DNA from: Qipengyuania pacifica
Lineage (GTDB): Bacteria > Pseudomonadota > Alphaproteobacteria > Sphingomonadales > Sphingomonadaceae
Assembly: GCF_019857205.1 (NCBI RefSeq)
Contig: NZ_JAHWXO010000007.1
Span: 1 to 64,000, forward strand
Length of the DNA: 64,000 nt
Direction of reading: 5' to 3'
A model generated the notes under the pieces. The model did not search any database. It was given only the letters and a program-made list of their open reading frames with translations, and had not been told where the DNA came from. The number at the start of each line of letters is the position of its first letter. Within the stretch, counting starts at the first letter, position 1. Made by a program: the position numbers and the translations under genes. This document shows, piece after piece, positions 1 through 64,000 of this stretch.

Positions 1-74
1 TGGATGCCCCGTGAGGATTCGAACCTCAATTGACGGAGTCAGAGTCCGTAGTCTTACCATTAGACGACGGGGCA
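1..74 (-). tRNA. tRNA-Gln (anticodon CTG)
   Basis: Read on the minus strand this folds as a complete tRNA. The 7-bp acceptor stem TGCCCCG/CGGGGCA lies at 68-74 and 5-11. The T-arm contains GGTTCGAATCC, and the anticodon arm ACGGA-CTCTGAC-TCCGT puts CTG in the anticodon, reading the glutamine codon CAG. The CCA end is encoded in the DNA (positions 1-3 on the plus strand). The gene abuts the window edge but is complete. Confidence 0.96.
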
Positions 75-263
75 TCAACCGCGGGGGCAGCAAGAATCGC
101 ATGCTGCTCCGGGACGGGAGGCCGCGCATTTAGTTTCGTCGCGGAACAAGGTCAACCCCGTGCGAGACGGGCGCCCTTGCCCTGCCAACTGTTCACCGCT
201 AGAATCTCGGTCAAGTCCCCGCGTACGGTGGTTTATGCGGGAGGAAAAAAGAAAGCTCTCGAA

Positions 264-1481
264 ATGGCGGATCATTCTCCGCCGGACACGACAAGAGGGC
301 ACGGGACACAACGGGGCGGCAAGTCCGGCAAGGTAGCCGATTTCCGCTACAAGCGCCCCTCCCGGCCCGAAGCCAAGCAAGGCGACAGGCGCAATGCGCC
401 GCGCCGCGATGGCGGTTTTGTATCCCGGCCAACGTCCAAATTGCACGATCAGCCAAGCCAGCTTCCGCGCAAACAGGCCTATGCTGCACTGGATCTTGGG
501 ACCAACAATTGCCGCCTCCTGATAGCGCGCCCTTCGGGCGAAAATTTCACCGTGATCGACGCTTTCAGCCGCGTCGTAAGGTTGGGCGAAGGTCTCGCCG
601 CAAGTGGCAAGCTTTCCGATGAAGCAATGGAGCGCACTCTGGCCGCGCTGCACGTTTGCGCGGAAAAGCTGCGCCGCCGCAATGTTCGTCTGGCGCGATC
701 CGTAGCGACGGAGGCCTGCCGTAGAGCATCAAACGGGCCGGCATTCATCAGACGCGTGAAGCGCGAAACCGGCATTATGCTCGACATCATTTCAGCCCAG
801 GAAGAGGCCCGGCTCGCGGTTCTGGGATGCCACGTCCTGCTGGAAGAAGGTAACGGCCCGGCTATTATCTTCGATATCGGCGGTGGCTCCACGGAACTGG
901 TACTGGTTCAACCGGGCGAAAAGGTGCCCCGCATCTTGGACTGGCTGAGCGTGCCATGGGGCGTCGTGTCGCTTACCGACACGGTCGACGGATCGGACGA
1001 GACGCACGACCTGCGGCTCGATCGTTACATGAACATGCGCCGCACCGTGGGGCGCAGCTTCGCCGAATTCGCCGAACGCATCCGCGATTACACGCGTTCG
1101 ACCGAGCCGATCCGCCTTTTGGGTACGAGCGGCACCGTGACCACCCTTGCCAGTCTGCATCTGGAACTGCCCCAATATGACCGCCGCGCGGTCGACGGCC
1201 TGATCGTTCCGTCGATCGCCATGCGCGACATTTCCAACCGCCTGTCACGCATGAGCGGCCCGGACCGCAAACGCTTGCCTTGTATCGGCGACGACCGAGC
1301 GAATCTGGTCATCGCCGGATGTGCTATTCTCGAATCCATTCTCGACATCTGGCCAGCAGAGCAACTCGGCGTTGCCGACAGGGGAATTCGCGAGGGTATC
1401 TTGCGCAGCCTGATTGCCGCCGATGTAGAAGGCGACCGCAGCCGCGCGACTGTGCAAAGAATGCGAGAACAGGATGTCTAG
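264..1481 (+). CDS. ppx: Exopolyphosphatase / guanosine pentaphosphatase (Ppx/GppA)
   Basis: This 405-residue member of the Ppx/GppA phosphatase family (ASKHA fold) should hydrolyse inorganic polyphosphate and/or pppGpp in the cytoplasm. The phosphate-1 type motif AALDLGTNNCRLLI lies at about 74-87, the acidic motif SAQEEARL at 177-184 and the phosphate-2 motif IIFDIGGGSTELV at 201-213. The first 70 residues are a basic, Arg/Lys/Pro-rich extension. I chose the ATG at 264 because the longer frame, opening with a TTG at 30, runs into the tRNA; a GGAGG lies about 19 bases upstream, which is far. Its stop overlaps the rlmE start by 8 bases, so the two genes are probably cotranscribed. The single domain does not separate Ppx from GppA activity. 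Confidence 0.93.
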   Translation: MADHSPPDTTRGHGTQRGGKSGKVADFRYKRPSRPEAKQGDRRNAPRRDGGFVSRPTSKLHDQPSQLPRKQAYAALDLGTNNCRLLIARPSGENFTVIDAFSRVVRLGEGLAASGKLSDEAMERTLAALHVCAEKLRRRNVRLARSVATEACRRASNGPAFIRRVKRETGIMLDIISAQEEARLAVLGCHVLLEEGNGPAIIFDIGGGSTELVLVQPGEKVPRILDWLSVPWGVVSLTDTVDGSDETHDLRLDRYMNMRRTVGRSFAEFAERIRDYTRSTEPIRLLGTSGTVTTLASLHLELPQYDRRAVDGLIVPSIAMRDISNRLSRMSGPDRKRLPCIGDDRANLVIAGCAILESILDIWPAEQLGVADRGIREGILRSLIAADVEGDRSRATVQRMREQDV

Positions 1482-2133
1482 GTCAGGAAAAGACCGCGAA
1501 ACGCGCGTGCGAACTGCAAAAAAACGCACCGCGAGTTCGACCCGGTGGCTGCAGCGGCAACTCAACGATCCTTACGTCAAACAGGCCAAGGCCGAAGGTT
1601 ATCGCAGCCGTGCCGCTTACAAACTGATCGAGCTGGACGAGAAGTTCGGTTTGCTGAAGGGCATCGAACGGGTCGTAGACCTCGGCATTGCGCCTGGCGG
1701 ATGGAGCCAGGTCGTGCGCAAGGTAAAGCCCAAGGCGCATGTGGTCGGCATCGATCTGCTGGAGGTCGAGCCAATCGAAGGCGTTACCATTTTCCAGATG
1801 GATTTCATGGATGACACTGCACCGGCGGTCCTCGAAGAAGCCCTGGGCGGAAAGGCCGATCTGGTCATGAGCGACATGGCCGCCAATACGGTTGGCCACA
1901 AACAGACGGATCACCTGCGAACGATGGGCCTTGTCGAAGCTGGTGCCTGGTTTGCGGTCGAAAACCTGGCGCCCAACGGCACATTCCTCGCCAAGGTTCT
2001 GGCTGGCGGTACCGATAACGATCTGCTGACGCTGCTCAAGAAGCACTTCAGGACGGTGAAGCATGCCAAGCCCCCGGCAAGCCGGAAAGGCTCCAGCGAA
2101 TGGTATGTCATCGCACAGGGGTTCAAGGGCTGA
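1474..2133 (+). CDS. rlmE: 23S rRNA (uridine-2552-2'-O)-methyltransferase RlmE (FtsJ/RrmJ)
   Basis: This 219-residue SAM-dependent methyltransferase modifies U2552 of the 23S rRNA A-loop during late 50S assembly. The SAM-binding motif DLGIAPGGWSQ is at 69-79. The K-D-K-E catalytic tetrad of the family can be placed at K50 (RAAYK), D134 (MSDMA), K174 (FLAKV) and E209 (SSEWY). The N-terminus is rich in Arg/Lys, as expected for rRNA binding. The ATG overlaps the end of ppx (ATGTCTAG), indicating translational coupling. The gene ends just before a strong hairpin. Ordinary and complete. Confidence 0.97.
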   Translation: MSRSGKDRETRVRTAKKRTASSTRWLQRQLNDPYVKQAKAEGYRSRAAYKLIELDEKFGLLKGIERVVDLGIAPGGWSQVVRKVKPKAHVVGIDLLEVEPIEGVTIFQMDFMDDTAPAVLEEALGGKADLVMSDMAANTVGHKQTDHLRTMGLVEAGAWFAVENLAPNGTFLAKVLAGGTDNDLLTLLKKHFRTVKHAKPPASRKGSSEWYVIAQGFKG

Positions 2134-2147
2134 AGCACAAATGAAAA

Positions 2148-2172
2148 GGCCCCGCAGAAGCGGGGCCCTTAC
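2148..2172. terminator. Bidirectional rho-independent terminator between rlmE and the cytochrome c gene
   Basis: A perfect 8-bp GC stem, GGCCCCGC-AGAA-GCGGGGCC (2148-2167), is flanked by AAAA on the left and CTTACTT on the right. It sits between two convergent genes and can serve both. Confidence 0.85.
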
Positions 2173-2192
2173 TTACCGTAGACTGTTCCGGC

Positions 2193-2873
2193 TTATGCGC
2201 CCGGCTTAACGCCGCCAGCCTCCGTAGCGGCATTGTCTGCCGCAACCGGTTCATCGGCTGCCATCGCGCCAGCGGCTTCGGCATCGGTGGGCGTTTCGCC
2301 GCCAAGGTCCACAGCATCGTCAGCTTCGTCGGCCTCGGGAGCTACAGGGGCCGGCTTGGCCGGAGCACCGCCGTTGGCTGCCAGATATTCCATGACGTTG
2401 GCGCGATCTTCCGGCTTGGACAGGCCAGCAAAGCTCATCTTGGTGCCGTTGGCGAATGCACGAGGGCTGGTCAGCCAGGCATCCATATTTTCCCAAGTCC
2501 AAGTTCCGCCATGATCGCTAAGCGCGCTGGAGAAGGCGAACCCGCCGTGCCCCGTGCCGATCGTTTCGCCCATGACGCCGTAAAGGTTCGGACCGATGCC
2601 ATTGGCACCGCCCTGTTCAATGGTGTGGCAAGCCGTGCACTTGGCAAAAACCTTTTCGCCGGCTGCCGCATCGGCACTTGCGAGCAAGGTGCCGAGATCG
2701 GGCCCGGCATCGGCGCCACCATCTTCGGCTACGCCCTCGATGAAAAAGCCCGGCTCTTCGACATGCGCATGCTTATCCGCAGTGAAATACATGCCTGAAA
2801 CGATGGAACCTCCGAGCGCAACGATCCCTGCGAAGAGGACCCAGCCCGCGGCGGTGTTGAAACGATCATCCAT
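2193..2873 (-). CDS. Membrane-anchored cytochrome c (CycM / c552 type)
   Basis: This 226-residue class I cytochrome c is held in the membrane by one N-terminal helix (about residues 11-30), with the heme domain in the periplasm. The heme site CTACH is at 79-83, and the axial Met is probably M146 in TKMSFAG. Such proteins (CycM in Bradyrhizobium) carry electrons from the bc1 complex to terminal oxidases. After the heme domain there is a tail of about 55 residues (170-226) made mostly of Ala, Pro, Glu and Asp, which is unusual and probably disordered. The ATG at 2873 was chosen because it directly precedes the membrane anchor; I see no clear ribosome site. It is convergent with rlmE and divergent from pheA. 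Confidence 0.93.
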   Translation of the reverse strand: MDDRFNTAAGWVLFAGIVALGGSIVSGMYFTADKHAHVEEPGFFIEGVAEDGGADAGPDLGTLLASADAAAGEKVFAKCTACHTIEQGGANGIGPNLYGVMGETIGTGHGGFAFSSALSDHGGTWTWENMDAWLTSPRAFANGTKMSFAGLSKPEDRANVMEYLAANGGAPAKPAPVAPEADEADDAVDLGGETPTDAEAAGAMAADEPVAADNAATEAGGVKPGA

Positions 2874-3009
2874 TACGTAAAATACCCGGCGAAAATCGGT
2901 TGGTCTGATGGTTGCGCGCCGCTCTAGTGTGCAAGGCGGGCTTTCGCAAGTGCGCAAGCAGCAATAGCGCTTGATGCGCGAGAAAGGCCGCCTTAACGCG
3001 CCGGACATC

Positions 3010-3903
3010 ATGCGTCAGTTCGCCAAACCTGCCCTCGCCCTTGTCGATTCGATGCGCTCCGCTGCGGCGGAGCAGCCCGCGCAGGCGATTGCTTTCGGAG
3101 GGGCGCCAGGTTCCAATTCGCATCAGGCGGCAATGCAATTTGCACCCGATGCACTGCCCCTGCCCTGTTTCAGCTTCGAAGATGCGCTGGAAGCGGTTGA
3201 AAATGGCGCAGCGGGTTGCGCCATGATCCCGATCGAAAACAGCCAGCATGGCCGTGTGGCCGATATTCACTTCCTGCTTCCGGAAAGTGGCCTGTCGATA
3301 GTGGCAGAACATTTCATGCGCATAACGCATTGCCTGATGGCGCTGGGAAACGGACCATTCGAGGCCGCCTACAGCCATCCGCAAGCGCTCGGCCAGTCTC
3401 ATAAATTCCTGTCAGACCGCGGGATCGTCGGCCTCAGCCATGCAGACACGGCAGGTGCCGCTGCCTTCGTTGCGGAAAGCGGAAAGGCCAATGTCGCTGC
3501 GATCGCCCCGTCACTGGCAGCAGACCTTTACGGCCTCGATATCGTGGAGCGGGAAGTCGAAGATGCTCCCGACAACACGACCCGCTTTGTCGTTCTCGCC
3601 AAAGATGCACTGGATCCGGCAAACCTTGCCGGCGCCCAGGCGATGACCACCTTCATTTTCGAAGTGAAGAACATTCCCGCCGCGCTCTACAAGGCGCTCG
3701 GTTGTTTCGCGACCAATGGCGTGAACATGACCAAGCTCGAAAGTTACCAGAAAGGCGCCAGCTTCGCGGCCACGCAGTTCTTCGCAGATATCGAGGGCGC
3801 ACCGGGTGAAGCCCGGGTAGATGCGGCGCTCGAAGAGCTGGCCTTCCAGACCAATGGCGTCAGACTGCTTGGCAGCTATGCGCAAGTCCGCAAACGCGGG
3901 TAG
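3010..3903 (+). CDS. pheA: Prephenate dehydratase
   Basis: This 297-residue monofunctional prephenate dehydratase converts prephenate to phenylpyruvate in phenylalanine synthesis. The PDT catalytic region spans about 25-200, including IAFGGAPGSNS at 27-37, the IPIENSQHGRV segment at 74-84 and the catalytic TTRF motif at 190-193. An ACT domain follows (about 212-292). In the ACT domain the classical ESRP phenylalanine-binding motif reads ESYQ (244-247), a form I remember from other alphaproteobacterial PheA proteins. The ATG at 3010 gives the usual short N-terminus; an in-frame TTG-ATG at 2971 would add 13 residues. No chorismate mutase domain is present. The gene is divergent from the cytochrome c gene. 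Confidence 0.96.
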   Translation: MRQFAKPALALVDSMRSAAAEQPAQAIAFGGAPGSNSHQAAMQFAPDALPLPCFSFEDALEAVENGAAGCAMIPIENSQHGRVADIHFLLPESGLSIVAEHFMRITHCLMALGNGPFEAAYSHPQALGQSHKFLSDRGIVGLSHADTAGAAAFVAESGKANVAAIAPSLAADLYGLDIVEREVEDAPDNTTRFVVLAKDALDPANLAGAQAMTTFIFEVKNIPAALYKALGCFATNGVNMTKLESYQKGASFAATQFFADIEGAPGEARVDAALEELAFQTNGVRLLGSYAQVRKRG

Positions 3904-3950
3904 AGATTGATTTCAGCCGGTTTTAATCCGCCGCCTGAACCACGCCAGCT

Positions 3951-4952
3951 CTATTCGTCAGCGTAGATCGCCACTTCGGACAAGCCTTCGCTGGTCGCAC
4001 GACCGCGATACATGCCGCTAGTATTCATCGAGAATAGCGCGTCGCCGCTGCGATCCACTACGATGACACCGCCGTCACCGCCCATTTCTCCCACTTCGGC
4101 GATGACCGTATCCGCCGCGAGTTGCGCGTCCTCATTCCCGAGGTCGATACGCGCGCAAATCATCCGGGCGACGCCGGCGCGTATGAAGAATTCACCCCAA
4201 CCTGTCGCAGACACTGCGCAGCTGCGATTGTCGGCATAGGTCCCTGCGCCGATAATGGGTGCATCGCCGATGCGACCCCAGCGCTTTCCGGTCATTCCGC
4301 CGGTCGACGTACCTGCCGCCATATTGCCATCATGGTCGAGAGCCACTGCCCCGACGGTGCCGAACTTGACGTCGACGTCGATCGCCGAAAGCTTTTCTGC
4401 CTTCATGCGTTCGAGCGATTCCCGCCGGCGCTCGGTTTCGAACCATTCGCTGGGCATGTTTTCGATCCCCTGCTCCGCCGCGAATGTCTCCGCGCCTTCG
4501 CCGGAAAGCATGACATGCGGGCTGTTGGTCATCACCTTGCGCGCAAGCTGGATCGGATGCCTGATCCCGCGCACCCCGGCGATCGCGCCTGCATCGCGTG
4601 TGCGCCCGTCCATAATCGATGCGTCCAGCTCGATATCGCCGTCCCAGGTGAACACCGCACCGCGCCCGGCATTGAATAACGGATCGTCTTCCATAGGCTC
4701 AATTGCGGCCTGGATCGCATCCATCGCCGTGCCGCCATTCCGCAGGACCTTGGCTCCGGCGTCGAGTGCCTTGCGCAGTGCTTCGCGATAGGCTGCATCC
4801 TGTTCCGGCGTCATGTTATCGCGCGCGATGGTCCCGGCACCGCCGTGGATGGCGATCGACCACCGCCCATTTTCCTGTGCCGCTGCGGGCATGGACAGGA
4901 CGATTGAAAATGCGGCCAGCAAACGGGCCAGGGGGGCGAAAAATCCACTCAT
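3951..4952 (-). CDS. iaaA: Isoaspartyl peptidase / L-asparaginase (Ntn-hydrolase, family T2), exported
   Basis: This 333-residue precursor belongs to the plant-type asparaginase family (E. coli IaaA/EcAIII). These enzymes cleave themselves just before a threonine that becomes the nucleophile; they then hydrolyse beta-aspartyl dipeptides and L-asparagine. The autocleavage site is visible as FG/TVGAVALDHDG, with T199 as the predicted nucleophile. Further conserved parts are IHGGAG at 35-40 and GTSTGGMTGKRWGRIGD downstream. Residues 1-26 (SGFFAPL...MPAAAQ) form a signal peptide, so the enzyme is probably periplasmic. The ATG at 4952 starts at the signal peptide; an upstream extension to 4982 is possible but unlikely. 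It is convergent with pheA. Confidence 0.94.
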   Translation of the reverse strand: MSGFFAPLARLLAAFSIVLSMPAAAQENGRWSIAIHGGAGTIARDNMTPEQDAAYREALRKALDAGAKVLRNGGTAMDAIQAAIEPMEDDPLFNAGRGAVFTWDGDIELDASIMDGRTRDAGAIAGVRGIRHPIQLARKVMTNSPHVMLSGEGAETFAAEQGIENMPSEWFETERRRESLERMKAEKLSAIDVDVKFGTVGAVALDHDGNMAAGTSTGGMTGKRWGRIGDAPIIGAGTYADNRSCAVSATGWGEFFIRAGVARMICARIDLGNEDAQLAADTVIAEVGEMGGDGGVIVVDRSGDALFSMNTSGMYRGRATSEGLSEVAIYADE

Positions 4953-5060
4953 GGGAATGGGATAGCAGCCGCAGTTATCCACTCAACCCCCCGACCGATT
5001 TTGTTCACGCGGCTCGGCATGATACGCTCGTCCGACCGAGCACCAACGGGGAGAGGCTTG

Positions 5061-6305
5061 ATGATTTTCGACCGTTATCGTTTCAACGAACAGTTGGCGA
5101 TGGATCTGGGGGAGAAAATTCTTCTCGCCCTGATCGCGCTTGTCGTGACCTGGCTTGCCGCACGCGCGGCGAAATGGGCTTTCGCCAAGCTCGTCGACAC
5201 TGTGGATTTCTTCAGACGCGGAACCGGTAACGGCCAGTCGCTCGGAGAATCCCTTGGGAAAATCGTCAGCCTCCTGATCTGGCTGTTCGGGCTGTTGGTC
5301 ATTCTCAACATCCTCGATCTCGGCGGAGTGTCCGGACCGATCGACAGCCTGCTTCAGAATGTCGTGGCATTTCTGCCTAACCTTCTTTGGGCAGGACTCA
5401 TCTTCTTCATCGGCATGATGGTCGCACGAATTGCGCGCGACCTTGTGGTCACGACCTTGCAGACCGTCGATTTCGATAAGTGGGCCAATCGCGGCGGGGT
5501 CGACAATGTCACCGGCAACCCTGCCATCAGCAAAACCATCGGTACGATCGTCTACGTCCTGATTGCAATACCCGTGGCCATTGCAGCGCTTGAGCAGCTC
5601 GGTATCGAATCGATCAGCAACCCTGCATCACGCATGCTCGAAATGATCTTCTCGGCCATTCCCAACATCATCGGCGCCGCCGTTCTGCTGGGCATCGGTT
5701 ATCTGATCAGCAAGTTCGTCGTGCAGATCCTGAAGGAAGTTCTTCCGGGGCTTGGCGTCGATAGGGCATTGGCGGAAAGCGGTCTTATCACCGAGGGCAC
5801 CACAGCATCGGCAATCATCGCCCGCGTCGCCCAGGTTGCGATCCTGCTGTTCTTCGCCATCGCGGCGACGAGGCTGCTCGGCTTTCCTGAACTGACGGCG
5901 ATCCTCGACCAGCTCCTCGAATTGGGCGGAAGGGTCATCTTCGGAGCGGTGGTCATCGCTTTTGGTTTCCTGATCGCCAATCTGCTTGCCCGTCTTATCG
6001 CGGGCGATGCAGGAGGGACGACCGCGGCGACCATCGTGCGTTGGGCAACGATCATCCTGTTCGTCTTCATGGGCCTGCAGTTCACCGGCATTGGCGGTAT
6101 GATTCCGGCCAATGCGCTGACGATCCTGATTGCCGGCGTGTCTGTCGCAGGCGCTCTGGCCTTCGGCCTTGGCGGTCGCGACTGGGCCGCACGGAAGCTG
6201 GAGCAGATGGATAACGATCTGGGCGGGACTGGTTCTGCGCCAACGCCGACACCGCGTCGCAAGGCTGCGTCGAAGTCGACCGATCCCTTGCCGCCGGGCG
6301 CCTGA
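5061..6305 (+). CDS. Conserved TM-helix repeat membrane protein (CmpX / mechanosensitive-channel-like)
   Basis: This 414-residue integral membrane protein has several hydrophobic segments and the repeated pattern of the conserved TM helix family, for example LLQNVVAFLPNLLWAGLIFFIG, MIFSAIPNIIGAAVLLGIGYLI and LLELGGRVIFGAVVIAFGFLI. Long quoted stretches are about 75-105 residues apart, which argues for internal repeats. The C-terminal tail (about 385-414) is polar with TPTP. Homologues such as Pseudomonas CmpX are grouped with small-conductance mechanosensitive channels, but channel activity is not proven for this type. The ATG at 5061 has a good ribosome site (GGGGAGAGG at about 5048-5056). 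A terminator follows. Confidence 0.82.
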   Translation: MIFDRYRFNEQLAMDLGEKILLALIALVVTWLAARAAKWAFAKLVDTVDFFRRGTGNGQSLGESLGKIVSLLIWLFGLLVILNILDLGGVSGPIDSLLQNVVAFLPNLLWAGLIFFIGMMVARIARDLVVTTLQTVDFDKWANRGGVDNVTGNPAISKTIGTIVYVLIAIPVAIAALEQLGIESISNPASRMLEMIFSAIPNIIGAAVLLGIGYLISKFVVQILKEVLPGLGVDRALAESGLITEGTTASAIIARVAQVAILLFFAIAATRLLGFPELTAILDQLLELGGRVIFGAVVIAFGFLIANLLARLIAGDAGGTTAATIVRWATIILFVFMGLQFTGIGGMIPANALTILIAGVSVAGALAFGLGGRDWAARKLEQMDNDLGGTGSAPTPTPRRKAASKSTDPLPPGA

Positions 6306-6333
6306 TCCAGCCGACCGGTCTGGCACAAATGAG

Positions 6334-6370
6334 AAGGATGCGGAGCTAACCACTCCGCGTCCTTTTCTTA
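6334..6370 (+). terminator. Rho-independent terminator
   Basis: The stem AAGGATGCGGAG / CTCCGCGTCCTT (6334-6345 with 6353-6364, one G-T wobble) has a 7-base loop and is followed by TTCTTA. It lies downstream of the TM-helix-repeat gene and faces the convergent zntB-like gene, so it may serve both. Confidence 0.8.
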
Positions 6371-6439
6371 TTCAGTCTCGTCGGAAAATAGCCAGTATGG
6401 CGTCACCGCGTTGCGGGCCGCCCCCGCGAACGCGATGCA

Positions 6440-7441
6440 TCAGAGCCAGCGCAGGCGTCGAAAGACGACGAGCAGCCCCACGAAGAGCAGCGCGCACAGA
6501 GCGACGACGGCCCAGAATGCCTCCGGATTGTTCATGCCCGGCATGCCTCCCACGTTGATGCCAAGGAGGCCAGTCAGGAAGCTCAATGGCAGGAAGATGC
6601 CCGCCACGATCGTCAGCATGTAGGTTGCGTGTTCGCTGCTGGCGAGGCTGCGCGCGCGCAGTTCGTCCTGCAGGACAACCGCGCTCTCCTTGCTGATATC
6701 GATATCGTCCAGATAGCGACGCAGACGCGCGATGCTTTCGGCTATCTCGCGCCGATCGTGATCCTCGAACCAAGCCGGTGCATCGCGGCTGATCTGTTCG
6801 AGTGCCTCGTGTTGCGGGGCCATGTGCCGCTTGAGGGCGAGCGAATTGCGACGAATGCTCGAGATCTTGGTGAGCATCTGATCCGCGTGCTCGTCGGGAT
6901 CATCGTCTTCCAGAAGATCGAGAACCTCGTTCATATCGACGATGGACTGGCTCATGCGGGTGATGAGCAGTTCGGCGAGCAGCGTGATGGTGGCGCCCGC
7001 GTCTGGCGGGCCTTCACCGCGATCGAGCAACGATACGATTTCGCGCGGTGTCTGGAGGGGATGACGGCGCAGCGTCACCAGCCGCCTTCCGTCACACCAG
7101 AACTGCATGGAGATCATGTCTTCCGGCTCTGCGCCCGGATTGAAGTTGATCCCCCTAAGCGTGCCGACCAGGTTCGTGCCTTCGCGGAACGCGCGCGGCC
7201 GGGTCTGGTCGCTGGTCAGCAGTTCTGCGGTGGGCTCGGGAATCCGGAGATGATCTTCGAGCCAGTCCTTCACGCCATCCCGAGTGCGGCAAATGTGGAT
7301 CCAGAGCACTTCGTCGGGAGTGGACGGCTGCCAGCTTTGGACCTCGTCCCAGTGGATCATCCGTGCGCTGCCCGTTCCATCGAGCACACGCCCGAACAGC
7401 AGGGGAGTATCGGTGTCGGCGGCATCGGTTTCCTGACTCAT
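6440..7441 (-). CDS. zntB: CorA-family transporter, ZntB type (zinc/divalent cation)
   Basis: This 333-residue protein has a long soluble N-terminal domain and two C-terminal membrane helices, the layout of CorA/ZntB. The loop between the helices reads GLLGINVGGMPG, which is the ZntB version; classical CorA has GMN at this point. Family length is about 330. It should move zinc or another divalent cation across the inner membrane. ZntB was first called an exporter, and later work favours proton-coupled uptake, so direction is left open. I used the ATG at 7441; an upstream in-frame TTG at 7459 is the only alternative. It is divergent from ispG, 69 bases away. Confidence 0.9.
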   Translation of the reverse strand: MSQETDAADTDTPLLFGRVLDGTGSARMIHWDEVQSWQPSTPDEVLWIHICRTRDGVKDWLEDHLRIPEPTAELLTSDQTRPRAFREGTNLVGTLRGINFNPGAEPEDMISMQFWCDGRRLVTLRRHPLQTPREIVSLLDRGEGPPDAGATITLLAELLITRMSQSIVDMNEVLDLLEDDDPDEHADQMLTKISSIRRNSLALKRHMAPQHEALEQISRDAPAWFEDHDRREIAESIARLRRYLDDIDISKESAVVLQDELRARSLASSEHATYMLTIVAGIFLPLSFLTGLLGINVGGMPGMNNPEAFWAVVALCALLFVGLLVVFRRLRWL

Positions 7442-7510
7442 CGGCCCATCATGCAACAAGGAGCCGCCGCTGTCATTGCCCCTTAATGATCGGGCGACTA
7501 TATCCGTGTC

Positions 7511-8653
7511 ATGTCCTCCGTACGCCCATGGCGCGATATCATGCGCCGCCAGTCCCGCCAGATCATGGTCGGCAATGTCCCCGTGGGGGGCGATGCGCCG
7601 ATCACCGTGCAGACCATGACCAACACGCCGACCGAGGATGTGGGCGCGACGATCGACCAGATCCGCCGCTGCGAGGATGCCGGCGCGGACATCATCCGCG
7701 TGTCATGCCCGACGGCGGAAGCGACCGAACATTTCGACAAGATCACCAAGGCGGCCAACGTTCCGATCGTTGCCGACATCCATTTCCATTACAAACGGGC
7801 GCTGGAAGCGGCGGACAAGGGCGCAGCGTGCCTGCGCATCAATCCCGGAAATATCGGTTCGTCCGAACGCGTCGCCGAAGTCGTCCGCGCAGCCAAGGCC
7901 AATGGCTGCGCGATCCGCATTGGCGTCAATGCGGGCAGTCTCGAGAAGGACCTGCTCGAGAAATATGGCGAACCGTGCCCCGAAGCGCTGATCGAGAGTG
8001 CGCTCGACCATATCAAGCTGTTGCAGGATCACGATTTCCACGAATTCAAGGTGGCCGTCAAAGCCAGCGACGTGTTCCTGGCAGTGGCGGCTTATCACGG
8101 GCTCGCGGATGCGGTGGATTGCCCCTTGCATCTGGGCATCACCGAAGCGGGCGGTCTCGTCGGCGGGACGGTGAAAAGCTCCATCGGGATCGGCAGCCTC
8201 CTGTGGGCCGGTATCGGCGATACAATTCGCGTTTCGCTTTCGGCAGAGCCCGAGCAGGAAGTGAAGGTCGGCTACGAAATCCTCAAGAGCCTGGGCCTGC
8301 GCACCCGCGGCGTGCGGGTTGTCTCCTGCCCAAGTTGTTCGCGTCAGGGCTTCGATGTGATCCGAACGGTCGAAACGCTGGAGAAGCGGCTCGAACATAT
8401 CAAGACGCCGATGAGCCTGTCGGTGCTCGGCTGTGTCGTGAACGGCCCGGGCGAGGCTCGGGAAACCGACATCGGCATTACCGGCGGCGGCAATGGCAAG
8501 CACATGGTCTATCTGTCGGGCGTGACCGATCATCATGTGAAAAGCGACGACATGCTCGACCACATCGTCCGCCTCGTCGAAACCAAAGCCGCCCAGATCG
8601 AGGCGGGCGAAGCCGTAGCCTTCGATCCGCATGCCAAGGAAGCGGCGGAGTAA
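7511..8653 (+). CDS. ispG: 4-hydroxy-3-methylbut-2-enyl diphosphate synthase (IspG/GcpE)
   Basis: This 380-residue enzyme converts methylerythritol cyclodiphosphate to HMBPP, the penultimate step of the MEP isoprenoid pathway. Cysteine ligands for the [4Fe-4S] cluster are seen at C273 and C276 (CPSCSRQG) and C308 ([11 protein letters not shown]), with the conserved glutamate at E315. The N-terminal TIM-barrel part includes [12 protein letters not shown] and RVSCPT. The length matches the bacterial two-domain form. Expression probably comes from the short intergenic region shared with the divergent zntB-like gene. Confidence 0.98.
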
Positions 8654-8697
8654 CCCGCTTTACCCGAAATTAAGCTTGATCGGCCATCCTTGCGTTT

Positions 8698-9249
8698 ATG
8701 CGTGAGGCCGCCCTTCTTGCCGTTGCAGTACTGGCTTTCGTTGGCAGTGCCTTCGTTCCCGGAGGTGCGTTCGATGCGGCGACGCACAGCGCGAACGCCG
8801 AACCCACTGACAAAACCACGGCCAGGGATTTTGCGCGTGAGCAACCGAAGCCCGAAACGCTCGACTACGCATCATGGGTGGCAGGCACGACGGAACTCGC
8901 CCGCGCAGGCGATGGACATTTCTATGCCGATGCCATGGTCAACAATTCGCGGATCCGTTTCCTGATCGATACGGGGGCCAGTGTCGTGGCACTGACTGGC
9001 GCCGATGCGCGCGCGGCAGGATTGCACTGGTCGGCTGCCGATGTCCGGCCCATCGCACGCGGCGCATCCGGTCCGGTTTTCGGGGTCGCACTCACGCTCG
9101 ATCATATTTCGCTGGACGGGCACGAGGCGAATAACGTCAGTGCGATCATTGTGCCCGAAGGCCTGGACACATCGCTCTTGGGTCAAAGTTACCTTTCGAC
9201 CGTTCAGCCGGTTCGGATCGAACACGACAAAATGGTGCTAGGCGAATAG
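8698..9249 (+). CDS. Retropepsin-like aspartic protease (TIGR02281 / clan AA)
   Basis: This 183-residue protein has an N-terminal hydrophobic segment (about 4-22), then a linker of about 40 residues, and then a single pepsin-half domain. The catalytic motif is FLIDTGASVVALT, with D91. A second conserved stretch, SLLGQSYLS, lies near the C-terminus. Proteins of this type act as homodimers like retroviral protease and are mostly uncharacterised in proteobacteria. The anchor implies a periplasmic or inner-membrane location. The ATG at 8698 follows ispG by 44 bases, so cotranscription is possible. Confidence 0.87.
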   Translation: MREAALLAVAVLAFVGSAFVPGGAFDAATHSANAEPTDKTTARDFAREQPKPETLDYASWVAGTTELARAGDGHFYADAMVNNSRIRFLIDTGASVVALTGADARAAGLHWSAADVRPIARGASGPVFGVALTLDHISLDGHEANNVSAIIVPEGLDTSLLGQSYLSTVQPVRIEHDKMVLGE

Positions 9250-9310
9250 GTCTTTCGTTCCGGCGCAATGTTCATGGCGCGGCCAGAACCGTGCTGATAG
9301 GGTGACCGAC

Positions 9311-10018
9311 ATGAAACGACGGGACCTTCTCAAAGGATCGCTGGCCGCCGGCGCAGCCGTAGCCCTACCGAGCCGACTGTTCGCACAGTGGAATCCCACT
9401 GCCACGCGCGATGCCAAGCTCATGGACATCGCCCGCGAAGAACTGGTCAGGGTCGGCGGAAACATCTGGCGCAAGGATATCGTCGCCATCGCAGATTTCG
9501 GACTGCATTCGGCCCGGCGACGCTTCCATTTCGTAGACCTCGAGAACGAACGGGTGGCAAGCTATCATGTCAGCCATGGCACGGGTTCGGATAGCGAACA
9601 CGACGGCTGGCTGAAACGATATTCCAACATCGAAGGCAGCGAAGCATCGAGCCGCGGCGCCTTCATGACCCGCAGCTGGTATGTCGGCCGATATGGCACG
9701 TCGATACGACTGGACGGCCTTGATCCGACCAACTCCAACGCCCTCCCCCGTGCGATCGTCATGCACAAGGCGAATTATGCGACGCCTGAGCATGTCGAAC
9801 GATACGGCCGCCTTGGGCGGTCAAACGGATGTTTCGCCATGGGGCCGGACCAGTTCGACCGCGCGTTGATCGATCTTGCCGGGGGTCGCCTGCTGGTTTG
9901 TGGTAGTTACGGTCTGGCGGAAGACGGCACCACCGTTACGCCGCCGATCGCACAATACGATCTGCTGCGTAACGAATATGGCGGAACCTACGAACGGACC
10001 AATCCCGGCGCGTTCTAG
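9311..10018 (+). CDS. Tat-exported L,D-transpeptidase catalytic-domain protein (YkuD_2 type)
   Basis: This 235-residue protein starts with a twin-arginine signal (KRRDLLKG, then a hydrophobic stretch ending near LPSRLFA), so it should be exported folded. The catalytic segment has a His (MHKANY) followed by GRSNGCFAMG, where the Cys is the likely nucleophile, as in murein L,D-transpeptidase catalytic-domain proteins. A role in peptidoglycan cross-linking or remodelling is inferred. A GTG at 9302 could start the frame nine bases earlier; I prefer the ATG because the RR motif then follows directly. It converges on the YcbB-like gene with only 6 bases between stops. Confidence 0.86.
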   Translation: MKRRDLLKGSLAAGAAVALPSRLFAQWNPTATRDAKLMDIAREELVRVGGNIWRKDIVAIADFGLHSARRRFHFVDLENERVASYHVSHGTGSDSEHDGWLKRYSNIEGSEASSRGAFMTRSWYVGRYGTSIRLDGLDPTNSNALPRAIVMHKANYATPEHVERYGRLGRSNGCFAMGPDQFDRALIDLAGGRLLVCGSYGLAEDGTTVTPPIAQYDLLRNEYGGTYERTNPGAF

Positions 10019-10024
10019 GCGGCG

Positions 10025-11452
10025 TCAGCTGGTCTGCAGGTCGTCGACGATTTCGACCACTTCTTCACTTGTCTGACGTGCACGATCGCTCTGGCGCGGA
10101 GCGTCCAGTGCCGCGAGAACCGGCGCGTCACGATCATATATGTCGGCAAACTTGGTCAGGTTTCCGTTCACGTCCACCCCGTAGGTGAAATAGGTGATGT
10201 AGACCGGCCACTGCTTCGCCATCGGATAGCGCGTGTATTCCCTGCCGGCGGTGATTTCAGACACTTCCTGCTGAATTGCCGGCAATTCGTCACGATTGGC
10301 GGCATTACCGAGCATCGACATGGTCATCGCCAGTTCGCGAGCGCCCTGCACCCGGATACAGCCGTGACTGAGGGCGCGGCTGTCCTGATTGAACAACGCC
10401 TTGGCCGGCGTATCATGCAGGAAGATCGCATGTTCGTTGGGCATATCGAGCTTCATCAGACCGAGCGAATTGCCCGGCCCCGGCTGCTGAACGACGGTTA
10501 CCCAGCCATTGGCGCCCTTGGTCGCTTTGTATCCGTTGGCACGCGCCCATCCCGGATTGTTGAGCACCTTCGCCCCCAGACCTTCACCCTTCACGATGGA
10601 CTGCGGAACCGTCCAGGTGGGATTGAAGATCACGGCCTCGACCATTTCGGCCAGCTGAGGCGTCGCGGTACGTCCGGGCTTGCCCACGACCACGCGGTAG
10701 TTCTTGATGATCTTGTTATTCACCGTGAGGCGAAGCTGATACTCGGGCACGTTGGTCAGCAGATATTGCTTGCCTAGATCGCGTCCCAGCCAGCGCCAGC
10801 GATCCATGTTGGCGCGGATCAGCTTGCGCTTCGCCGGGTCGGTCGTTTTGGCGAGTTCTTCCTTCAGCCGCGCATAGTCAGGAGATACCGGGTTGAGTGC
10901 GGTCAGCGTCCCGGCAATGTCCCCCGTCTCAACAGCCGTCAGGAGCAAGCGGTCCGAAGGCAGGACGTCGGGATCGGGATCCACGACAAACCACTGGCGG
11001 CGAGCGTCCATAGGTGTGCGTCCGTCGCGCAGGTCTTCCACGAGCCATACGAAAATCTCGCTGGCTGTTTCATTGAGCGCGGTGCCGGGACCGTTTGCAA
11101 TCGCTGCGGAAAGCTCGTCGGCACGATAATCGGCGGGCGACAGTCCTTCGGCCTCCACCGTGGGGATGAACGCGAGCAGTTTTTTCGCCTGTGGAACGGA
11201 CCATTCGCGAACATAGACAGGAAGCTGCTGGACGATTTCGCGCGACGATGTGCGGATATCGTCGAAGCTTTCATCGACGCTTGGCGTAGCAGGCTGCTGC
11301 GGGGCTTTATTGCGGTAATCGGGAAGCTTTTCCGTCACCTTGGCCGGTTCGGGAGGGACGAGGTTTTCCGGCGCGTTGTCCTGAGCCAGGACAGAAGTCG
11401 CGCAAAGGGCCGCCCCCATTGCAGTACCGAAAATCAAACGAAAACGTGTCAT
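10025..11452 (-). CDS. L,D-transpeptidase, YcbB/LdtD-like
   Basis: This 475-residue protein has an N-terminal signal peptide (MTRFRLIFGTAMGAALCATSVLA), a peptidoglycan-binding/scaffold region and a C-terminal YkuD domain. The catalytic His-Cys signature is seen as FLHDTP followed 17 residues later by LSHGCIRVQ, the Cys being the nucleophile that forms 3-3 cross-links. Pro-rich sequence just after the signal probably forms a flexible linker. Length and layout match periplasmic YcbB-like enzymes. The ATG at 11452 was chosen at the signal peptide. It converges on another transpeptidase-type gene. Confidence 0.92.
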   Translation of the reverse strand: MTRFRLIFGTAMGAALCATSVLAQDNAPENLVPPEPAKVTEKLPDYRNKAPQQPATPSVDESFDDIRTSSREIVQQLPVYVREWSVPQAKKLLAFIPTVEAEGLSPADYRADELSAAIANGPGTALNETASEIFVWLVEDLRDGRTPMDARRQWFVVDPDPDVLPSDRLLLTAVETGDIAGTLTALNPVSPDYARLKEELAKTTDPAKRKLIRANMDRWRWLGRDLGKQYLLTNVPEYQLRLTVNNKIIKNYRVVVGKPGRTATPQLAEMVEAVIFNPTWTVPQSIVKGEGLGAKVLNNPGWARANGYKATKGANGWVTVVQQPGPGNSLGLMKLDMPNEHAIFLHDTPAKALFNQDSRALSHGCIRVQGARELAMTMSMLGNAANRDELPAIQQEVSEITAGREYTRYPMAKQWPVYITYFTYGVDVNGNLTKFADIYDRDAPVLAALDAPRQSDRARQTSEEVVEIVDDLQTS

Positions 11453-11592
11453 AAGTCCTACCAGATGCGCCCCGCGCCGTTCAGCGCGTTTGGCCGGATA
11501 ATAGCCCAATGCACAGGGCTAATCCAATATCCCTTCTTTCGCAGGCCTGAATTGTCGGTGACTATAGCAGAAAGGGCGCATAGGGCGTGGCG

Positions 11593-12486
11593 ATGAACCG
11601 GGACCATGCCTTGCTGCCAGTCTTTGCGGCTGCGTTCGCGGTCGCCTGCCTGTCCCTGATGGACGCCTTCATGAAAAGTGCCGCTCTGGCGGTCGGTGCG
11701 CTGACGGCGGCATGGCTGCGTTCGGTCATTGCAACCGGAATTGCGCTTCCGCTGTGGCTCGTGCGCGGCCGCGCCCGCTGGCCGCGTCCCGAGGTACTCA
11801 AACTTCATCTGCAGCGCTCGATCATAGCGACATTCATGGCGCTGACGTTCTTTTACGCGATCACCAAACTGCCGCTGGCCGAAGCGATTGCGATCAGTTT
11901 CGTGGCGCCGCTGATTGCGCTCTATCTTGCGCGGGTAATGCTGGGCGAGGCGATCCGGAGAGAGGCAATCTATGCCTCCATACTGGGCTTTATCGGCACA
12001 CTGATCATTATCGGCGGCAAGATCGGCCAGGCGGATTTCGATGCCGACACGGCGCTGGGGCTCACATCGATCCTGGCGTCCGCTTTGCTCTACGCCTACA
12101 GTTTCATACTGATCCGGCGGCAATCGCAGGTTGCCGGGCCCGCCGAAATCGCGACCTTCCATTCCGGGGTATCGGTGATCATCCTGGGGCTGGCGGCGCC
12201 GTTCCTGTTCGAAATGCCAAACCTGAAAATACTGGGCGATCTGGCCGCGGCTGCCTTCCTGACAGTGGCCGGGGCGATGGGCCTTGCCTGGGCTTATGCG
12301 CGCGCCGAAGCACAAGTGCTGGTGCCGCTAGAATATTCGGGCTTCTTATGGGCATCGCTGTTCGGTTGGCTGTTCTTCGCCGAACCGCTGACCATGCCGA
12401 CGACCATCGGCACCGCCATCATCATCACATCATGTTGGGTAGCGACCCGGAAACGTCGCGTCGCGATCGTGCCGGAGGTTCCCTAG
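11593..12486 (+). CDS. DMT-superfamily transporter (EamA family)
   Basis: This 297-residue membrane protein carries two EamA repeats of about five helices each, typical of drug/metabolite exporters (RhaT/RarD-like). The conserved pattern of the first repeat ends around AIAISFVAPLIALYLARVMLGE; the second ends around LVPLEYSGFLWASLFGWLFFAEPL. Substrate cannot be told from sequence. ATG at 11593 was chosen; a GTG lies two codons upstream. The 3' end overlaps the end of a small convergent gene by 4 bases. Confidence 0.9.
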   Translation: MNRDHALLPVFAAAFAVACLSLMDAFMKSAALAVGALTAAWLRSVIATGIALPLWLVRGRARWPRPEVLKLHLQRSIIATFMALTFFYAITKLPLAEAIAISFVAPLIALYLARVMLGEAIRREAIYASILGFIGTLIIIGGKIGQADFDADTALGLTSILASALLYAYSFILIRRQSQVAGPAEIATFHSGVSVIILGLAAPFLFEMPNLKILGDLAAAAFLTVAGAMGLAWAYARAEAQVLVPLEYSGFLWASLFGWLFFAEPLTMPTTIGTAIIITSCWVATRKRRVAIVPEVP

Positions 12487-12653
12487 CGGCCTGATCGCTG
12501 TTCGGTAGATCGCTCGGTCTCGCCAGCCTGGGCGGGCCCGTCTGCAAAAGTGAAAGCAGCTGCAAAGCAACCGACAATGCCAAGCGCGGCAGCAATTACT
12601 GCAAAACGAAGCGGACCACGTGAGCGTTCGCCCGCATCCGATAGCGGAGACAT
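12483..12653 (-). CDS. Small single-pass membrane protein, unknown function
   Basis: This 56-residue protein is not recognised. It has a polar N-terminus (MSPLSDAGERSRG), one hydrophobic helix at about 16-40 (FAVIAAALGIVGCFAAAFTFA) and a short polar tail. Support for it being real: an AGGGAG ribosome site lies 6 bases before the ATG at 12653, and the product has a sensible membrane topology. It sits divergent from acnA and converges with the DMT transporter gene with a 4-base overlap. Confidence 0.6.
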   Translation of the reverse strand: MSPLSDAGERSRGPLRFAVIAAALGIVGCFAAAFTFADGPAQAGETERSTEQRSGR

Positions 12654-12868
12654 GTGAAACTCCCTCATTCAGCCTTTTGGCCAATACGGCCTTATTGCCA
12701 TGATTTAGCCTTAATAACCAGAGAAAGCTGCGCGAAGTTCCGTCAAAGCCGCACACCACCCTGCCGCGCACTTGATTTTTGCGCAGGTTCAGCGCAGGTG
12801 CGCGGCACATTCTGCCGCTCTGTCCATTGGTCAGATGACGGCTCTCAACTGAAAGGACAGACGCGCGC

Positions 12869-15544
12869 ATGACTCAGGTCGGCAAGGACACGCTCGGAAC
12901 CCGCTCAACCCTCACCGTGAACGGCAAGGATTACGCCTATTACTCCTTCGCCAAGGCGGAGAAGACAATCGGCGACGTGTCGAAGCTGCCCTTCAGCCTG
13001 AAGGTCCTGCTCGAAAACATGCTCCGCTTCGAAGATGGCGGCTTCACCGTATCCACCGACGATGCGCAAGCGATCGCGGACTGGCAGAAGAACCCGGCCA
13101 CCGGCAAGGAAATCCAGTATCGCCCGGCACGCGTGCTGTTGCAGGATTTCACCGGCGTCCCCTGCGTGGTGGACCTTGCCGCAATGCGTGACGCCATCAG
13201 CAAGCTGGGCGGCGAAACGTCCAAGATCAATCCGCAGGTTCCGGTCAATCTGGTGATCGACCACTCGGTCATGGTCGACGAATTCGGCCACCCCAAGGCG
13301 TTCGAAAAGAACGTCGAACTCGAATACGCCCGTAACGCGGAACGCTACGACTTCCTCAAATGGGGTTCGAAGAGCTTCCGGAACTTTACCGCAGTGCCCC
13401 CGGGCACCGGCATCTGCCACCAGGTGAACCTGGAATATCTGGGCAAGGGCGTGTGGTCGTCCGAAGGCGATGATGGCAAGCTGGTCGCCTATCCCGACAC
13501 CTGCGTCGGCACCGACAGCCACACCACCATGATCAACGGTCTCGGTGTGCTGGGCTGGGGCGTCGGCGGTATCGAAGCCGAAGCCGGCATGCTCGGCCAG
13601 CCGGTATCCATGCTCATCCCCGAAGTCGTCGGCTTCAAGCTGACCGGCGCCATGGCGGAAGGCGTGACCGCCACCGACCTGGTGCTGACCTGCGTTCAGA
13701 TGCTGCGCGAAGTCGGCGTGGTCGGCCGGTTCGTGGAATTCTACGGCGAAGGCGTCGCCAACCTCACGCTCGCCGATCGCGCGACGATCGCCAACATGGC
13801 GCCAGAATACGGCGCAACCTGCGGCTTCTTCGGCATCGACGAGAAGACCCTCGAATACATGCGCCTGACCGGGCGCGACGAAGAAACGATCGCGCTGGTC
13901 GAAGCCTATTCGAAAGAACAGGGCATGTGGTTCACCCCCGAGAACGAGCCGGTCTTCACCAAGACGCTCGAACTCGACGTCGCGAAGGTCGTGCCCAGCC
14001 TTGCCGGGCCCAAGCGCCCGCAGGACCGCGTCGCGCTGCCGCAGGTGGACGAGCTGTTCAACAGCGATCTCGCCACCGTATACAAGAAGGACAAGCCGGC
14101 GCGTGTCGAGGTCGACGGCAAGGACCATGACATCGGCGACGGCGACGTCGTCATTGCCGCCATCACCAGCTGCACCAACACGTCGAACCCCGACGTGCTC
14201 ATCGCAGCCGGCCTCGTGGCCAAGAAGGCCAATGAAAAGGGCCTGAAGCCGAAGCCCTGGGTCAAGACGTCGCTGGCACCCGGGTCGCAGGTCGTCACCG
14301 ACTATCTCGAGAAGAGCGGCCTGCAGACCGATCTCGACGCGCTCGGGTTCGATCTCGTCGGTTATGGCTGCACCACCTGCATCGGCAATTCGGGTCCGCT
14401 CGCTCCGCCGATCTCCAAGGCGATCAACGGCAACGACATCGTTGCGGCGTCGGTCCTTTCGGGCAACCGCAATTTCGAAGGCCGCGTATCGCCCGACGTG
14501 CGCGCGAACTTCCTTGCCAGCCCGCCGCTCGTGGTCGCTTACGCCCTCAAGGGCACGGTGACGGAAGACATCACCAACACGCCGATCGGCCAGGATCAGA
14601 ACGGCAATGACGTGATGCTGGCCGACATCTGGCCGACCAACGAAGAGGTGCGCGAGCATCGCGCGGCCAATATCGACCGCGAAATGTTCGTCACCCGCTA
14701 TGCCGACGTCTACAAGGGCGACGAGCACTGGCAGGCGATCAATGTCGAGGCGTCGGATACCTACAGCTGGAACCCGACCAGCACCTATGTAGCGAGCCCG
14801 CCGTACTTCGAAGGCATGGGCATGGAGCCTGCGCCGGTCACGGATATCGCCGGTGCGAAGCCGCTGGCGATTCTGGGGGATTCGGTAACGACCGATCACA
14901 TCTCGCCAGCTGGTTCGATCAAGGAAGACAGCCCGGCCGGCGAATATCTAAAGAGCCATCAGGTCTCGAAGCAGGACTTCAACTCCTACGGTTCGCGTCG
15001 CGGCAATCACGACGTGATGATGCGCGGCACCTTTGCCAACATCCGTATCAAGAACGAAATGGTTCCGGGCGTCGAAGGTGGTTACACCACCTACAATGGC
15101 GAGCAGATGGCGATCTACGACGCTGCCATGAAGCACAAGGCCGATGGAACGCCTCTGGTGGTTATCGCCGGCAAGGAATATGGCACTGGCTCAAGCCGCG
15201 ACTGGGCGGCCAAGGGCACCATTCTTCTGGGCGTTCGCGCGGTTATCGTCGAAAGTTTCGAGCGCATCCACCGTTCGAACCTCGTCGGCATGGGCGTGCT
15301 TCCGGTGCAGTTCAAGGATGGCGAAACCCGCGCTTCGCTGGGCCTGACTGCGACGGACAGCTTCTCGATCAAGGGGCTGGCCGATCTGAAGCCGGGCCAG
15401 GATATCGAGGTCGATGTGACCCGTGAAGACGGATCGACATTCACCTTCACCGCGCTGTGCCGCATCGATACGGCGAACGAGATGGAATATTACCGCAACG
15501 GCGGTATCCTCCAGTACGTCCTGCGCAACCTGGCAGCGGCTTGA
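12869..15544 (+). CDS. acnA: Aconitate hydratase A
   Basis: This 891-residue aconitase interconverts citrate and isocitrate in the TCA cycle. Its length equals that of E. coli AcnA. The three [4Fe-4S] ligands fall at C435 (TSCTNTSNP) and C501/C504 ([11 protein letters not shown]). The C-terminal swivel domain includes [16 protein letters not shown]. The ATG at 12869 has AAAGGA about 11 bases upstream. Its stop codon overlaps a TTG start of a rhodanese lipoprotein (TTGA), suggesting coupled translation. Codon use is very regular and GC-rich, as expected for a highly expressed gene. Confidence 0.99.
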
Positions 15545-15960
15545 TTGCACGGTCGCTCCTCGCAGTAACGGCGGCGGGCTTGCTCGCCGCCTGCTCTGCG
15601 GGCGCACCAACCGATGCAGACGCCGGATCAACCCAGGACCAGGCCGGCGTTCTCCTGATCGAGCCCAAGGCGCTCGCCCTGCGGCTTGATGCCGGCGACG
15701 CCATCCAGCTTATCGACGTGCGCACGCCGGAAGAGTTTGCGGATGGCCACATCGAAGGTGCGATCAATATTCCGGTCGATCAATTCGATCCAGCCACCCT
15801 GCCCGATCCGCAAGGCGCCGAGCGCATCCTCTACTGCCAGTCCGACCGTCGTTCCGGTATTGCTGCAGAGAAGCTGGCGGCAAATGGCGATACGGCCGTG
15901 CATATGAAGGGTGGCATCCGGGCCTGGGAAGGCAACCACCTGCCGGTAACGCGTGACTGA
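15541..15960 (+). CDS. Rhodanese-domain lipoprotein
   Basis: This 139-residue protein has a lipoprotein signal peptide ending in LLAAC (C17 in this numbering, followed by Ser, so likely outer membrane) and a single rhodanese domain. The domain shows [22 protein letters not shown] and the active-site loop YCQSDRRSG, with the Cys as sulfur carrier. Periplasmic sulfurtransferase activity is inferred. I chose the TTG at 15541, which overlaps the acnA stop as TTGA and places the signal peptide at the N-terminus. The frame extends further upstream but only inside acnA. Confidence 0.85.
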
Positions 15961-15977
15961 GCGGCCAAGAATCTGAC

Positions 15978-16697
15978 ATGGCGATCCTTGGCCGCCTGTC
16001 CCGGGTATTGAGGCGCGAGCCTGTCGATGAAAGGGCCGATCCGGCGATCCTTGCTGCGATCGGAACCGAGGTTCGCGAGAGAGTGCAGGACCATCCGAAA
16101 ATCCAGGCCATAGGCGGCGATAAGGCCGACCTGTTCCTGCTTCCGAAGCTGTTGTCTCCCAGGCAGTGCCGCAAACTCATCGCAATCATCGACAGTCGCA
16201 TCCAGCCGTCGGTTCTCTTTTCGGAAACAGTCGCGCCGAAGGGACGCACCAGTTCCACGCATTTCTTCTCGCAGGATCTGCCGGAAACGAGGGCACTTGC
16301 CGCCAAAATCAGTGAGATAACGGGTATCGGTTTGCACCATGCCGAGCCGCTGCAGGGGCAGCGATATCGCGTGGGCGAGGAGTATCGCCATCATCGCGAT
16401 CACTTCCGGATCGATAAGCCGCATTGGCAGATCGAGCGGCGGCGCGGTGGGCAGCGCACATGGACCGCCATGGTCTACCTCAACGCAGTCGAGGAAGGTG
16501 GCGAAACCGACTTTTCCGAACTGGATTTGAAGATCGTACCCGAGCCCGGCTTACTGGTGTTATGGGACAATATGGACCGTCAGGGCATGCCCAATCCTGC
16601 AACGCGGCATGCCGCCCTGCCCGTTCTGGCGGGACGCAAGCATGTGGTGACGCAGTGGTATCGTCAGGGCGAATGGAGCATGCAACAGCGCGGATGA
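15978..16697 (+). CDS. 2-oxoglutarate/Fe(II) oxygenase, prolyl 4-hydroxylase family
   Basis: This 239-residue protein has the double-stranded beta-helix iron site: H139-x-D141 (YRHHRDHF) and distal H211 (ATRHAALPV), with K221 (AGRKHVV) as the likely 2-oxoglutarate anchor. The core MVYLNAVEEGGETDF (165-179) is typical of the P4Hc family. Protein substrate is unknown; bacterial relatives hydroxylate proline in peptides or EF-Tu. It follows the rhodanese gene by 17 bases and probably belongs to the acnA transcript. Confidence 0.9.
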   Translation: MAILGRLSRVLRREPVDERADPAILAAIGTEVRERVQDHPKIQAIGGDKADLFLLPKLLSPRQCRKLIAIIDSRIQPSVLFSETVAPKGRTSSTHFFSQDLPETRALAAKISEITGIGLHHAEPLQGQRYRVGEEYRHHRDHFRIDKPHWQIERRRGGQRTWTAMVYLNAVEEGGETDFSELDLKIVPEPGLLVLWDNMDRQGMPNPATRHAALPVLAGRKHVVTQWYRQGEWSMQQRG

Positions 16698-16715
16698 CAC
16701 TGCCGCTGGGCGAGC

Positions 16716-17636
16716 TCAGACCCCGCGCTTGATGCGGAATCTGCGACGGCCGAGAACGGCAACTGCAGCCATACCGAAAAGAGCCATCATCGGCGGTGCC
16801 GGAACATCGGTGCCGCTCGAACTTGGCGGTGGCGGTGGCGGAGGCGGTGGCGGTGGAGGCGGTGGCGGTGGCGGCTGGTCGCCTCCACTCGTTGAGGTCG
16901 AAGAGCTAGTCGAAGACGACGTGCTGGAAGAACTCGAACTTGAGCTGCTGGTCGAGCTTGAGGAGCTGGTGCTCGAGGTCACGTTTCCTGAACTAGACGT
17001 GCTAGTTGAAACATCACCCGAACTACTGCTGCTCGTTGTCGTGCTTACTTCGCCGGTAGACGATGAAGTGGAACTGCCCCCAGTGGATGTGGAAGTCGAT
17101 GTCCCGCCACTGGAAGTGGTGGAGGTAATCGTAATTGGTGGCAACTCGCCGCCAGTAGTAGTGGTCGAGTTCACGACGACGCTGCCGCCGCCGCTGGAGC
17201 CGCTGAAGAAGCCGCCGAAGAACCCGCCGCCAAAGCCGCCGCCGAAACCGCCACCACCATAGCCACCTCCCGGGATGGAGCGCGCGGAGCCGCCGCCGCC
17301 GATCGGTGCCGCTGCAGGCAACGGCGGTACCGGTACAGGTACCATCGCCTGACGATAGACGGGCGGACAGATGTTATTGGGATCGTAGGCCGCCTGCGGA
17401 GAATCTGCGGGCACGCATTCAGCCTGCCGCGGAGGAATGGTGCGAGCGCGCGGCACGGTCGGCCGGGGGACGGCGCGTGGCTTCTGTTTCACATATTTGG
17501 CCTGCTTGACCGACTTGGTCTTGTATTGCGGACTGTCGGAAATCGGCTTCTCGGCAACGTGGACCGCGCCGCCTGCAAGCAGGGCGCCGCCCGCTGCAGT
17601 GGCCGATAGTTTGGCAAGAGCTGACTTGACCGACAT
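16716..17636 (-). CDS. Low-complexity secreted protein with a PEP-CTERM-like C-terminus
   Basis: This 306-residue protein is not a known family member. It has an N-terminal export-type hydrophobic segment (about 10-27), a basic Pro-rich part with two Cys (around 74 and 91), a Gly-rich stretch (about 113-150), a Ser/Thr-rich region of about 100 residues, a run of 17 prolines, and finally VPAPPMMALFGMAAVAVLGRRRF plus a basic tail. That end has the three parts of an exosortase sorting signal: a short Pro motif, a hydrophobic helix and an Arg cluster. However, it reads VPAP where the classical motif is VPEP. The Ser/Thr-rich body fits a glycosylated surface protein. AAAGGAA precedes the ATG at 17636. 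Confidence 0.78.
   Translation of the reverse strand: MSVKSALAKLSATAAGGALLAGGAVHVAEKPISDSPQYKTKSVKQAKYVKQKPRAVPRPTVPRARTIPPRQAECVPADSPQAAYDPNNICPPVYRQAMVPVPVPPLPAAAPIGGGGSARSIPGGGYGGGGFGGGFGGGFFGGFFSGSSGGGSVVVNSTTTTGGELPPITITSTTSSGGTSTSTSTGGSSTSSSTGEVSTTTSSSSSGDVSTSTSSSGNVTSSTSSSSSTSSSSSSSSSTSSSTSSSTSTSGGDQPPPPPPPPPPPPPPPPPSSSGTDVPAPPMMALFGMAAVAVLGRRRFRIKRGV
16825..16876. repeat. GGTGGC-type microsatellite inside the low-complexity gene
   Basis: About 50 bases consist almost only of GGC, GGT and GGA triplets on the plus strand. On the minus strand they encode the run of 17 prolines. Such tracts are prone to slippage in whole codons. Confidence 0.85.
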
Positions 17637-17854
17637 CGCTTCGAATTCCTTTTACGACCGGGCCAGGATGTTTGGGAAGCCCCCATCCCCGCCGCGATCC
17701 TATAGTGTTTTCGCGAATCCCCCCGGGTCTTCACGCATAATTACTGATCGCTATTGCGCCCAGAAAGTGAATTTTCTCGACAAATGCGAGGCTTGAAGAC
17801 GACCCGTCCCGTTTCGGGACCGAATCCACCCCTTGGTTAAAACCGCCGATGCGC

Positions 17855-18880
17855 TCACTTGTCGAACATGTCGGACTGCGGTTTCGATGGTGCCGCGAGG
17901 CCCAGGTGCAACCATCCGCCATCGTTGAGGCAGCGCCCCCGCGCGGTGCGAGCAATGAGGCCAAGCTGGATGAGATAGGGCTCGATCACCTCCTCCACCG
18001 TATCGCGCGGTTCGGAGAGGCCCGCCGCCAACGTCTCGACGCCGACCGGCCCGCCCTTGTAGGTCGTTGCGATCATGGTGAGATAGCGCCGGTCCATCGC
18101 GTCGAGGCCGAGACTGTCGACCTCGAGCCTGGTCAGTGCCTCGTCAGCCACTCTGGTGGTCACGACCGGCTCTTTAAGAACCGATGCGAAGTCACGCACG
18201 CGCCGCATCAGGCGGCCTGCCACGCGCGGCGTGCCGCGCGATCGGCGGGCGATTTCACGGGCGCCGCCTTCATCGATAGCCATGCCCAGCAATCCTGCCC
18301 CGCGGCTGACGACCTTGAGCAGTTCGTCTTCAGTATAAAAATTTAGCCTGACGGGAATGCCGAACCGGTCGCGCAAGGGAGTGGTCAGCAAGCCCTGACG
18401 CGTGGTCGCCCCCACGAGCGTGAACGGCGGCAAGTCGATCCGCACGCTGCGCGCGCTCGGCCCTTCGCCGATGATGATATCGAGCGCGCGGTCTTCCATC
18501 GCCGGATAGAGCACCTCCTCGACCACCGGATTGAGCCGGTGAATTTCGTCGATGAACAGTACATCGTTGGGTTCGAGATTGGTCAGCAGAGCCGCAAGAT
18601 CGCCCGCCTTGGCAATCACCGGGCCGCTGGTGGCGCGAAAGCCCACGCCGAGTTCCTTGGAGACGATCTGCGCCAGCGTGGTCTTGCCCAGTCCCGGCGG
18701 GCCGAAGAAGAGCACATGGTCCATCGCTTCGCCGCGCCCGCGGGCGGCCTCGATGAAGACACGAAGGTTCTCGCGCGCCGCTTTCTGGCCAACGAACTCG
18801 CTGAGCGACTTGGGCCGCAGCGCCGCGTCCGGATCTTCCGGCTGCCGCTCGGGCGAATGCAGGGGGATGGGTTCAGTCAA
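17855..18880 (-). CDS. ruvB: Holliday junction branch-migration helicase RuvB
   Basis: This 341-residue AAA+ motor drives branch migration of Holliday junctions together with RuvA. Walker A is GPPGLGKTT (60-68) and Walker B LFIDEIH (108-114). The sensor/arginine-finger region includes [18 protein letters not shown], and a C-terminal winged helix follows. The start is a TTG at 18880; no suitable ATG lies before the Walker A motif. It overlaps the upstream GFA-family gene by 8 bases (TTGACTGA), so it is the last gene of a ruvA-GFA-ruvB operon. Confidence 0.97.
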
Positions 18881-19271
18881 AATGTTCGGTACCCTCGCTG
18901 GTGATCGCTACCCAGCCGTGCTTGCGTTCTTCGTAAACGGAATATTCCGGCGGCGGAAATGAAGGATCGGCAAAGCGCCCGATCGGAATTGCCATCATGT
19001 CAGTAAAGGGCTGCGCGATATACCACAGTTCCGACCCGCAGACCGGGCAGAAATGATGCTCGCTGGTTCGACCGCTTTCGGCTTTCCGGGTGAACATCTG
19101 AGCCTTGCCAGACGTCTTCACCCTGTCAGCCAGAAATCGGGCCTGAGCGGCAAAGGACGATCCGCTGCGCTTCTGGCAATCGAGGCAATGGCATACGGAA
19201 ATGCGGAACGGCTCACCATCGCAGGTCGCGGTAAGCTGACCACACATGCAAGTGGCGGTGCGGACGCTCAT
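18873..19271 (-). CDS. GFA-family zinc protein (glutathione-dependent formaldehyde-activating / CENP-V fold)
   Basis: This 132-residue protein belongs to the GFA family. Zinc-binding cysteines are visible in [24 protein letters not shown] and CPVCGSELW. Members were named from S-hydroxymethylglutathione synthase, but most, probably including this one, are not proven to have that activity. It lies between ruvA (4-base overlap) and ruvB (8-base overlap), all on the minus strand, so it is cotranscribed with recombination genes. Whether that reflects a shared job or simple operon insertion cannot be told. Confidence 0.9.
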
Positions 19272-19873
19272 CCGGCTGCCTTTTTCAAAGCGACGCGGAT
19301 CAATTCGCCCTCGCCAGCGCCCTCGCCCAGCTCGCCCTGAGCTGCGGCGACTGCACGGGCAGCTACAGCCGGTTTGAAGCCGAGGTTTTCAAGCGCGCTC
19401 ACCGCGTCGGCGCTGGCGCCGCCAGCAGGGGTTGGTGCCAGGGCGGCGCTTCCCATGCCGCCGCCGGGCAAGGCTCCTGCCTTGTCCTTGAGTTCGTTCA
19501 CGATGCGGCCCGCCAGCTTGGGCCCAACCCCCTGGGCCCTTGCGACCATGGCAGCATCGCCATTGGCACAAGCCTGCTGCACCTCGCCCGTGGAGAGTGC
19601 GGAAAGGATCGCAAGCGCGACTTTGCTGCCGACCCCCTGCACCTGCGTGAGAAGGCGGAACCAGTCCCGCTCTGCCGCCTCGGCAAAGCCGAGCAAGCGC
19701 ATGTCGTTTTCCGACACCTGAAGATCGGTATAGACCGTGCACGCTTCGCCCACATTGCCGAGTGCGTTCAGGGTCCTGGCCGAGCAATGGACAAGATAGC
19801 CGACGCCGGAGACGTCGATCACCGCCCAGTCGACACCGGTTTCGTCCAGCAGGCCCTTCAGCTTAGCAATCAT
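19268..19873 (-). CDS. ruvA: Holliday junction DNA helicase subunit RuvA
   Basis: This 201-residue protein binds Holliday junctions as a tetramer and recruits RuvB. It starts [26 protein letters not shown], typical of the OB-fold domain I. The helix-hairpin-helix repeats ([13 protein letters not shown] and [19 protein letters not shown]) follow, and a C-terminal domain III ([19 protein letters not shown]) binds RuvB. The ATG at 19873 was chosen over an upstream frame start at 19900 because family members begin exactly here. No ruvC is present upstream in the 295 bases before aroC. Confidence 0.97.
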
Positions 19874-20168
19874 GTTTTGTTCCTGCCGAATCGCCACCAA
19901 TTTGGCTAGCCCTGCCGCGCATTTGTACGCGGCATAGTGTCTGGCGATTTTTCAGATATCTGCACGTGGAGCCGAGACATGGACCACGTGTTACACTGTA
20001 CAAGACGAAAAAACTCCGCTGGCGTGAAGGCTCCTTCTCGCGGTGATACCGAAGGACGAATGATGCGACGAAGAAGGCATGGCGGCATCATGCCAGGTTG
20101 ACGGGATGTAGGAAAATCTTCGCTGCTCCACCGCTCGACAGCGGCCACACTTGCGCTAAGACAACCGC

Positions 20169-21236
20169 ATGAGCTGGAACACCTTCGGACGCGTGCTGCG
20201 CTTCACCACCTGGGGCGAAAGCCACGGCCCCGCCATCGGAGCGGTGGTCGACGGGTGCCCCCCCGGCATCGCGCTGGCTGAAAGCGACATCCAGCCCTTC
20301 CTCGATGCGCGCAAACCCGGGCAGAACAAGTTCACGACCCAGCGTCAGGAACCCGATGCGGTCAGAATCCTGTCGGGCGTCTTCGAAGGCCAGACGACGG
20401 GCACACCGATCAGCCTGATGATCGAGAACACCGATCAGCGGTCGAAAGACTATTCGGAGATCGCCAACACCTATCGCCCGGGCCATGCCGATTATGCCTA
20501 TGACGCGAAATACGGTTTTCGCGACTATCGCGGCGGCGGACGCAGCAGCGCGCGCGAAACCGCAATGCGCGTGGCGGCGGGCGCGGTGGCGCGCAAGGTC
20601 ATCGGCGAAGTTTCGATCATTGCCTATGTCGCGGAGATCGGCGGCGACGCGATCGATCCGGCCAATTTCGATGCGCAGGAAATCCAGCGCAATCCCTTCT
20701 GGTGCCCGGATGCGGACGCCGCCAAGCGCTGGGAAGCGCTGGTCGACAATGCGCGCAAGGCCGGGTCATCGCTTGGCGCGGTAGTGGAATGCGTGGCAAC
20801 GGGTGTCCCGGCGGGATGGGGCGCGCCGATCTATGCCAAGCTCGATGCCGATCTTGCTGCTGGCATGATGAGCATCAATGCCGTCAAGGGCGTGGAGATC
20901 GGCGACGGCTTTGCCGCTGCGCGCCTGACTGGCGAACAGAATGCCGACCCAATGCGGCCCGGTAACGACGGGCCACGGTTCGAAGCCAATCATGCCGGCG
21001 GCATTGCAGGAGGGATTTCCACCGGACAGCCCGTGACCTGCCGCGTAGCATTCAAGCCCACAAGTTCGATATTGGCGCCCGTCGAGAGCGTGACGCGCGA
21101 GGGCGAGGCGACCGAAGTGCGAACCAAGGGCCGGCACGATCCCTGTGTCGGCATTCGGGGTACTCCAGTGGTGGAAGCCATGATGGCGCTGGTACTGGCG
21201 GATCACAAAATCCTGCATCGCGCGCAATGCGGGTGA
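20169..21236 (+). CDS. aroC: Chorismate synthase
   Basis: This 355-residue enzyme makes chorismate from EPSP using reduced FMN, the last shikimate-pathway step. The N-terminus [20 protein letters not shown] and the internal GRSSARET and RTKGRHDPC segments are family signatures. The ATG at 20169 fits the usual start exactly. It is divergent from ruvA, with a 295-base gap in which I see no gene. Confidence 0.98.
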
Positions 21237-21357
21237 CCGGCGCCTAAGCCATGAAGCGAGAAAGACGGTAAAAGCGCGATAAAAGACCGCAGAAACCGGG
21301 CGCTTGGTTGCGCTAAACGCAACTGAGTATCGACAAGCTTGCGCTTTATGAAAGTTC

Positions 21358-21383
21358 CATCGGATTGATCGATTATTCCGATG
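21358..21383. promoter_or_regulatory. 26-bp near-perfect dyad upstream of ahpC (candidate operator, possibly OxyR)
   Basis: The element has arms CATCGGA and TCCGATG around a core GATCGAT; 11 of the 13 base pairs of the dyad match. It lies about 93 bases before the ahpC start. A LysR-type peroxide regulator such as OxyR would be the natural reader, but this is inference: the regulator gene is not in the window and the site was not compared with known operators. Confidence 0.45.
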
Positions 21384-21475
21384 CTCGCAATCGCAACATA
21401 TCGCTTTTGTGCATCGCAACACACCCTATCTGTGGTTCGAGAGTTTCAACCCGAACACACGGAGAATCAGATACT

Positions 21476-22042
21476 ATGGGTATTATCGGAAGCCAGATTA
21501 AACCGTTCACCGCCACCGCGTTCAAAGCCGGCGAAGACTTCTACGACGTCACCGACGAAGATGTGAAGGGCAAATGGGCGGTATTCTTCTTCTATCCTGC
21601 CGACTTCACCTTCGTCTGCCCGACCGAACTCGAAAATCTTGGCGAGCAGTACAGCATGCTCCAGAAGATGGACGTCGAGGTGTATGCCGTGTCGACCGAC
21701 ACGCATTTCAGCCACAAGGCATGGCACGATACGTCGGAAAAGATCGGCAAGCTCAACTTCCCGTTCCTGGGCGACCAGAACCACGTTCTTGCCCGCAACT
21801 TCGACGTGCTGCGTGAAGGCGTGGGCCTTGCCGACCGTGCGACCTTCGTGGTCGATCCCGATGGCGTGATCCAGATCATGGAGCAGACCTGCGAAGGCGT
21901 TGGCCGTAACGCCAACGAACTGGCCCGCAAGATCAAGGCTGCACAGTATGTCCGCGCCAACCCTGGCCAGGTCTGCCCGGCAGCGTGGGAAGAAGGCAGC
22001 GACACGCTTGCTCCTTCGCTCGACCTCGTCGGCAAGATCTAA
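21476..22042 (+). CDS. ahpC: Alkyl hydroperoxide reductase C (typical 2-Cys peroxiredoxin)
   Basis: This 188-residue peroxiredoxin reduces hydrogen peroxide and organic peroxides. The peroxidatic cysteine is C48 ([10 protein letters not shown]) and the resolving cysteine C167 (GQVCPAAW). The start [11 protein letters not shown] is the family start. The ATG at 21476 has GGAG about 11 bases upstream; the longer open frame from 21365 is just open leader. It is followed by hairpins and then ahpF, its dedicated reductase. A long leader and a dyad upstream suggest peroxide control. Confidence 0.98.
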
Positions 22043-22063
22043 GCGTTAATTCGCCAGACAGAT

Positions 22064-22085
22064 CGGAAGGCCTAGCGGCCTTCCG
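22064..22085 (+). terminator. Hairpin after ahpC (weak or attenuating terminator)
   Basis: CGGAAGGCC-TAGC-GGCCTTCCG forms a perfect 9-bp stem 21 bases after the ahpC stop, but is followed by TACAAAAAC and not a T-run. It may act as a transcript stabiliser, giving more ahpC than ahpF message. Confidence 0.5.
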
Positions 22086-22117
22086 TACAAAAACCCGAGC
22101 CTGACTCGGGTCGCTGG

Positions 22118-22158
22118 AAGGCCCGGGGCATCCCCCTCCCCCCCGCCCCGGGCCTTTT
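22118..22158 (+). terminator. Rho-independent terminator between ahpC and ahpF
   Basis: The stem AAGGCCCGGGG / CCCCGGGCCTT (22118-22128 with 22146-22156) has a C-rich loop and ends in TTTTC. Some readthrough into ahpF, 53 bases on, is likely because no separate promoter is obvious. Confidence 0.8.
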
Positions 22159-22210
22159 CATTCCCCCCAATTTTCAAATCCATTGTCCATCCGACACCCG
22201 GAGTCCGCCC

Positions 22211-23800
22211 ATGCTCGATGCAACGATGACCCAGCAGCTCAAGACCTATCTGGCCAATTTGCGCGAGCCGGTCGAACTGGTCGCCTCGCTCGGCGAAGAC
22301 GCCAAGAGCGTTCAGACGCGCGAACTGCTCGAGGAAATTGCGCAACTGCACGACCTCGTCAGTGCCAGCTTCGACGGGACTGATGCACGCAAGCCCAGTT
22401 TCGTGATCCGCCGCGCAAGCGATGCGGAAAAATGGGTGCGCTTTGCCGGTCTGCCGATGGGCCATGAATTCACCAGCCTGGTGCTTGCACTGCTGTGGGC
22501 CGGCGGACATCCGCCGAAAGTCGATGCCGATCTGCTCGAACAGGTCCGCGGGCTGGAAGGCGATTTCAATTTCGAGATGTATTTCTCGCTCAGCTGCCAC
22601 AACTGCCCGGACGTGGTGCAGGCCCTGACGCTGATGGCGCTGGAAAATCCGCGCATAACGGCGACGCTGATCGAAGGCGGCACGTTCCAGGAAGAGGTCG
22701 ACGAGCGCGAGGTGATGGCCGTGCCTGCCACGTTCCTGAATGGCGAGCCCTTTTACAACGGCAAGATGGAACTGGCCGAGATCCTCGCCAAGATCGACAC
22801 CGGAAGCGAAGAGAAAGCGGCAGAGAAGCTTTCGGCCAAGGCGCCGTTCGAAGTTCTCGTCGTCGGCGGCGGCCCTGCGGGCGCGGCGACGGCTATCTAC
22901 ACCGCACGCAAGGGCTTCAGCACGGGTATCGCGGCGGAACGGTTCGGCGGGCAGCTGCACGACACGCTCGGCATCGAAAACCTTCCGGGTACTCCTTACA
23001 CCGAAGGCCCGAAGCTTGCGGGCGAATTGAAGCGTCATGTCGGCGAATACGACATCGATCTGATGGATCTCGCCAAGGCGGTGAAGCTCGTTCCTGCGAA
23101 GGAAGAAGGCGGGCTGCACACGGTCGAATTCGGCAATGGTGCCAGCCTGAAAGCCCGCAGCCTGATCCTTGCGACCGGTGCGCGGTGGCGCAATCTGGGT
23201 GTTCCGGGCGAAGCGGAATACCGCAACAAGGGGGTTGCCTATTGCCCTCACTGCGACGGACCATTGTTCAAGGGCAAGCGTATCGCGGTTGTCGGCGGCG
23301 GTAACTCCGGCGTTGAAGCGGCGATCGACCTGGCGAAGATCGTCGGCCACGTCACGCTGATCGAATATGACGACAAGCTGCGTGCCGACGAAGTGCTGCA
23401 GAAAAAGCTTCGCAGCATGAGCAATGTCGATATCGTCACCAGCGGGCAGACCACGGAAATCACTGGCAAGGACGGCAAGGTGAACGGCCTTGTCCTGAAG
23501 GACCGCAAGAGCGGTGGAGAACGCCGGGTCGAGCTGGAAGGCGTGTTCATCCAGATCGGACTGGTCCCGAACACCGAATGGCTGAAGGATTCCGGCCTCG
23601 AACTGACCAAATTCGGCGAGATCGCAACGGACGAGGAAGGGCGCACCAACCTGCCGGGCGTATTCGGCGCCGGCGATGTGACCGATGTGCCTTACAAGCA
23701 GATCGTCGTCGCCATGGGCGAAGGGTCGAAAGCGGGCCTGTCTGCATTCGACTATCTCATCCGCACCGAACCGGTCGAGGATATCGCACAAGCCGCGTGA
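22211..23800 (+). CDS. ahpF: Alkyl hydroperoxide reductase subunit F
   Basis: This 529-residue flavoprotein transfers electrons from NADH to AhpC. The N-terminal tandem thioredoxin-fold domain carries the redox pair C129/C132 (SCHNC). The FAD-binding motif [10 protein letters not shown] follows, then the C345/C348 pair (CPHC) and the NAD-binding motif [12 protein letters not shown]. The C-terminal [23 protein letters not shown] is typical of the thioredoxin-reductase superfamily. Length is that of full AhpF, not of a plain thioredoxin reductase. It lies between ahpC and katG on the same strand. Confidence 0.98.
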
Positions 23801-23904
23801 CCCGTCATCCAACGGCCATGAAAGCGTCGCCATTTCACGTGGATGGCGGCGCTTTTCGCATGTGGAGCACTACTGGCCGCTTCATCGTTTAAGGCTATCA
23901 ATTC

Positions 23905-23929
23905 GACGCATTTAATCGATTGGACGCAT
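23905..23929. promoter_or_regulatory. Direct repeat with central palindrome upstream of katG (candidate operator)
   Basis: Two copies of GACGCAT (23905-23911 and 23923-23929) flank the palindrome AATCGATT (23914-23921), 67 bases before the katG start. The core ATCGATT also occurs in the dyad upstream of ahpC. This suggests one peroxide-responsive regulator for both genes, by inference only. Confidence 0.35.
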
Positions 23930-23995
23930 CAGCACCGAGAGCGCATCCTTTCTCCACGATATCACCCTGAGTCTTGTAGAGTGGAGAGACGAACG

Positions 23996-26188
23996 ATGGA
24001 TGCGAAGACAGGCGAAATGAGCGGTTGCCCGATGCATGGCGACGGCGGCATGCGGGCGCTTCTGGGACGTACCAACAAGGATTGGTGGCCGGAAATGCTG
24101 GCAACCGAAATCCTCAACCCCAATGGTCCATCGAACCCGATGGGCGATGATTTCGATTATGCCGAGGCCTTCAATGCACTCGATTACAAGGCGCTGAAAG
24201 AGGATCTCCACGCGCTGATGACCGACAGCCAGCCATGGTGGCCGGCAGATTACGGCCATTACGGCCCGTTCTTCATTCGCATGGCGTGGCATGCGGCCGG
24301 CACCTATCGCACTGCCGACGGACGCGGCGGCGCCAATAGCGGGCAGCAGCGCTTCGCGCCGCTCGACAGCTGGCCGGATAACGGCAATCTCGACAAGGCG
24401 CGCCGCCTGTTGTGGCCGGTGAAGCAGAAGTACGGCCAGCACATCAGCTGGGCCGATTTGTTCATCATGGCAGGCAATGTCGCGATTGAAAGCATGGGCG
24501 GGCCGATCTTTGGTTTCGGCGGTGGCCGTGCCGACGTGTTCGAACCGGAACGCGACATCTACTGGGGAAGCGAAGACAAATGGGTCAATGAAGGCGTGCA
24601 GACCCGCATTGCCCCTGAACACGGATACGAACAGATAGAAGGGCCGCTCGCCGCGATCCAGATGGGTCTCATCTACGTCAATCCCGAAGGCCCGGGCGGC
24701 AACCCGCATGACGATGAAGGCGCTGCGCGCGACCTGCGCGAAACCTTCAAGCGCATGGCTATGAACGACGAGGAAATTGTCGCCCTGACTGCTGGCGGAC
24801 ACACATTCGGCAAGGCCCACGGCAATGGCGATGCATCGACCCTGGGCGCGGCACCAGCGGGCGGAGATCTTGCAGCGCAGGGCTTCGGCTGGGTTTCGGG
24901 CGAGAAACACGGCGGCATCGGCGAGCATACCGTGACCAGCGGTATCGAGGGCGCCTGGACGAACACTCCCGACAGGTGGAGCGAGAATTACTTCCGCCTG
25001 CTGCTCGATTACGATTACGAGCTGGTGCAATCGCCTGCCGGCGCGAACCAGTGGCAGCCGATCGACCAGAAGGAAGAGGACATGGCCCCCGCGGCCTGGG
25101 ATTCTTCCAAGAAGGTCCCCACCATGATGACCACTGCCGACATGCAGATGAAGCGCGATCCGGGCTTCCGCAAGATCAGCGAGAAGTTCCGCAACGATCA
25201 CGAAGCATTCCGGGATGCCTTTGCCCGCGCGTGGTTCAAGCTGACCCACCGCGATATGGGCCCCAAGATTCGCTACCTCGGCCCGGAAGTGCCGCAGGAA
25301 GACCTGATCTGGCAGGATCCCGTGCCCGAGGGCACCATGCCATCGGACAGCCTCATCTCCGAAGTGAAGGCCAAGATCGCCGATAGCGGCCTGACCGTGA
25401 GCCAGTTGATCAAGACGGCCTGGGCGTCTGCAAGCACATACCGCAAGTCGGATCATCGCGGCGGCGCCAATGGCGCGCGGATCGCTCTCAGCCCGCAGAA
25501 GGACTGGCACGTGAACGAGCCTGCGAACCTGCAAAAGGTTCTCAGCACGCTCGATGGACTGCGCGGCGACATGAGCCTTGCCGATGCGATCGTTCTGGGC
25601 GGTGTGGTTGCGCTGGAAAAAGCTGGCGCCACGGATGTGCCTTTCACCGGCGGGCGCGGCGATGCAACGCAGGAACAGACCGACGTCGAAAGCTTCGACT
25701 GGATGGAGCCGGAAGCCGATGCCTTCCGCAATTACCGTCCGAAGAAGATGGGCGTGAAAACCGAGGAAATGATGCTCGATCGCGCCAGCCTGCTGGGTCT
25801 TTCAGTACCCGAAATGACGGTATTGATCGGCGGGCTTCGCGTACTTGGTGCCAACCACGGCGAACGCGGCCATGGGCACCTCACCGAACGTTCCGGTCAA
25901 CTTACCAACGACTTCTTCGTCCATCTCTACGACATGACGAATGTCTGGAAATCGACCGACGACAGCGACGAGGAATATGTCGCAACCGACCGGGCTGAAG
26001 GCCGCGAAAAGTGGCACGCGACCCGTGCCGATCTGGTCTTCGGTTCAAACGCCGAACTCCGTGCGGTGGGCGAAGTATATGCCCAGAAGGGCGGCGAAGA
26101 GAAATTCAAGAAGGATTTCGTCAAAGCCTGGACCAAGGTGATGGATGCCGACCGTTTTGACATTTCCTACCGGAAATATCATAGTTAA
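23996..26188 (+). CDS. katG: Catalase-peroxidase KatG
   Basis: This 730-residue class I heme peroxidase breaks down hydrogen peroxide. Distal residues are R95, W98 and H99 (RMAWHAAG). The Trp-Tyr-Met crosslink needed for catalase activity can be assigned to W98, Y227 (GLIYVNPEG) and M254 (KRMAMNDE), and the proximal heme ligand is H269 (GGHTFGK). The second, heme-less half follows. The ATG at 23996 is chosen because GGAGAG lies 8 bases upstream and the product starts like other KatG proteins; the open frame from 23843 is leader. A strong terminator follows. Confidence 0.98.
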
Positions 26189-26221
26189 TTCCTAGACGGC
26201 CTGATTGATCGACCACCGAGG

Positions 26222-26250
26222 AGCCCCCGACACCGCGTCGGGGGCTTTTC
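26222..26250 (+). terminator. Rho-independent terminator after katG
   Basis: A perfect 10-bp stem AGCCCCCGAC-ACCGC-GTCGGGGGCT is followed by TTTTCTGTTT. It lies 34 bases after the katG stop and faces the convergent smr gene. Confidence 0.92.
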
Positions 26251-26287
26251 TGTTTCAGGAAGCACTCGTAAGCCGATCCGACCCGGG

Positions 26288-26848
26288 TCAGCGTTCGCGT
26301 TTGAGGACGATGTAAAGGGCCCCGTCACCGCCATGGCGCTGATGCGCGCGCCGGACTGCCGCGATCGCGGAATGATGACTGGAGGCGGCCAGCCAGTCCA
26401 AGACCTTGGCACGAATTGCGCCGCGCTTCGCCCCCCTATCGGCAGCTTCGACAGGGCGCGGCTTGCCCGTCACCACCAGGATGGTTCGCGCCCCGATCGC
26501 GCGTGCCTGCGCGACGCCGCTCATCAGGCGGTCGTATGCTGCATCGAGATTGTGGCCATGAAGATCAAGCGTGACCTCCGGCTGCAACTGGCCTGCCTTG
26601 AGGCGGCGATCCCAATGCGAGTCCAGCCCACGATCCTGCACGGGGACGGCCTTGGGAGGTGATGGCTTCGCGGCACGCGGCACGCGCGGTGGTGTGGCGA
26701 TTTTCGCTGGTGAAGAACGGACCGGCGGTTGGGGTCGATGATCGGGTTTCGGCTGGATAGGCTTGAGCGGGTGCAGGCGCTTCACCGTTGCGGCGAGCTT
26801 GTCCCATGCCTCGACTTCATCGGCAGACAGGCCCCGCGGCGCGTTCAC
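26288..26848 (-). CDS. Smr/MutS2-family domain protein
   Basis: This 186-residue protein has a long Pro-rich, low-complexity N-terminal half and a C-terminal Smr domain. The domain shows LDLHGHNLDAAYDRL, with the LDLHG signature, ILVVTGK, and GDGALYIVLKR at the end. Stand-alone Smr proteins are nucleases or RNA/ribosome-associated factors; the exact role here is unknown. The start is GTG at 26848, overlapping the mltA stop as GTGA, so translation is coupled to mltA. Confidence 0.9.
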   Translation of the reverse strand: MNAPRGLSADEVEAWDKLAATVKRLHPLKPIQPKPDHRPQPPVRSSPAKIATPPRVPRAAKPSPPKAVPVQDRGLDSHWDRRLKAGQLQPEVTLDLHGHNLDAAYDRLMSGVAQARAIGARTILVVTGKPRPVEAADRGAKRGAIRAKVLDWLAASSHHSAIAAVRRAHQRHGGDGALYIVLKRER

Positions 26849-28038
26849 CTGCCCGTTTCGTGACGCTGGACGGTGCCCTTGGGGACGAGAATGAGAGCCG
26901 ACCCGCGCGAACTCATGCCTCCAGCGATCCGGCGTGCATCCTCACCATTGCCCCAGAAGGTGTCGAACCGATTGGCCCCCTTGATTGCCCCGCCAGTATC
27001 CTGCGCGATCCACAGGCCATCTGCCACATCATGTTCGAGATCCAGATAGACAGGCGCACCGTAGGGTACATAATTGGGATCGACCGCGACCGAGGATTCC
27101 CGGCGAACCGGTACACCGAGCGACCCCAGCGGACCGTCGGTGTCGAGGGGGCGGAAGAAAATCCAGCTCTTGTTGAGCCGCATCACTTCCTGTCCCTGAA
27201 CGGGATTATCGCGAATGTATGCCATGATGCCCTGCATCGAAGTGGCGTAGGGGGTACCGGGACCGATCATTCCGCGTTCCCGCATGACGCTGCCGATACC
27301 GACATATTCACGCCCGTTCTGCCCGGCATAACCGATCCGCATCAGCGAATTGTCTGGTAGCCGGAGCAAGCCGGACCCCTGAATCTGCAGGAAGAAGAAT
27401 TCCACCGGATCCGCCGCCCAGGCGATTTCCAGTCCGCGATTGGCGAGCGCCCCCTGTTCGATCTCCGCCCGTTCGTAAAACATCACGAATTTGCCGCTCG
27501 CGTCACGGCGCCCGAGCGGAGGACGGCCCGTGCGTTCACTCTGGGCCATGTCGTCCGGCCAGTCGCGCACGAGTTCGGGAGGCATTGCATAAACGGGAAC
27601 GTCGTAACCCGGTGCGCGCGTGCGGCTACCACGGATTTCCGGCTCGAAGTAGCCAGTAGCGAAGGCCGCTCCATCGCCGACCCGCGCCGTTTCGAAATAG
27701 CTCGTGAAAAAGCGCCGCGCGTCTGAGACGGGCCAGGAAGTCACGGCCTGACATGCTGGGCGCCAATCATCGGTACGGGTCAGCCCGCTCTGATCTTCGC
27801 GCTTCAGGATGGCAGGACAGGATTCGCGAAATGATGCAAGCGCCGTGGTGGCATCATTGGCGCCGATCCCGAGCGAGCCGATTTCCGGCCCACGCGAAAG
27901 CCGCGCCAACGAGGCGCTCGGCACGGTCGTGGTGGGGGGAGGAACGGGAACCGTGCTTTGTGGTGGGCGGGCATCGGGCACGACCCGGCCACATGCGGCA
28001 AGAGCGATCGTTGCCGCAACCACGAGCAGATAACGCAT
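26845..28038 (-). CDS. mltA: Membrane-bound lytic murein transglycosylase A
   Basis: This 397-residue lipoprotein cleaves peptidoglycan glycan strands to 1,6-anhydro-MurNAc ends. The signal peptide ends in the lipobox TIALAAC. The MltA barrel (FATGYFEPEIRGSRT...) is followed by the 3D domain with AQDTGGAIKGANRFDTFWG, which carries the catalytic aspartates. The ATG at 28038 has GGGAGGG 3-5 bases upstream; the longer open frame up to 28278 is not needed. It sits between the Tim44-like gene and smr in one minus-strand operon. Confidence 0.95.
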   Translation of the reverse strand: MRYLLVVAATIALAACGRVVPDARPPQSTVPVPPPTTTVPSASLARLSRGPEIGSLGIGANDATTALASFRESCPAILKREDQSGLTRTDDWRPACQAVTSWPVSDARRFFTSYFETARVGDGAAFATGYFEPEIRGSRTRAPGYDVPVYAMPPELVRDWPDDMAQSERTGRPPLGRRDASGKFVMFYERAEIEQGALANRGLEIAWAADPVEFFFLQIQGSGLLRLPDNSLMRIGYAGQNGREYVGIGSVMRERGMIGPGTPYATSMQGIMAYIRDNPVQGQEVMRLNKSWIFFRPLDTDGPLGSLGVPVRRESSVAVDPNYVPYGAPVYLDLEHDVADGLWIAQDTGGAIKGANRFDTFWGNGEDARRIAGGMSSRGSALILVPKGTVQRHETGR

Positions 28039-28063
28039 ATTCCCTCCCGGAATGCGAAAGGCG

Positions 28064-28717
28064 TCAGCCTTCGTCGGTTTCGTCGAGTATCCAGTTGGGA
28101 TCGGAAGAACCGACATTACGGGTGAATGTCCACACGTCGCGGCTTTCGATCGCATCGTCGAGCGATCCGGCAATGACATTGCCTTCCGCATCGCGAGTGA
28201 CCGCTGCGATATCGGCGACAAACAGCACTGCGATGCGCGCGGTCCGTCCATCGAGTTCCGCCGAACGAACGGTCGCATCTTCGATCCGGATCAAACGATT
28301 TTCAAGCGTTTCGCCCGCTTTGTCGCGTGCGTCGATCGCCCCTGCAAAGCTCTGATACACATCGTCATCGGCCAATTCGCGCAACGTTTCCCGGTCGCCT
28401 TTCCAGAAAGCTTCGAGAACCATGGCATACGCGCCCTTGGCCCCTTCGAGGAAGCCAAGCAGATCGAAGCCCTGGTCCGCCGCAGCGATGGCGCGAATAC
28501 CGGTTTCGTTAGCGGGCGCGCGATCGTCACCCGAACGCAGGACCACCGGCTGCCGTACAGCCTGCGGTGCATTGTCCGACTGCGGCGGTGTCTCGCTACG
28601 TTCGAAACGGCGCGGCACGATTTCTTCCTCGTGCTCCGAACGACGCCCGAGCACAGAATAGAGGCGCAGCCCCAGAAAGGCTGCGATCATGGCAAGGATG
28701 ACGATCTCGGTGATCAC
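28064..28717 (-). CDS. Tim44/TimA-family putative adaptor protein
   Basis: This 217-residue protein has a single N-terminal helix (ITEIVILAMIAAFLGLRLYSVLG), a charged linker and a C-terminal Tim44-like domain (FLEGAKGAYAMVLEAFWKGDRETLRELADDDVY to NWILDETDEG). Mitochondrial Tim44 anchors Hsp70 to the import channel; the bacterial role is not established. The start is a GTG at 28717. Position opposite secB and upstream of mltA and smr is a common alphaproteobacterial arrangement, which supports the assignment. Confidence 0.92.
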   Translation of the reverse strand: MITEIVILAMIAAFLGLRLYSVLGRRSEHEEEIVPRRFERSETPPQSDNAPQAVRQPVVLRSGDDRAPANETGIRAIAAADQGFDLLGFLEGAKGAYAMVLEAFWKGDRETLRELADDDVYQSFAGAIDARDKAGETLENRLIRIEDATVRSAELDGRTARIAVLFVADIAAVTRDAEGNVIAGSLDDAIESRDVWTFTRNVGSSDPNWILDETDEG

Positions 28718-28970
28718 TTAAATAACCTGCTTCCCGACTTGATTTGCAGAGGGGCAATCCGCCCCGACAGTCCAATCTGCGTCCTGCCCTAGATAGGGAA
28801 GAATTACAAACCGACAATGTTCCTGCGATGAACGATGTCGACGACGCGGGCGCGATGCACGGCGCATTGATACGCGTGCCCGACAGTGCTAGGCGCGCGC
28901 CGCACTGGTCCCGCGCTTCATCAACAATGCGCAGGCCCATCGAATTCGGAAATTTGGAAAGCGACTGCAC

Positions 28971-29504
28971 ATGGCCGACGAAGGCGACGTTCTCACCGAC
29001 ATCAACCCCGATCCGGCAGCCGGAGCCAATGGCGCCGACAATCTGCCGAGCGCCGGTGTGATTTCGCAATACATCAAGGATCTCTCGGTCGAGAATCCCA
29101 ACGCACCGCAGTGCTTCCAGTGGAACGAGCAGCCGCAGCTCGACGTGCAGGTCAATATCGCTTCCGAGAAGGTGTCGGACGAAGTGCATGAAGTAACCCT
29201 GAAGGTCACCTGCGCCGCTAAGACCAGCCAGGGCAGCCTCTACCTCATTGATCTGGATTATTGCGGCCTGATGGGCATGCGCAACCTGCCCGACGAGCAC
29301 GCACACGCGTTTCTGTTCGCCGAAGCGCCGCGCATTCTCTTCCCCTTCGCGCGCCGCGTAATCGCCGATGCCAGCCGCGATGCAGGCTTCCCTCCGCTGA
29401 TGCTCGACCCGATGGATTTCGGCGCTCTCTACCAGCAACAGCTGGCGGCCCGCGCTCAGGAACGGCAGCAAGGCGAGGGTTCGCCCCCCGCTGGCGAAGC
29501 CTGA
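28971..29504 (+). CDS. secB: Protein-export chaperone SecB
   Basis: This 177-residue tetrameric chaperone holds preproteins unfolded and passes them to SecA. The core runs from ISQYIKDLSVENPNAP to the helical C-terminus (FPPLMLDPMDFGALYQQQLA). A 25-residue acidic N-terminal extension precedes the fold, as is usual in alphaproteobacteria. The ATG at 28971 is the only good start. The 253-base gap to the divergent Tim44-like gene must contain both promoters; I see no other gene in it. Confidence 0.97.
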   Translation: MADEGDVLTDINPDPAAGANGADNLPSAGVISQYIKDLSVENPNAPQCFQWNEQPQLDVQVNIASEKVSDEVHEVTLKVTCAAKTSQGSLYLIDLDYCGLMGMRNLPDEHAHAFLFAEAPRILFPFARRVIADASRDAGFPPLMLDPMDFGALYQQQLAARAQERQQGEGSPPAGEA

Positions 29505-29534
29505 GTTAACGATATGCAGCAAAGGCTCTGACAG

Positions 29535-31145
29535 ATGAGCCTGGTCAAGAATGTCGGCACCATCGGCGGACTGACTGCAGTCAGCCGCGTGTTCGGCTTC
29601 GTTCGCGACATGCTGCTGGCCCGCGTCCTCGGCGCGGGTCTGGCGGCCGACGCCTGGCAATTGGCCTTTACCCTGCCGAACACGTTTCGCCGCCTGTTCG
29701 CAGAAGGCGCATTCAGCGTTGCCTTCGTGCCGATGTACACGCGGAGGCTGGATGCCGAGGAAGATGGCGGCGACGAAGCCGCCGACCGGTTTGCCAGCGA
29801 TGTACTCTCGGTATTCGTATGGGTCCTGCTGGGTTTTTCGGCGCTGTGCATGATCGCCATGCCAGGGATCGTCTGGCTCCTAGCGCGCGAGTACCAGGAT
29901 GTCCCGGGCAAGTTCGAATTGTCGGTCATGCTCAGCCGGGTGACTTTCCCCTATCTCGCACTGGTAAGCCTGGTGGCCATGCTGTCGGGCGTGCTCAACG
30001 CCCGCTCGAAGTTTGCTCCAGGCGCAGTGGTGCCTGTGCTGCTCAACATCGTAATGATCGGCGGCATCCTGACCGGATGGTATTTGCGCGGAAATAGCGC
30101 AGACGACCTGCCCGTGGCCTGGGCGCTGGCGATATCGCTGGCGCTCGCTGGCGTGGCTCAATTGATCTACATGTGGTGGGCAACCCGGCGCGCCGGCGTG
30201 AAGCTGCAGATCAAGATGCCGAAGATCACGCCCGACGTAAAACGCTTGATGATGCTGATGCTACCGGCAACCTTCGGAGCCGGAATTTACCAGATCAGCC
30301 AGCTGGTCGACACCTTCTTTGCCACCAGTCTGCCGCAAGGATCGCTCACGCTGCTGAAGCTGGCCGACCGCCTGAACCAGATGCCGCTCGGCATCTTTGG
30401 GATTGCACTGGGCACCGCGATCCTGCCCATGCTGGCGCGCCATATCCAGTCGGACAACCACCGCGAAGCGCAGCGCCTGCAGGGCAATGCGGTCGAGATA
30501 GCCATGCTGCTTTGCCTGCCCTGTGCCGTGGCACTTTCGATCTGCGCAGAAGCATTCACCGCCGGTATATTCCAAGGTGGACGCATGGCGCCCGAAGACA
30601 CCGCGATCATGGGCAATATCGTAATTGCGCTGGTTTGCGGCCTGCCCGCCTATGTGCTTGTGAAAGTGTTCCAACCGGCATTTTTCAGCCGTGAAGATAC
30701 TCGCACTCCGGTGTTCGTTGCGGCCGGTGCACTGGCGATCAACATCGCGCTGAATTTCTATGTCGTGCCTCGTTATGGCATCGTGGGCCTGGCGGCAGCG
30801 ACAGCGATCACCGCGACGCTCAATGTGCTGACCCTTTACGCCATTCTACAAATCCGTGGCTGGTTTCATGTGACCGGCAAGCTGGCCGGAAGGATCGTGC
30901 GCCAGATAATCGCAACGGCGGTCATGGGCGCTCTGCTGTGGTGGATGACGCCAGCGTTGGAAACATACTGGCGGGGCGGCGCATTCGACCGTATCTGGTC
31001 GCTTGCAGCCCTCGTTATTGCCGGTGCGGGCGTATTCTTCGCCACGGCGTATCTGGTTGGCGCCCTCGACAAGGACCTCATTGCACAGCTACGGCGCAAA
31101 CGCGCGGTGCCGGCGAGCGACGGACCGCCAAATCTTTCGGAATGA
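29535..31145 (+). CDS. murJ: Lipid II flippase MurJ (MviN)
   Basis: This 536-residue inner-membrane protein with about 14 helices moves lipid II to the periplasmic face for peptidoglycan synthesis. It begins MSLVKNVGTIGGLTAVSRVFGFVRDML, and shows the conserved NTFRRLFAEGAFSVAFVPMY and PQGSLTLLKLADRLNQMPLGIFGIALGTAILP segments. It follows secB by 30 bases and precedes trpS by 10, so the three probably form an operon. Confidence 0.97.
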   Translation: MSLVKNVGTIGGLTAVSRVFGFVRDMLLARVLGAGLAADAWQLAFTLPNTFRRLFAEGAFSVAFVPMYTRRLDAEEDGGDEAADRFASDVLSVFVWVLLGFSALCMIAMPGIVWLLAREYQDVPGKFELSVMLSRVTFPYLALVSLVAMLSGVLNARSKFAPGAVVPVLLNIVMIGGILTGWYLRGNSADDLPVAWALAISLALAGVAQLIYMWWATRRAGVKLQIKMPKITPDVKRLMMLMLPATFGAGIYQISQLVDTFFATSLPQGSLTLLKLADRLNQMPLGIFGIALGTAILPMLARHIQSDNHREAQRLQGNAVEIAMLLCLPCAVALSICAEAFTAGIFQGGRMAPEDTAIMGNIVIALVCGLPAYVLVKVFQPAFFSREDTRTPVFVAAGALAINIALNFYVVPRYGIVGLAAATAITATLNVLTLYAILQIRGWFHVTGKLAGRIVRQIIATAVMGALLWWMTPALETYWRGGAFDRIWSLAALVIAGAGVFFATAYLVGALDKDLIAQLRRKRAVPASDGPPNLSE

Positions 31146-31155
31146 GTGAGTAAAC

Positions 31156-32169
31156 ATGCGCGTAGTGTCCGGCATTCAGCCCACCGGCAACCTTCACCTC
31201 GGTAATTATCTCGGTGCGATCCGAAACTGGGTGCGCATGCAGGATGAGATGGCCGAGGGACAGGAATGCCTGTTTTTCCTTGCCGATCTCCATGCGATTT
31301 CCATGCCGCACGATCCGGCCGAACTAAAGCGGGCGACGCTGGAAATGACCGCGGCGCTGGTCGCTTGCGGAATCGATGCGCAGAAAAGCGTGCTGTTCAA
31401 TCAGGCACAGGTTCCCCACCACGCAGAGCTCCAATGGCTGCTCAACGGCACGGCGCGGATGGGCTGGTTGAACCGCATGACGCAGTTCAAGGACAAGAGC
31501 GGTAAAAACCGCGAGGGCGCCAGCGTGGGACTGTTTACCTACCCGGTTCTTCAGGCTGCCGACGTGCTGCTGTATCAGACCACGCATGTGCCAGTGGGTG
31601 AAGACCAGAAGCAGCACCTAGAGCTTGCCCGCGATATCGCTCAGAAGTTCAATAACGACTTCGCATCCGATGACGCTCCCGTCTTCACCCTGCCCGAACC
31701 GATCAGCCCGCCGCAGGCGGCGCGCATCATGAGCCTGCGCGACGGATCGAAGAAGATGAGCAAATCGGATCCGTCCGAAATGAGCCGGATCGAGCTGGTC
31801 GACGATGCAGACACGGTAATGAAGAAGGTCAAGAAGGCGAAGACCGACCCCGAACCCCTCCCGAGCGAGAGTGCCGGACTGGTAGGCCGACCCGAAGCCC
31901 TGAACCTCGTCACCATCTACGCCGCCGTTTCCGATATCAGCGTCGACGACGTGCTGCGCGAATACGGCGGCGAAGGGTTCGGCAAATTCAAGCCGGCATT
32001 GGCCGAATTGCTCGCCGAAACGCTTCGACCGATATCGTCGCGTTTCAATGAATTGCTGACCGATCGCGAAGCACTCGACGCAATCCTTGCCCGCGGTGCT
32101 TCGCGGGCGCGCGAACTTGGCCGACCTACGCTCGACGCCACCTACGCCGCGCTCGGTTTCGTCAGATAA
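31156..32169 (+). CDS. trpS: Tryptophanyl-tRNA synthetase
   Basis: This 337-residue class I synthetase charges tRNA-Trp. The HIGH-equivalent motif is [10 protein letters not shown] (9-18) and the KMSKS motif is at 200-204. Length and both motifs match bacterial TrpS. The ATG lies 10 bases after the murJ stop. Nothing unusual. Confidence 0.98.
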
Positions 32170-32335
32170 CCCTTTCCGAACTTGCAACAAATGTGAATCT
32201 GGATATTCAATCCGGGTTCATCCCCGTTCGTCTAGAAAAGCGCACAGTAACTGGCAGTGTGCCTCAGGGGGGCGGTAGGCTGCATGATTCGGTGTAAGCA
32301 TGATATGCACACCGATGTTCGAAAAAGGACTGAGC

Positions 32336-33028
32336 ATGACCGACCGCAAAAAAGGTTGGGGGCGCAAACTTAAGCTCGCCTCCGTACCGATAGTACTAGC
32401 TAGCCTCGCTGCCTGCGCGACACCGTTCAACGCTGATGTGTCGCGTTTCCAGACGCAGCTTCCGGCACCGCAGGGCGAAAGCTATTTCGTCGTCGCAGAC
32501 GATCCGGCCCTGGCTGGTGGGCTCGAATTCGCGCAATATGCCGATCTCGTGGAAGCACAAATGTCGCGCCTCGGCTATGCGCAAGCTGCCTCGGCTGAAA
32601 ACGCATCGCTGCTGGTCCGTTTCGATTACGGCGTCAGCACTGGGCGCGAACGGGTACGGACCACCGGTTTCCGCGATCCCTTCTACGATCCGTGGTTTGG
32701 ATCGCGCTGGGGGCGGTCGCGCTTTGGCTATGGACGCCCTTTCTACGGTAGTCGCTGGGGCTTCGGTTTCTACGATCCGTGGTTCGGCGGTCCGGACGTT
32801 CGCAGCTACACGGTTTATACCAGCGGGATCGACATGAAAATCGATCGCGCGGCAACCGGAGAGCGACTGTTCGAAGGCAAGGCACAGGCCATTTCCACCT
32901 CGAACCGTCTGCAATATCTGGTGCCCAATCTCGTCGAGGCGATGTTTACCGATTTCCCTGGTAATTCGGGTGAAACGCTTCGCATCTCGATCGCACCGGA
33001 AAAAACGACGGTACGCCGCGTCGATTAA
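32336..33028 (+). CDS. DUF4136 lipoprotein
   Basis: This 230-residue lipoprotein has a signal peptide ending in VLASLAAC (lipobox) and a DUF4136-type body (ADPALAGGLEFAQYADLVEAQMSRLGY; later EAMFTDFPGNSGETLRISI). A middle insert is rich in Arg, Phe, Gly, Tyr and Trp, with repeats of the type FYDPWFGSRWG and GFYDPWFGG. Function is unknown. The ATG at 32336 is preceded by AAGGA at about 8 bases. An upstream in-frame ATG at 32300 would break the signal peptide pattern. Confidence 0.88.
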   Translation: MTDRKKGWGRKLKLASVPIVLASLAACATPFNADVSRFQTQLPAPQGESYFVVADDPALAGGLEFAQYADLVEAQMSRLGYAQAASAENASLLVRFDYGVSTGRERVRTTGFRDPFYDPWFGSRWGRSRFGYGRPFYGSRWGFGFYDPWFGGPDVRSYTVYTSGIDMKIDRAATGERLFEGKAQAISTSNRLQYLVPNLVEAMFTDFPGNSGETLRISIAPEKTTVRRVD

Positions 33029-33057
33029 TCGACGCGCTTTAGAGCGGTAGGATGTTG

Positions 33058-33088
33058 AAGGGCGGCTCCGGATCGGGCCGCCCTTTTT
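33058..33088. terminator. Rho-independent terminator
   Basis: The stem AAGGGCGGC / GCCGCCCTT (33058-33066 with 33077-33085) is followed by TTTCA. It lies 29 bases after the DUF4136 lipoprotein gene, facing the convergent dut. Confidence 0.85.
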
Positions 33089-33156
33089 CATGTTCGGCCA
33101 AATCCAAGCCAGATTAAGACCAGTCCCTGCTGATGGGTTGACTTTGCATCGCGCCC

Positions 33157-33642
33157 TTAGCTGTCCTTGCCGGAGACGCCGGTAGAGCCGAAACCGCCCT
33201 TGCCGCGTCCGGTATCCGCTGAAAACTCGGAGACGACATCGAATGCCGGTCGCAGGATCGGCACGAAGACCAGCTGCGCGATCCGGTCTCCCGGGTTAAT
33301 CGTCAAGCTGTCACTTCCCGGCGGGTTTCGGAGCCACGCGCTGATGAAAATTTCGTTTGTATAATCGGCATCGATTGTGCCCACCGATTGCCCGAGGACC
33401 AGGCCCTTCTTATGACCCAGCCCCGATCGAGCGAGCAAAAATCCGACCATGTGAGGGTCGTTCATTAACAGCGCGATACCGGATCGCACCAGAACGGCCG
33501 GCGCCTGCGGTTCGAGAACCAGTGGTTCGTCCAGGCAAGCGTAGAGATCGATGCCGGCGGACATTTCCGTCTGATAACGTGGCAGCCCCCAGTCATGCAG
33601 TCGATCATCGAGTATTTTTAGTTCGATTTTATTGGTGGGCAA
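33157..33642 (-). CDS. dut: dUTP diphosphatase (dUTPase)
   Basis: This 161-residue trimeric dUTPase hydrolyses dUTP to dUMP and keeps uracil out of DNA. All five motifs are present: AGIDLYA (29-35), ARSGLGHKKG (71-80), VGTIDADYTNE (87-97, catalytic D91), GDRIAQLVF (118-126) and GRGKGGFGSTG (145-155). I chose a TTG start at 33642, because an AGAAGGA ribosome site lies 8 bases upstream and the product then begins like other dUTPases; the open frame up to 33720 gives an unconvincing extension. It is divergent from the rfb operon. Confidence 0.96.
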   Translation of the reverse strand: MPTNKIELKILDDRLHDWGLPRYQTEMSAGIDLYACLDEPLVLEPQAPAVLVRSGIALLMNDPHMVGFLLARSGLGHKKGLVLGQSVGTIDADYTNEIFISAWLRNPPGSDSLTINPGDRIAQLVFVPILRPAFDVVSEFSADTGRGKGGFGSTGVSGKDS

Positions 33643-33834
33643 ACGATGGATCCTTCTTAAGCTCGGTTTCCTGCGGGCTAGGCTGCCGGCTTCGAGCAGG
33701 CAAGGCAGGAACGACCCCAAAACATTTCGGCATAAGCGCGTAACGAGGTGGCGTGTAAGCCGGAAAGGATTGCAGTTGACCTAATAGCAATGGGCTGCAA
33801 GTCGCGGCGAAGGCGCAAGTTCCAGCATCAGGAC

Positions 33835-34731
33835 ATGACTTTGAGTAACAACACTCGACGCGGAATTATCTTGGCAGGCGGGTCGGGCACCAGGCTCTAT
33901 CCGTTAACCCGTGGCGTCTCGAAACAGCTCATGCCAGTCTATGACAAGCCGATGATCTACTATCCGCTCTCCACGCTGATGATGGCGGGCATTCGCGACA
34001 TTCTGATTATCACCACCCCGGAAGACCAGGATCAGTTCCGCCGCGTACTGGGCGATGGTTCGGATTTCGGCGTGGCGCTGAGCTACGCAGTACAGCCCAG
34101 CCCCGACGGTCTCGCCCAAGCCTTCCATATCGGCGCCGATTTTATAGGCAATCACCCGAGCGCGCTGGTCTTGGGCGACAACATTTTCTATGGCCACGGC
34201 CTTCCGCAATTGCTCGAGAATGCTGCCCGGCGGTCGAGCGGGGCAAGCGTATTTGCATACCGTGTCAACGATCCCAAGGCCTATGGCGTCGTGGATTTCG
34301 ACGCGAACGGCGTCGCCTCATCGCTGGAGGAAAAGCCCGCGCAACCGAAATCGAACTATGCCGTCACGGGCCTGTATTTCTACGATAACACCGTGGTCGA
34401 GCGCGCCCGCGACCTCAAGCCTTCGCCGCGCGGAGAGTTGGAGATCACCGATCTCAATCGCCTCTACCTCGACGACGGAGCCCTGTCGGTGGAGATCATG
34501 GGCCGCGGCTTCGCCTGGCTCGATACGGGAACGCATGGCTCGCTTCTCGATGCAGCAAGCTATGTTCGCATTACGGAAGAACGGCAGGGCCTCAAGATTT
34601 GCTGCCCCGAAGAAATCGCGTGGCGGCAAGGCTTTATTGACGACACGCGATTGGAGGCCATTGCCGCGCCGCTCAAAAAGTCGGGCTACGGTGAATACCT
34701 CATGGCGCTGCTGCATGAAGGGCGGGCGTGA
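33835..34731 (+). CDS. rfbA: Glucose-1-phosphate thymidylyltransferase
   Basis: This 298-residue nucleotidyltransferase makes dTDP-glucose from glucose-1-phosphate and dTTP, the first step to dTDP-L-rhamnose. The N-terminal signature [16 protein letters not shown] and the [11 protein letters not shown] and [12 protein letters not shown] segments are those of RmlA. The ATG at 33835 was chosen; the open frame upstream to 33748 has no family likeness. It opens an rfbA-C-D-B operon whose genes overlap by 1, 4 and 8 bases. Confidence 0.97.
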
Positions 34732-35276
34732 TGAACATTACCGAATGCGACATCCCCGGACCACTTATCATCGAACCCAAGGTGTTTGGCGACGAACGCG
34801 GCTTCTTCATGGAAAGCTGGAACGCTGCTAGGTTCGCCGAGGAGGGGCTCGACATAGCTTTCGTGCAGGACAATCACTCGCGCTCGCAGAAGGGCGTTCT
34901 GCGCGGGATGCATTTCCAGAATCCGGGCCCGCAGGGCAAACTCGTGCGGGTGGTCAGCGGCGCCGTATTCGACGTAGCGGTGGACCTTAGGCGCTCCTCC
35001 CCCACCTTCGGTAAATGGACCGGGGTGGAACTCTCCGCCGAAAACAAGCGCATGTTCTGGGTGCCGCAGGGCTTTGCCCACGGCTTCCTCACGCTCGAGG
35101 ACGATACCGACTTCCTTTACAAGTGCGATGCCACCTATGCGCCACAGCACGAACACTCGCTGGCCTGGGACGATCCCGATGTTGGCATCGAATGGCCGCT
35201 CGGTGGTATCGATCTGCAACTTTCAGCCAAGGATGCCAAGGGCACGCGCCTGAGCGACCTGGAGGCCTTTGCGTGA
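34731..35276 (+). CDS. rfbC: dTDP-4-dehydrorhamnose 3,5-epimerase
   Basis: This 181-residue cupin enzyme performs the third step of dTDP-L-rhamnose synthesis. It shows the RmlC signatures DERGFFMESWN, QDNHSRSQKGVLRGMHFQ (catalytic His) and WVPQGFAHGFLTL. Its ATG shares one base with the rfbA stop (TGATG), and its own stop overlaps the rfbD GTG start. Length is typical. Confidence 0.97.
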   Translation: MNITECDIPGPLIIEPKVFGDERGFFMESWNAARFAEEGLDIAFVQDNHSRSQKGVLRGMHFQNPGPQGKLVRVVSGAVFDVAVDLRRSSPTFGKWTGVELSAENKRMFWVPQGFAHGFLTLEDDTDFLYKCDATYAPQHEHSLAWDDPDVGIEWPLGGIDLQLSAKDAKGTRLSDLEAFA

Positions 35277-36121
35277 AGGTCCTGATTACCGGTGCGAAGG
35301 GCCAGTTGGGGCGCGGCCTGATCGCAACTGCCCCCTCCACGGTCGACCTGCATCCGGTCACCCGAGATGACTGCGACCTTGCCGATGCGAGCGCCATCGC
35401 CGCATTGATCCAGCAAGTCGCCCCCGATCTGGTGATCAACGCCGCCGCCTATACTGCCGTGGACAAGGCCGAGCGCGACGAAGACGCGGCCCGCGCGATC
35501 AATGCTGGAGCAGTCGCCGCTCTCGTTGCCGCACATCGGGGCAAGCTGGTTCATGTCTCGACCGACTTTGTGTTCGATGGCACGTCCAGCCGAGCTTACC
35601 GGCCCGACGACAGCCGCAACCCGATTTCCGTCTATGGCCGCAGCAAGGCCGAGGGCGAAGACTGCTTGCGCGACAGCGATCTGCTCGTGCGCACGGCCTG
35701 GGCCTACACCGCAGGCGGCGCCAATTTCGTGCGCACCATGCTGCGGCTGATGGCGGAAAAGCCTGCGCTAAACGTGGTGGCCGACCAGATCGGCGCGCCG
35801 ACTTGGGCGCCCGGCCTTGCGCGCACCCTATGGAGGCTAGTGGCGAAGGATGCCAACGGAACCTTCCATCACAGCGATGCCGGTGTCGCGAGTTGGTATG
35901 ACTTCGCCGTTGCCATTCAGGAAGAATCTTTGGCGCTCGGCCTGCTCGACAACGCCATTCCGATCGCTCCAGTCCCCACCAGCGCCTATTCCACGCCCGC
36001 TGCGCGCCCCGCCTTCTCGCTGCTCGATTGCAGCAAGACACGCGCGCTGCTCGACGACGGGCATACTCACTGGCGCACCAATCTTCGCACCATGCTGCAA
36101 GAGGAAGCTGCGCATGTCTGA
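35273..36121 (+). CDS. rfbD: dTDP-4-dehydrorhamnose reductase
   Basis: This 282-residue short-chain dehydrogenase reduces dTDP-4-keto-rhamnose to dTDP-L-rhamnose. The cofactor motif is TGAKGQLGRGL and the catalytic site is in VHVSTDFVFDG followed by VYGRSKAEGE (YxxxK). The start is GTG at 35273, overlapping the rfbC stop (GTGA), with GGAGG 7 bases upstream. The gene overlaps rfbB by 8 bases. Confidence 0.97.
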   Translation: MKVLITGAKGQLGRGLIATAPSTVDLHPVTRDDCDLADASAIAALIQQVAPDLVINAAAYTAVDKAERDEDAARAINAGAVAALVAAHRGKLVHVSTDFVFDGTSSRAYRPDDSRNPISVYGRSKAEGEDCLRDSDLLVRTAWAYTAGGANFVRTMLRLMAEKPALNVVADQIGAPTWAPGLARTLWRLVAKDANGTFHHSDAGVASWYDFAVAIQEESLALGLLDNAIPIAPVPTSAYSTPAARPAFSLLDCSKTRALLDDGHTHWRTNLRTMLQEEAAHV

Positions 36122-37169
36122 AATCCTCGTCACCGGCGGTGCCGGCTTTATCGGCGCGAACTTCGTACATCACTGGCGCAAGACGCATTCGGACGATGCC
36201 ATTTGCGTGCTCGACCTCCTGACCTATGCGGGCAATCCCGCCAATCTCGACGGGTTGGACGGCGTCGAACTTGTAGCGGGCGACATCCGCGATACAGCGC
36301 TGGTCGAACGCCTGCTGCGCGATCGCGGGATCGACCGGCTGGTGCATTTCGCCGCCGAAAGCCATGTCGACCGCTCGATCAGCGGCCCCGATGCCTTTGT
36401 CAGCACTAACATCGATGGCACCCATTCGCTGCTCAAGGCCGCGCGCACCGTGTGGCTCGACGAGGGCGAGGGCCGCCCGCACAGGTTCCACCACGTCTCG
36501 ACCGACGAGGTCTATGGCTCGCTGGGGCCGAATGACCCAGCCTTTAGCGAAACCACGCCCTACGCGCCCAACTCGCCCTATTCGGCGAGCAAGGCGGCCA
36601 GCGACCACCTCGTGCGCGCCTACCACCACACCTTCGGCCTCGAGACTACGACGAGCAATTGCTCGAACAACTATGGCCCCTATCAATTCCCTGAAAAGCT
36701 GATTCCGCTGTTCCTTCTCAACGCTTTGCATGGTCGCGATCTGCCGATCTATGGTGACGGTATGAATGTGCGCGACTGGTTGCATGTGGAAGACCATTGC
36801 CGGGGCATCGAACTGGTGCTTGAGAACGGCAAGCCGGGAGAGGTCTACAACATAGGTGGCGGCGAGGAACTGCCGAACATGGTAGTGATCGACGCCATCT
36901 GTGCGGCGGTTGACCGCGCTTTTTCCGATGTCGACGGGCTGGCCGAACGCTATCCTGACGCGTCCGCTGCCCAGGGCAAACCGACCAGTTCGCTCAAGAC
37001 CTTCGTCACCGACCGCGCGGGGCACGACCGGCGCTATGCCATCGATTGCCACAAGATTGAGCGCGAGCTAGGCTATCGCCCGCACAACAGATTTGCCGAA
37101 GGATTTGCCGCCACGCTCACCTGGTATCTTGCCAACGAAGATTGGTGGCAGGCGCTGCTAAAGAGGTGA
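36114..37169 (+). CDS. rfbB: dTDP-glucose 4,6-dehydratase
   Basis: This 351-residue extended SDR enzyme converts dTDP-glucose to dTDP-4-keto-6-deoxyglucose. The NAD motif is TGGAGFIGANF. AAESHVDRSI, HVSTDEVYGSLG and the catalytic YSASKAASDHLVRAYHHT follow. It is the last of the four rhamnose genes, which here are in the order A-C-D-B. The next gene, a glycosyltransferase, starts 51 bases later. Confidence 0.98.
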   Translation: MSEILVTGGAGFIGANFVHHWRKTHSDDAICVLDLLTYAGNPANLDGLDGVELVAGDIRDTALVERLLRDRGIDRLVHFAAESHVDRSISGPDAFVSTNIDGTHSLLKAARTVWLDEGEGRPHRFHHVSTDEVYGSLGPNDPAFSETTPYAPNSPYSASKAASDHLVRAYHHTFGLETTTSNCSNNYGPYQFPEKLIPLFLLNALHGRDLPIYGDGMNVRDWLHVEDHCRGIELVLENGKPGEVYNIGGGEELPNMVVIDAICAAVDRAFSDVDGLAERYPDASAAQGKPTSSLKTFVTDRAGHDRRYAIDCHKIERELGYRPHNRFAEGFAATLTWYLANEDWWQALLKR

Positions 37170-37220
37170 TCGGCCAAAGCTGGATTGCCATGGCCTGGCA
37201 GAATTGGCACGAGGACAATC

Positions 37221-38882
37221 ATGACGGAGGAAATGCCTCACCCTCGCCAGGCAGTTTCCCAAGGTGGCAGCGCTGCGTTCCTGCTGATGGCGGTCCACCT
37301 CGATGCTCTGCGGTTGAACCCGGCGCGCTATTTGCGTGGGTTATGGTGGAAACTGTGTGGCAAACGCTTGCGTGCGCGGCTGACCATCGCGCCTTTGCTC
37401 GGCGCCTCACCGCGCGCCTATCGCTTGTGGATGGCGCAGGAAGCCACAACGAACAGAATCGAGCCGCGCCCGCGAAGCGATGCGCCGCCAGTCGTCGCGC
37501 TGGTTCGCAGTGGCCCCGGAGAGGAGGCAACGCTGGCCAGCCTCGCGGCAGAGGGTATCGCGGCCTGGCTTGCCCCCGCCCGCGCGGATGCCACCTTGCA
37601 AACGCTGTTGCGGCAGGCGCGGGGCACCTGGGTGCTTCCCATCTACGCTGGCGACATTCTCGCTACCGGGGCAGGCGAGGCTGTGCGCAAGGCTCTGGCT
37701 GAAACGGCCGATACCACCCGGATCATCTATGCCGACGACGACCTGCTGGGCAAAGACGGTCAGCGCCGCGATCCTCACTTCAAGCCGGACTGGAACGCCG
37801 AACTATACCGCCATTTTGACTATCTCTCAGGCACCGCGCTGATACACCTGTCAAAGGCCGACAACACCGCCCCACTCGCCGATGACTGGCCCGCCAGTCT
37901 TGCCCGGCAGGCAGCCGAATGTAGGGGTCAGCCGGTGCACTTGCGCGAGGTCTTGTACCACCGACACAGGCGGCCCAAGCCTCAGCGGCCCGGCCCTCTG
38001 AAACTCACACCCGAAGAGCGCCGCAGCCTTCCAAGCGTGAGCATCATCGTGCCCACCCGCAACCGAGTCGATCTGTTGCGCCCCTGCCTCGAAGGTATCG
38101 CAGCCACCGACTATCCGCGCCGCAAGGAAATCATTGTGATCGACAACGGGAGCGATGAGCCAGAAACCCTGCGCTACCTCGCCGATCTTGACCCGGACTT
38201 CGCCCGCGTTGTCGTTGACCATGGGCCATTCAACTTCGCCGCACTCAATAACAGCGCGGTGACTGAAGCCTCGGGCGACCTCCTATGCTTTCTCAACAAC
38301 GATATCGAGATCACCGACCCGCAATGGCTGACGGTGATGGCGCATCAGGCGATGCGCGCCGATGTGGGCGCAGTGGGCGCGCAACTTCTCTATTCCGATG
38401 GACGAATCCAGCACGCCGGCGTAGTCCTCGGTATTGGGGGGGGAGCAGCGCATGCGCATCGATTGCTCAAACCCGATGAAGCGGGTTACTTCCGCCGCCA
38501 TGCATTGCCACAATTCGCCTCTGCTGTAACCGCTGCCTGCATGGTGATGCGCAAGAGCAGTTTCCTTGCTGTAGGAGGGTTCGACGCGGAGAATTTCGCC
38601 GTGTCTTTCAACGATGTCGACATATGCCTGAGGCTGAATGCGCGCGGCTGGCAAAGCCTTTACGAACCGCGGGCACAGCTCGTGCACCATGAATCGGTGT
38701 CACGGGGGTTTGATCGTGATCCGGCGGGAGCCAAGCGTCAGGCCGGAGAGCTAGCAGCCCTGCGCAGCCGTTGGAGCGTGCACGAGCCTAGCCCGGACGA
38801 CGACTGGCGCAGCTGTCAGGCGGACCCGTTCCACCACCCCGCGCTCAGCCCGTTCAGCGAACAGTTTGAGCTAAGAGTCTAG
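37221..38882 (+). CDS. GT2-family glycosyltransferase (capsule/O-chain type)
   Basis: This 553-residue protein has an N-terminal part of about 270 residues and a C-terminal GT-A domain of family 2. The domain shows SVSIIVPTRNRVDLL (about 272), CFLNNDIEI (about 355) and FNDVDICLRL towards the end. The N-terminal part contains a remnant-like nucleotide-sugar segment (IIYADDDLLGKDG, PHFKPDWN) found in large rhamnosyl/capsule GT2 proteins. It is a clear paralogue of the GT2 at 54262-56040: both share LRGLWW/LIGWW...GK.LRA near the start and QHAGV.LGIG with DEAGYF. Acceptor and sugar are unknown; a rhamnosyl role is possible from its place after rfbB. The ATG at 37221 has GAGG 6 bases upstream. 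Confidence 0.88.
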   Translation: MTEEMPHPRQAVSQGGSAAFLLMAVHLDALRLNPARYLRGLWWKLCGKRLRARLTIAPLLGASPRAYRLWMAQEATTNRIEPRPRSDAPPVVALVRSGPGEEATLASLAAEGIAAWLAPARADATLQTLLRQARGTWVLPIYAGDILATGAGEAVRKALAETADTTRIIYADDDLLGKDGQRRDPHFKPDWNAELYRHFDYLSGTALIHLSKADNTAPLADDWPASLARQAAECRGQPVHLREVLYHRHRRPKPQRPGPLKLTPEERRSLPSVSIIVPTRNRVDLLRPCLEGIAATDYPRRKEIIVIDNGSDEPETLRYLADLDPDFARVVVDHGPFNFAALNNSAVTEASGDLLCFLNNDIEITDPQWLTVMAHQAMRADVGAVGAQLLYSDGRIQHAGVVLGIGGGAAHAHRLLKPDEAGYFRRHALPQFASAVTAACMVMRKSSFLAVGGFDAENFAVSFNDVDICLRLNARGWQSLYEPRAQLVHHESVSRGFDRDPAGAKRQAGELAALRSRWSVHEPSPDDDWRSCQADPFHHPALSPFSEQFELRV

Positions 38883-38890
38883 GCAAGCTG

Positions 38891-39691
38891 ATGGCCAACG
38901 ATGGACTGATGCCTCCACCTCCCCGCAAGCGTCTGCAGTTGCCGAGCGTCACATTATGTGCGGTCAGTTCGACCAACGTGGCCGCCACTGTCGAGGCCAT
39001 GCGTACAAGCATGCAATATGTGGACTTTGCCGAGGCGGTCCTCTGCACCCACGCGACCGATACCGCGCTGGAAGTTGGCGATGCGATCCAAATCGTTCCT
39101 ATAGAGCGGCTGACCTCGGCCAAAGCCTATTCGCACTTCATGCTCACGCAATTGGTCGATCATATCGCCACCGATCATTGCCTAGTGGCGCAATGGGACG
39201 GGCACGTGATCGACTCCGCTCGCTGGCGGGCGGAGTTCCTCTACTACGACTATATCGGTGCCAGCTGGCCGCAGTTCGACGATCGCCACGAGGTCGGCAA
39301 TGGCGGCTTTTCGTTACGCAGTCGTCGCCTGATGGAGGCATGCCGTCAGGACCGCTTTCAGGCCCATCACCCAGAAGACGTGGCGATCTGCCGAACCAAC
39401 CGAGCGGTGTTGGAGCAACAGGGCATGCGCTTTGCCCCTGTCGAACTGGCGGATGCGTTCGCCGCGGAGCGCGCTGGAGATCCGGCAGATAGCTTTGGAT
39501 ATCATGGCGTGTTTCTAATGCCGCGGGTGCTGGGCGTGGAACGATACTGGCGGATCTATTGTGCTCTGGATGAACGGGGCAGCTTGCGACCGGATTTTTG
39601 GCAGTTGCTGCGCGAAGCGAAGGGAGGAAGCCGTGGAGCAGCCCGCGTGCTGCGGATGCTTTTTGAACGGTTATCCGATATTTCCCGGTGA
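38891..39691 (+). CDS. DUF5672-family protein (probable glycosyltransferase-like)
   Basis: This 266-residue soluble protein matches what I know of DUF5672. The pattern includes VTLCAVSSTNVAATVEAM near the start, then LVAQWDGHVI, FLYYDYIGASWPQ, VGNGGFSLRSRRLM, HHPEDVAICR and FGYHGVFL. The DGHV and YDYIGA segments look like the active region of a GT-A-like fold, but no activity has been shown. It follows the GT2 gene by 8 bases, so the two are probably translated from one message. The next 239 bases hold no gene and probably contain the promoter for kpsE. Confidence 0.82.
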   Translation: MANDGLMPPPPRKRLQLPSVTLCAVSSTNVAATVEAMRTSMQYVDFAEAVLCTHATDTALEVGDAIQIVPIERLTSAKAYSHFMLTQLVDHIATDHCLVAQWDGHVIDSARWRAEFLYYDYIGASWPQFDDRHEVGNGGFSLRSRRLMEACRQDRFQAHHPEDVAICRTNRAVLEQQGMRFAPVELADAFAAERAGDPADSFGYHGVFLMPRVLGVERYWRIYCALDERGSLRPDFWQLLREAKGGSRGAARVLRMLFERLSDISR

Positions 39692-39930
39692 GGACTTCCG
39701 CCACTGACGCAAGCCCGAGATTGCAAAAACACGTGTCTTTCATAGAGCATTGCGTTAACGGCGTCGTTTAAAGCGCCTATGGCAAAATCAGAAGTCACCC
39801 ATCCGCTATAGCGCAGAATTCTTTGTGAGAGATCCATCAAGCTATTGCTATCGATCCCTCTTTTGGGCTTAGCCAGCCGAAGTGGACAAGCGCTTTTCGC
39901 TCTACCCGTGATTGAGTTGAATTATTACCA

Positions 39931-41094
39931 ATGCACCATGATCCAGACCTCCAACGCCAAGCTGGCGAAACTGCAACGGAAAACAAGCTCCGTGCCCTTC
40001 TCAAGCGATGGCGCTGGTTTGGCGCATTTGTAGTTCTGCCTTCCCTGCTCGGCACGGTTTATTTCGGCTTCGTTGCTGCCGATATTTACGTCTCGGTATC
40101 CAGCTTCGTCATCAAGGCGCCTGACAAGCAATCGGCGAGCAGCGTCTCGATCGGCAGTATTTTGCAGGGCACTGGTCTCGGTAGCGGACAAGAGCAATCG
40201 AGCGAAATCATCGGCTACCTGCACTCACGCGATGCACTTGCCGACCTTTCCCAGAAGGTGGACGTCCGCGAGGCCTTCTCCTCTGCAGAAGCCGATGTTT
40301 TCAGCGGTTTTCCTCGATTGTGGGCGACAGGATCGTTCGAAGATCTATATGCGTTCTACTTAGGAAAAGTTAGCGCCATGCCAGATCCGGCCAGCGGCCT
40401 CACCCAGTTGAAAGTGGAGGCCTTTACTCCGCAAGAGGCGCAGGCCATCAACCTAGGGCTTCTTGAATTAAGCGAAGATCTGGTCAATCAGCTCAACGAG
40501 AGAGTTAATGCGCAGGCGATTGCAGACGCGGAAGAGCGTGTCGACGAGGCGCAGAAGCGGGTGCGCGATGCACGCATCAGTCTTAGTGGCTATCGTAACA
40601 CCGCACGTATCCTTGACCCACAGCAGGAAGGCATGGGCGTAATGGCGGCGTCCAATGAGTTAATTTCGCAGGAGACCGCCTTGCGAGCGCAGCTCTCGCA
40701 GTTACAGCGCACGGCTCCCAATCACCCGTCGATCCCCGCAATTCGGGAGCGCATCGCGGCGACCCGGCAACAGATCGATTCGCAGACCAGTCGCGCAGTG
40801 GGCACCAGCGACGGCCTCGCCTCCAGACTTTCCGAATACGAAAACCTGCTTGTCGAGCAGGAGTTTGCCACGCAACTTTTGACCGTAGCGAACTCCTCTT
40901 TCGAGCAGGCGCGGGTCGAAGCAGAGCAGCAACAGTACTATCTGGAGCGCGTTGTCGAACCGAACCTTCCCGATGCTCCCATTCTTCCGAACCGCCTGAA
41001 GAGCATTCTGGCGGTAATCTTCGCCTCGCTGTGTGTCTATCTGGTGGGCTGGATGCTGGCCGTTGGCATTCGCGAGCATGCGCCGGAAAGTTAG
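39931..41094 (+). CDS. kpsE: Capsule export inner-membrane protein, KpsE/BexC/CtrB family
   Basis: This 387-residue polysaccharide co-polymerase-like protein links the ABC exporter to the outer-membrane pore. One helix lies near the N-terminus (about 30-52) and one near the C-terminus (about 355-380), with a long periplasmic coiled-coil part between them (EERVDEAQKRVRDARISL... and ETALRAQLSQLQ). The C-terminal PNLPDAPILPNRLKSILAVI is typical of the family. It starts an exporter operon with kpsM 3 bases downstream. Confidence 0.93.
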   Translation: MHHDPDLQRQAGETATENKLRALLKRWRWFGAFVVLPSLLGTVYFGFVAADIYVSVSSFVIKAPDKQSASSVSIGSILQGTGLGSGQEQSSEIIGYLHSRDALADLSQKVDVREAFSSAEADVFSGFPRLWATGSFEDLYAFYLGKVSAMPDPASGLTQLKVEAFTPQEAQAINLGLLELSEDLVNQLNERVNAQAIADAEERVDEAQKRVRDARISLSGYRNTARILDPQQEGMGVMAASNELISQETALRAQLSQLQRTAPNHPSIPAIRERIAATRQQIDSQTSRAVGTSDGLASRLSEYENLLVEQEFATQLLTVANSSFEQARVEAEQQQYYLERVVEPNLPDAPILPNRLKSILAVIFASLCVYLVGWMLAVGIREHAPES

Positions 41095-41097
41095 GCA

Positions 41098-41880
41098 ATG
41101 AAGAGCTTCTCTCAGGGCCTTCGTGTACAGGTTAAGGTCATTAAGGCTTTAATTGTCCGCGAGCTTGTTACCCGGTTTGGACGCGACAATATCGGTTTCT
41201 TATGGATCGTGGCCGAACCTCTACTATTTGCCGGGTTGGTTGGCTTCGTATGGACCTTTATCCGCGGTGTCGACAAGGGAGGTATCAGCGTGGTTGCCTT
41301 CGTTGTGACTGGATATATCCCATTGACCTTTCTGCGACATTCTTTTGGACGGTCGGCCAAAATCTTTCAGAGCAACAGCGCCTTGCTTTATCACCGTCAG
41401 GTCAAAATACTTGATTTCATATTGGTGCGCGTAACGATCGAAGCAATCGGGGCCATGACTGCGTACATCTTCGCAGGCACGGTACTGTATTTCTTCGGAA
41501 GTTTCCCAATTCCAGCGAATGTAGGCTCGCTCATTTTGGGCTGGTTTGTCTATGTATTCTTCGTAATGTCCATTTCGACAGCGCTGGCTCCTTTGTCGGA
41601 AATGTCGGAAGTGATAGAGAAACTGGTCCCGGTCAGCGTCTACATTGCTATTCCGTTCTCAGGAGTGTTCAACTTGGCGGAATGGTTGACGCCGACAATG
41701 CGCGAAGTGCTGATGTGGTCACCAATGGCGTCGGGAATGGAACTGATGCGCTATGGCGTGTTCGGCGACTTGATTACCCCCTATTATGATTTGTCCAAGG
41801 CCTTTGGCGTCTCACTTGTCCTCTTGCTGGTCGGGCTTACCTTGTGCCGACGTGTGAGGCGCATGATTACCGTATCATGA
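41098..41880 (+). CDS. kpsM: Capsule ABC-transporter permease, KpsM/CtrC type
   Basis: This 260-residue ABC-2 type permease has about six membrane helices and forms the channel for lipid-linked polysaccharide. The N-terminal VIKALIVRELVTRFGRDNIGFLWIVAEPLL is the family signature. SPMASGMELMRYGVFG near the C-terminus is also conserved. The end of the gene overlaps the kpsT start by 4 bases (ATGA). A- and T-rich codons are more frequent here than in the housekeeping genes to the left. Confidence 0.95.
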   Translation: MKSFSQGLRVQVKVIKALIVRELVTRFGRDNIGFLWIVAEPLLFAGLVGFVWTFIRGVDKGGISVVAFVVTGYIPLTFLRHSFGRSAKIFQSNSALLYHRQVKILDFILVRVTIEAIGAMTAYIFAGTVLYFFGSFPIPANVGSLILGWFVYVFFVMSISTALAPLSEMSEVIEKLVPVSVYIAIPFSGVFNLAEWLTPTMREVLMWSPMASGMELMRYGVFGDLITPYYDLSKAFGVSLVLLLVGLTLCRRVRRMITVS

Positions 41881-42524
41881 TCATTTGCAGCGATATCTAT
41901 AAAGAATACCATGTCGGAAAGGTTACGAAGTCGGTACTTTGCGGCGTCGATTTCAGCATCAACCCCCGGGAAAGAATCGGCCTCTTGGGCCGCAATGGTG
42001 CCGGGAAGTCGACGTTGATCCGATTGATCGGGGGCGTGGAGATGCCAACCTCAGGCAAGATCACCCGAAAGATGAGCTGTTCGTGGCCGCTGGGGTTTTC
42101 AGGAGGTTTCCAAGGTAGCCTAACGGGATACGACAACGCCCGTTTCATCGCTCGCATCTATGACAAGCCCTACTCCGAAATGCGTGCTTTCGTGGAAGAA
42201 TTTACCGAACTCGGCGTCAACCTACATATGCCCGTGAAACAATACTCATCCGGCATGCGTGCGCGGCTCGCCTTTGCGCTGTCCCTTGCCATTGAGTTTG
42301 AATGCTACCTGATCGACGAAGTGATCATGGTCGGCGACAAGAATTTCCGCGAAAAGTGCAAGAAGCACTTCTTCGAAGGTCGCCGCGATCGCGCGCTCTT
42401 GCTTGCATCTCATAGTCTGCCGACGGTCCGGCAATATTGCAACCGCGCCATCGTGCTGGATAACGGGGTGGCGCAGATGTACGAAGATGTGAACGAAGCG
42501 ATTGCGGTGTATGAGGCGCTTTAA
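41877..42524 (+). CDS. kpsT: Capsule ABC-transporter ATPase, KpsT type
   Basis: This 215-residue ATP-binding protein powers polysaccharide export. Walker A is GRNGAGKST (38-46); the signature is YSSGMRARLAFAL; Walker B is CYLIDEVIMVGD. The length equals that of E. coli KpsT and lacks the C-terminal carbohydrate-binding domain of Wzt, so the exporter is of the capsule type that does not recognise a chain terminator. It overlaps kpsM as ATGA. Confidence 0.96.
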   Translation: MIICSDIYKEYHVGKVTKSVLCGVDFSINPRERIGLLGRNGAGKSTLIRLIGGVEMPTSGKITRKMSCSWPLGFSGGFQGSLTGYDNARFIARIYDKPYSEMRAFVEEFTELGVNLHMPVKQYSSGMRARLAFALSLAIEFECYLIDEVIMVGDKNFREKCKKHFFEGRRDRALLLASHSLPTVRQYCNRAIVLDNGVAQMYEDVNEAIAVYEAL

Positions 42525-42596
42525 AGTGTCTGCGCGCTTACCGAGACCGATTGGCCCCATACTTCGAGTGACCCAGTTCGCTCTGCGAGGGCGCCC

Positions 42597-43013
42597 ATGA
42601 GCAGTGACAGCGATCGGTTCGACCTGAGCGTTCAGCGCTTGCTGAGGCGCGAAATCAGGGATCTGCATCGCCGCCATGACATTGAGATAGCGCTCGTGCA
42701 CGCGTCATACCGGATGCAGTTACAGGACCCAGGGAGTAGCCAGCCCGCGATTAAATCCCAAGTTCGCATGGTGGCAGACAGCCCGTTGTTCGACTGGCGA
42801 TGGTTTGCAGACAGATATTCTTTAACCTTGCCGGATAGCATGGCCGCGGCAGAATATTACGTTCGAGCCGGGGCTTTTGATGGGTTAGATCCGAGTGCAG
42901 ATTTCGAAACCATGGCCTATTATCTTGCAAATCCCGATGTCGCGAAAGCTGGCTGGCCGGCGCTGGTTCATTACCTCCACATTGGGAAAGCAGATTGTCG
43001 TCCGCTGACCTAA
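42597..43013 (+). CDS. Small protein with YPDV/HYL-type repeat pair
   Basis: This 138-residue protein of unknown function has a charged helical N-terminus (RLLRREIRDLHRRHDIEIAL) and then two copies of a repeat: SPLFDWRWFADRY...AAAEYYVRAGAFDGLDPS and ADFETMAYYLANPDVAKAG...ALVHYLHIGKADCRP (about 62-136). The same repeat pair occurs in the next gene and in the coiled-coil protein at 45774-46736. No signal or membrane helix is visible. It lies between kpsT and a large glycosyltransferase, 11 bases before the latter's ATG. Confidence 0.75.
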   Translation: MSSDSDRFDLSVQRLLRREIRDLHRRHDIEIALVHASYRMQLQDPGSSQPAIKSQVRMVADSPLFDWRWFADRYSLTLPDSMAAAEYYVRAGAFDGLDPSADFETMAYYLANPDVAKAGWPALVHYLHIGKADCRPLT

Positions 43014-43024
43014 CGTCACTCGAG

Positions 43025-45754
43025 ATGCCCAGGGCAAGCGCAAGTTCAGTCGCAAGATCAGGCGAAGACAGTCGAGTTCAGGCATTCGCCTGGCTGCAAT
43101 CCAGTGACAAAGCCGGGGCCGCAGTTCACGCCTTAGAGCTGGACCGGTGGCTATGGCGAGGTTTGCCGGATCGCGTTCTTCCCCGTCTCCAGCAGCTACT
43201 CCACAAAGGGTCCCCCGCGGAGAGGGCCGGAGCAGCTTGGGTTCTGGCTCGCTGGTTTGCCAGCCAGCAGCATTGGGATCGTGCTTACGAAGCGATATTG
43301 GCCTATTCCAAGCTTCAACGAAGTGTTCCTGAACTGGCGCATCCCGGACCATACCTTCTGGGGGTCGAAGCGTGCCTTGCCATAGGCGATATCAAGAACG
43401 CGCAGACTTTCATTGACTTCGCGAGCACGCTCTTCGGGACCAGTCCGGACCTCGCTCTGGCAAGGTTCTCGCTGGCAATCCTCGAAAAGCAGCCGCGCGA
43501 AACGCTGTCTGAAATCTTGGCGCAGGTCTATCAAGACAGCGGGTTGATGCCGTTAAGTCTGGCCGCCGGAACTGCTCCGGTGTTTGATCGGCTGACATCG
43601 CACACAGCACCTGAACCTGCAACAAGCTCAGAACTGGTCAGCGTGATCGTGCCGGTCTTCAATGCTGCCGATTTGCTGCCCTCCGCCGTCCACTCACTGC
43701 TGGCTCAAAGCTGGTTGTCCATGGAAGTGCTGCTGGTCAATGACGGGTCGACTGACAACAGTTTGGAAGTGGCTCAGGCCCTTGCCACTCAGGATGCACG
43801 CGTCAGGGTGATAGAGCTCGGCCGCAACCGGGGCGCCTATGCAGCCCGTAACGCAGGCATGGCCGAAGCGCGCGGGACTTTCATAACTGTCCATGACTCG
43901 GACGACTGGTCTCATCCGCAAAAAATCGAGATGCAGGCAAGTACACTGCTGGAAGACGAGGCACTCAAGGCTTCGGTCTCGCACTGGGCCCGCGCGAGCA
44001 ACAACTTGGAGTTCACACGCTGGCGCATCGAAGACGGCTGGACCCATCGTAACGTTTCTTCGCTGATGCTCCGCGCCGAGCTGCGCGAAAAGCTCGGCTA
44101 TTGGGATCGTGTCCGCGTGAACGCGGACTCCGAATACTATTACCGCATTCTCAGTGCTTTTGGCCCGCGCGCTATCCGTGAGGTTTGCCCTGGCATTCCG
44201 CTAGCGTTCGGACGAACTACGCCGGAATCTCTGACGAGTACAAGCGCAACGCATCTGCGAACCCAGTTCAGGGGCGTGCGGAACGATTACATGGAAGCCG
44301 CGCATCACTGGCACAGCATGGCCAAGCGCCCTGCCGATCTGCTTCTCGAACAGAAACCCACGCGGCGCCCGTTCCGTGTCCCTTCGGAAATCGCCTTAGG
44401 AGACCAGGAAGGACCGGCTACCGACTTCGACCTTCTCGGAACGTCTGCCCTGCTAAACGACGATTGGTATGCGCTGGCCTATCCCGATGTCTTGCAGGCA
44501 GGTATTGGCGCTGGCCGCCACTATCTTGCCGCCGGGGCTGCGGAGGATCGCGATCCCGGCCCGCTGTTCAGCACCAGCGCATATCGCAAGGCACACGCGC
44601 TTGGCCCGAATGACAATCCTCTACTGCACTACCTGTGCCAGGGCCAAGACAACGGCGCCTCGGCTCTGCCGACTTTCGAAGGCAGACCCGCCGAAGGCTT
44701 CGGGCATCGCGGACGCATATTGCTGTTCGCCCATACGTCAGGGAAAACCCTGTTCGGGGCGGAGCGCAGCTTCCTAGACATGGTCGAACGCGTGGCTCGT
44801 GATGGCTTCGTCCCTGTTGTGGTGCTGCCTTCGCTGAATAACCCTGAGTACCTTGCGCAGCTGCTTGAGATATCGAACGCCGTAGAAGTTCTGCCGCAAC
44901 GCTGGCGCCACGGCCTTCACCCGGCAGACGAAGAAACAGTCGAAGCGATCCGGAGATTAATCCGCAAACACCGGCCATGCGAAATGCATGTGAACACCCT
45001 CATGCAAGAGGCCCCACTGCTTGCAGCGCGCGCCGAGGGCCTTCCGAGCGTCATGTATGTGCGGGAAATGCCTGCAGAAGACTTTGCCTTGTGTCGCACC
45101 CTGAGCATCGGGCCAGAGACCTTGCGGCAAACCCTTCTGGACCAGGCTGATCGCTTCATCATGCCGTCACAGGTGGTGAGCGACTGGCTGCAGTGCCCTG
45201 AAAGAAGCACCGTTCGCCCGAATGCGGTAGACGAAAGGCTGTTCGATCTGCCGTTTACTCCTTCCAGAATACTGAAGGTTGGCCTGGTCAGCAGCAACAT
45301 AACCAAGAAGGGGATTGGCGACTTCGCGGAAGTGGCGCGGATGGTTGCCACCATGGGGCCTGCCGTTCGGTTCCTTCTGATCGGCCCACAATCGCCAGAT
45401 CTGCAGTTCCTTAAGCCTCTGCCTCACAACCTTGAGATTTGCGACTACGCTGCCACTCCGTTGGACGCGATGGCTCAGGTGGACGTGATCGCAAGCCTAT
45501 CGCACTTCGCCGAAAGCTTCGGACGGACCGTGGTGGAGGCGATGGCAGCTGGCCGCCCCGTTGTCTGCTATGATCGAGGTGCTCCCCCCTCTCTGGTGAT
45601 CGACGGCGAGACTGGTATTGTGGCCCCTGCTGACTGCGTGGCGAGCGTTGCCGATGTGGTGCTGGCGCTAGATGTGGCGAGGCGCCAATTGCACAGGATG
45701 AGCCGAACTGCCCGCCAGCGCGCCCGCGCAATCCAAGAGCAAGCGCTGTCATGA
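43025..45754 (+). CDS. Two-domain glycosyltransferase (GT2 + GT4) with central YPDV/HYL repeats
   Basis: This 909-residue protein has four parts. A helical, possibly TPR-like N-terminus covers 1-195. A GT2 domain (about 204-430) shows SVIVPVFNAADLL, LLVNDGSTDNS and TVHDSDDWSHP, where DSD is the metal motif. A repeat pair follows (about 470-560; WYALAYPDVLQAG, then LLHYLCQGQDNG). A GT4 domain (about 562-905) shows ESFGRTVVEAMAAGRPVV, with the two catalytic glutamates. It may add two sugars in succession. The ATG at 43025 was chosen; a TTG at 42995 would extend it by 10 residues into the previous gene. Confidence 0.87.
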   Translation: MPRASASSVARSGEDSRVQAFAWLQSSDKAGAAVHALELDRWLWRGLPDRVLPRLQQLLHKGSPAERAGAAWVLARWFASQQHWDRAYEAILAYSKLQRSVPELAHPGPYLLGVEACLAIGDIKNAQTFIDFASTLFGTSPDLALARFSLAILEKQPRETLSEILAQVYQDSGLMPLSLAAGTAPVFDRLTSHTAPEPATSSELVSVIVPVFNAADLLPSAVHSLLAQSWLSMEVLLVNDGSTDNSLEVAQALATQDARVRVIELGRNRGAYAARNAGMAEARGTFITVHDSDDWSHPQKIEMQASTLLEDEALKASVSHWARASNNLEFTRWRIEDGWTHRNVSSLMLRAELREKLGYWDRVRVNADSEYYYRILSAFGPRAIREVCPGIPLAFGRTTPESLTSTSATHLRTQFRGVRNDYMEAAHHWHSMAKRPADLLLEQKPTRRPFRVPSEIALGDQEGPATDFDLLGTSALLNDDWYALAYPDVLQAGIGAGRHYLAAGAAEDRDPGPLFSTSAYRKAHALGPNDNPLLHYLCQGQDNGASALPTFEGRPAEGFGHRGRILLFAHTSGKTLFGAERSFLDMVERVARDGFVPVVVLPSLNNPEYLAQLLEISNAVEVLPQRWRHGLHPADEETVEAIRRLIRKHRPCEMHVNTLMQEAPLLAARAEGLPSVMYVREMPAEDFALCRTLSIGPETLRQTLLDQADRFIMPSQVVSDWLQCPERSTVRPNAVDERLFDLPFTPSRILKVGLVSSNITKKGIGDFAEVARMVATMGPAVRFLLIGPQSPDLQFLKPLPHNLEICDYAATPLDAMAQVDVIASLSHFAESFGRTVVEAMAAGRPVVCYDRGAPPSLVIDGETGIVAPADCVASVADVVLALDVARRQLHRMSRTARQRARAIQEQALS

Positions 45755-45773
45755 GCCGGCAATGAAGGGAAGT

Positions 45774-46736
45774 TTACGAGTCTTCGCCCACCTTGAATGC
45801 AAGCCGACCCTCGGATCGGCCATTACGCAGATAGTGTAGTAGAGCCGGTGCTCCGGCTTCGGTCACATCGGGGTACTTCTGATGATACTTGAAAGCGCTG
45901 AAAGCCGGGCCAGGGTCTCGCAACTCATATGCGCCATGCAACACGAAATGGCGCAATGGATCACCGCCGCTTTGCGCGACATCGGGATAGTTTTCGCAAT
46001 ACCACCCGGCTTCGAACAAGCCGCTTTGCGCAACCATCGCGATCTCGCTGGCCACTGCCTTCTCTGCGCGTCTGCGTGCCTTTGAATAGAACGGCTTGGT
46101 TATTGCCCGGTGCAGCCTTTCCTTGGTTGGCGTCAGTGTGCTAATTATATGGTTACGCAGCGCAACATACTCATGCTGCGCCGTCACTCTAGTCAACTGG
46201 ACTTCTTTGCGCGTAATGGCATGGCCAAGTTCGGCGATGTCCGCCAATCGGTTCAGGTAGCGATCTTCAAGGTCGGCGTGTTGCGTCGATTTATTGCGCA
46301 ACTCTTCGCGCTCGGCAGCCAGAGCAACTTCGAATTTCTCTCGCTCCTCAGTTAAGTTGGAAGCCATCAAAACGAACTGGTCGCGTTCTTTCTCTAAATT
46401 GGCGCACTCTTTCTTTAGATCGCCGCACTCTTTCTCTAGATTGCCGTGCGCTTTCTCTAGATTAGAAATTTTTAGTTTATTGGCATCACGCTCATTTTGC
46501 AACTCAGCTTCGAGATCAGCCAGCCTGCTGCTCACGTCGAACATTCTCGATTTAAGTGTATCCAGTTTACGAAATGCACTCGCTTCGGATTCACGCGACT
46601 TTGCTATTTCTTTCCGCGCGAATTCAAGGTCATCACCAATTCTTTCGTCTTTCGCCTGTGGGTCGACCTGACGATCTTTCGTTTCCTCAGCGATTTGTGG
46701 CATTTCGCTATCGTTATTTGACGTAGGGGTGCTCAT
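45774..46736 (-). CDS. Coiled-coil protein with C-terminal YPDV/HYL repeats
   Basis: This 320-residue protein has no signal peptide or membrane helix. An acidic N-terminus (1-35) leads into a long coiled coil (about 36-185) with heptads such as NLEKAHGNLEKECGDLKKE. A basic stretch (205-228) follows, and then the same repeat pair as its neighbours: GLFEAGWYCENYPDVAQSGGDP (about 239-260) and KYHQKYPDVTEAG...LLHYLRNGRSEGR (284-311). Function is unknown. The layout suggests a scaffold that brings the repeat domain, perhaps with glycosyltransferases, into an oligomer. It converges with the GT2-GT4 gene, 19 bases from its stop. Confidence 0.8.
   Translation of the reverse strand: MSTPTSNNDSEMPQIAEETKDRQVDPQAKDERIGDDLEFARKEIAKSRESEASAFRKLDTLKSRMFDVSSRLADLEAELQNERDANKLKISNLEKAHGNLEKECGDLKKECANLEKERDQFVLMASNLTEEREKFEVALAAEREELRNKSTQHADLEDRYLNRLADIAELGHAITRKEVQLTRVTAQHEYVALRNHIISTLTPTKERLHRAITKPFYSKARRRAEKAVASEIAMVAQSGLFEAGWYCENYPDVAQSGGDPLRHFVLHGAYELRDPGPAFSAFKYHQKYPDVTEAGAPALLHYLRNGRSEGRLAFKVGEDS
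46392..46464. repeat. Imperfect 21-bp tandem repeat in the coiled-coil gene
   Basis: Three units of 21 bases and part of a fourth start at 46392, 46413, 46434 and 46455, each of the type CTCTAGATTGCCGCACTCTTT. Twenty-one bases equal one heptad (NLEKECG), so copy-number change would lengthen or shorten the coiled coil in whole heptads without shifting the frame. Confidence 0.85.
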
Positions 46737-46875
46737 ATTCTGAACTGGCTCGCTATTCTCTATTTAACGACTATTGCATTCAAGCCGAATTCGGCATGCA
46801 ATTATTCGAACATTTATAGCGGCAAATCCACGCAAATGCCAAAAACTGGAGAAAGGGCATCACTGTTTATCTCCC

Positions 46876-47514
46876 TTATGTCCTAAGGTCTTTTTTCTTG
46901 CGCATTTCTGGCACGCGATACGCCTTCTCACCCTCCCCATGTATCGTTCCCTGAAAATACTGCTCTATCAAAAAACCGATATCATCGGGAGAGTAGTTAT
47001 CTGGCTTCACACGAAATTCAGCCATCCGACCAATCATCTGCCACGGCTTGATGACACGTTCCACGAGCCGATACTTATCTCGCACACCGTAGTCGTCAAA
47101 CATCACCCTCACACTTTTCTTGGTACGCAGGATAACGGTCGCGAGGCAAGCGGTGCGGAACCGACCATCGATAAGGACGACGTCCGGTTGCCTGAACCAA
47201 GGCTCGTCCCATACCGAATTGGGGTACCGATGAAAGTTCCGCCAGTTTGCTGCATTGAGCGGGCGACCCCAAGGGCCGGTCTCACCAATATCCACGTGTT
47301 GCAGGATGGCCGTCGATTGCGCGTCTGCCAGTTCGCGCCTTAGCGACCGGGTCCACTCGAGATCAGATTCAACGCTCATGACCAATTTGTCGGGCATTTG
47401 CGCCGCAAGATGCGTCGATCCTCCTGCCCCATATTCCAAGATAACCCGGGCCTTGCGGTATAACATCCGAAGAAATGCAGTCTCCGCTTCCGGCATGTAG
47501 GGTGCCGAACTCAC
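46876..47514 (-). CDS. Class I SAM-dependent methyltransferase-like protein
   Basis: This protein of about 212 residues has a glycine-rich motif VILEYGAGGSTHLAA near the N-terminus, followed by an acidic strand end (LVMSVESD) and DVVLIDGRFRTACLATVI, a pattern of class I methyltransferases. The C-terminal third (RVKPDNYSPDDIGFLIEQYF) is not recognised. It may O-methylate a sugar of the polysaccharide. Start is uncertain: the GTG at 47514 has GGGGGA about 7 bases upstream, an ATG at 47496 is also possible, and a TTG at 47529 is least likely. DNA around it is AT-richer than the left part of the window. Confidence 0.72.
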   Translation of the reverse strand: MSSAPYMPEAETAFLRMLYRKARVILEYGAGGSTHLAAQMPDKLVMSVESDLEWTRSLRRELADAQSTAILQHVDIGETGPWGRPLNAANWRNFHRYPNSVWDEPWFRQPDVVLIDGRFRTACLATVILRTKKSVRVMFDDYGVRDKYRLVERVIKPWQMIGRMAEFRVKPDNYSPDDIGFLIEQYFQGTIHGEGEKAYRVPEMRKKKDLRT

Positions 47515-47559
47515 GTGTGTCCCCCGCAAGAGAGGAAAAGAAGTACCGACCTATATGGC

Positions 47560-49956
47560 TTACGCACCGACCCGTTCACTTTCAGATGCCATCCTCGCAT
47601 CAAATGTCTTCCTAGTGAGGTTGGCAAAATGCTCGAAGCTTACGCTGCCTTGCGTCTCCAAACCCTCCGACATGAAAATCAAATACCAGAGATTATTGAA
47701 ATTGGTCCAAATAGCCTCATCGCCGAAGCATTCATACACCTTGGCATCGTCAAAAGATTGCTTGTGACCGAACGGTTTATCGTGATGGTATAGCGGATGC
47801 TTCTCTTGATATGGCACCGAAGCAAAGAGCATTCCGAAGCGGCTGCTCGCGCGCGATCGAGCGATGGCACCGGAGAGCTTATCGGCATCTAAATGCTCGA
47901 AGATTTCCATTGCGATGGTGATATCGGAGCGCATCAGATCAGGCGGAAACGACTGCGTTATATCGAGGCTCACAAAATCGTATTTTTCAGACCTGGGTGC
48001 TATCAGCTTGGTATTCTTGACCCGGTCCACACCGACCACTGAAGTGGAATAAGGCATCTCGCAAAATAGATTGATCAGTTGCCCCTGGCCTATCCCAATG
48101 TCGATAGGATTGCGCGCCTTACCAAACAGTGCAAAGGCCGTCTTAGTCCGCAACCAGTCGTGCCGTGAGAATTTAACCTTTCCGTCCTTCTTGTCGCGAG
48201 CGTCGAACTTTGCCTTGACGCGGTCGTAAACCTTGGCCTGACCAGCCGACATGTTGGGCACGCCATCGGCATCAATATACAGCGGACTTGCGTCGGAAGA
48301 TTGGTTTTTCTTCGCGGTTGGCACCTCGCCATCTGAAAATTCAGCTCCAATCGCAGGCGTCCCGGCCTGATAAACAGGAACATTTCGCGCTGAAAGATCG
48401 GCAAGCGCCTTCTCAGCCGTGCGCTTCCAAGTACGCTCTTGCTCCACCCAAGTCCGGCCTGCCTTTCCCAATCGCTTGCGAAGCGCAGGATCATCGATCA
48501 GACGCGCCAGAGTGTCGGCCATGGCACCAACATTGCCCTTTTCGAAAACCAGGCCGGTCACGTCATGCTGCACCATTTCGCTAAGCGCCTTGACCGACGA
48601 AACCACCACCGCCTTTTCCATGGCAAAAGCTTCAAGTGGTTTCATCGGCGAAACCATCTCAGTCACGGGTTGGGGCTTACGGGGGAACGGGGCGATATCG
48701 ATCAGAGAGTAGTAGGCATCAACTTGCTCATGAGGGACGCGCCCCGGCATTATTAGGCGATCTCCGAGGTTCTCGCGCTTGGCGATGTCGAGTATTTCCT
48801 GCGTAATAGGTCCGCGCTCACTGCCGGAGGCATTTTCGTTGCCGACGAGCATAAGCCGAAAGTCATGCCCGCGGTCCCGCAAATTGACCGCCGCTTCAAC
48901 AAGATGTTCAAGCCCTTCATACTGGACGAACGAGCCGATATAGCCAATAACCGGCACCTCTGCAGGAATCCCCAAGCTAGCCGCCAGAGCTTCGTCCCGC
49001 GCTCGCGGTGAAAAATGCGATGGGTCACACGAATTCGGGGCAAGAGTAACTTGCTCTGCCTCCACCCCGCGCGCAATAAGCTCGTCCCGCATGGGTCCCG
49101 TCAGGGTCAGCACATGATCCGCCGCCTTGGCCACCGAACTCTCAAAGAAAACCTGCATCTTGTAGCCAGTGCTTCGCAGAAATTCCGGCTCACGCGATAT
49201 GCGGGTGATCTCCCAGAAGCCGCGAACTTCATAGACGAATGGCAAGCCAAAGTGGCGCGCCGCGATGCACGCAGGCAGCGCCGTGGCGTGGTTCGAGGCC
49301 GAAATGACCACAGCCGGCCGCACCTGCCTGATCATATCCTTCAGTGCATCAGCTGCTTGAGACATATAATCTGTTGCAATTATCCCGGCACGTAGTGGAG
49401 ACCATATTCTGTAATAGGGAATGCCATCTATTGTATCTATGTCGTCGAGCTGATGCCCATCATGGTCACCCGGAATATCATGCGGATATCCCGGCCGAGT
49501 GCAACAGATGATGTCAACCCCAGCATTGCGCAAAGCTTTCGCCATGCCATGGGCCCGCGTCGCATAGCCACCCGATGAATACGGTAGGGAGTTGTGTAAC
49601 AAATAAAGCACGCGCCCTAGTATAGGGGCTATCTGCTCTGGCTTTGCCGTCGGCGCTAGTCGTTCTGTTAAAGTCAAACCCTCCAATGGTGCAGAGGACG
49701 CCTTAGCGAGCCAAAGCTTACTTTTTTTGTCTCCCCCGGATACTTCGCGAATTTCCTGCAAAGTTTTTGCGGCAGCCAGTAAATTAAAATCAGACATCGC
49801 AGCCCAGTAATAGGCCTTGAGCGTGCTCAAATCTCTCTTGTGCCGGAGAATTTCATCTAGCAGTTGTAGGGAAGAGTTGCTGCGCTTTGTCTTGCCAAGA
49901 ACAAGGGCAGCTCGGCGCAGACCCTGCAGGGTGTATTTATCAAATTTCTCGATCAT
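47560..49956 (-). CDS. GT4 glycosyltransferase fused to a SAM-dependent methyltransferase
   Basis: This 798-residue protein has three parts. A helical N-terminus of about 110 residues comes first. A GT4 (GT-B fold) domain (about 113-530) shows LYLLHNSLPYSSGGYATRAHG, LPFVYEVRGFWEITR, VIGYIGSFVQYEGLEHL and PLEAFAMEKAVVVSS. A class I methyltransferase (about 575-798) has the SAM motif PIDIGIGQGQLINLF (about 616). The fusion suggests that one sugar is added and methylated, or that methylation caps the chain. It is a close paralogue of the next GT4 gene, which lacks the methyltransferase. Start: ATG at 49956. Confidence 0.9.
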   Translation of the reverse strand: MIEKFDKYTLQGLRRAALVLGKTKRSNSSLQLLDEILRHKRDLSTLKAYYWAAMSDFNLLAAAKTLQEIREVSGGDKKSKLWLAKASSAPLEGLTLTERLAPTAKPEQIAPILGRVLYLLHNSLPYSSGGYATRAHGMAKALRNAGVDIICCTRPGYPHDIPGDHDGHQLDDIDTIDGIPYYRIWSPLRAGIIATDYMSQAADALKDMIRQVRPAVVISASNHATALPACIAARHFGLPFVYEVRGFWEITRISREPEFLRSTGYKMQVFFESSVAKAADHVLTLTGPMRDELIARGVEAEQVTLAPNSCDPSHFSPRARDEALAASLGIPAEVPVIGYIGSFVQYEGLEHLVEAAVNLRDRGHDFRLMLVGNENASGSERGPITQEILDIAKRENLGDRLIMPGRVPHEQVDAYYSLIDIAPFPRKPQPVTEMVSPMKPLEAFAMEKAVVVSSVKALSEMVQHDVTGLVFEKGNVGAMADTLARLIDDPALRKRLGKAGRTWVEQERTWKRTAEKALADLSARNVPVYQAGTPAIGAEFSDGEVPTAKKNQSSDASPLYIDADGVPNMSAGQAKVYDRVKAKFDARDKKDGKVKFSRHDWLRTKTAFALFGKARNPIDIGIGQGQLINLFCEMPYSTSVVGVDRVKNTKLIAPRSEKYDFVSLDITQSFPPDLMRSDITIAMEIFEHLDADKLSGAIARSRASSRFGMLFASVPYQEKHPLYHHDKPFGHKQSFDDAKVYECFGDEAIWTNFNNLWYLIFMSEGLETQGSVSFEHFANLTRKTFDARMASESERVGA

Positions 49957-50010
49957 TTCAGCGATGCCTAGTTGCCCGAAGGGGTAGTAGCAATAGATCT
50001 GAATAGCAGC

Positions 50011-51624
50011 CTATCTCGAAATCGGGCTACAGGCCACAGCGGCCAAAGTGTCTGCAGTACCCGCCCATGAGCGCTCCCGAGCGACCCACGCGCGGCCCGC
50101 CTCGCCCAGCTTTCTGCGCAACGCCGCATCCTTTATCAGTCGGGACAGCGCGTCGCTCAGCGCTCCAACGTCATCCTTCGCGAAGACCAACCCGGTCTCT
50201 TCATCCCGCACCATTTCACGCATGCCGCCAACCGACGAAACCACGATGGCCTTCTCCATGGCCAGCGCCTCTAGCGGCTTGAGCGGGGAGACCAGTTCGG
50301 TAACCGCCAAGGACTTGCGTGGAAAAGGCGCGATATCGATCAGTGAATACCATTCCGCCACCTCGTTATATGGAACCCGCCCAGGCATTATGAGCCAGTC
50401 TTCGATATTGTTGCGACGCGCCAACTCACGGATGCGGTCGGTCACGGGGAATCCTCCGTGTTCATCAGCCGGCTCGCTGCCCACCAGCAACAATCGAAAC
50501 TTCGTCCCCCGAGATTTGATCCGCCCGCACGCCAGCACGAGGTCATCCAAGCCCTCATACGGTGTGAACGATCCGGCGTAGCCAATCACCGTCACTGTTG
50601 GATCGAGGCCGAGACGCGTCTGCAAGGCTTCGTTTCGCGGACCCGGTACGAAATCTTCAACGTTGCAGGCGTTTGGCGCGAGGGTAATGCGCTCGGCGCG
50701 AACGCCTCGTGCCACTAGCTCATCGCGCATCGGCCTGGTGAGGGTTATGACCTTATCCGCAGCCCTGGCCACGGCAGTTTCCAAAAAAACCTCCAATTGC
50801 CCGGCAGAACTCTGCAGATAGCCCGGCGCACGGGAATCGCGCGTAATCTCCCAAAAGCCGCGCACTTCGTATACGAACGGCAGACCCAAATTGCGGGCTG
50901 CAATCGCCGCGGGCAATGCAACGACGAAATTAGAAGCAGCGACCACGCAGGAAGGACGCACCTCTGTAAATTTGTCCACGAAGGCATCAACGGCACGCTC
51001 GAGATACTGGATCGACGCGTGAGCAGTAATGTCGCAGGGGTGACGAGGAAAATCGCGCTGCCGGGGCTGCGCGACACGATGGTAATCGACACCCTCCACG
51101 ATATCCATACGCGCAAGCCTATCGTATTCATCCTGATACCGATTAAGATCGAACGGAAAGCCAGGCTTAGTCAGACAGAAGAGATCGGCACCCCGCTCAG
51201 TGAGCGATTTGGCTATGCCATGGCTGCGCATGGCATAGCCATTACTCGCATGAGGAAGTGAGCTGTGAAGGACATATGCTATGCGCCCCGGAATGGCTGG
51301 ACTATGCAGATGCTGTGTGCTGTCAAGTCGGCGCGAAAGGGCAATCGAGCGAAGAGGACCCTTTTCAAGCTCGCGAAGGACTATAGTCAACTCTGGATAA
51401 TCGTAGATATGAGCTCGTGCGAGATCCGCAGCCTTCTCCAGCCGAGTGGCGTCCAAACATCGTAGCGACAGCAAGCAGTTCGTCGCCAATACAAGACTGT
51501 CAGGGCCTAAAGCTAAGGCTTCTCCTATAAGCGCAAAAGCGGATGTTTCATTGGTGGCTGCAAGGTGGTTCGCAGCCTTTGCAAGCCCCCGTGCGATATT
51601 ACTTGTTCGCGCTTGGTCTTCCAT
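50011..51624 (-). CDS. GT4-family glycosyltransferase
   Basis: This 537-residue protein has a short helical, TPR-like N-terminus and a GT4 domain. Key stretches are AYVLHSSLPHASNGYAMRSHG, LPFVYEVRGFWEITRDSR, VIGYAGSFTPYEGLDDL, YSLIDIAPFPRK and PLEALAMEKAIVVSS. It shares most of these with the upstream-neighbour protein at 47560-49956, so the two arose by duplication. Start: ATG at 51624, which lines the N-terminus up with the paralogue; the frame stays open to 51708. Sugar specificity unknown. Confidence 0.9.
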   Translation of the reverse strand: MEDQARTSNIARGLAKAANHLAATNETSAFALIGEALALGPDSLVLATNCLLSLRCLDATRLEKAADLARAHIYDYPELTIVLRELEKGPLRSIALSRRLDSTQHLHSPAIPGRIAYVLHSSLPHASNGYAMRSHGIAKSLTERGADLFCLTKPGFPFDLNRYQDEYDRLARMDIVEGVDYHRVAQPRQRDFPRHPCDITAHASIQYLERAVDAFVDKFTEVRPSCVVAASNFVVALPAAIAARNLGLPFVYEVRGFWEITRDSRAPGYLQSSAGQLEVFLETAVARAADKVITLTRPMRDELVARGVRAERITLAPNACNVEDFVPGPRNEALQTRLGLDPTVTVIGYAGSFTPYEGLDDLVLACGRIKSRGTKFRLLLVGSEPADEHGGFPVTDRIRELARRNNIEDWLIMPGRVPYNEVAEWYSLIDIAPFPRKSLAVTELVSPLKPLEALAMEKAIVVSSVGGMREMVRDEETGLVFAKDDVGALSDALSRLIKDAALRRKLGEAGRAWVARERSWAGTADTLAAVACSPISR

Positions 51625-51857
51625 TGCATTGTCTTTGTGGGTGAAGCTTGGTGCCGGTTTAAGCTGATCCGTAATCATCCAGCGACCATAGTGCGAAAGT
51701 TGCGCCAATCACAGCGCTGCGACAATAGCTTTTTATTGGGGACAGCATGCGCCTAGCTTCTCGTTTTTAGCCCTCCGAAACCCTGCAAGGGTTGTATCTC
51801 ACTTTAAATTGCGCAAAGCGCCTCGCCCACGGATCATTGCGCACGAGAGGAACTGCT

Positions 51858-52973
51858 TTGAAAATCCTGGTGGTATTCGGCACCCGGCCCGAAGCAATTA
51901 AAATGGCTCCAGTAGTCCATCGGCTGAAGGAGAGATCGGGGCTGGACGTGCATGTCTGCGTGACGGCACAGCACCGCGAAATGCTGGATCAGGTTCTGTC
52001 ACTGTTCGAAATTGTGCCGGATATCGATCTCGACATCATGAAGCCGGGTCAGGATCTGACCGATATCACCGCCAACATAATTCTCGCCTTGCGCAATGTC
52101 CTGAAAGAAGGAGCATACGACCGCTTGCTCGTCCATGGCGACACTACCACGACGATGGCCGGTGCATTGGCGGCCTTCTATGCGCAGGTTCCCGTCGGCC
52201 ATGTCGAAGCGGGTCTCAGGACGGGCAACCTCTACGCACCCTGGCCAGAGGAAGCCAACCGCATGATCGTGGGTCGTCTGGCCGACCTGCATTTCGCCCC
52301 GACAGAAACTGCACGGCAAAGCCTGCTGAAGGAAAACGTTGCCGACGCAAATATCGTTGTCACTGGCAACACCGTGATCGACGCACTGCACCAAGTGGTG
52401 GCACGGCTGGATGACGACCCGGCGCTCGACGGCCAGATAGAGTCGCGTTTTCCCTTCCTGGATTCTGATCGTCGCATGATCCTGGTTACCGGCCATCGCC
52501 GAGAGAACTTTGGCGAAGGGTTCGAAAACATCTGCCGCGCGCTGCGCGATATCAGCGAACTGGGCAATGCGCAGATCGTCTATCCGGTGCATCTCAATCC
52601 CAACGTTCAGGCGCCGGTAAACCGCATTCTCGGTGATACACAGGATGTCCACCTGATTGAACCGCAGGAATACCTGCCGTTCGTCTGGCTGATGCGTCGC
52701 TCGCACTTCATCATCACGGACTCCGGCGGCGTTCAGGAAGAGGCACCTTCGCTCGGCAAGCCGGTACTGGTGATGCGCGACACTACCGAACGGCCCGAAG
52801 CGGTCGGCGCAGGAACCGTGCGACTGGTCGGCACTGATGCGGAAAAGATCCGCTCCGGTGCGCTGTCGCTGCTTAACGATCAAGAGGCCTATGACGTCAT
52901 GGCCCGCGCGCTCAATCCTTACGGTGATGGCAAGGCTTCGGCGCGCATCGCCGATTCCCTGACCCCCGGCTGA
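51858..52973 (+). CDS. wecB: UDP-N-acetylglucosamine 2-epimerase (non-hydrolysing)
   Basis: This 371-residue enzyme interconverts UDP-GlcNAc and UDP-ManNAc. Signatures are [17 protein letters not shown] at the start, [46 protein letters not shown] and [18 protein letters not shown]. The start chosen is a TTG at 51858 with AGAGGA about 7 bases upstream, which gives exactly the family N-terminus. The frame is open from 51792. It is followed by wecC 19 bases later, forming a two-gene unit that supplies UDP-ManNAcA. Confidence 0.97.
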
Positions 52974-52992
52974 AAAGAAGGGCAACTCACTG

Positions 52993-54249
52993 ATGTTTGA
53001 ACGTATTTCGATGGTCGGGCTAGGCTATATTGGCCTGCCGACCGCAGCGCTGTTTGCCGCACATGGCACCAAGGTTATCGGGGTCGACGTGTCCGCGCAT
53101 GTGGTCGAGACGATCAACGCCGGCAAGATCCATCTGGTCGAACCCGATCTTGATGGTGTCGTCCACAAGGTCGTCACGGAAGGAAGCCTCCACGCAACGC
53201 TGGAGCCCGAACCCGCAGATGCCTTCATCATCGCCGTGCCCACGCCGTTTAGGGAAGACTACGAGCCCGATCTTTCCTATATCGAGTCAGCAGCCCGCAT
53301 GATCGCCCCGGTGCTGGTGCCAGGCAATCTCGTCGTGCTCGAGAGCACCTCTCCCATTGGGGCCACCGAACAGCTAGCCATATGGCTCGCCGATGCCCGC
53401 CCTGATCTCACCTTTCCGCAGGCAGCGGACGACGATGCCGATATCCAGATCGCGCACTGCCCGGAGCGCGTGTTACCAGGCCATGTGCTGAGCGAATTGA
53501 TCTCGAACGACCGCATCATCGGCGGCATGACCGAACGCGCCAGCGAAATGGCAGTAGCGATGTACAAGAAGGTGGTGCGCGGCGACTGCGTGATCACCGA
53601 TGCACGCACGGCCGAGATGTGTAAGCTGACCGAGAACAGCTCACGCGACGTGCAGATCGCCTTTGCGAACGAACTGAGCACGATCTGCGATCGCTTTGGC
53701 ATCGACGTTTGGGAGCTGATCTCGCTCGCCAATCGCCATCCACGCGTCAACGTCCTGCAACCTGGAGCCGGGGTCGGCGGACATTGCATTGCGGTGGACC
53801 CTTGGTTCATCGTCTCCTCCGCACCGGAAGAGGCCAGGCTGATCCGCACCGCACGCGAGGTGAACGACGCCAAGCCCGACTGGGTGCTGCAGAAGGGTAC
53901 GGACGCAGTGCTTGCCGCGCTTTCGGCGGATACTTCGCGCAGCATGGCGGATATCAAGGTCGCCTGCATGGGCCTCGCCTTCAAACCAGACATTGATGAT
54001 TTGCGAGAAAGCCCGGCCCTGCAGATCACTGAGAAGTTTGCCCATCTTGGATGTCAGGTGTTGGCCGTTGAGCCACATATCGATGCGCTGCCCGCGAGCC
54101 TGGCAGACAAGCCTGTAACCTTGGCCACTATCGATGAGGCCTTGTCTCAGGCAGATGTCATCTGCGTGCTGGTTCGCCACTCCGACTTTGCTGACCTAGC
54201 TGGCAAGGTGCCGGACACTGCCAGCTTCATCGACGTGGTCGGTCTCTAG
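52993..54249 (+). CDS. wecC: UDP-N-acetyl-D-mannosamine dehydrogenase
   Basis: This 418-residue enzyme oxidises UDP-ManNAc twice to UDP-ManNAcA. The NAD motif is MVGLGYIGLPTAALFA, the catalytic Cys lies in GVGGHCIAVDPWFI, and KLTENSSRDVQIAFANEL belongs to the central helix. Belonging to the WecC branch, and not to UDP-glucose dehydrogenase, is supported by its neighbour wecB and by overall length. ManNAcA is therefore a probable capsule component. Confidence 0.95.
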   Translation: MFERISMVGLGYIGLPTAALFAAHGTKVIGVDVSAHVVETINAGKIHLVEPDLDGVVHKVVTEGSLHATLEPEPADAFIIAVPTPFREDYEPDLSYIESAARMIAPVLVPGNLVVLESTSPIGATEQLAIWLADARPDLTFPQAADDDADIQIAHCPERVLPGHVLSELISNDRIIGGMTERASEMAVAMYKKVVRGDCVITDARTAEMCKLTENSSRDVQIAFANELSTICDRFGIDVWELISLANRHPRVNVLQPGAGVGGHCIAVDPWFIVSSAPEEARLIRTAREVNDAKPDWVLQKGTDAVLAALSADTSRSMADIKVACMGLAFKPDIDDLRESPALQITEKFAHLGCQVLAVEPHIDALPASLADKPVTLATIDEALSQADVICVLVRHSDFADLAGKVPDTASFIDVVGL

Positions 54250-54261
54250 ACGAGCCGCACG

Positions 54262-56040
54262 TCAGTTGAACACTTCGCTTTGTCTGTTCAGCCGCGGATG
54301 GTGCCACGGATCTACCACCTCCGCGGCCCCCCACCGCTGCTGGAACACCGCGAGTTCGCGCATGTAGCGTTCAAGGTGCTCTGGCGCGAAGTCGAGCCCT
54401 CGCGACTTGCTTTCGTGGTGAATGAGTGTGGCAAGCGGGGTGTAGATGTTGACCAGTCCGCGCATCCTTAGCTTCAAACAAAGGTCCACGTCGTTGTAAG
54501 CCACGGCAAGCTCATCTTCATCCAGCCCACCAACGGCATCGAAATGTCGCTTTGCCACCAGCATGCAGGCTGCTGTGACCGCGCTTGTTCCCCGCACGAT
54601 GTGCGTTTGTGCAAAGTAACCCGCTTCATCTTCCTGCAATCCTCGGTGCGCATGGCCGGCCGCGTTTCCGATCCCCAGCGCGACGCCTGCATGCTGGATT
54701 GTCCGGTCAGGATAGAGCAGACGCGCGCCGACCGCGCCGACACCCGGTTGCACAGCCTCGCGTACCATTTCTTCGAGCCATTGCGGTTCCAGAACTTCGA
54801 TGTCATTGTTGAGCAGACACAAATATTCGCCCAATGCGTGCCCTGCGGCAAAATTGTTGATAGCCGAATAGTTGAACGGATACGGCCAACGCACGACGCG
54901 AACGCGCGGGTCTTTTAATATCTCGTCTAAATATTCGAGGGTTTCCGTTTCCCGACTATCATTGTCTGCGATGATCAATTCGATATCGGGATAGGCGGTT
55001 TGAAAAAGCACGCCCTCTACACACGTTTGAAGCAGTTCCAATTTATCGCGAGTTGCGACTATTATGCTAACTTTTGGGATCGGTTGTGGCAGTGGCCAAC
55101 GCAACTGTACCGTGCCGAATGGTCCCGCCGACACCAATGCGTTCTCAGGCGCGGCATTTTGAACGGCTTGGGACCTTGCATCTCCGTCTGCGCACCAGTC
55201 TCCCGTCGCTGTGCGCATAGTTATCCGCTGCACTTTTTCAACGGAAACGCCAGTATCCGGCGGCAAGGACATTAGTAGGATCAGTTCGTAAATGCAGGTT
55301 GGAGCTTGAACGTCCTCCTTAACAAAAAACCGATGTGCAGCACTGACCGGCAATGCGCATGCCGAGCTGATGTAATCCTGAGATAGCATCATCCGCTGAT
55401 CCCACAGAGGTTTAAACCAGCCGATCGCAGCGTTCGAATGTGTGAGATCCTCAAGCTGATCCCCAAACAAAATAGGCAGCCTCTCACGCCGCTGCTCGCT
55501 GTTGAATGCAGCGTATCCAGCTAGAGAATGACGCGGAAGCATTGCGCCAACAGCAAGGGGAACTACATAATCTATGCCAATCTCTTCGGCCGCGGCCAAT
55601 GCGAGCTCCAAGCCTGCAATACGACTATCACAGGGCTCCTGAAGGATACAAACCAGGTCGCAGGCTGCGGGCAGGCCATTCATGGCGCGAGGGGCGGTGA
55701 CAAATATGCGTACCGGCTTTTCGCTTTGCCCAAGTGCCGATTCTATTGCTCGGCGAGCGACGCGGCAGTCGTCATCATTTGCCATATGTACGTGGACTGA
55801 GAAGCTATGTAGGCTTTTGGACATTCGCGCCGCGGCGATTGCTGACATATCTTCTGAACCAGCGTCAGACATCCAGCGTTCGTTGGCGAAGGGTAAGGCT
55901 GCAATCGCACTTTGGAGTCGATGGTGAGCTCGCAACTTTTTTCCGGACAATCGCCACCAACCGATGAGCGCCAAACGGTCGGGTCGACAAGCGAGCAACA
56001 GCAAAATGTCCCGCAACTGCCTTAGAAAACTACTCTTCAA
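54262..56040 (-). CDS. GT2-family glycosyltransferase
   Basis: This 592-residue protein has an N-terminal part of about 310 residues and a C-terminal GT2 domain (VSIIVATRDKLELLQTC, LCLLNNDIEVLEPQWL, VAYNDVDLCLKLRMRG). It is a paralogue of the GT2 at 37221-38882, sharing the tryptophan/GK.LRA N-terminus, GAVGARLLYPD, QHAGVALGIG and the ending HHPRLN/HHPALSPFSE type. The first available start is a TTG at 56040; no ATG lies near the N-terminus, so the start is less certain. It is convergent with wecC and divergent from the export lipoprotein gene. Confidence 0.88.
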   Translation of the reverse strand: MKSSFLRQLRDILLLLACRPDRLALIGWWRLSGKKLRAHHRLQSAIAALPFANERWMSDAGSEDMSAIAAARMSKSLHSFSVHVHMANDDDCRVARRAIESALGQSEKPVRIFVTAPRAMNGLPAACDLVCILQEPCDSRIAGLELALAAAEEIGIDYVVPLAVGAMLPRHSLAGYAAFNSEQRRERLPILFGDQLEDLTHSNAAIGWFKPLWDQRMMLSQDYISSACALPVSAAHRFFVKEDVQAPTCIYELILLMSLPPDTGVSVEKVQRITMRTATGDWCADGDARSQAVQNAAPENALVSAGPFGTVQLRWPLPQPIPKVSIIVATRDKLELLQTCVEGVLFQTAYPDIELIIADNDSRETETLEYLDEILKDPRVRVVRWPYPFNYSAINNFAAGHALGEYLCLLNNDIEVLEPQWLEEMVREAVQPGVGAVGARLLYPDRTIQHAGVALGIGNAAGHAHRGLQEDEAGYFAQTHIVRGTSAVTAACMLVAKRHFDAVGGLDEDELAVAYNDVDLCLKLRMRGLVNIYTPLATLIHHESKSRGLDFAPEHLERYMRELAVFQQRWGAAEVVDPWHHPRLNRQSEVFN

Positions 56041-56145
56041 CGCATTATCTTCTGATGGCGGTGTGAATTGGATCGCGACGGGCTATCCCTGAACCGTCTT
56101 ATTGGTTAGGGAGGCCTTCATACGCAAATCTCATACGAATTCATC

Positions 56146-57267
56146 ATGAAACTGAAACTGCTTTTGTCGACCATTGCGCTTGGTTCGCTTTGTGCCTGCT
56201 CTACCTTGCCTTCGAGCGGACCGACTGGAGGCCAGATAACCGATACAGCATTGGAGGCACAGGTCGACGGAGCAGCCATCGATATCGTGCCTGTAAATTC
56301 GATCGCCGACGTCCCTCCGGTCGCAGAACCGATTGACTGGCAGTTGCCAGATTATGATCCCCCACCATCCGACATGATCGGTCCCGGGGATGTACTCTCC
56401 GTCACCGTATTCGAGGCGGGTGTCGCCTTGTTTGGAGGCGGCAGTTCAGCAGAAGCCGCGGGCGGTTTTGACCCTTCGGTCAAAACCCACACGCTCCCTC
56501 CACGGCGCGTCGACGACAACGGGATGATAGACATTCCCTATGTCGGAACGATTCAGGTGCTTGGTAATACTCTAGCGGATGTTCAGGTAAAGATTCGTGA
56601 AGGACTTCGCACTTTCTCGCAGGACCCTCAGGTTTCAGTCACTCGTCAGGAAGTGATCGGTAATTCTATCATCATTGGTGGTGAAGTCGCACAACCGGGA
56701 CGTCTCGTATTGCAGACCAATCGCGAAACGCTTTCCGATGTCATTGCGTTGGCGGGCGGATATCGCGGAGAAGCGAAGAACCTAACCCTGCTCATCGAAC
56801 GAGGCGACGATCTGGTTCGTCTGCGCTTATCCGATGTTTTGGCCGGCACGTATGATCGTGTGCGCGCTTATCCCGGTGATCGTGTAACCATACTTGCCGA
56901 ACCGCTGATCTTTTCGGTCCTCGGTGCCACAGGCAGGGTTCAGCAAATTCCTTTTGTGCGCGAGCGTATGAATGTCATCGAAGCGATCGCAGCTGCGGGT
57001 GGGCCGAACAGCAACGCCGGAGATCCAAAGGCCATCTTCCTTTTTCGGTACACCGGACCCAATAAAACCCAGCCGACGGTCTATCATTTCAATCTTATGC
57101 AGACGCCGACCTTCTTCCTAGCGCAACGGTTTGCGTTGCGTGATGACGATGTCCTTTACTTCGGTAATTCCGAAAGCAATCAACCCCGCAAGCTTATCCA
57201 GACGATCGGTCAGCTGTTCTCGCCGATTGTCACTGCGACCGCGGTCGCGAATAACGTGAATAATTAA
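56146..57267 (+). CDS. Outer-membrane polysaccharide export lipoprotein (Wza/BexD/KpsD family)
   Basis: This 373-residue lipoprotein has a signal peptide ending SLCAC (lipobox; modified C18). A poly_export domain (SDMIGPGDVLSVTVFEAG to DPQVSVTRQE) and SLBB-type segments (GGEVAQPGRLVLQ; LGATGRVQQIPFV) follow. It should form the outer-membrane channel used by the kpsEMT exporter. Size (373) is close to BexD/CtrA and Wza, shorter than E. coli KpsD. A conserved insertion rich in Gly/Ala (GGGSSAEAAGGFDPSV) follows the first strand. It lies far from kpsE (about 15 kb). Confidence 0.93.
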   Translation: MKLKLLLSTIALGSLCACSTLPSSGPTGGQITDTALEAQVDGAAIDIVPVNSIADVPPVAEPIDWQLPDYDPPPSDMIGPGDVLSVTVFEAGVALFGGGSSAEAAGGFDPSVKTHTLPPRRVDDNGMIDIPYVGTIQVLGNTLADVQVKIREGLRTFSQDPQVSVTRQEVIGNSIIIGGEVAQPGRLVLQTNRETLSDVIALAGGYRGEAKNLTLLIERGDDLVRLRLSDVLAGTYDRVRAYPGDRVTILAEPLIFSVLGATGRVQQIPFVRERMNVIEAIAAAGGPNSNAGDPKAIFLFRYTGPNKTQPTVYHFNLMQTPTFFLAQRFALRDDDVLYFGNSESNQPRKLIQTIGQLFSPIVTATAVANNVNN

Positions 57268-57292
57268 GGGATATTCGGGACCGCAAGGAGGG

Positions 57293-57622
57293 TTGCGCAT
57301 CGAACTTGCCGAACATGCATTGGTGGCGCTCGCGATTCAAATCATCGTCGGGCTCCTGACCCGGAACTGGTGGGCGGGAGCGTTGCTTGCGTGTGGTTAT
57401 TTCATTGGGCGGGAATTGGCGCAGGCAGAATATCGGTGGATCGAGCAATTCGGTCATGGCCTCCGAGCCAACGCCCCTTGGTGGGCAGCGTTCGATCTCA
57501 AGGTTTGGACTAAAGCCGACCAGTTCGCCGATGTTATAGGGCCGATCATTGCAACGTCGGCACTGACGTGGGTTATGCTAAGACGTAAAAGACGCCCGCG
57601 CACCCAGCCGAGATGCATTTAG
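57293..57622 (+). CDS. Small membrane protein, unknown function
   Basis: This protein of about 109 residues is not recognised with confidence. It has a hydrophobic N-terminal stretch (ALVALAIQIIVGLLTRNWWAGALLACGYFIG), a middle part with tryptophans (YRWIEQFG, APWWAAFDLKVW) and a C-terminal hydrophobic segment (IGPIIATSALTWVML) with a basic tail. From memory, proteins of this look occur in phages and in proteobacterial genomes, but I cannot confirm this. The start is odd: AAGGAGGG (57285-57292) touches the in-frame TTG at 57293. The gene is 25 bases after the export lipoprotein gene and overlaps the next convergent gene by 4 bases. Confidence 0.65.
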   Translation: MRIELAEHALVALAIQIIVGLLTRNWWAGALLACGYFIGRELAQAEYRWIEQFGHGLRANAPWWAAFDLKVWTKADQFADVIGPIIATSALTWVMLRRKRRPRTQPRCI

Positions 57623-58662
57623 TCGGCTGGACTATCGTCCACAGGTCTACGCATGCCAACATCCTGCCACGGCTGTCCGATGGTCTTTTCGAAGCGATCG
57701 CGGAAGGACCAGAGCCAACCTACGCGCTTCTCGGCTATTCCGGGAATGCTCAGGGGATCCCCGCCCAGCCAAGGCAAGAACGGATTGCGTCGCGCATAAG
57801 ACCAGATCTCGACCCGCTCCCCTGCTTTCTCTGCTGCGCCGCGAGCGTGGAAACCGCCAGTATCTGCTACGACGAGCGTGTTCTCCGGCAGTGCCAGAGC
57901 CTCTGCCGGGGGCAATCCCATTTGCGTCAGGCCTGACGCATCGACGCGTGGCGAACCGCGGGCAGACAAGCGGTCGATGGACTTAGGGTCAGCGAGGCTC
58001 CTCTCGTGCTCCCATTCCAACCGCTTCGGCGTAAAGCGGTGCGAACCTCGAACATAGGTGAAAGGGCCGTCTTCTTTCGCAACCGGATTGAGGAACAGCC
58101 AAGCCTTCATGGAGGCGTGAAAGCTGTCGGCATGAAGAACCTGCTGCGGATCGGTGCCCCCGCCGACGAGGTTGGAAACGATCGTCTGAACGTAATGGAG
58201 CGGCGTAATGCGAAAGCTCGCTACGTAGTGGAATAGCGCGTTGATATCTTTTCTTGCCAAGAACCGCCTTAGGTCCGGAGCCGCCTGGAGCATTTCGGTA
58301 TCGATTGCGATGCGACGCGTGATGGCATCGCCCTGACGCATCTCACGGGCGGGCCATTCGGAGTGCAGGATAGCCTCGCGGAGCTTCCTGAATTCCGCCG
58401 CTGGAACCACGTTTTCGATAACGACGAACCCGTCACGATCGAATGCTTCGCGCCAGTCGCTACGCACATGTTTTGCAAGACGGCGCCTGCGCCACCTGCA
58501 CATCGCATCCGCAAAGCGTACGCGAGCGCGGTGAAGGCCCATTTGATTGAGGCGCTGCGACCCGATCAGAGGATGGTCGAGAAAGCTCTTCGCCGAGGTT
58601 CCCAATTGAAGAACGTGGATCGGCGCCAGCGCGATGGCCTTGGCTTTGTTGATCAAACTCAT
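57619..58662 (-). CDS. Phytanoyl-CoA dioxygenase (PhyH) family 2OG-Fe(II) oxygenase
   Basis: This 347-residue protein has a PhyH-type cupin fold. Iron ligands are H177-x-D179 (VLHADSFH) and H272 (GGFHARG), and R283 (GERVEIW) is a likely 2-oxoglutarate contact. The N-terminal 70 residues are basic and Arg-rich. PhyH-type enzymes in polysaccharide loci are mostly uncharacterised; hydroxylation or other oxidation of a sugar, lipid or nucleotide-sugar is possible. The ATG at 58662 was chosen because the frame above it only shadows kdsA. It ends 13 bases downstream of kdsA, in a kdsA-PhyH transcript. Confidence 0.85.
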   Translation of the reverse strand: MSLINKAKAIALAPIHVLQLGTSAKSFLDHPLIGSQRLNQMGLHRARVRFADAMCRWRRRRLAKHVRSDWREAFDRDGFVVIENVVPAAEFRKLREAILHSEWPAREMRQGDAITRRIAIDTEMLQAAPDLRRFLARKDINALFHYVASFRITPLHYVQTIVSNLVGGGTDPQQVLHADSFHASMKAWLFLNPVAKEDGPFTYVRGSHRFTPKRLEWEHERSLADPKSIDRLSARGSPRVDASGLTQMGLPPAEALALPENTLVVADTGGFHARGAAEKAGERVEIWSYARRNPFLPWLGGDPLSIPGIAEKRVGWLWSFRDRFEKTIGQPWQDVGMRRPVDDSPAD

Positions 58663-58675
58663 GCGGGGAAGACCC

Positions 58676-59521
58676 TTACACCTCGGCCCGCAGCGCATCT
58701 TTGGCGATCTGGTCGATGGCCATGAGTTGGGACACGAGGGATTCGAACCTCTCAAGCGGCAGCGCATTCGGGCCGTCCGAGAGCGCCGAAGCCGGATCAG
58801 GGTGTGCCTCCATGAATACACCGGAGACGCCGGCCGCAACGGCAGCGCGAGCCAGGAGAGGCACATACTGGCTTTGCCCCCCAGAGCGCGAACCCAGCCC
58901 ACCGGGCTGTTGAACCGAATGGGTCGCATCGAATATCACCGGGCAGCCTGTTTCCGCCATGATCGAGAGGCCGCGCATGTCGGATACAAGCGTGTTGTAT
59001 CCGAACGACGTGCCTCTGTCGCAAAGCATGAAATTGTCGGTTTCCTTGCCCGCTGCCGACGCCGCCTGCCGGGCTTTCGTAACGACATTTTGCATGTCGC
59101 CTGGCGCCATGAATTGTGCCTTCTTGATATTGACCGGCTTTCCGCTGGCGGCGACGGCGCCGATGAAGTCGGTTTGCCGGGCGAGAAAGGCAGGAGTCTG
59201 CAGGACGTCAACGACTTCGGCCACGGGGTTGGCCTGATTCGCTTCATGTACATCGGTGAGGACCGGCAGCCCGGTTTCGGCACGAACTTTTTCGAGAATG
59301 CGAAGCCCCTCGTCCAAGCCAGGCCCCCGAAACGAGTCGCCAGACGTACGGTTGGCCTTGTCGAAGGAACTTTTAAAAATCAGCTGCACATCAAGGCGCC
59401 GAGCAATGGCGGCCAAGGTATCCGCAACATGAAGAGAATGTTGTTCGCTTTCGATCACGCACGGCCCGGCAATCACGAATAGCGGGGTTTCTGCCGTTAT
59501 CTTGCGACCACACAGTATCAT
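58676..59521 (-). CDS. kdsA: 3-deoxy-8-phosphooctulonate synthase (KDO-8-P synthase)
   Basis: This 281-residue enzyme condenses PEP with arabinose-5-phosphate to KDO-8-phosphate. The start has AGPCVIES, where C21 is the metal-binding cysteine of the metal-dependent class (E. coli has Asn there). The other ligands can be assigned as H201 (DATHSVQQ), E238 (FMEAHPD) and D249 (SALSDGPN). [12 protein letters not shown] is the usual PEP/A5P site. Divergent from kdsD across a 215-base gap that I see as promoter DNA only. Confidence 0.97.
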
Positions 59522-59736
59522 TTGTTCAAATCCATTCTCATCGACCGCTCTTTGAGGTGTTTTTACAACGCCCTACCGTAAATCTTGTAGAGTCCGCCCC
59601 AAAAATACATGCTGCTAGAAGTGACCGCTTGACATCACCAGCACCAAGAGGTGAACGAGCCGTTGCGGGCGCCAAAGCGATTTCAAGATACGCGCCCCCT
59701 ACATCGTTTTCCAGAGTTGCGCAGAAATTCCTTTCT

Positions 59737-60723
59737 ATGATCAACGATACAATAGCCTCCGACCACATGGTCTCCGCCCTCAAAACGCTCGAGATCGAAA
59801 TCGGTGGCTTGGAAGATCTGAAAAGTGCTTTCAAGCAGACCGGCCTTGGCGATGCTTTCGAACAGGCAGTGAACGCTTTCGCATCTGCCAAAGGGCGGAT
59901 CATTGTCACCGGGATCGGGAAAAGCGGCCACATCGCCCGCAAGATTGCGGCAACTTTCTGTTCGACCGGCACCTCCGCGCTCTACCTGCATCCGGGAGAA
60001 GCCAGCCACGGCGATCTCGGCGCAATTTCGCGCGATGACGTAGTCTTCGCGATTACATGGTCGGGCACGACACGCGAACTTGGCGACATCGTCAATTATT
60101 GTAGCATGTATCGACTGCCGTTGATCGTGGCGACCGCGAACGGGTCGAGCTGGGTCGGTGAAGCGGCCGATATCTGTCTGACCTTACCCGTCGTGCGGGA
60201 AGCGTGTCCGAACGAGCTTGCACCGACATCATCGACGACCATGCAACTGGTTCTTGGCGACGCGCTTGCTGTCGCCCTGATCGAGGCTCGTGGTTTTTCG
60301 TCCCACAGTTTCGGCCTTTTTCATCCGGGCGGTCGCTTGGGTGCGCAGTTGACGACGCTCGAGAAGGTCATGGGTACGGACGAGGCTTTGCCGCGAGTCA
60401 CCCTCGATGCCACTCTGCGCAGCGCAACGATCGAGATGAGCCGCAAACGCTATGGCTGCACCGCTGTGATCGATGCCGACGAGAAGCTCGTCGGCGCATT
60501 CACCGATGGCGATCTGCGCCGCTGTATCGCAATCCATGATCTCGACGACCCCATCGGAAGCCATATGTCACCGCGTCCGGTCACCGCCGAGCCGTCCATG
60601 CCGGCAGCACAAGCTCTGACCTTGATGAACGATAACGCCGTTTCGGTCCTGTTCGTAACGGACAGCGAAAAGCTGGTCGGCATCGTTCATATGCACGATC
60701 TGGTTCGACTGGGAATCGGCTGA
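59737..60723 (+). CDS. kdsD: Arabinose-5-phosphate isomerase (KdsD/KpsF)
   Basis: This 328-residue enzyme makes arabinose-5-phosphate from ribulose-5-phosphate, the entry to KDO. A SIS domain (about 40-175; TGIGKSGHIARKIAATFCSTG, HPGEASHGDLG, SGTTRELGDIV) is followed by two CBS domains (about 205-328; ending VLFVTDSEKLVGIVHMHDLVRLG). The ATG at 59737 is the family start; the open frame from 59557 has no likeness. Within a capsule locus this corresponds to KpsF. It is followed by kdsB 44 bases later. Confidence 0.96.
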   Translation: MINDTIASDHMVSALKTLEIEIGGLEDLKSAFKQTGLGDAFEQAVNAFASAKGRIIVTGIGKSGHIARKIAATFCSTGTSALYLHPGEASHGDLGAISRDDVVFAITWSGTTRELGDIVNYCSMYRLPLIVATANGSSWVGEAADICLTLPVVREACPNELAPTSSTTMQLVLGDALAVALIEARGFSSHSFGLFHPGGRLGAQLTTLEKVMGTDEALPRVTLDATLRSATIEMSRKRYGCTAVIDADEKLVGAFTDGDLRRCIAIHDLDDPIGSHMSPRPVTAEPSMPAAQALTLMNDNAVSVLFVTDSEKLVGIVHMHDLVRLGIG

Positions 60724-60767
60724 ATTTTCCGTCAGCCGGAGCCGCGGTGCTGGCTGAAAGGATGAGG

Positions 60768-61577
60768 ATGGAAAGCCGCGATCTCATAGTCATACCGGCG
60801 CGGTACGGATCAACCCGGTTGCCCGGTAAGCCCTTAATGGCATTGGCCGGGCGCACTCTGCTAGAGCGTGTGATTGCCAATGCCCGCGAAGCCGCAGACC
60901 TTTGCGGGAATTGCGATTTTGTCGTGGCGACCGACGATGAACGAATTGCAGAACACGCCAATGCACTGGACGCGAGATCCGTCCTGACCGATGCGGCGCT
61001 GGATTCCGGAACGGCCCGGGCACACGCCGCGGCACTGAAATCGGGTAAGCCAAAACGCGTAATTTGCCTGCAGGGTGACGCTCCTTTCATTGCGCCGCAG
61101 ACGATTGGATCGTTGATAAAGATATTACGCGAAGGCAACGCGTCGGTTGCGACGCCGGTATATCAACTGAACTGGGCAAGGCTCGATCGGCTGAGAGCAC
61201 ATAAGCAGACCGCTCCCTTCAGCGGTACCACCTGTGTGAGGGATTCAGAGGGCCATGCTCTCTGGTTTTCCAAATCCATTCTGCCAGCAATGCGCAACGA
61301 GGCAGATCTGCGCAAAATGGATACATCGCCCGTCTGGCAGCACATGGGTCTATATGCGTACACGATCGAGGCGCTGGACTGGTTTGTCGGAAATTCGCCC
61401 GGAACTTACGAGGTCCTGGAAGGGCTCGAACAATTGCGATTTCTCGAACATGGTTGGAAAATTGCGACTGTGCCCGTTGCACCGCCCGAGCACGCGCTGT
61501 CGGGTATCGACACTGCAGCGGACCTTGCCCTCGCGGAAGAAGCGATTGCAAAACTGGGCGACCCTTACCCCGCGTGA
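60768..61577 (+). CDS. kdsB: CMP-KDO synthetase (3-deoxy-manno-octulosonate cytidylyltransferase)
   Basis: This 269-residue enzyme activates KDO as CMP-KDO. The family signature is VIPARYGSTRLPGKPL. ICLQGDAPFI and the C-terminal EALDWFVGNSPGTYEVLEGLEQLRFLEHG are also conserved. The usual QGDEPFI reads QGDAPFI. The ATG at 60768 was chosen, with AAAGGATGAGG just upstream; two further in-frame starts at 60747 and 60762 exist. It corresponds to KpsU of group 2 capsule loci. It precedes a histidine-phosphatase-like gene by 45 bases. Confidence 0.95.
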   Translation: MESRDLIVIPARYGSTRLPGKPLMALAGRTLLERVIANAREAADLCGNCDFVVATDDERIAEHANALDARSVLTDAALDSGTARAHAAALKSGKPKRVICLQGDAPFIAPQTIGSLIKILREGNASVATPVYQLNWARLDRLRAHKQTAPFSGTTCVRDSEGHALWFSKSILPAMRNEADLRKMDTSPVWQHMGLYAYTIEALDWFVGNSPGTYEVLEGLEQLRFLEHGWKIATVPVAPPEHALSGIDTAADLALAEEAIAKLGDPYPA

Positions 61578-61622
61578 GCGGGATGGTTGCGGCACCGGCG
61601 GCAAGCGCTAGAAGCCAGCAGC

Positions 61623-62231
61623 ATGTTCGTCATCGTTCGCCACGGCAACACATTTGAAACCGGCGATCAGCCGCGCAGGATCGGGGCCCGCACCGATCTG
61701 CCCCTAACAGGGCAGGGCATTGAGCAGGCCCGGGCGCTGGGCAGTCATTTCGCCGCCATGGGATGGCAGTTTTCGCGCGTACTCGTTTCTCCGCTCAAGC
61801 GGACCCGGCAGACGGCTGGCGAAATCCTCTCGACGCAGGCGAATTCGCCCGAGCAAGAGTCAGCCGCATTTCTGCGTGAAATCGATCATGGTCCGGACGA
61901 GGACCAGCCCGAAGAGGTAGTCCTTGCCAGAATTGGAGAGGACGCACTCAAAGCATGGGAAACTGGCGCGGTGCCGCCCACGGGATGGAGCGTTGATCGC
62001 GAAGGGCGAATTGCCGCCTGGCGCGACCTTTTCGAAGACGCCGATCCCGGCGAGGCGACATTGCTCGTGACCAGCAATGGTGCGGCGCGGTTTGCATTGA
62101 TGGCGGCGCAAGGTCTTAGCGATGCAGCCAGCACACTACCTTCCCTCAAACTTCCGACGGGCGGCTATGGCGTCATTGGCTGCAGCGATTTGGGGCAATT
62201 ACAGCTCGAAGCCTGGGGAGTGCGCCCATGA
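61623..62231 (+). CDS. Histidine-phosphatase-fold protein lacking the second catalytic His
   Basis: This 202-residue protein has the phosphohistidine motif IVRHGNT (R6, H7), the second-arginine segment SPLKRTRQT (R60/R62) and the acidic segment LREIDHG (E86) of branch 1 histidine phosphatases. Where these enzymes have a second catalytic His (usually VTHGG or VSHGG), this protein has LLVTSNGAARF, so N152 takes the place of that His. It lies between kdsB and the Kdo transferase gene, and its stop overlaps the latter's ATG by 4 bases. KDO-8-P phosphatase (KdsC) is otherwise missing here, so it could fill that role, but this is inference. It might also be a non-catalytic or sugar-phosphate binding protein. 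Confidence 0.85.
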   Translation: MFVIVRHGNTFETGDQPRRIGARTDLPLTGQGIEQARALGSHFAAMGWQFSRVLVSPLKRTRQTAGEILSTQANSPEQESAAFLREIDHGPDEDQPEEVVLARIGEDALKAWETGAVPPTGWSVDREGRIAAWRDLFEDADPGEATLLVTSNGAARFALMAAQGLSDAASTLPSLKLPTGGYGVIGCSDLGQLQLEAWGVRP

Positions 62232-63937
62232 CGCCCCTTCCCACCCCTGCCGCGTCCAGGTTGCTGCGTGCCCCCCCCTTCCCCGGCCTGGCGAATGCCA
62301 TGTATATGTTTTCACCACCGCCCGAGGTGGATGCTCCGACCGGCGACACGCGGACGGCCTTGTTCAGATCCGTCAGCAACGCGCGTGTCGGGGGATCTTA
62401 CTGGAGTGAGCCAATCGCTCCACTTGCTATCGACATGGCCATCAGGCCTCGTTCCGCGTCCGAGGCAGCGGAACTGCGCGCGCGTTTCGGGGCAGAGAAG
62501 ACGATCTGCATCGGACACCCGCATGCATCCCCGCTGAGAACCGCCGCGCTCGATTACGGCGCAGATATCGATCCCTGGGCTGTCCTGTCGCAGACGGGGA
62601 AATTGGTTGCTCATGGTGATGATGAATGGGTCGCACTGGCCACCATCGCCGGTATTCACGTTCAAGTTTTATCGCCAGGCCGTTATGGCGAGCCGGGCGA
62701 CGATGGGGAGACACTGGAGTATAGGGCTGCGATGGCATTGGCCGAGCCAATGCGCGATCCGTTTTCAGATGGCTGGCTCGAACCGGCAAAAGCTATTGAA
62801 CTGCTGGCAGACTGGCGCAGAGTGATCGATGCCAATCGCGGCACCGCGGGGCAGACCATAGTCGCGGCATGCGGGATCAGCTGGTGGAAGCGCGAAGAAA
62901 TCCGCCGGTTCCTTTGGGTGCCAGGCGAACCTTTGAAAATAGCGCGCACTTCAGCGGGCGCCCTGGCCGTTGCCGAGGCGCGTGGCGGCGCATTGGCTGT
63001 CTGGCCATCGCGCATCTCAAAATCCCTCCTCGCAAATGCAGAAAAACGAGGGGTACCGATCGTTCGCGTCGAGGATGGCTTCGTGCGATCGGTTGGCCTT
63101 GGCAGCAATCTGGTGCCTCCATCGTCCGTGATTGTGGACCGGCGTGGTATCCATTTCGATCCCGGCCATCCGAGCGATCTCGAGACGATTTTGCAGAATG
63201 AGGAATTCTCGCACGACCTGATCGAGCGTGCGCGCCTGCTGCGGAAGACGATCGTGGACACGGGCATCAGCAAATATGCGCGAGCAGCGAAGCGAATGGC
63301 CGCGCAGGTCATCGGGACGCGCGAAGGAAGGATCGTTCTGGTACCCGGACAGGTGGAAGACGACATGTCGGTGCTGGCCGGCGGCGGCGGGCTGACATCC
63401 AACCTCGAACTGCTGCGCCGCGTCCGCGCCGAAGAACCCGAAGCACAGATCTGGTGGCGCCCTCATCCCGATGTCGATGCAGGCCACCGCAATGGCCAGG
63501 TCGTGGATGCAGATGCCCTGCAATATGCCGACCGCATCGTGCGTGAAGAAGCGATGGTTGACCTACTCGATGCGGTAGATGCGGTTCATGTACTTACCTC
63601 GCTTTCCGGTTTCGAAGCGCTGCTGCGTGGCAGGGAAGTCATCTGCCATGGCATCCCGTTTTACGCGGGTTGGGGGCTCACACGTGATATGGCGACCACG
63701 CCGCCGCGCAGGTCGCGCAAGCTCTCCCTGGACGAGCTCGTTGCTGGTGTGCTGTTGCTCTATCCCCGTTATCTCGATCCGGTGACAGGCATACCGTGCC
63801 CGCCCGAAGTGCTCGTGAAACGCATGGGTCAACAACAGATGCCCAACCGTCTTGGATGGATCGAACCGGTTCGCCGGTTCCAGGGACGGGTCATGGCGCG
63901 CCACCGCTCACGCGGGCAGAAGAAGGTTCACCGATGA
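62228..63937 (+). CDS. kpsC: KpsC-type beta-Kdo transferase (capsule lipid linker synthesis)
   Basis: This 569-residue protein has one complete KpsC-type module (about 230-555). It shows VRVEDGFVRSVGLGSNLVPP (about 278), LVPGQVEDD, WWRPHPDVDAG, SLSGFEALLRG and GIPFYAGWGLTRD. The first 230 residues resemble only the tail of the first module of E. coli KpsC (HGDDEWVALATIAG). KpsC and KpsS build the poly-Kdo linker on the lipid anchor of group 2 capsules. The start ATG at 62228 overlaps the previous gene (ATGA). Its own end overlaps the next gene as ATGA. KpsS is not seen. Confidence 0.87.
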   Translation: MTPLPTPAASRLLRAPPFPGLANAMYMFSPPPEVDAPTGDTRTALFRSVSNARVGGSYWSEPIAPLAIDMAIRPRSASEAAELRARFGAEKTICIGHPHASPLRTAALDYGADIDPWAVLSQTGKLVAHGDDEWVALATIAGIHVQVLSPGRYGEPGDDGETLEYRAAMALAEPMRDPFSDGWLEPAKAIELLADWRRVIDANRGTAGQTIVAACGISWWKREEIRRFLWVPGEPLKIARTSAGALAVAEARGGALAVWPSRISKSLLANAEKRGVPIVRVEDGFVRSVGLGSNLVPPSSVIVDRRGIHFDPGHPSDLETILQNEEFSHDLIERARLLRKTIVDTGISKYARAAKRMAAQVIGTREGRIVLVPGQVEDDMSVLAGGGGLTSNLELLRRVRAEEPEAQIWWRPHPDVDAGHRNGQVVDADALQYADRIVREEAMVDLLDAVDAVHVLTSLSGFEALLRGREVICHGIPFYAGWGLTRDMATTPPRRSRKLSLDELVAGVLLLYPRYLDPVTGIPCPPEVLVKRMGQQQMPNRLGWIEPVRRFQGRVMARHRSRGQKKVHR

Positions 63938-64000
63938 CCCGTGCGGTTCTGGATATATCGCGGCTGATTTCGCGTGTGCGGCATTCCGGCCCTTCCGGCG
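63934..64000 (+). CDS. Glycosyltransferase, N-terminal fragment cut by the window edge
   Basis: Only 22 residues are visible, beginning MTRAVLDISRLISRVRHSG. This start (LD.SRL.SR....P.G) is like the N-terminus of GT4-type glycosyltransferases found in sphingomonad polysaccharide loci, as far as I recall, so the call is provisional. The ATG overlaps the kpsC stop (ATGA), indicating the operon continues beyond position 64,000. Confidence 0.5.
   Translation, partial: MTRAVLDISRLISRVRHSGPSG

Follow-up and report, generated by a model that had tools for sequence, protein, structure and literature searches.

A histidine-phosphatase-fold protein linked to KdsB, a candidate KDO-8-phosphate phosphatase of Qipengyuania pacifica and other Alphaproteobacteria

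KDO is required for LPS and for many capsules, and its synthesis includes the dephosphorylation of KDO-8-phosphate (KDO-8-P) between KdsA and KdsB, the place of the phosphatase KdsC. The locus analysed here raises the question of which protein carries out this step in Qipengyuania pacifica. In the stretch of 64,000 nucleotides under study (the window), kdsA on the reverse strand is followed by kdsD, kdsB, a gene for a histidine-phosphatase-like protein (hereafter HP) and kpsC on the forward strand (Table 1). A first-pass annotation, made from the letters alone, had recognized the four KDO genes and the histidine-phosphatase-like gene between kdsB and kpsC. All of these assignments hold, as KdsA, KdsD and KdsB were each identified by both Pfam and NCBIfam models and KpsC was identified by Pfam. 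A gap of 45 bp separates the kdsB stop codon from the HP start, and the end of HP shares 4 bp (ATGA) with the start of kpsC, an overlap that the annotation had also described.

Table 1. Positions in the window of the KDO genes, of HP and of the presumed catalytic residues of HP.
Feature	Position	Strand	Remarks
kdsA, KDO-8-phosphate synthase	58676..59521	-	NF003543 416 bits, cut-off 242
kdsD/kpsF, arabinose-5-phosphate isomerase	59737..60723	+	TIGR00393 269.8 bits, cut-off 203.7; start inferred from family length, ORF open from 59557
kdsB, CMP-KDO synthetase, divergent type	60768..61577	+	NF003952 224.6 bits, cut-off 193; tree; start inferred, ORF open from 60747
KdsB-linked histidine phosphatase (HP), candidate KDO-8-phosphate phosphatase	61623..62231	+	202 aa; ATG 61623, TGA 62231
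RHGNT motif (R6, H7 nucleophile)	61638..61652	+	R6, H7 in 118/118 rows
R60, second phosphate-binding Arg	61800..61802	+	118/118 rows
E86 of LREIDHG, presumed general acid/base	61878..61880	+	118/118 rows
N152, in place of second catalytic His	62076..62078	+	Asn in 116/118 rows, Gln in 1, SHGG in 1
kpsC-like KDO transferase of capsule anchor	62228..63937	+	Pfam Capsule_synth 149.5 bits

HP matched the Pfam model His_Phos_1 with 90.7 bits against a curated cut-off of 21.7, as its sole Pfam match, and carries the motifs RHGNT, SPLKRTR and LREIDHG. The structure prediction proposed in the annotation likewise gave a histidine-phosphatase fold: the AlphaFold model has a pLDDT of 96.5, and its closest PDB structure is the phosphoserine phosphatase 4ij6 (Z 21.3, rmsd 2.8, 190 residues aligned), followed by 6s2r (Z 21.2), the riboflavin phosphatase 9mmh (21.0) and PhoE 1h2e (19.9). 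HP thus shares with branch 1 histidine phosphatases such as PhoE, CobC and 4ij6 the Pfam family, the predicted fold (Z ~20-21), the RHG nucleophile, the second Arg and an acidic residue, but its tetrad has Asn where the second catalytic His would stand, and the loop is one residue shorter. In addition, all 13 NCBIfam matches of HP fell far under their cut-offs. The best of them were CobC-like, and the alpha-ribazole phosphatase model TIGR03162 (CobC) gave 49.7 bits against an equivalog cut-off of 162.9. Because the tetrad is incomplete, HP is a variant of the histidine-phosphatase fold and no standard member. HP is no KdsC either, as no KdsC model was among its NCBIfam matches (E up to 0.001), including the HAD-type model TIGR01670; it would act in KdsC's place. 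The two would thus have in common the proposed reaction and the position between KdsA and KdsB, and they belong by sequence to different protein families, the histidine-phosphatase fold working through phosphohistidine and the HAD superfamily through phosphoaspartate.

The substitution of the second His by Asn, pointed out in the first-pass annotation, was confirmed by alignment, which adds the deletion of one loop residue: the canonical loop reads H-G-G-x-x-R and that of HP N-G-A-A-R. Note that the 118 rows of the residue alignment (Table 1) include 5 duplicates. The rows with Asn have the loop SNGxxR, one residue shorter than SHGGVLR in locus L188, which keeps the canonical SHGG; the Gln is found in L179, and both of these loci are linked to kdsB. 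Among the best 80 of 232 relatives, Asn152 was present in 80/80 rows by alignment, and a search with an SNG pattern returned 74/80, the remaining 6 being matches at wrong positions. On the other hand, the three other PF00300 proteins of the Q. pacifica genome keep His at this position, as read from their sequences. His is also present in 13 of the 16 ordinary relatives taken from a sample of the phylum; the pattern used gave no clear reading of the motif in the other 3. The structure alignment comprised the window and 49 of the 80 loci; in the predicted structure, residue 152 lies at the start of a helix that follows a strand. In a tree that combined 48 rows of the HP family with 3 further histidine phosphatases and left out the truncated L185, L188 was nested with three Asn rows (support 97/88); its position beside two of these had support of only 94/50. 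L179 formed a long branch. The His of L188 may therefore be the original state, in which case Asn arose repeatedly, or it may have been regained.

HP homologues are found beside kdsB with great regularity. After removal of 5 duplicates, 112 of 113 distinct homologues adjoin kdsB on the same strand, and in a contig scan covering the best 80 of 232 relatives kdsB lay just upstream on the same strand in 80/80. A sample of 149 genomes of the same family, the window's own included, contained 9 clear orthologues (E < 1e-50), all directly behind kdsB, and a tenth, weak match (34% identity) in whose locus no KDO gene was found. In a sample of the class, 30 of 385 Alphaproteobacteria genomes had an HP match (E up to 1e-20), and KdsB is encoded in every one of these 30. 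Besides the window's own locus, 28 of 29 class loci have kdsB alongside on the same strand, at HP identities down to 27% and with about 0.55 kb between the two genes in L173; the exception is L186, in whose 3.1-kb locus no KdsB was found. Among 299 genomes sampled across the phylum, 30 had a match, of which only four exceeded 200 bits, all from Alphaproteobacteria. The other 26 scored 68-87 bits, and none of the 16 loci of these ordinary relatives that were examined had kdsB within about 1.5 kb. Conversely, no HP-type gene was found in 40 canonical kdsB neighbourhoods, which were the highest-ranking TIGR00466 matches and not a random sample. The placement of HP beside kdsB is hence non-random.

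The wider gene order indicates what HP is linked to. In Devosia, the order is kdsD-kdsB-HP-kdsA in 6 of 7 loci, and the contig of the seventh stops after HP. Two plasmids also carry the pair, both records annotating HP as 'histidine phosphatase family protein': pLA5 of Novosphingobium pentaromativorans has kdsA, a KpsF-type isomerase, kdsB, HP and a capsule gene, and pHbal01 of Hirschia baltica has kdsB-HP, with no kdsA or kdsD among the genes listed in 12.6 kb. In most sphingomonad HP loci among the best 80 of 232 relatives, HP is followed by kpsC, which was not found in the HP loci of Devosia, Henriciella and Hirschia, some of them short. WaaA, the LPS KDO transferase, was looked for in 38 HP genomes. 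It was absent from the 9 that belong to the window's family and present in all 29 others, which therefore presumably need KDO. Given the Devosia and Hirschia loci and this distribution of WaaA, the partner of HP is kdsB, or the general supply of KDO, whichever its use, rather than kpsC. The first-pass annotation had asked whether the Asn variant is conserved in other kdsB-kpsC loci; the conservation stands, and the kdsB-kpsC slot does not. In the Q. pacifica genome itself, no WaaA match (PF04413) was found and a second Capsule_synth protein is encoded at contig positions 68651-69571, 4.7 kb past the end of the window, so that a capsule anchor is the most likely destination of KDO in this organism.

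Some other genes recur in these neighbourhoods. A PhyH gene (phytanoyl-CoA dioxygenase-like) at 57619-58929 on the reverse strand adjoins kdsA in the window, and relatives of it were found in 36 of 80 HP loci (best 80 of 232), in 4 of the 9 HP loci of the family sample and in 5 of 23 kdsB loci of sphingomonads without HP, as compared with none of the 40 canonical kdsB neighbourhoods, which are however shorter (~7 kb versus up to 20 kb). KDO or the capsule could be a substrate of PhyH. On pLA5, PhyH and aspartyl/asparaginyl beta-hydroxylase genes stand beside kdsA (L262 1960-4857). An HTH-HipA gene pair lies downstream in both plasmid kdsB-HP loci; it follows HP directly on pHbal01 (L261 6756-8431) and at a distance of about 3.5 kb on pLA5 (L262 11171-12984).

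The first-pass annotation had noted that no HAD-type kdsC lies in the locus and that a kdsC gene elsewhere would speak against a role of HP in its place. None over the TIGR01670 cut-off was found in the genome (3.5 Mb in 54 contigs, completeness given as 100), where the best match, inside a 927-aa frame, scored 24.1 bits, the cut-off being 107. This is nevertheless a weak test, since most sampled Alphaproteobacteria are without kdsC regardless of HP. No KdsC over the cut-off was found across the family sample of 149 genomes, including the 9 with HP; the sole match above 30 bits in these 9, at 100 bits in genome G016, is, as read from the sequences, a fusion of a NeuA-type cytidylyltransferase with HAD, encoded next to a NeuB-type synthase, and was rejected. 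KdsC-like matches of 87-100 bits occur in four genomes of the family (G016 and those of L017-L019), among them G112 and G119, which have no HP and whose matches of 87-96 bits lie in frames of 400-430 aa. In the class sample, KdsB was detected in 334 of 385 genomes (E up to 1e-15; 273 over the family cut-off), KdsC over the cut-off in 10 and a KdsC-like match (E up to 1e-12) in 15; two of the 10 (L192 and L198, in frames of 383-384 aa) may be fusions too. All 30 HP genomes and all 15 KdsC-like genomes fall within the 334, and the two sets share one genome (G528, KdsC-like match in a 394-aa frame) where about 1.35 would be expected by chance. Since 290 of the 334 KdsB genomes have neither HP nor a KdsC-like match, some other phosphatase can serve, and the absence of KdsC alone proves little. 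In line with this, one study describes the absence of KdsC from Rickettsia and from bacteria of divergent groups and proposes that another phosphatase, perhaps a nonspecific one, acts instead (PMC5615194); in E. coli K-12, according to the same study, KdsC is dispensable. Another study reports no obvious KdsC in Granulibacter (PMC8036547).

Within the family sample, 26 of 35 KdsB genomes have neither HP nor a KdsC over the cut-off. Of these genomes with alternative kdsB loci, 23 loci were analysed (L050-L069, L079-L081), and tblastn found no HP-like gene in them. A gene between kdsD and kdsB in four of the alternative loci was considered and rejected, the one tested being a glycosyltransferase and no phosphatase. 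Among the canonical kdsB loci (L201-L240), 20 of 40 have an inositol-monophosphatase-type gene no more than 2.6 kb from kdsB; it was dropped as a candidate because the one tested is HisN (TIGR02067 309 bits, cut-off 275) and because the gene is on the opposite strand in 19 of the 20.

Taken together, the kdsB linkage, the Devosia order kdsD-kdsB-HP-kdsA, the lack of a KdsC over the cut-off and the invariant R6, H7, R60 and E86 support the reading that HP is a dedicated, non-orthologous KDO-8-P phosphatase of the histidine-phosphatase fold, probably with an altered phosphate pocket, to which we give a probability of about 0.72. This is one of the options that the first-pass annotation had offered, a non-orthologous enzyme with changed chemistry, and it is the best fit to gene context and sequence, on which it is built. 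The linkage argues strongly for a function close to KdsB, from which we infer the substrate and the activity. In the proposed route, KdsD would provide arabinose-5-phosphate, which KdsA would condense with PEP to KDO-8-P; HP would then move the phosphate of KDO-8-P onto His7, from which water would free it, and KdsB would convert the free KDO to CMP-KDO for use by KpsC and a partner in Q. pacifica and by WaaA in other hosts. The phosphate would be held by Arg6, Arg60 and Asn152, with Glu86 acting as acid/base, a role that we assign from knowledge of the superfamily, and Asn152 in lieu of the second His would offer a hydrogen bond but no charge.

The linkage would, however, fit another substrate near KdsB about equally well. 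HP might be an active phosphatase of the KDO route that acts on a side product, on a damaged intermediate or, in a reversed order, on CMP-KDO-8-P after KdsB. HP indeed tracks kdsB more closely than kdsA or kdsD, and it goes with a divergent type of KdsB: a KdsB tree, for which every second canonical locus of the 40 was taken and to which L186 contributed no KdsB, had a branch with 100/100 support. On one side of it lay 41 of 41 HP-linked KdsBs, together with 21 of 23 alternative sphingomonad KdsBs; the opposite side held all 20 canonical KdsBs and the 2 alternative ones left over. The 21 KdsBs on the HP side whose loci are without HP nonetheless indicate that the divergent type does not need HP, and HP-linked KdsBs require 2 changes on the tree, so that a single clade of them is unsupported. 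Moreover, the Devosia operon takes in kdsA and kdsD as well, and dephosphorylation of KDO-8-P is the only reaction of the pathway that was left without an identified gene in this analysis. We therefore consider another substrate unlikely. Less likely still is the annotation's second option, a pseudo-enzyme that lost catalysis along with the second His and serves as a phosphate-sensing or structural partner of KdsB. The near-universal Asn and the shortened loop would suit such a protein, but all 118 rows keep His7, the two Arg and Glu86, and such catalytic residues are usually lost in dead enzymes; in addition, the residue varies, with SHGG in L188 and Gln in L179, and the kdsB linkage stays. 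That HP is an ordinary broad-range histidine phosphatase of the CobC or phosphoglycerate-mutase kind is most improbable, for although the fold is common and the top NCBIfam matches are CobC-like, 13/13 of these fall far short, and a chance location is already refuted by the linkage (112/113, against 0/16 ordinary relatives near kdsB and 0/40 canonical kdsB neighbourhoods with an HP-type gene).

A precedent for a dedicated phosphatase of this fold exists in Aquifex aeolicus, in which the phosphatase that riboflavin synthesis lacked proved to be a histidine family enzyme (9mmh; PMC12051542). Both proteins would thus stand at a step done elsewhere by HAD enzymes, and 9mmh is among the closest structural neighbours of HP; the Aquifex enzyme differs in having the full tetrad (R8, H9, R58 and H149), in its pathway and in sequence, with 17% identity to HP. 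In the literature searched, which left most subscription journals and all bioRxiv preprints outside, no link between a histidine phosphatase and the KDO-8-P step was found. HP is a concrete candidate for the published gap in the KDO pathway, for some of the Alphaproteobacteria only. It seems fairly likely that HP and its relatives constitute an alphaproteobacterial family of histidine-phosphatase-fold KDO-8-P phosphatases, unrelated to KdsC, having Asn (rarely Gln) for the second His and serving KDO of both capsule and LPS. If this is true, the histidine-phosphatase pocket, described with a fixed tetrad in PMC12051542, would tolerate Asn in a conserved biosynthetic enzyme.
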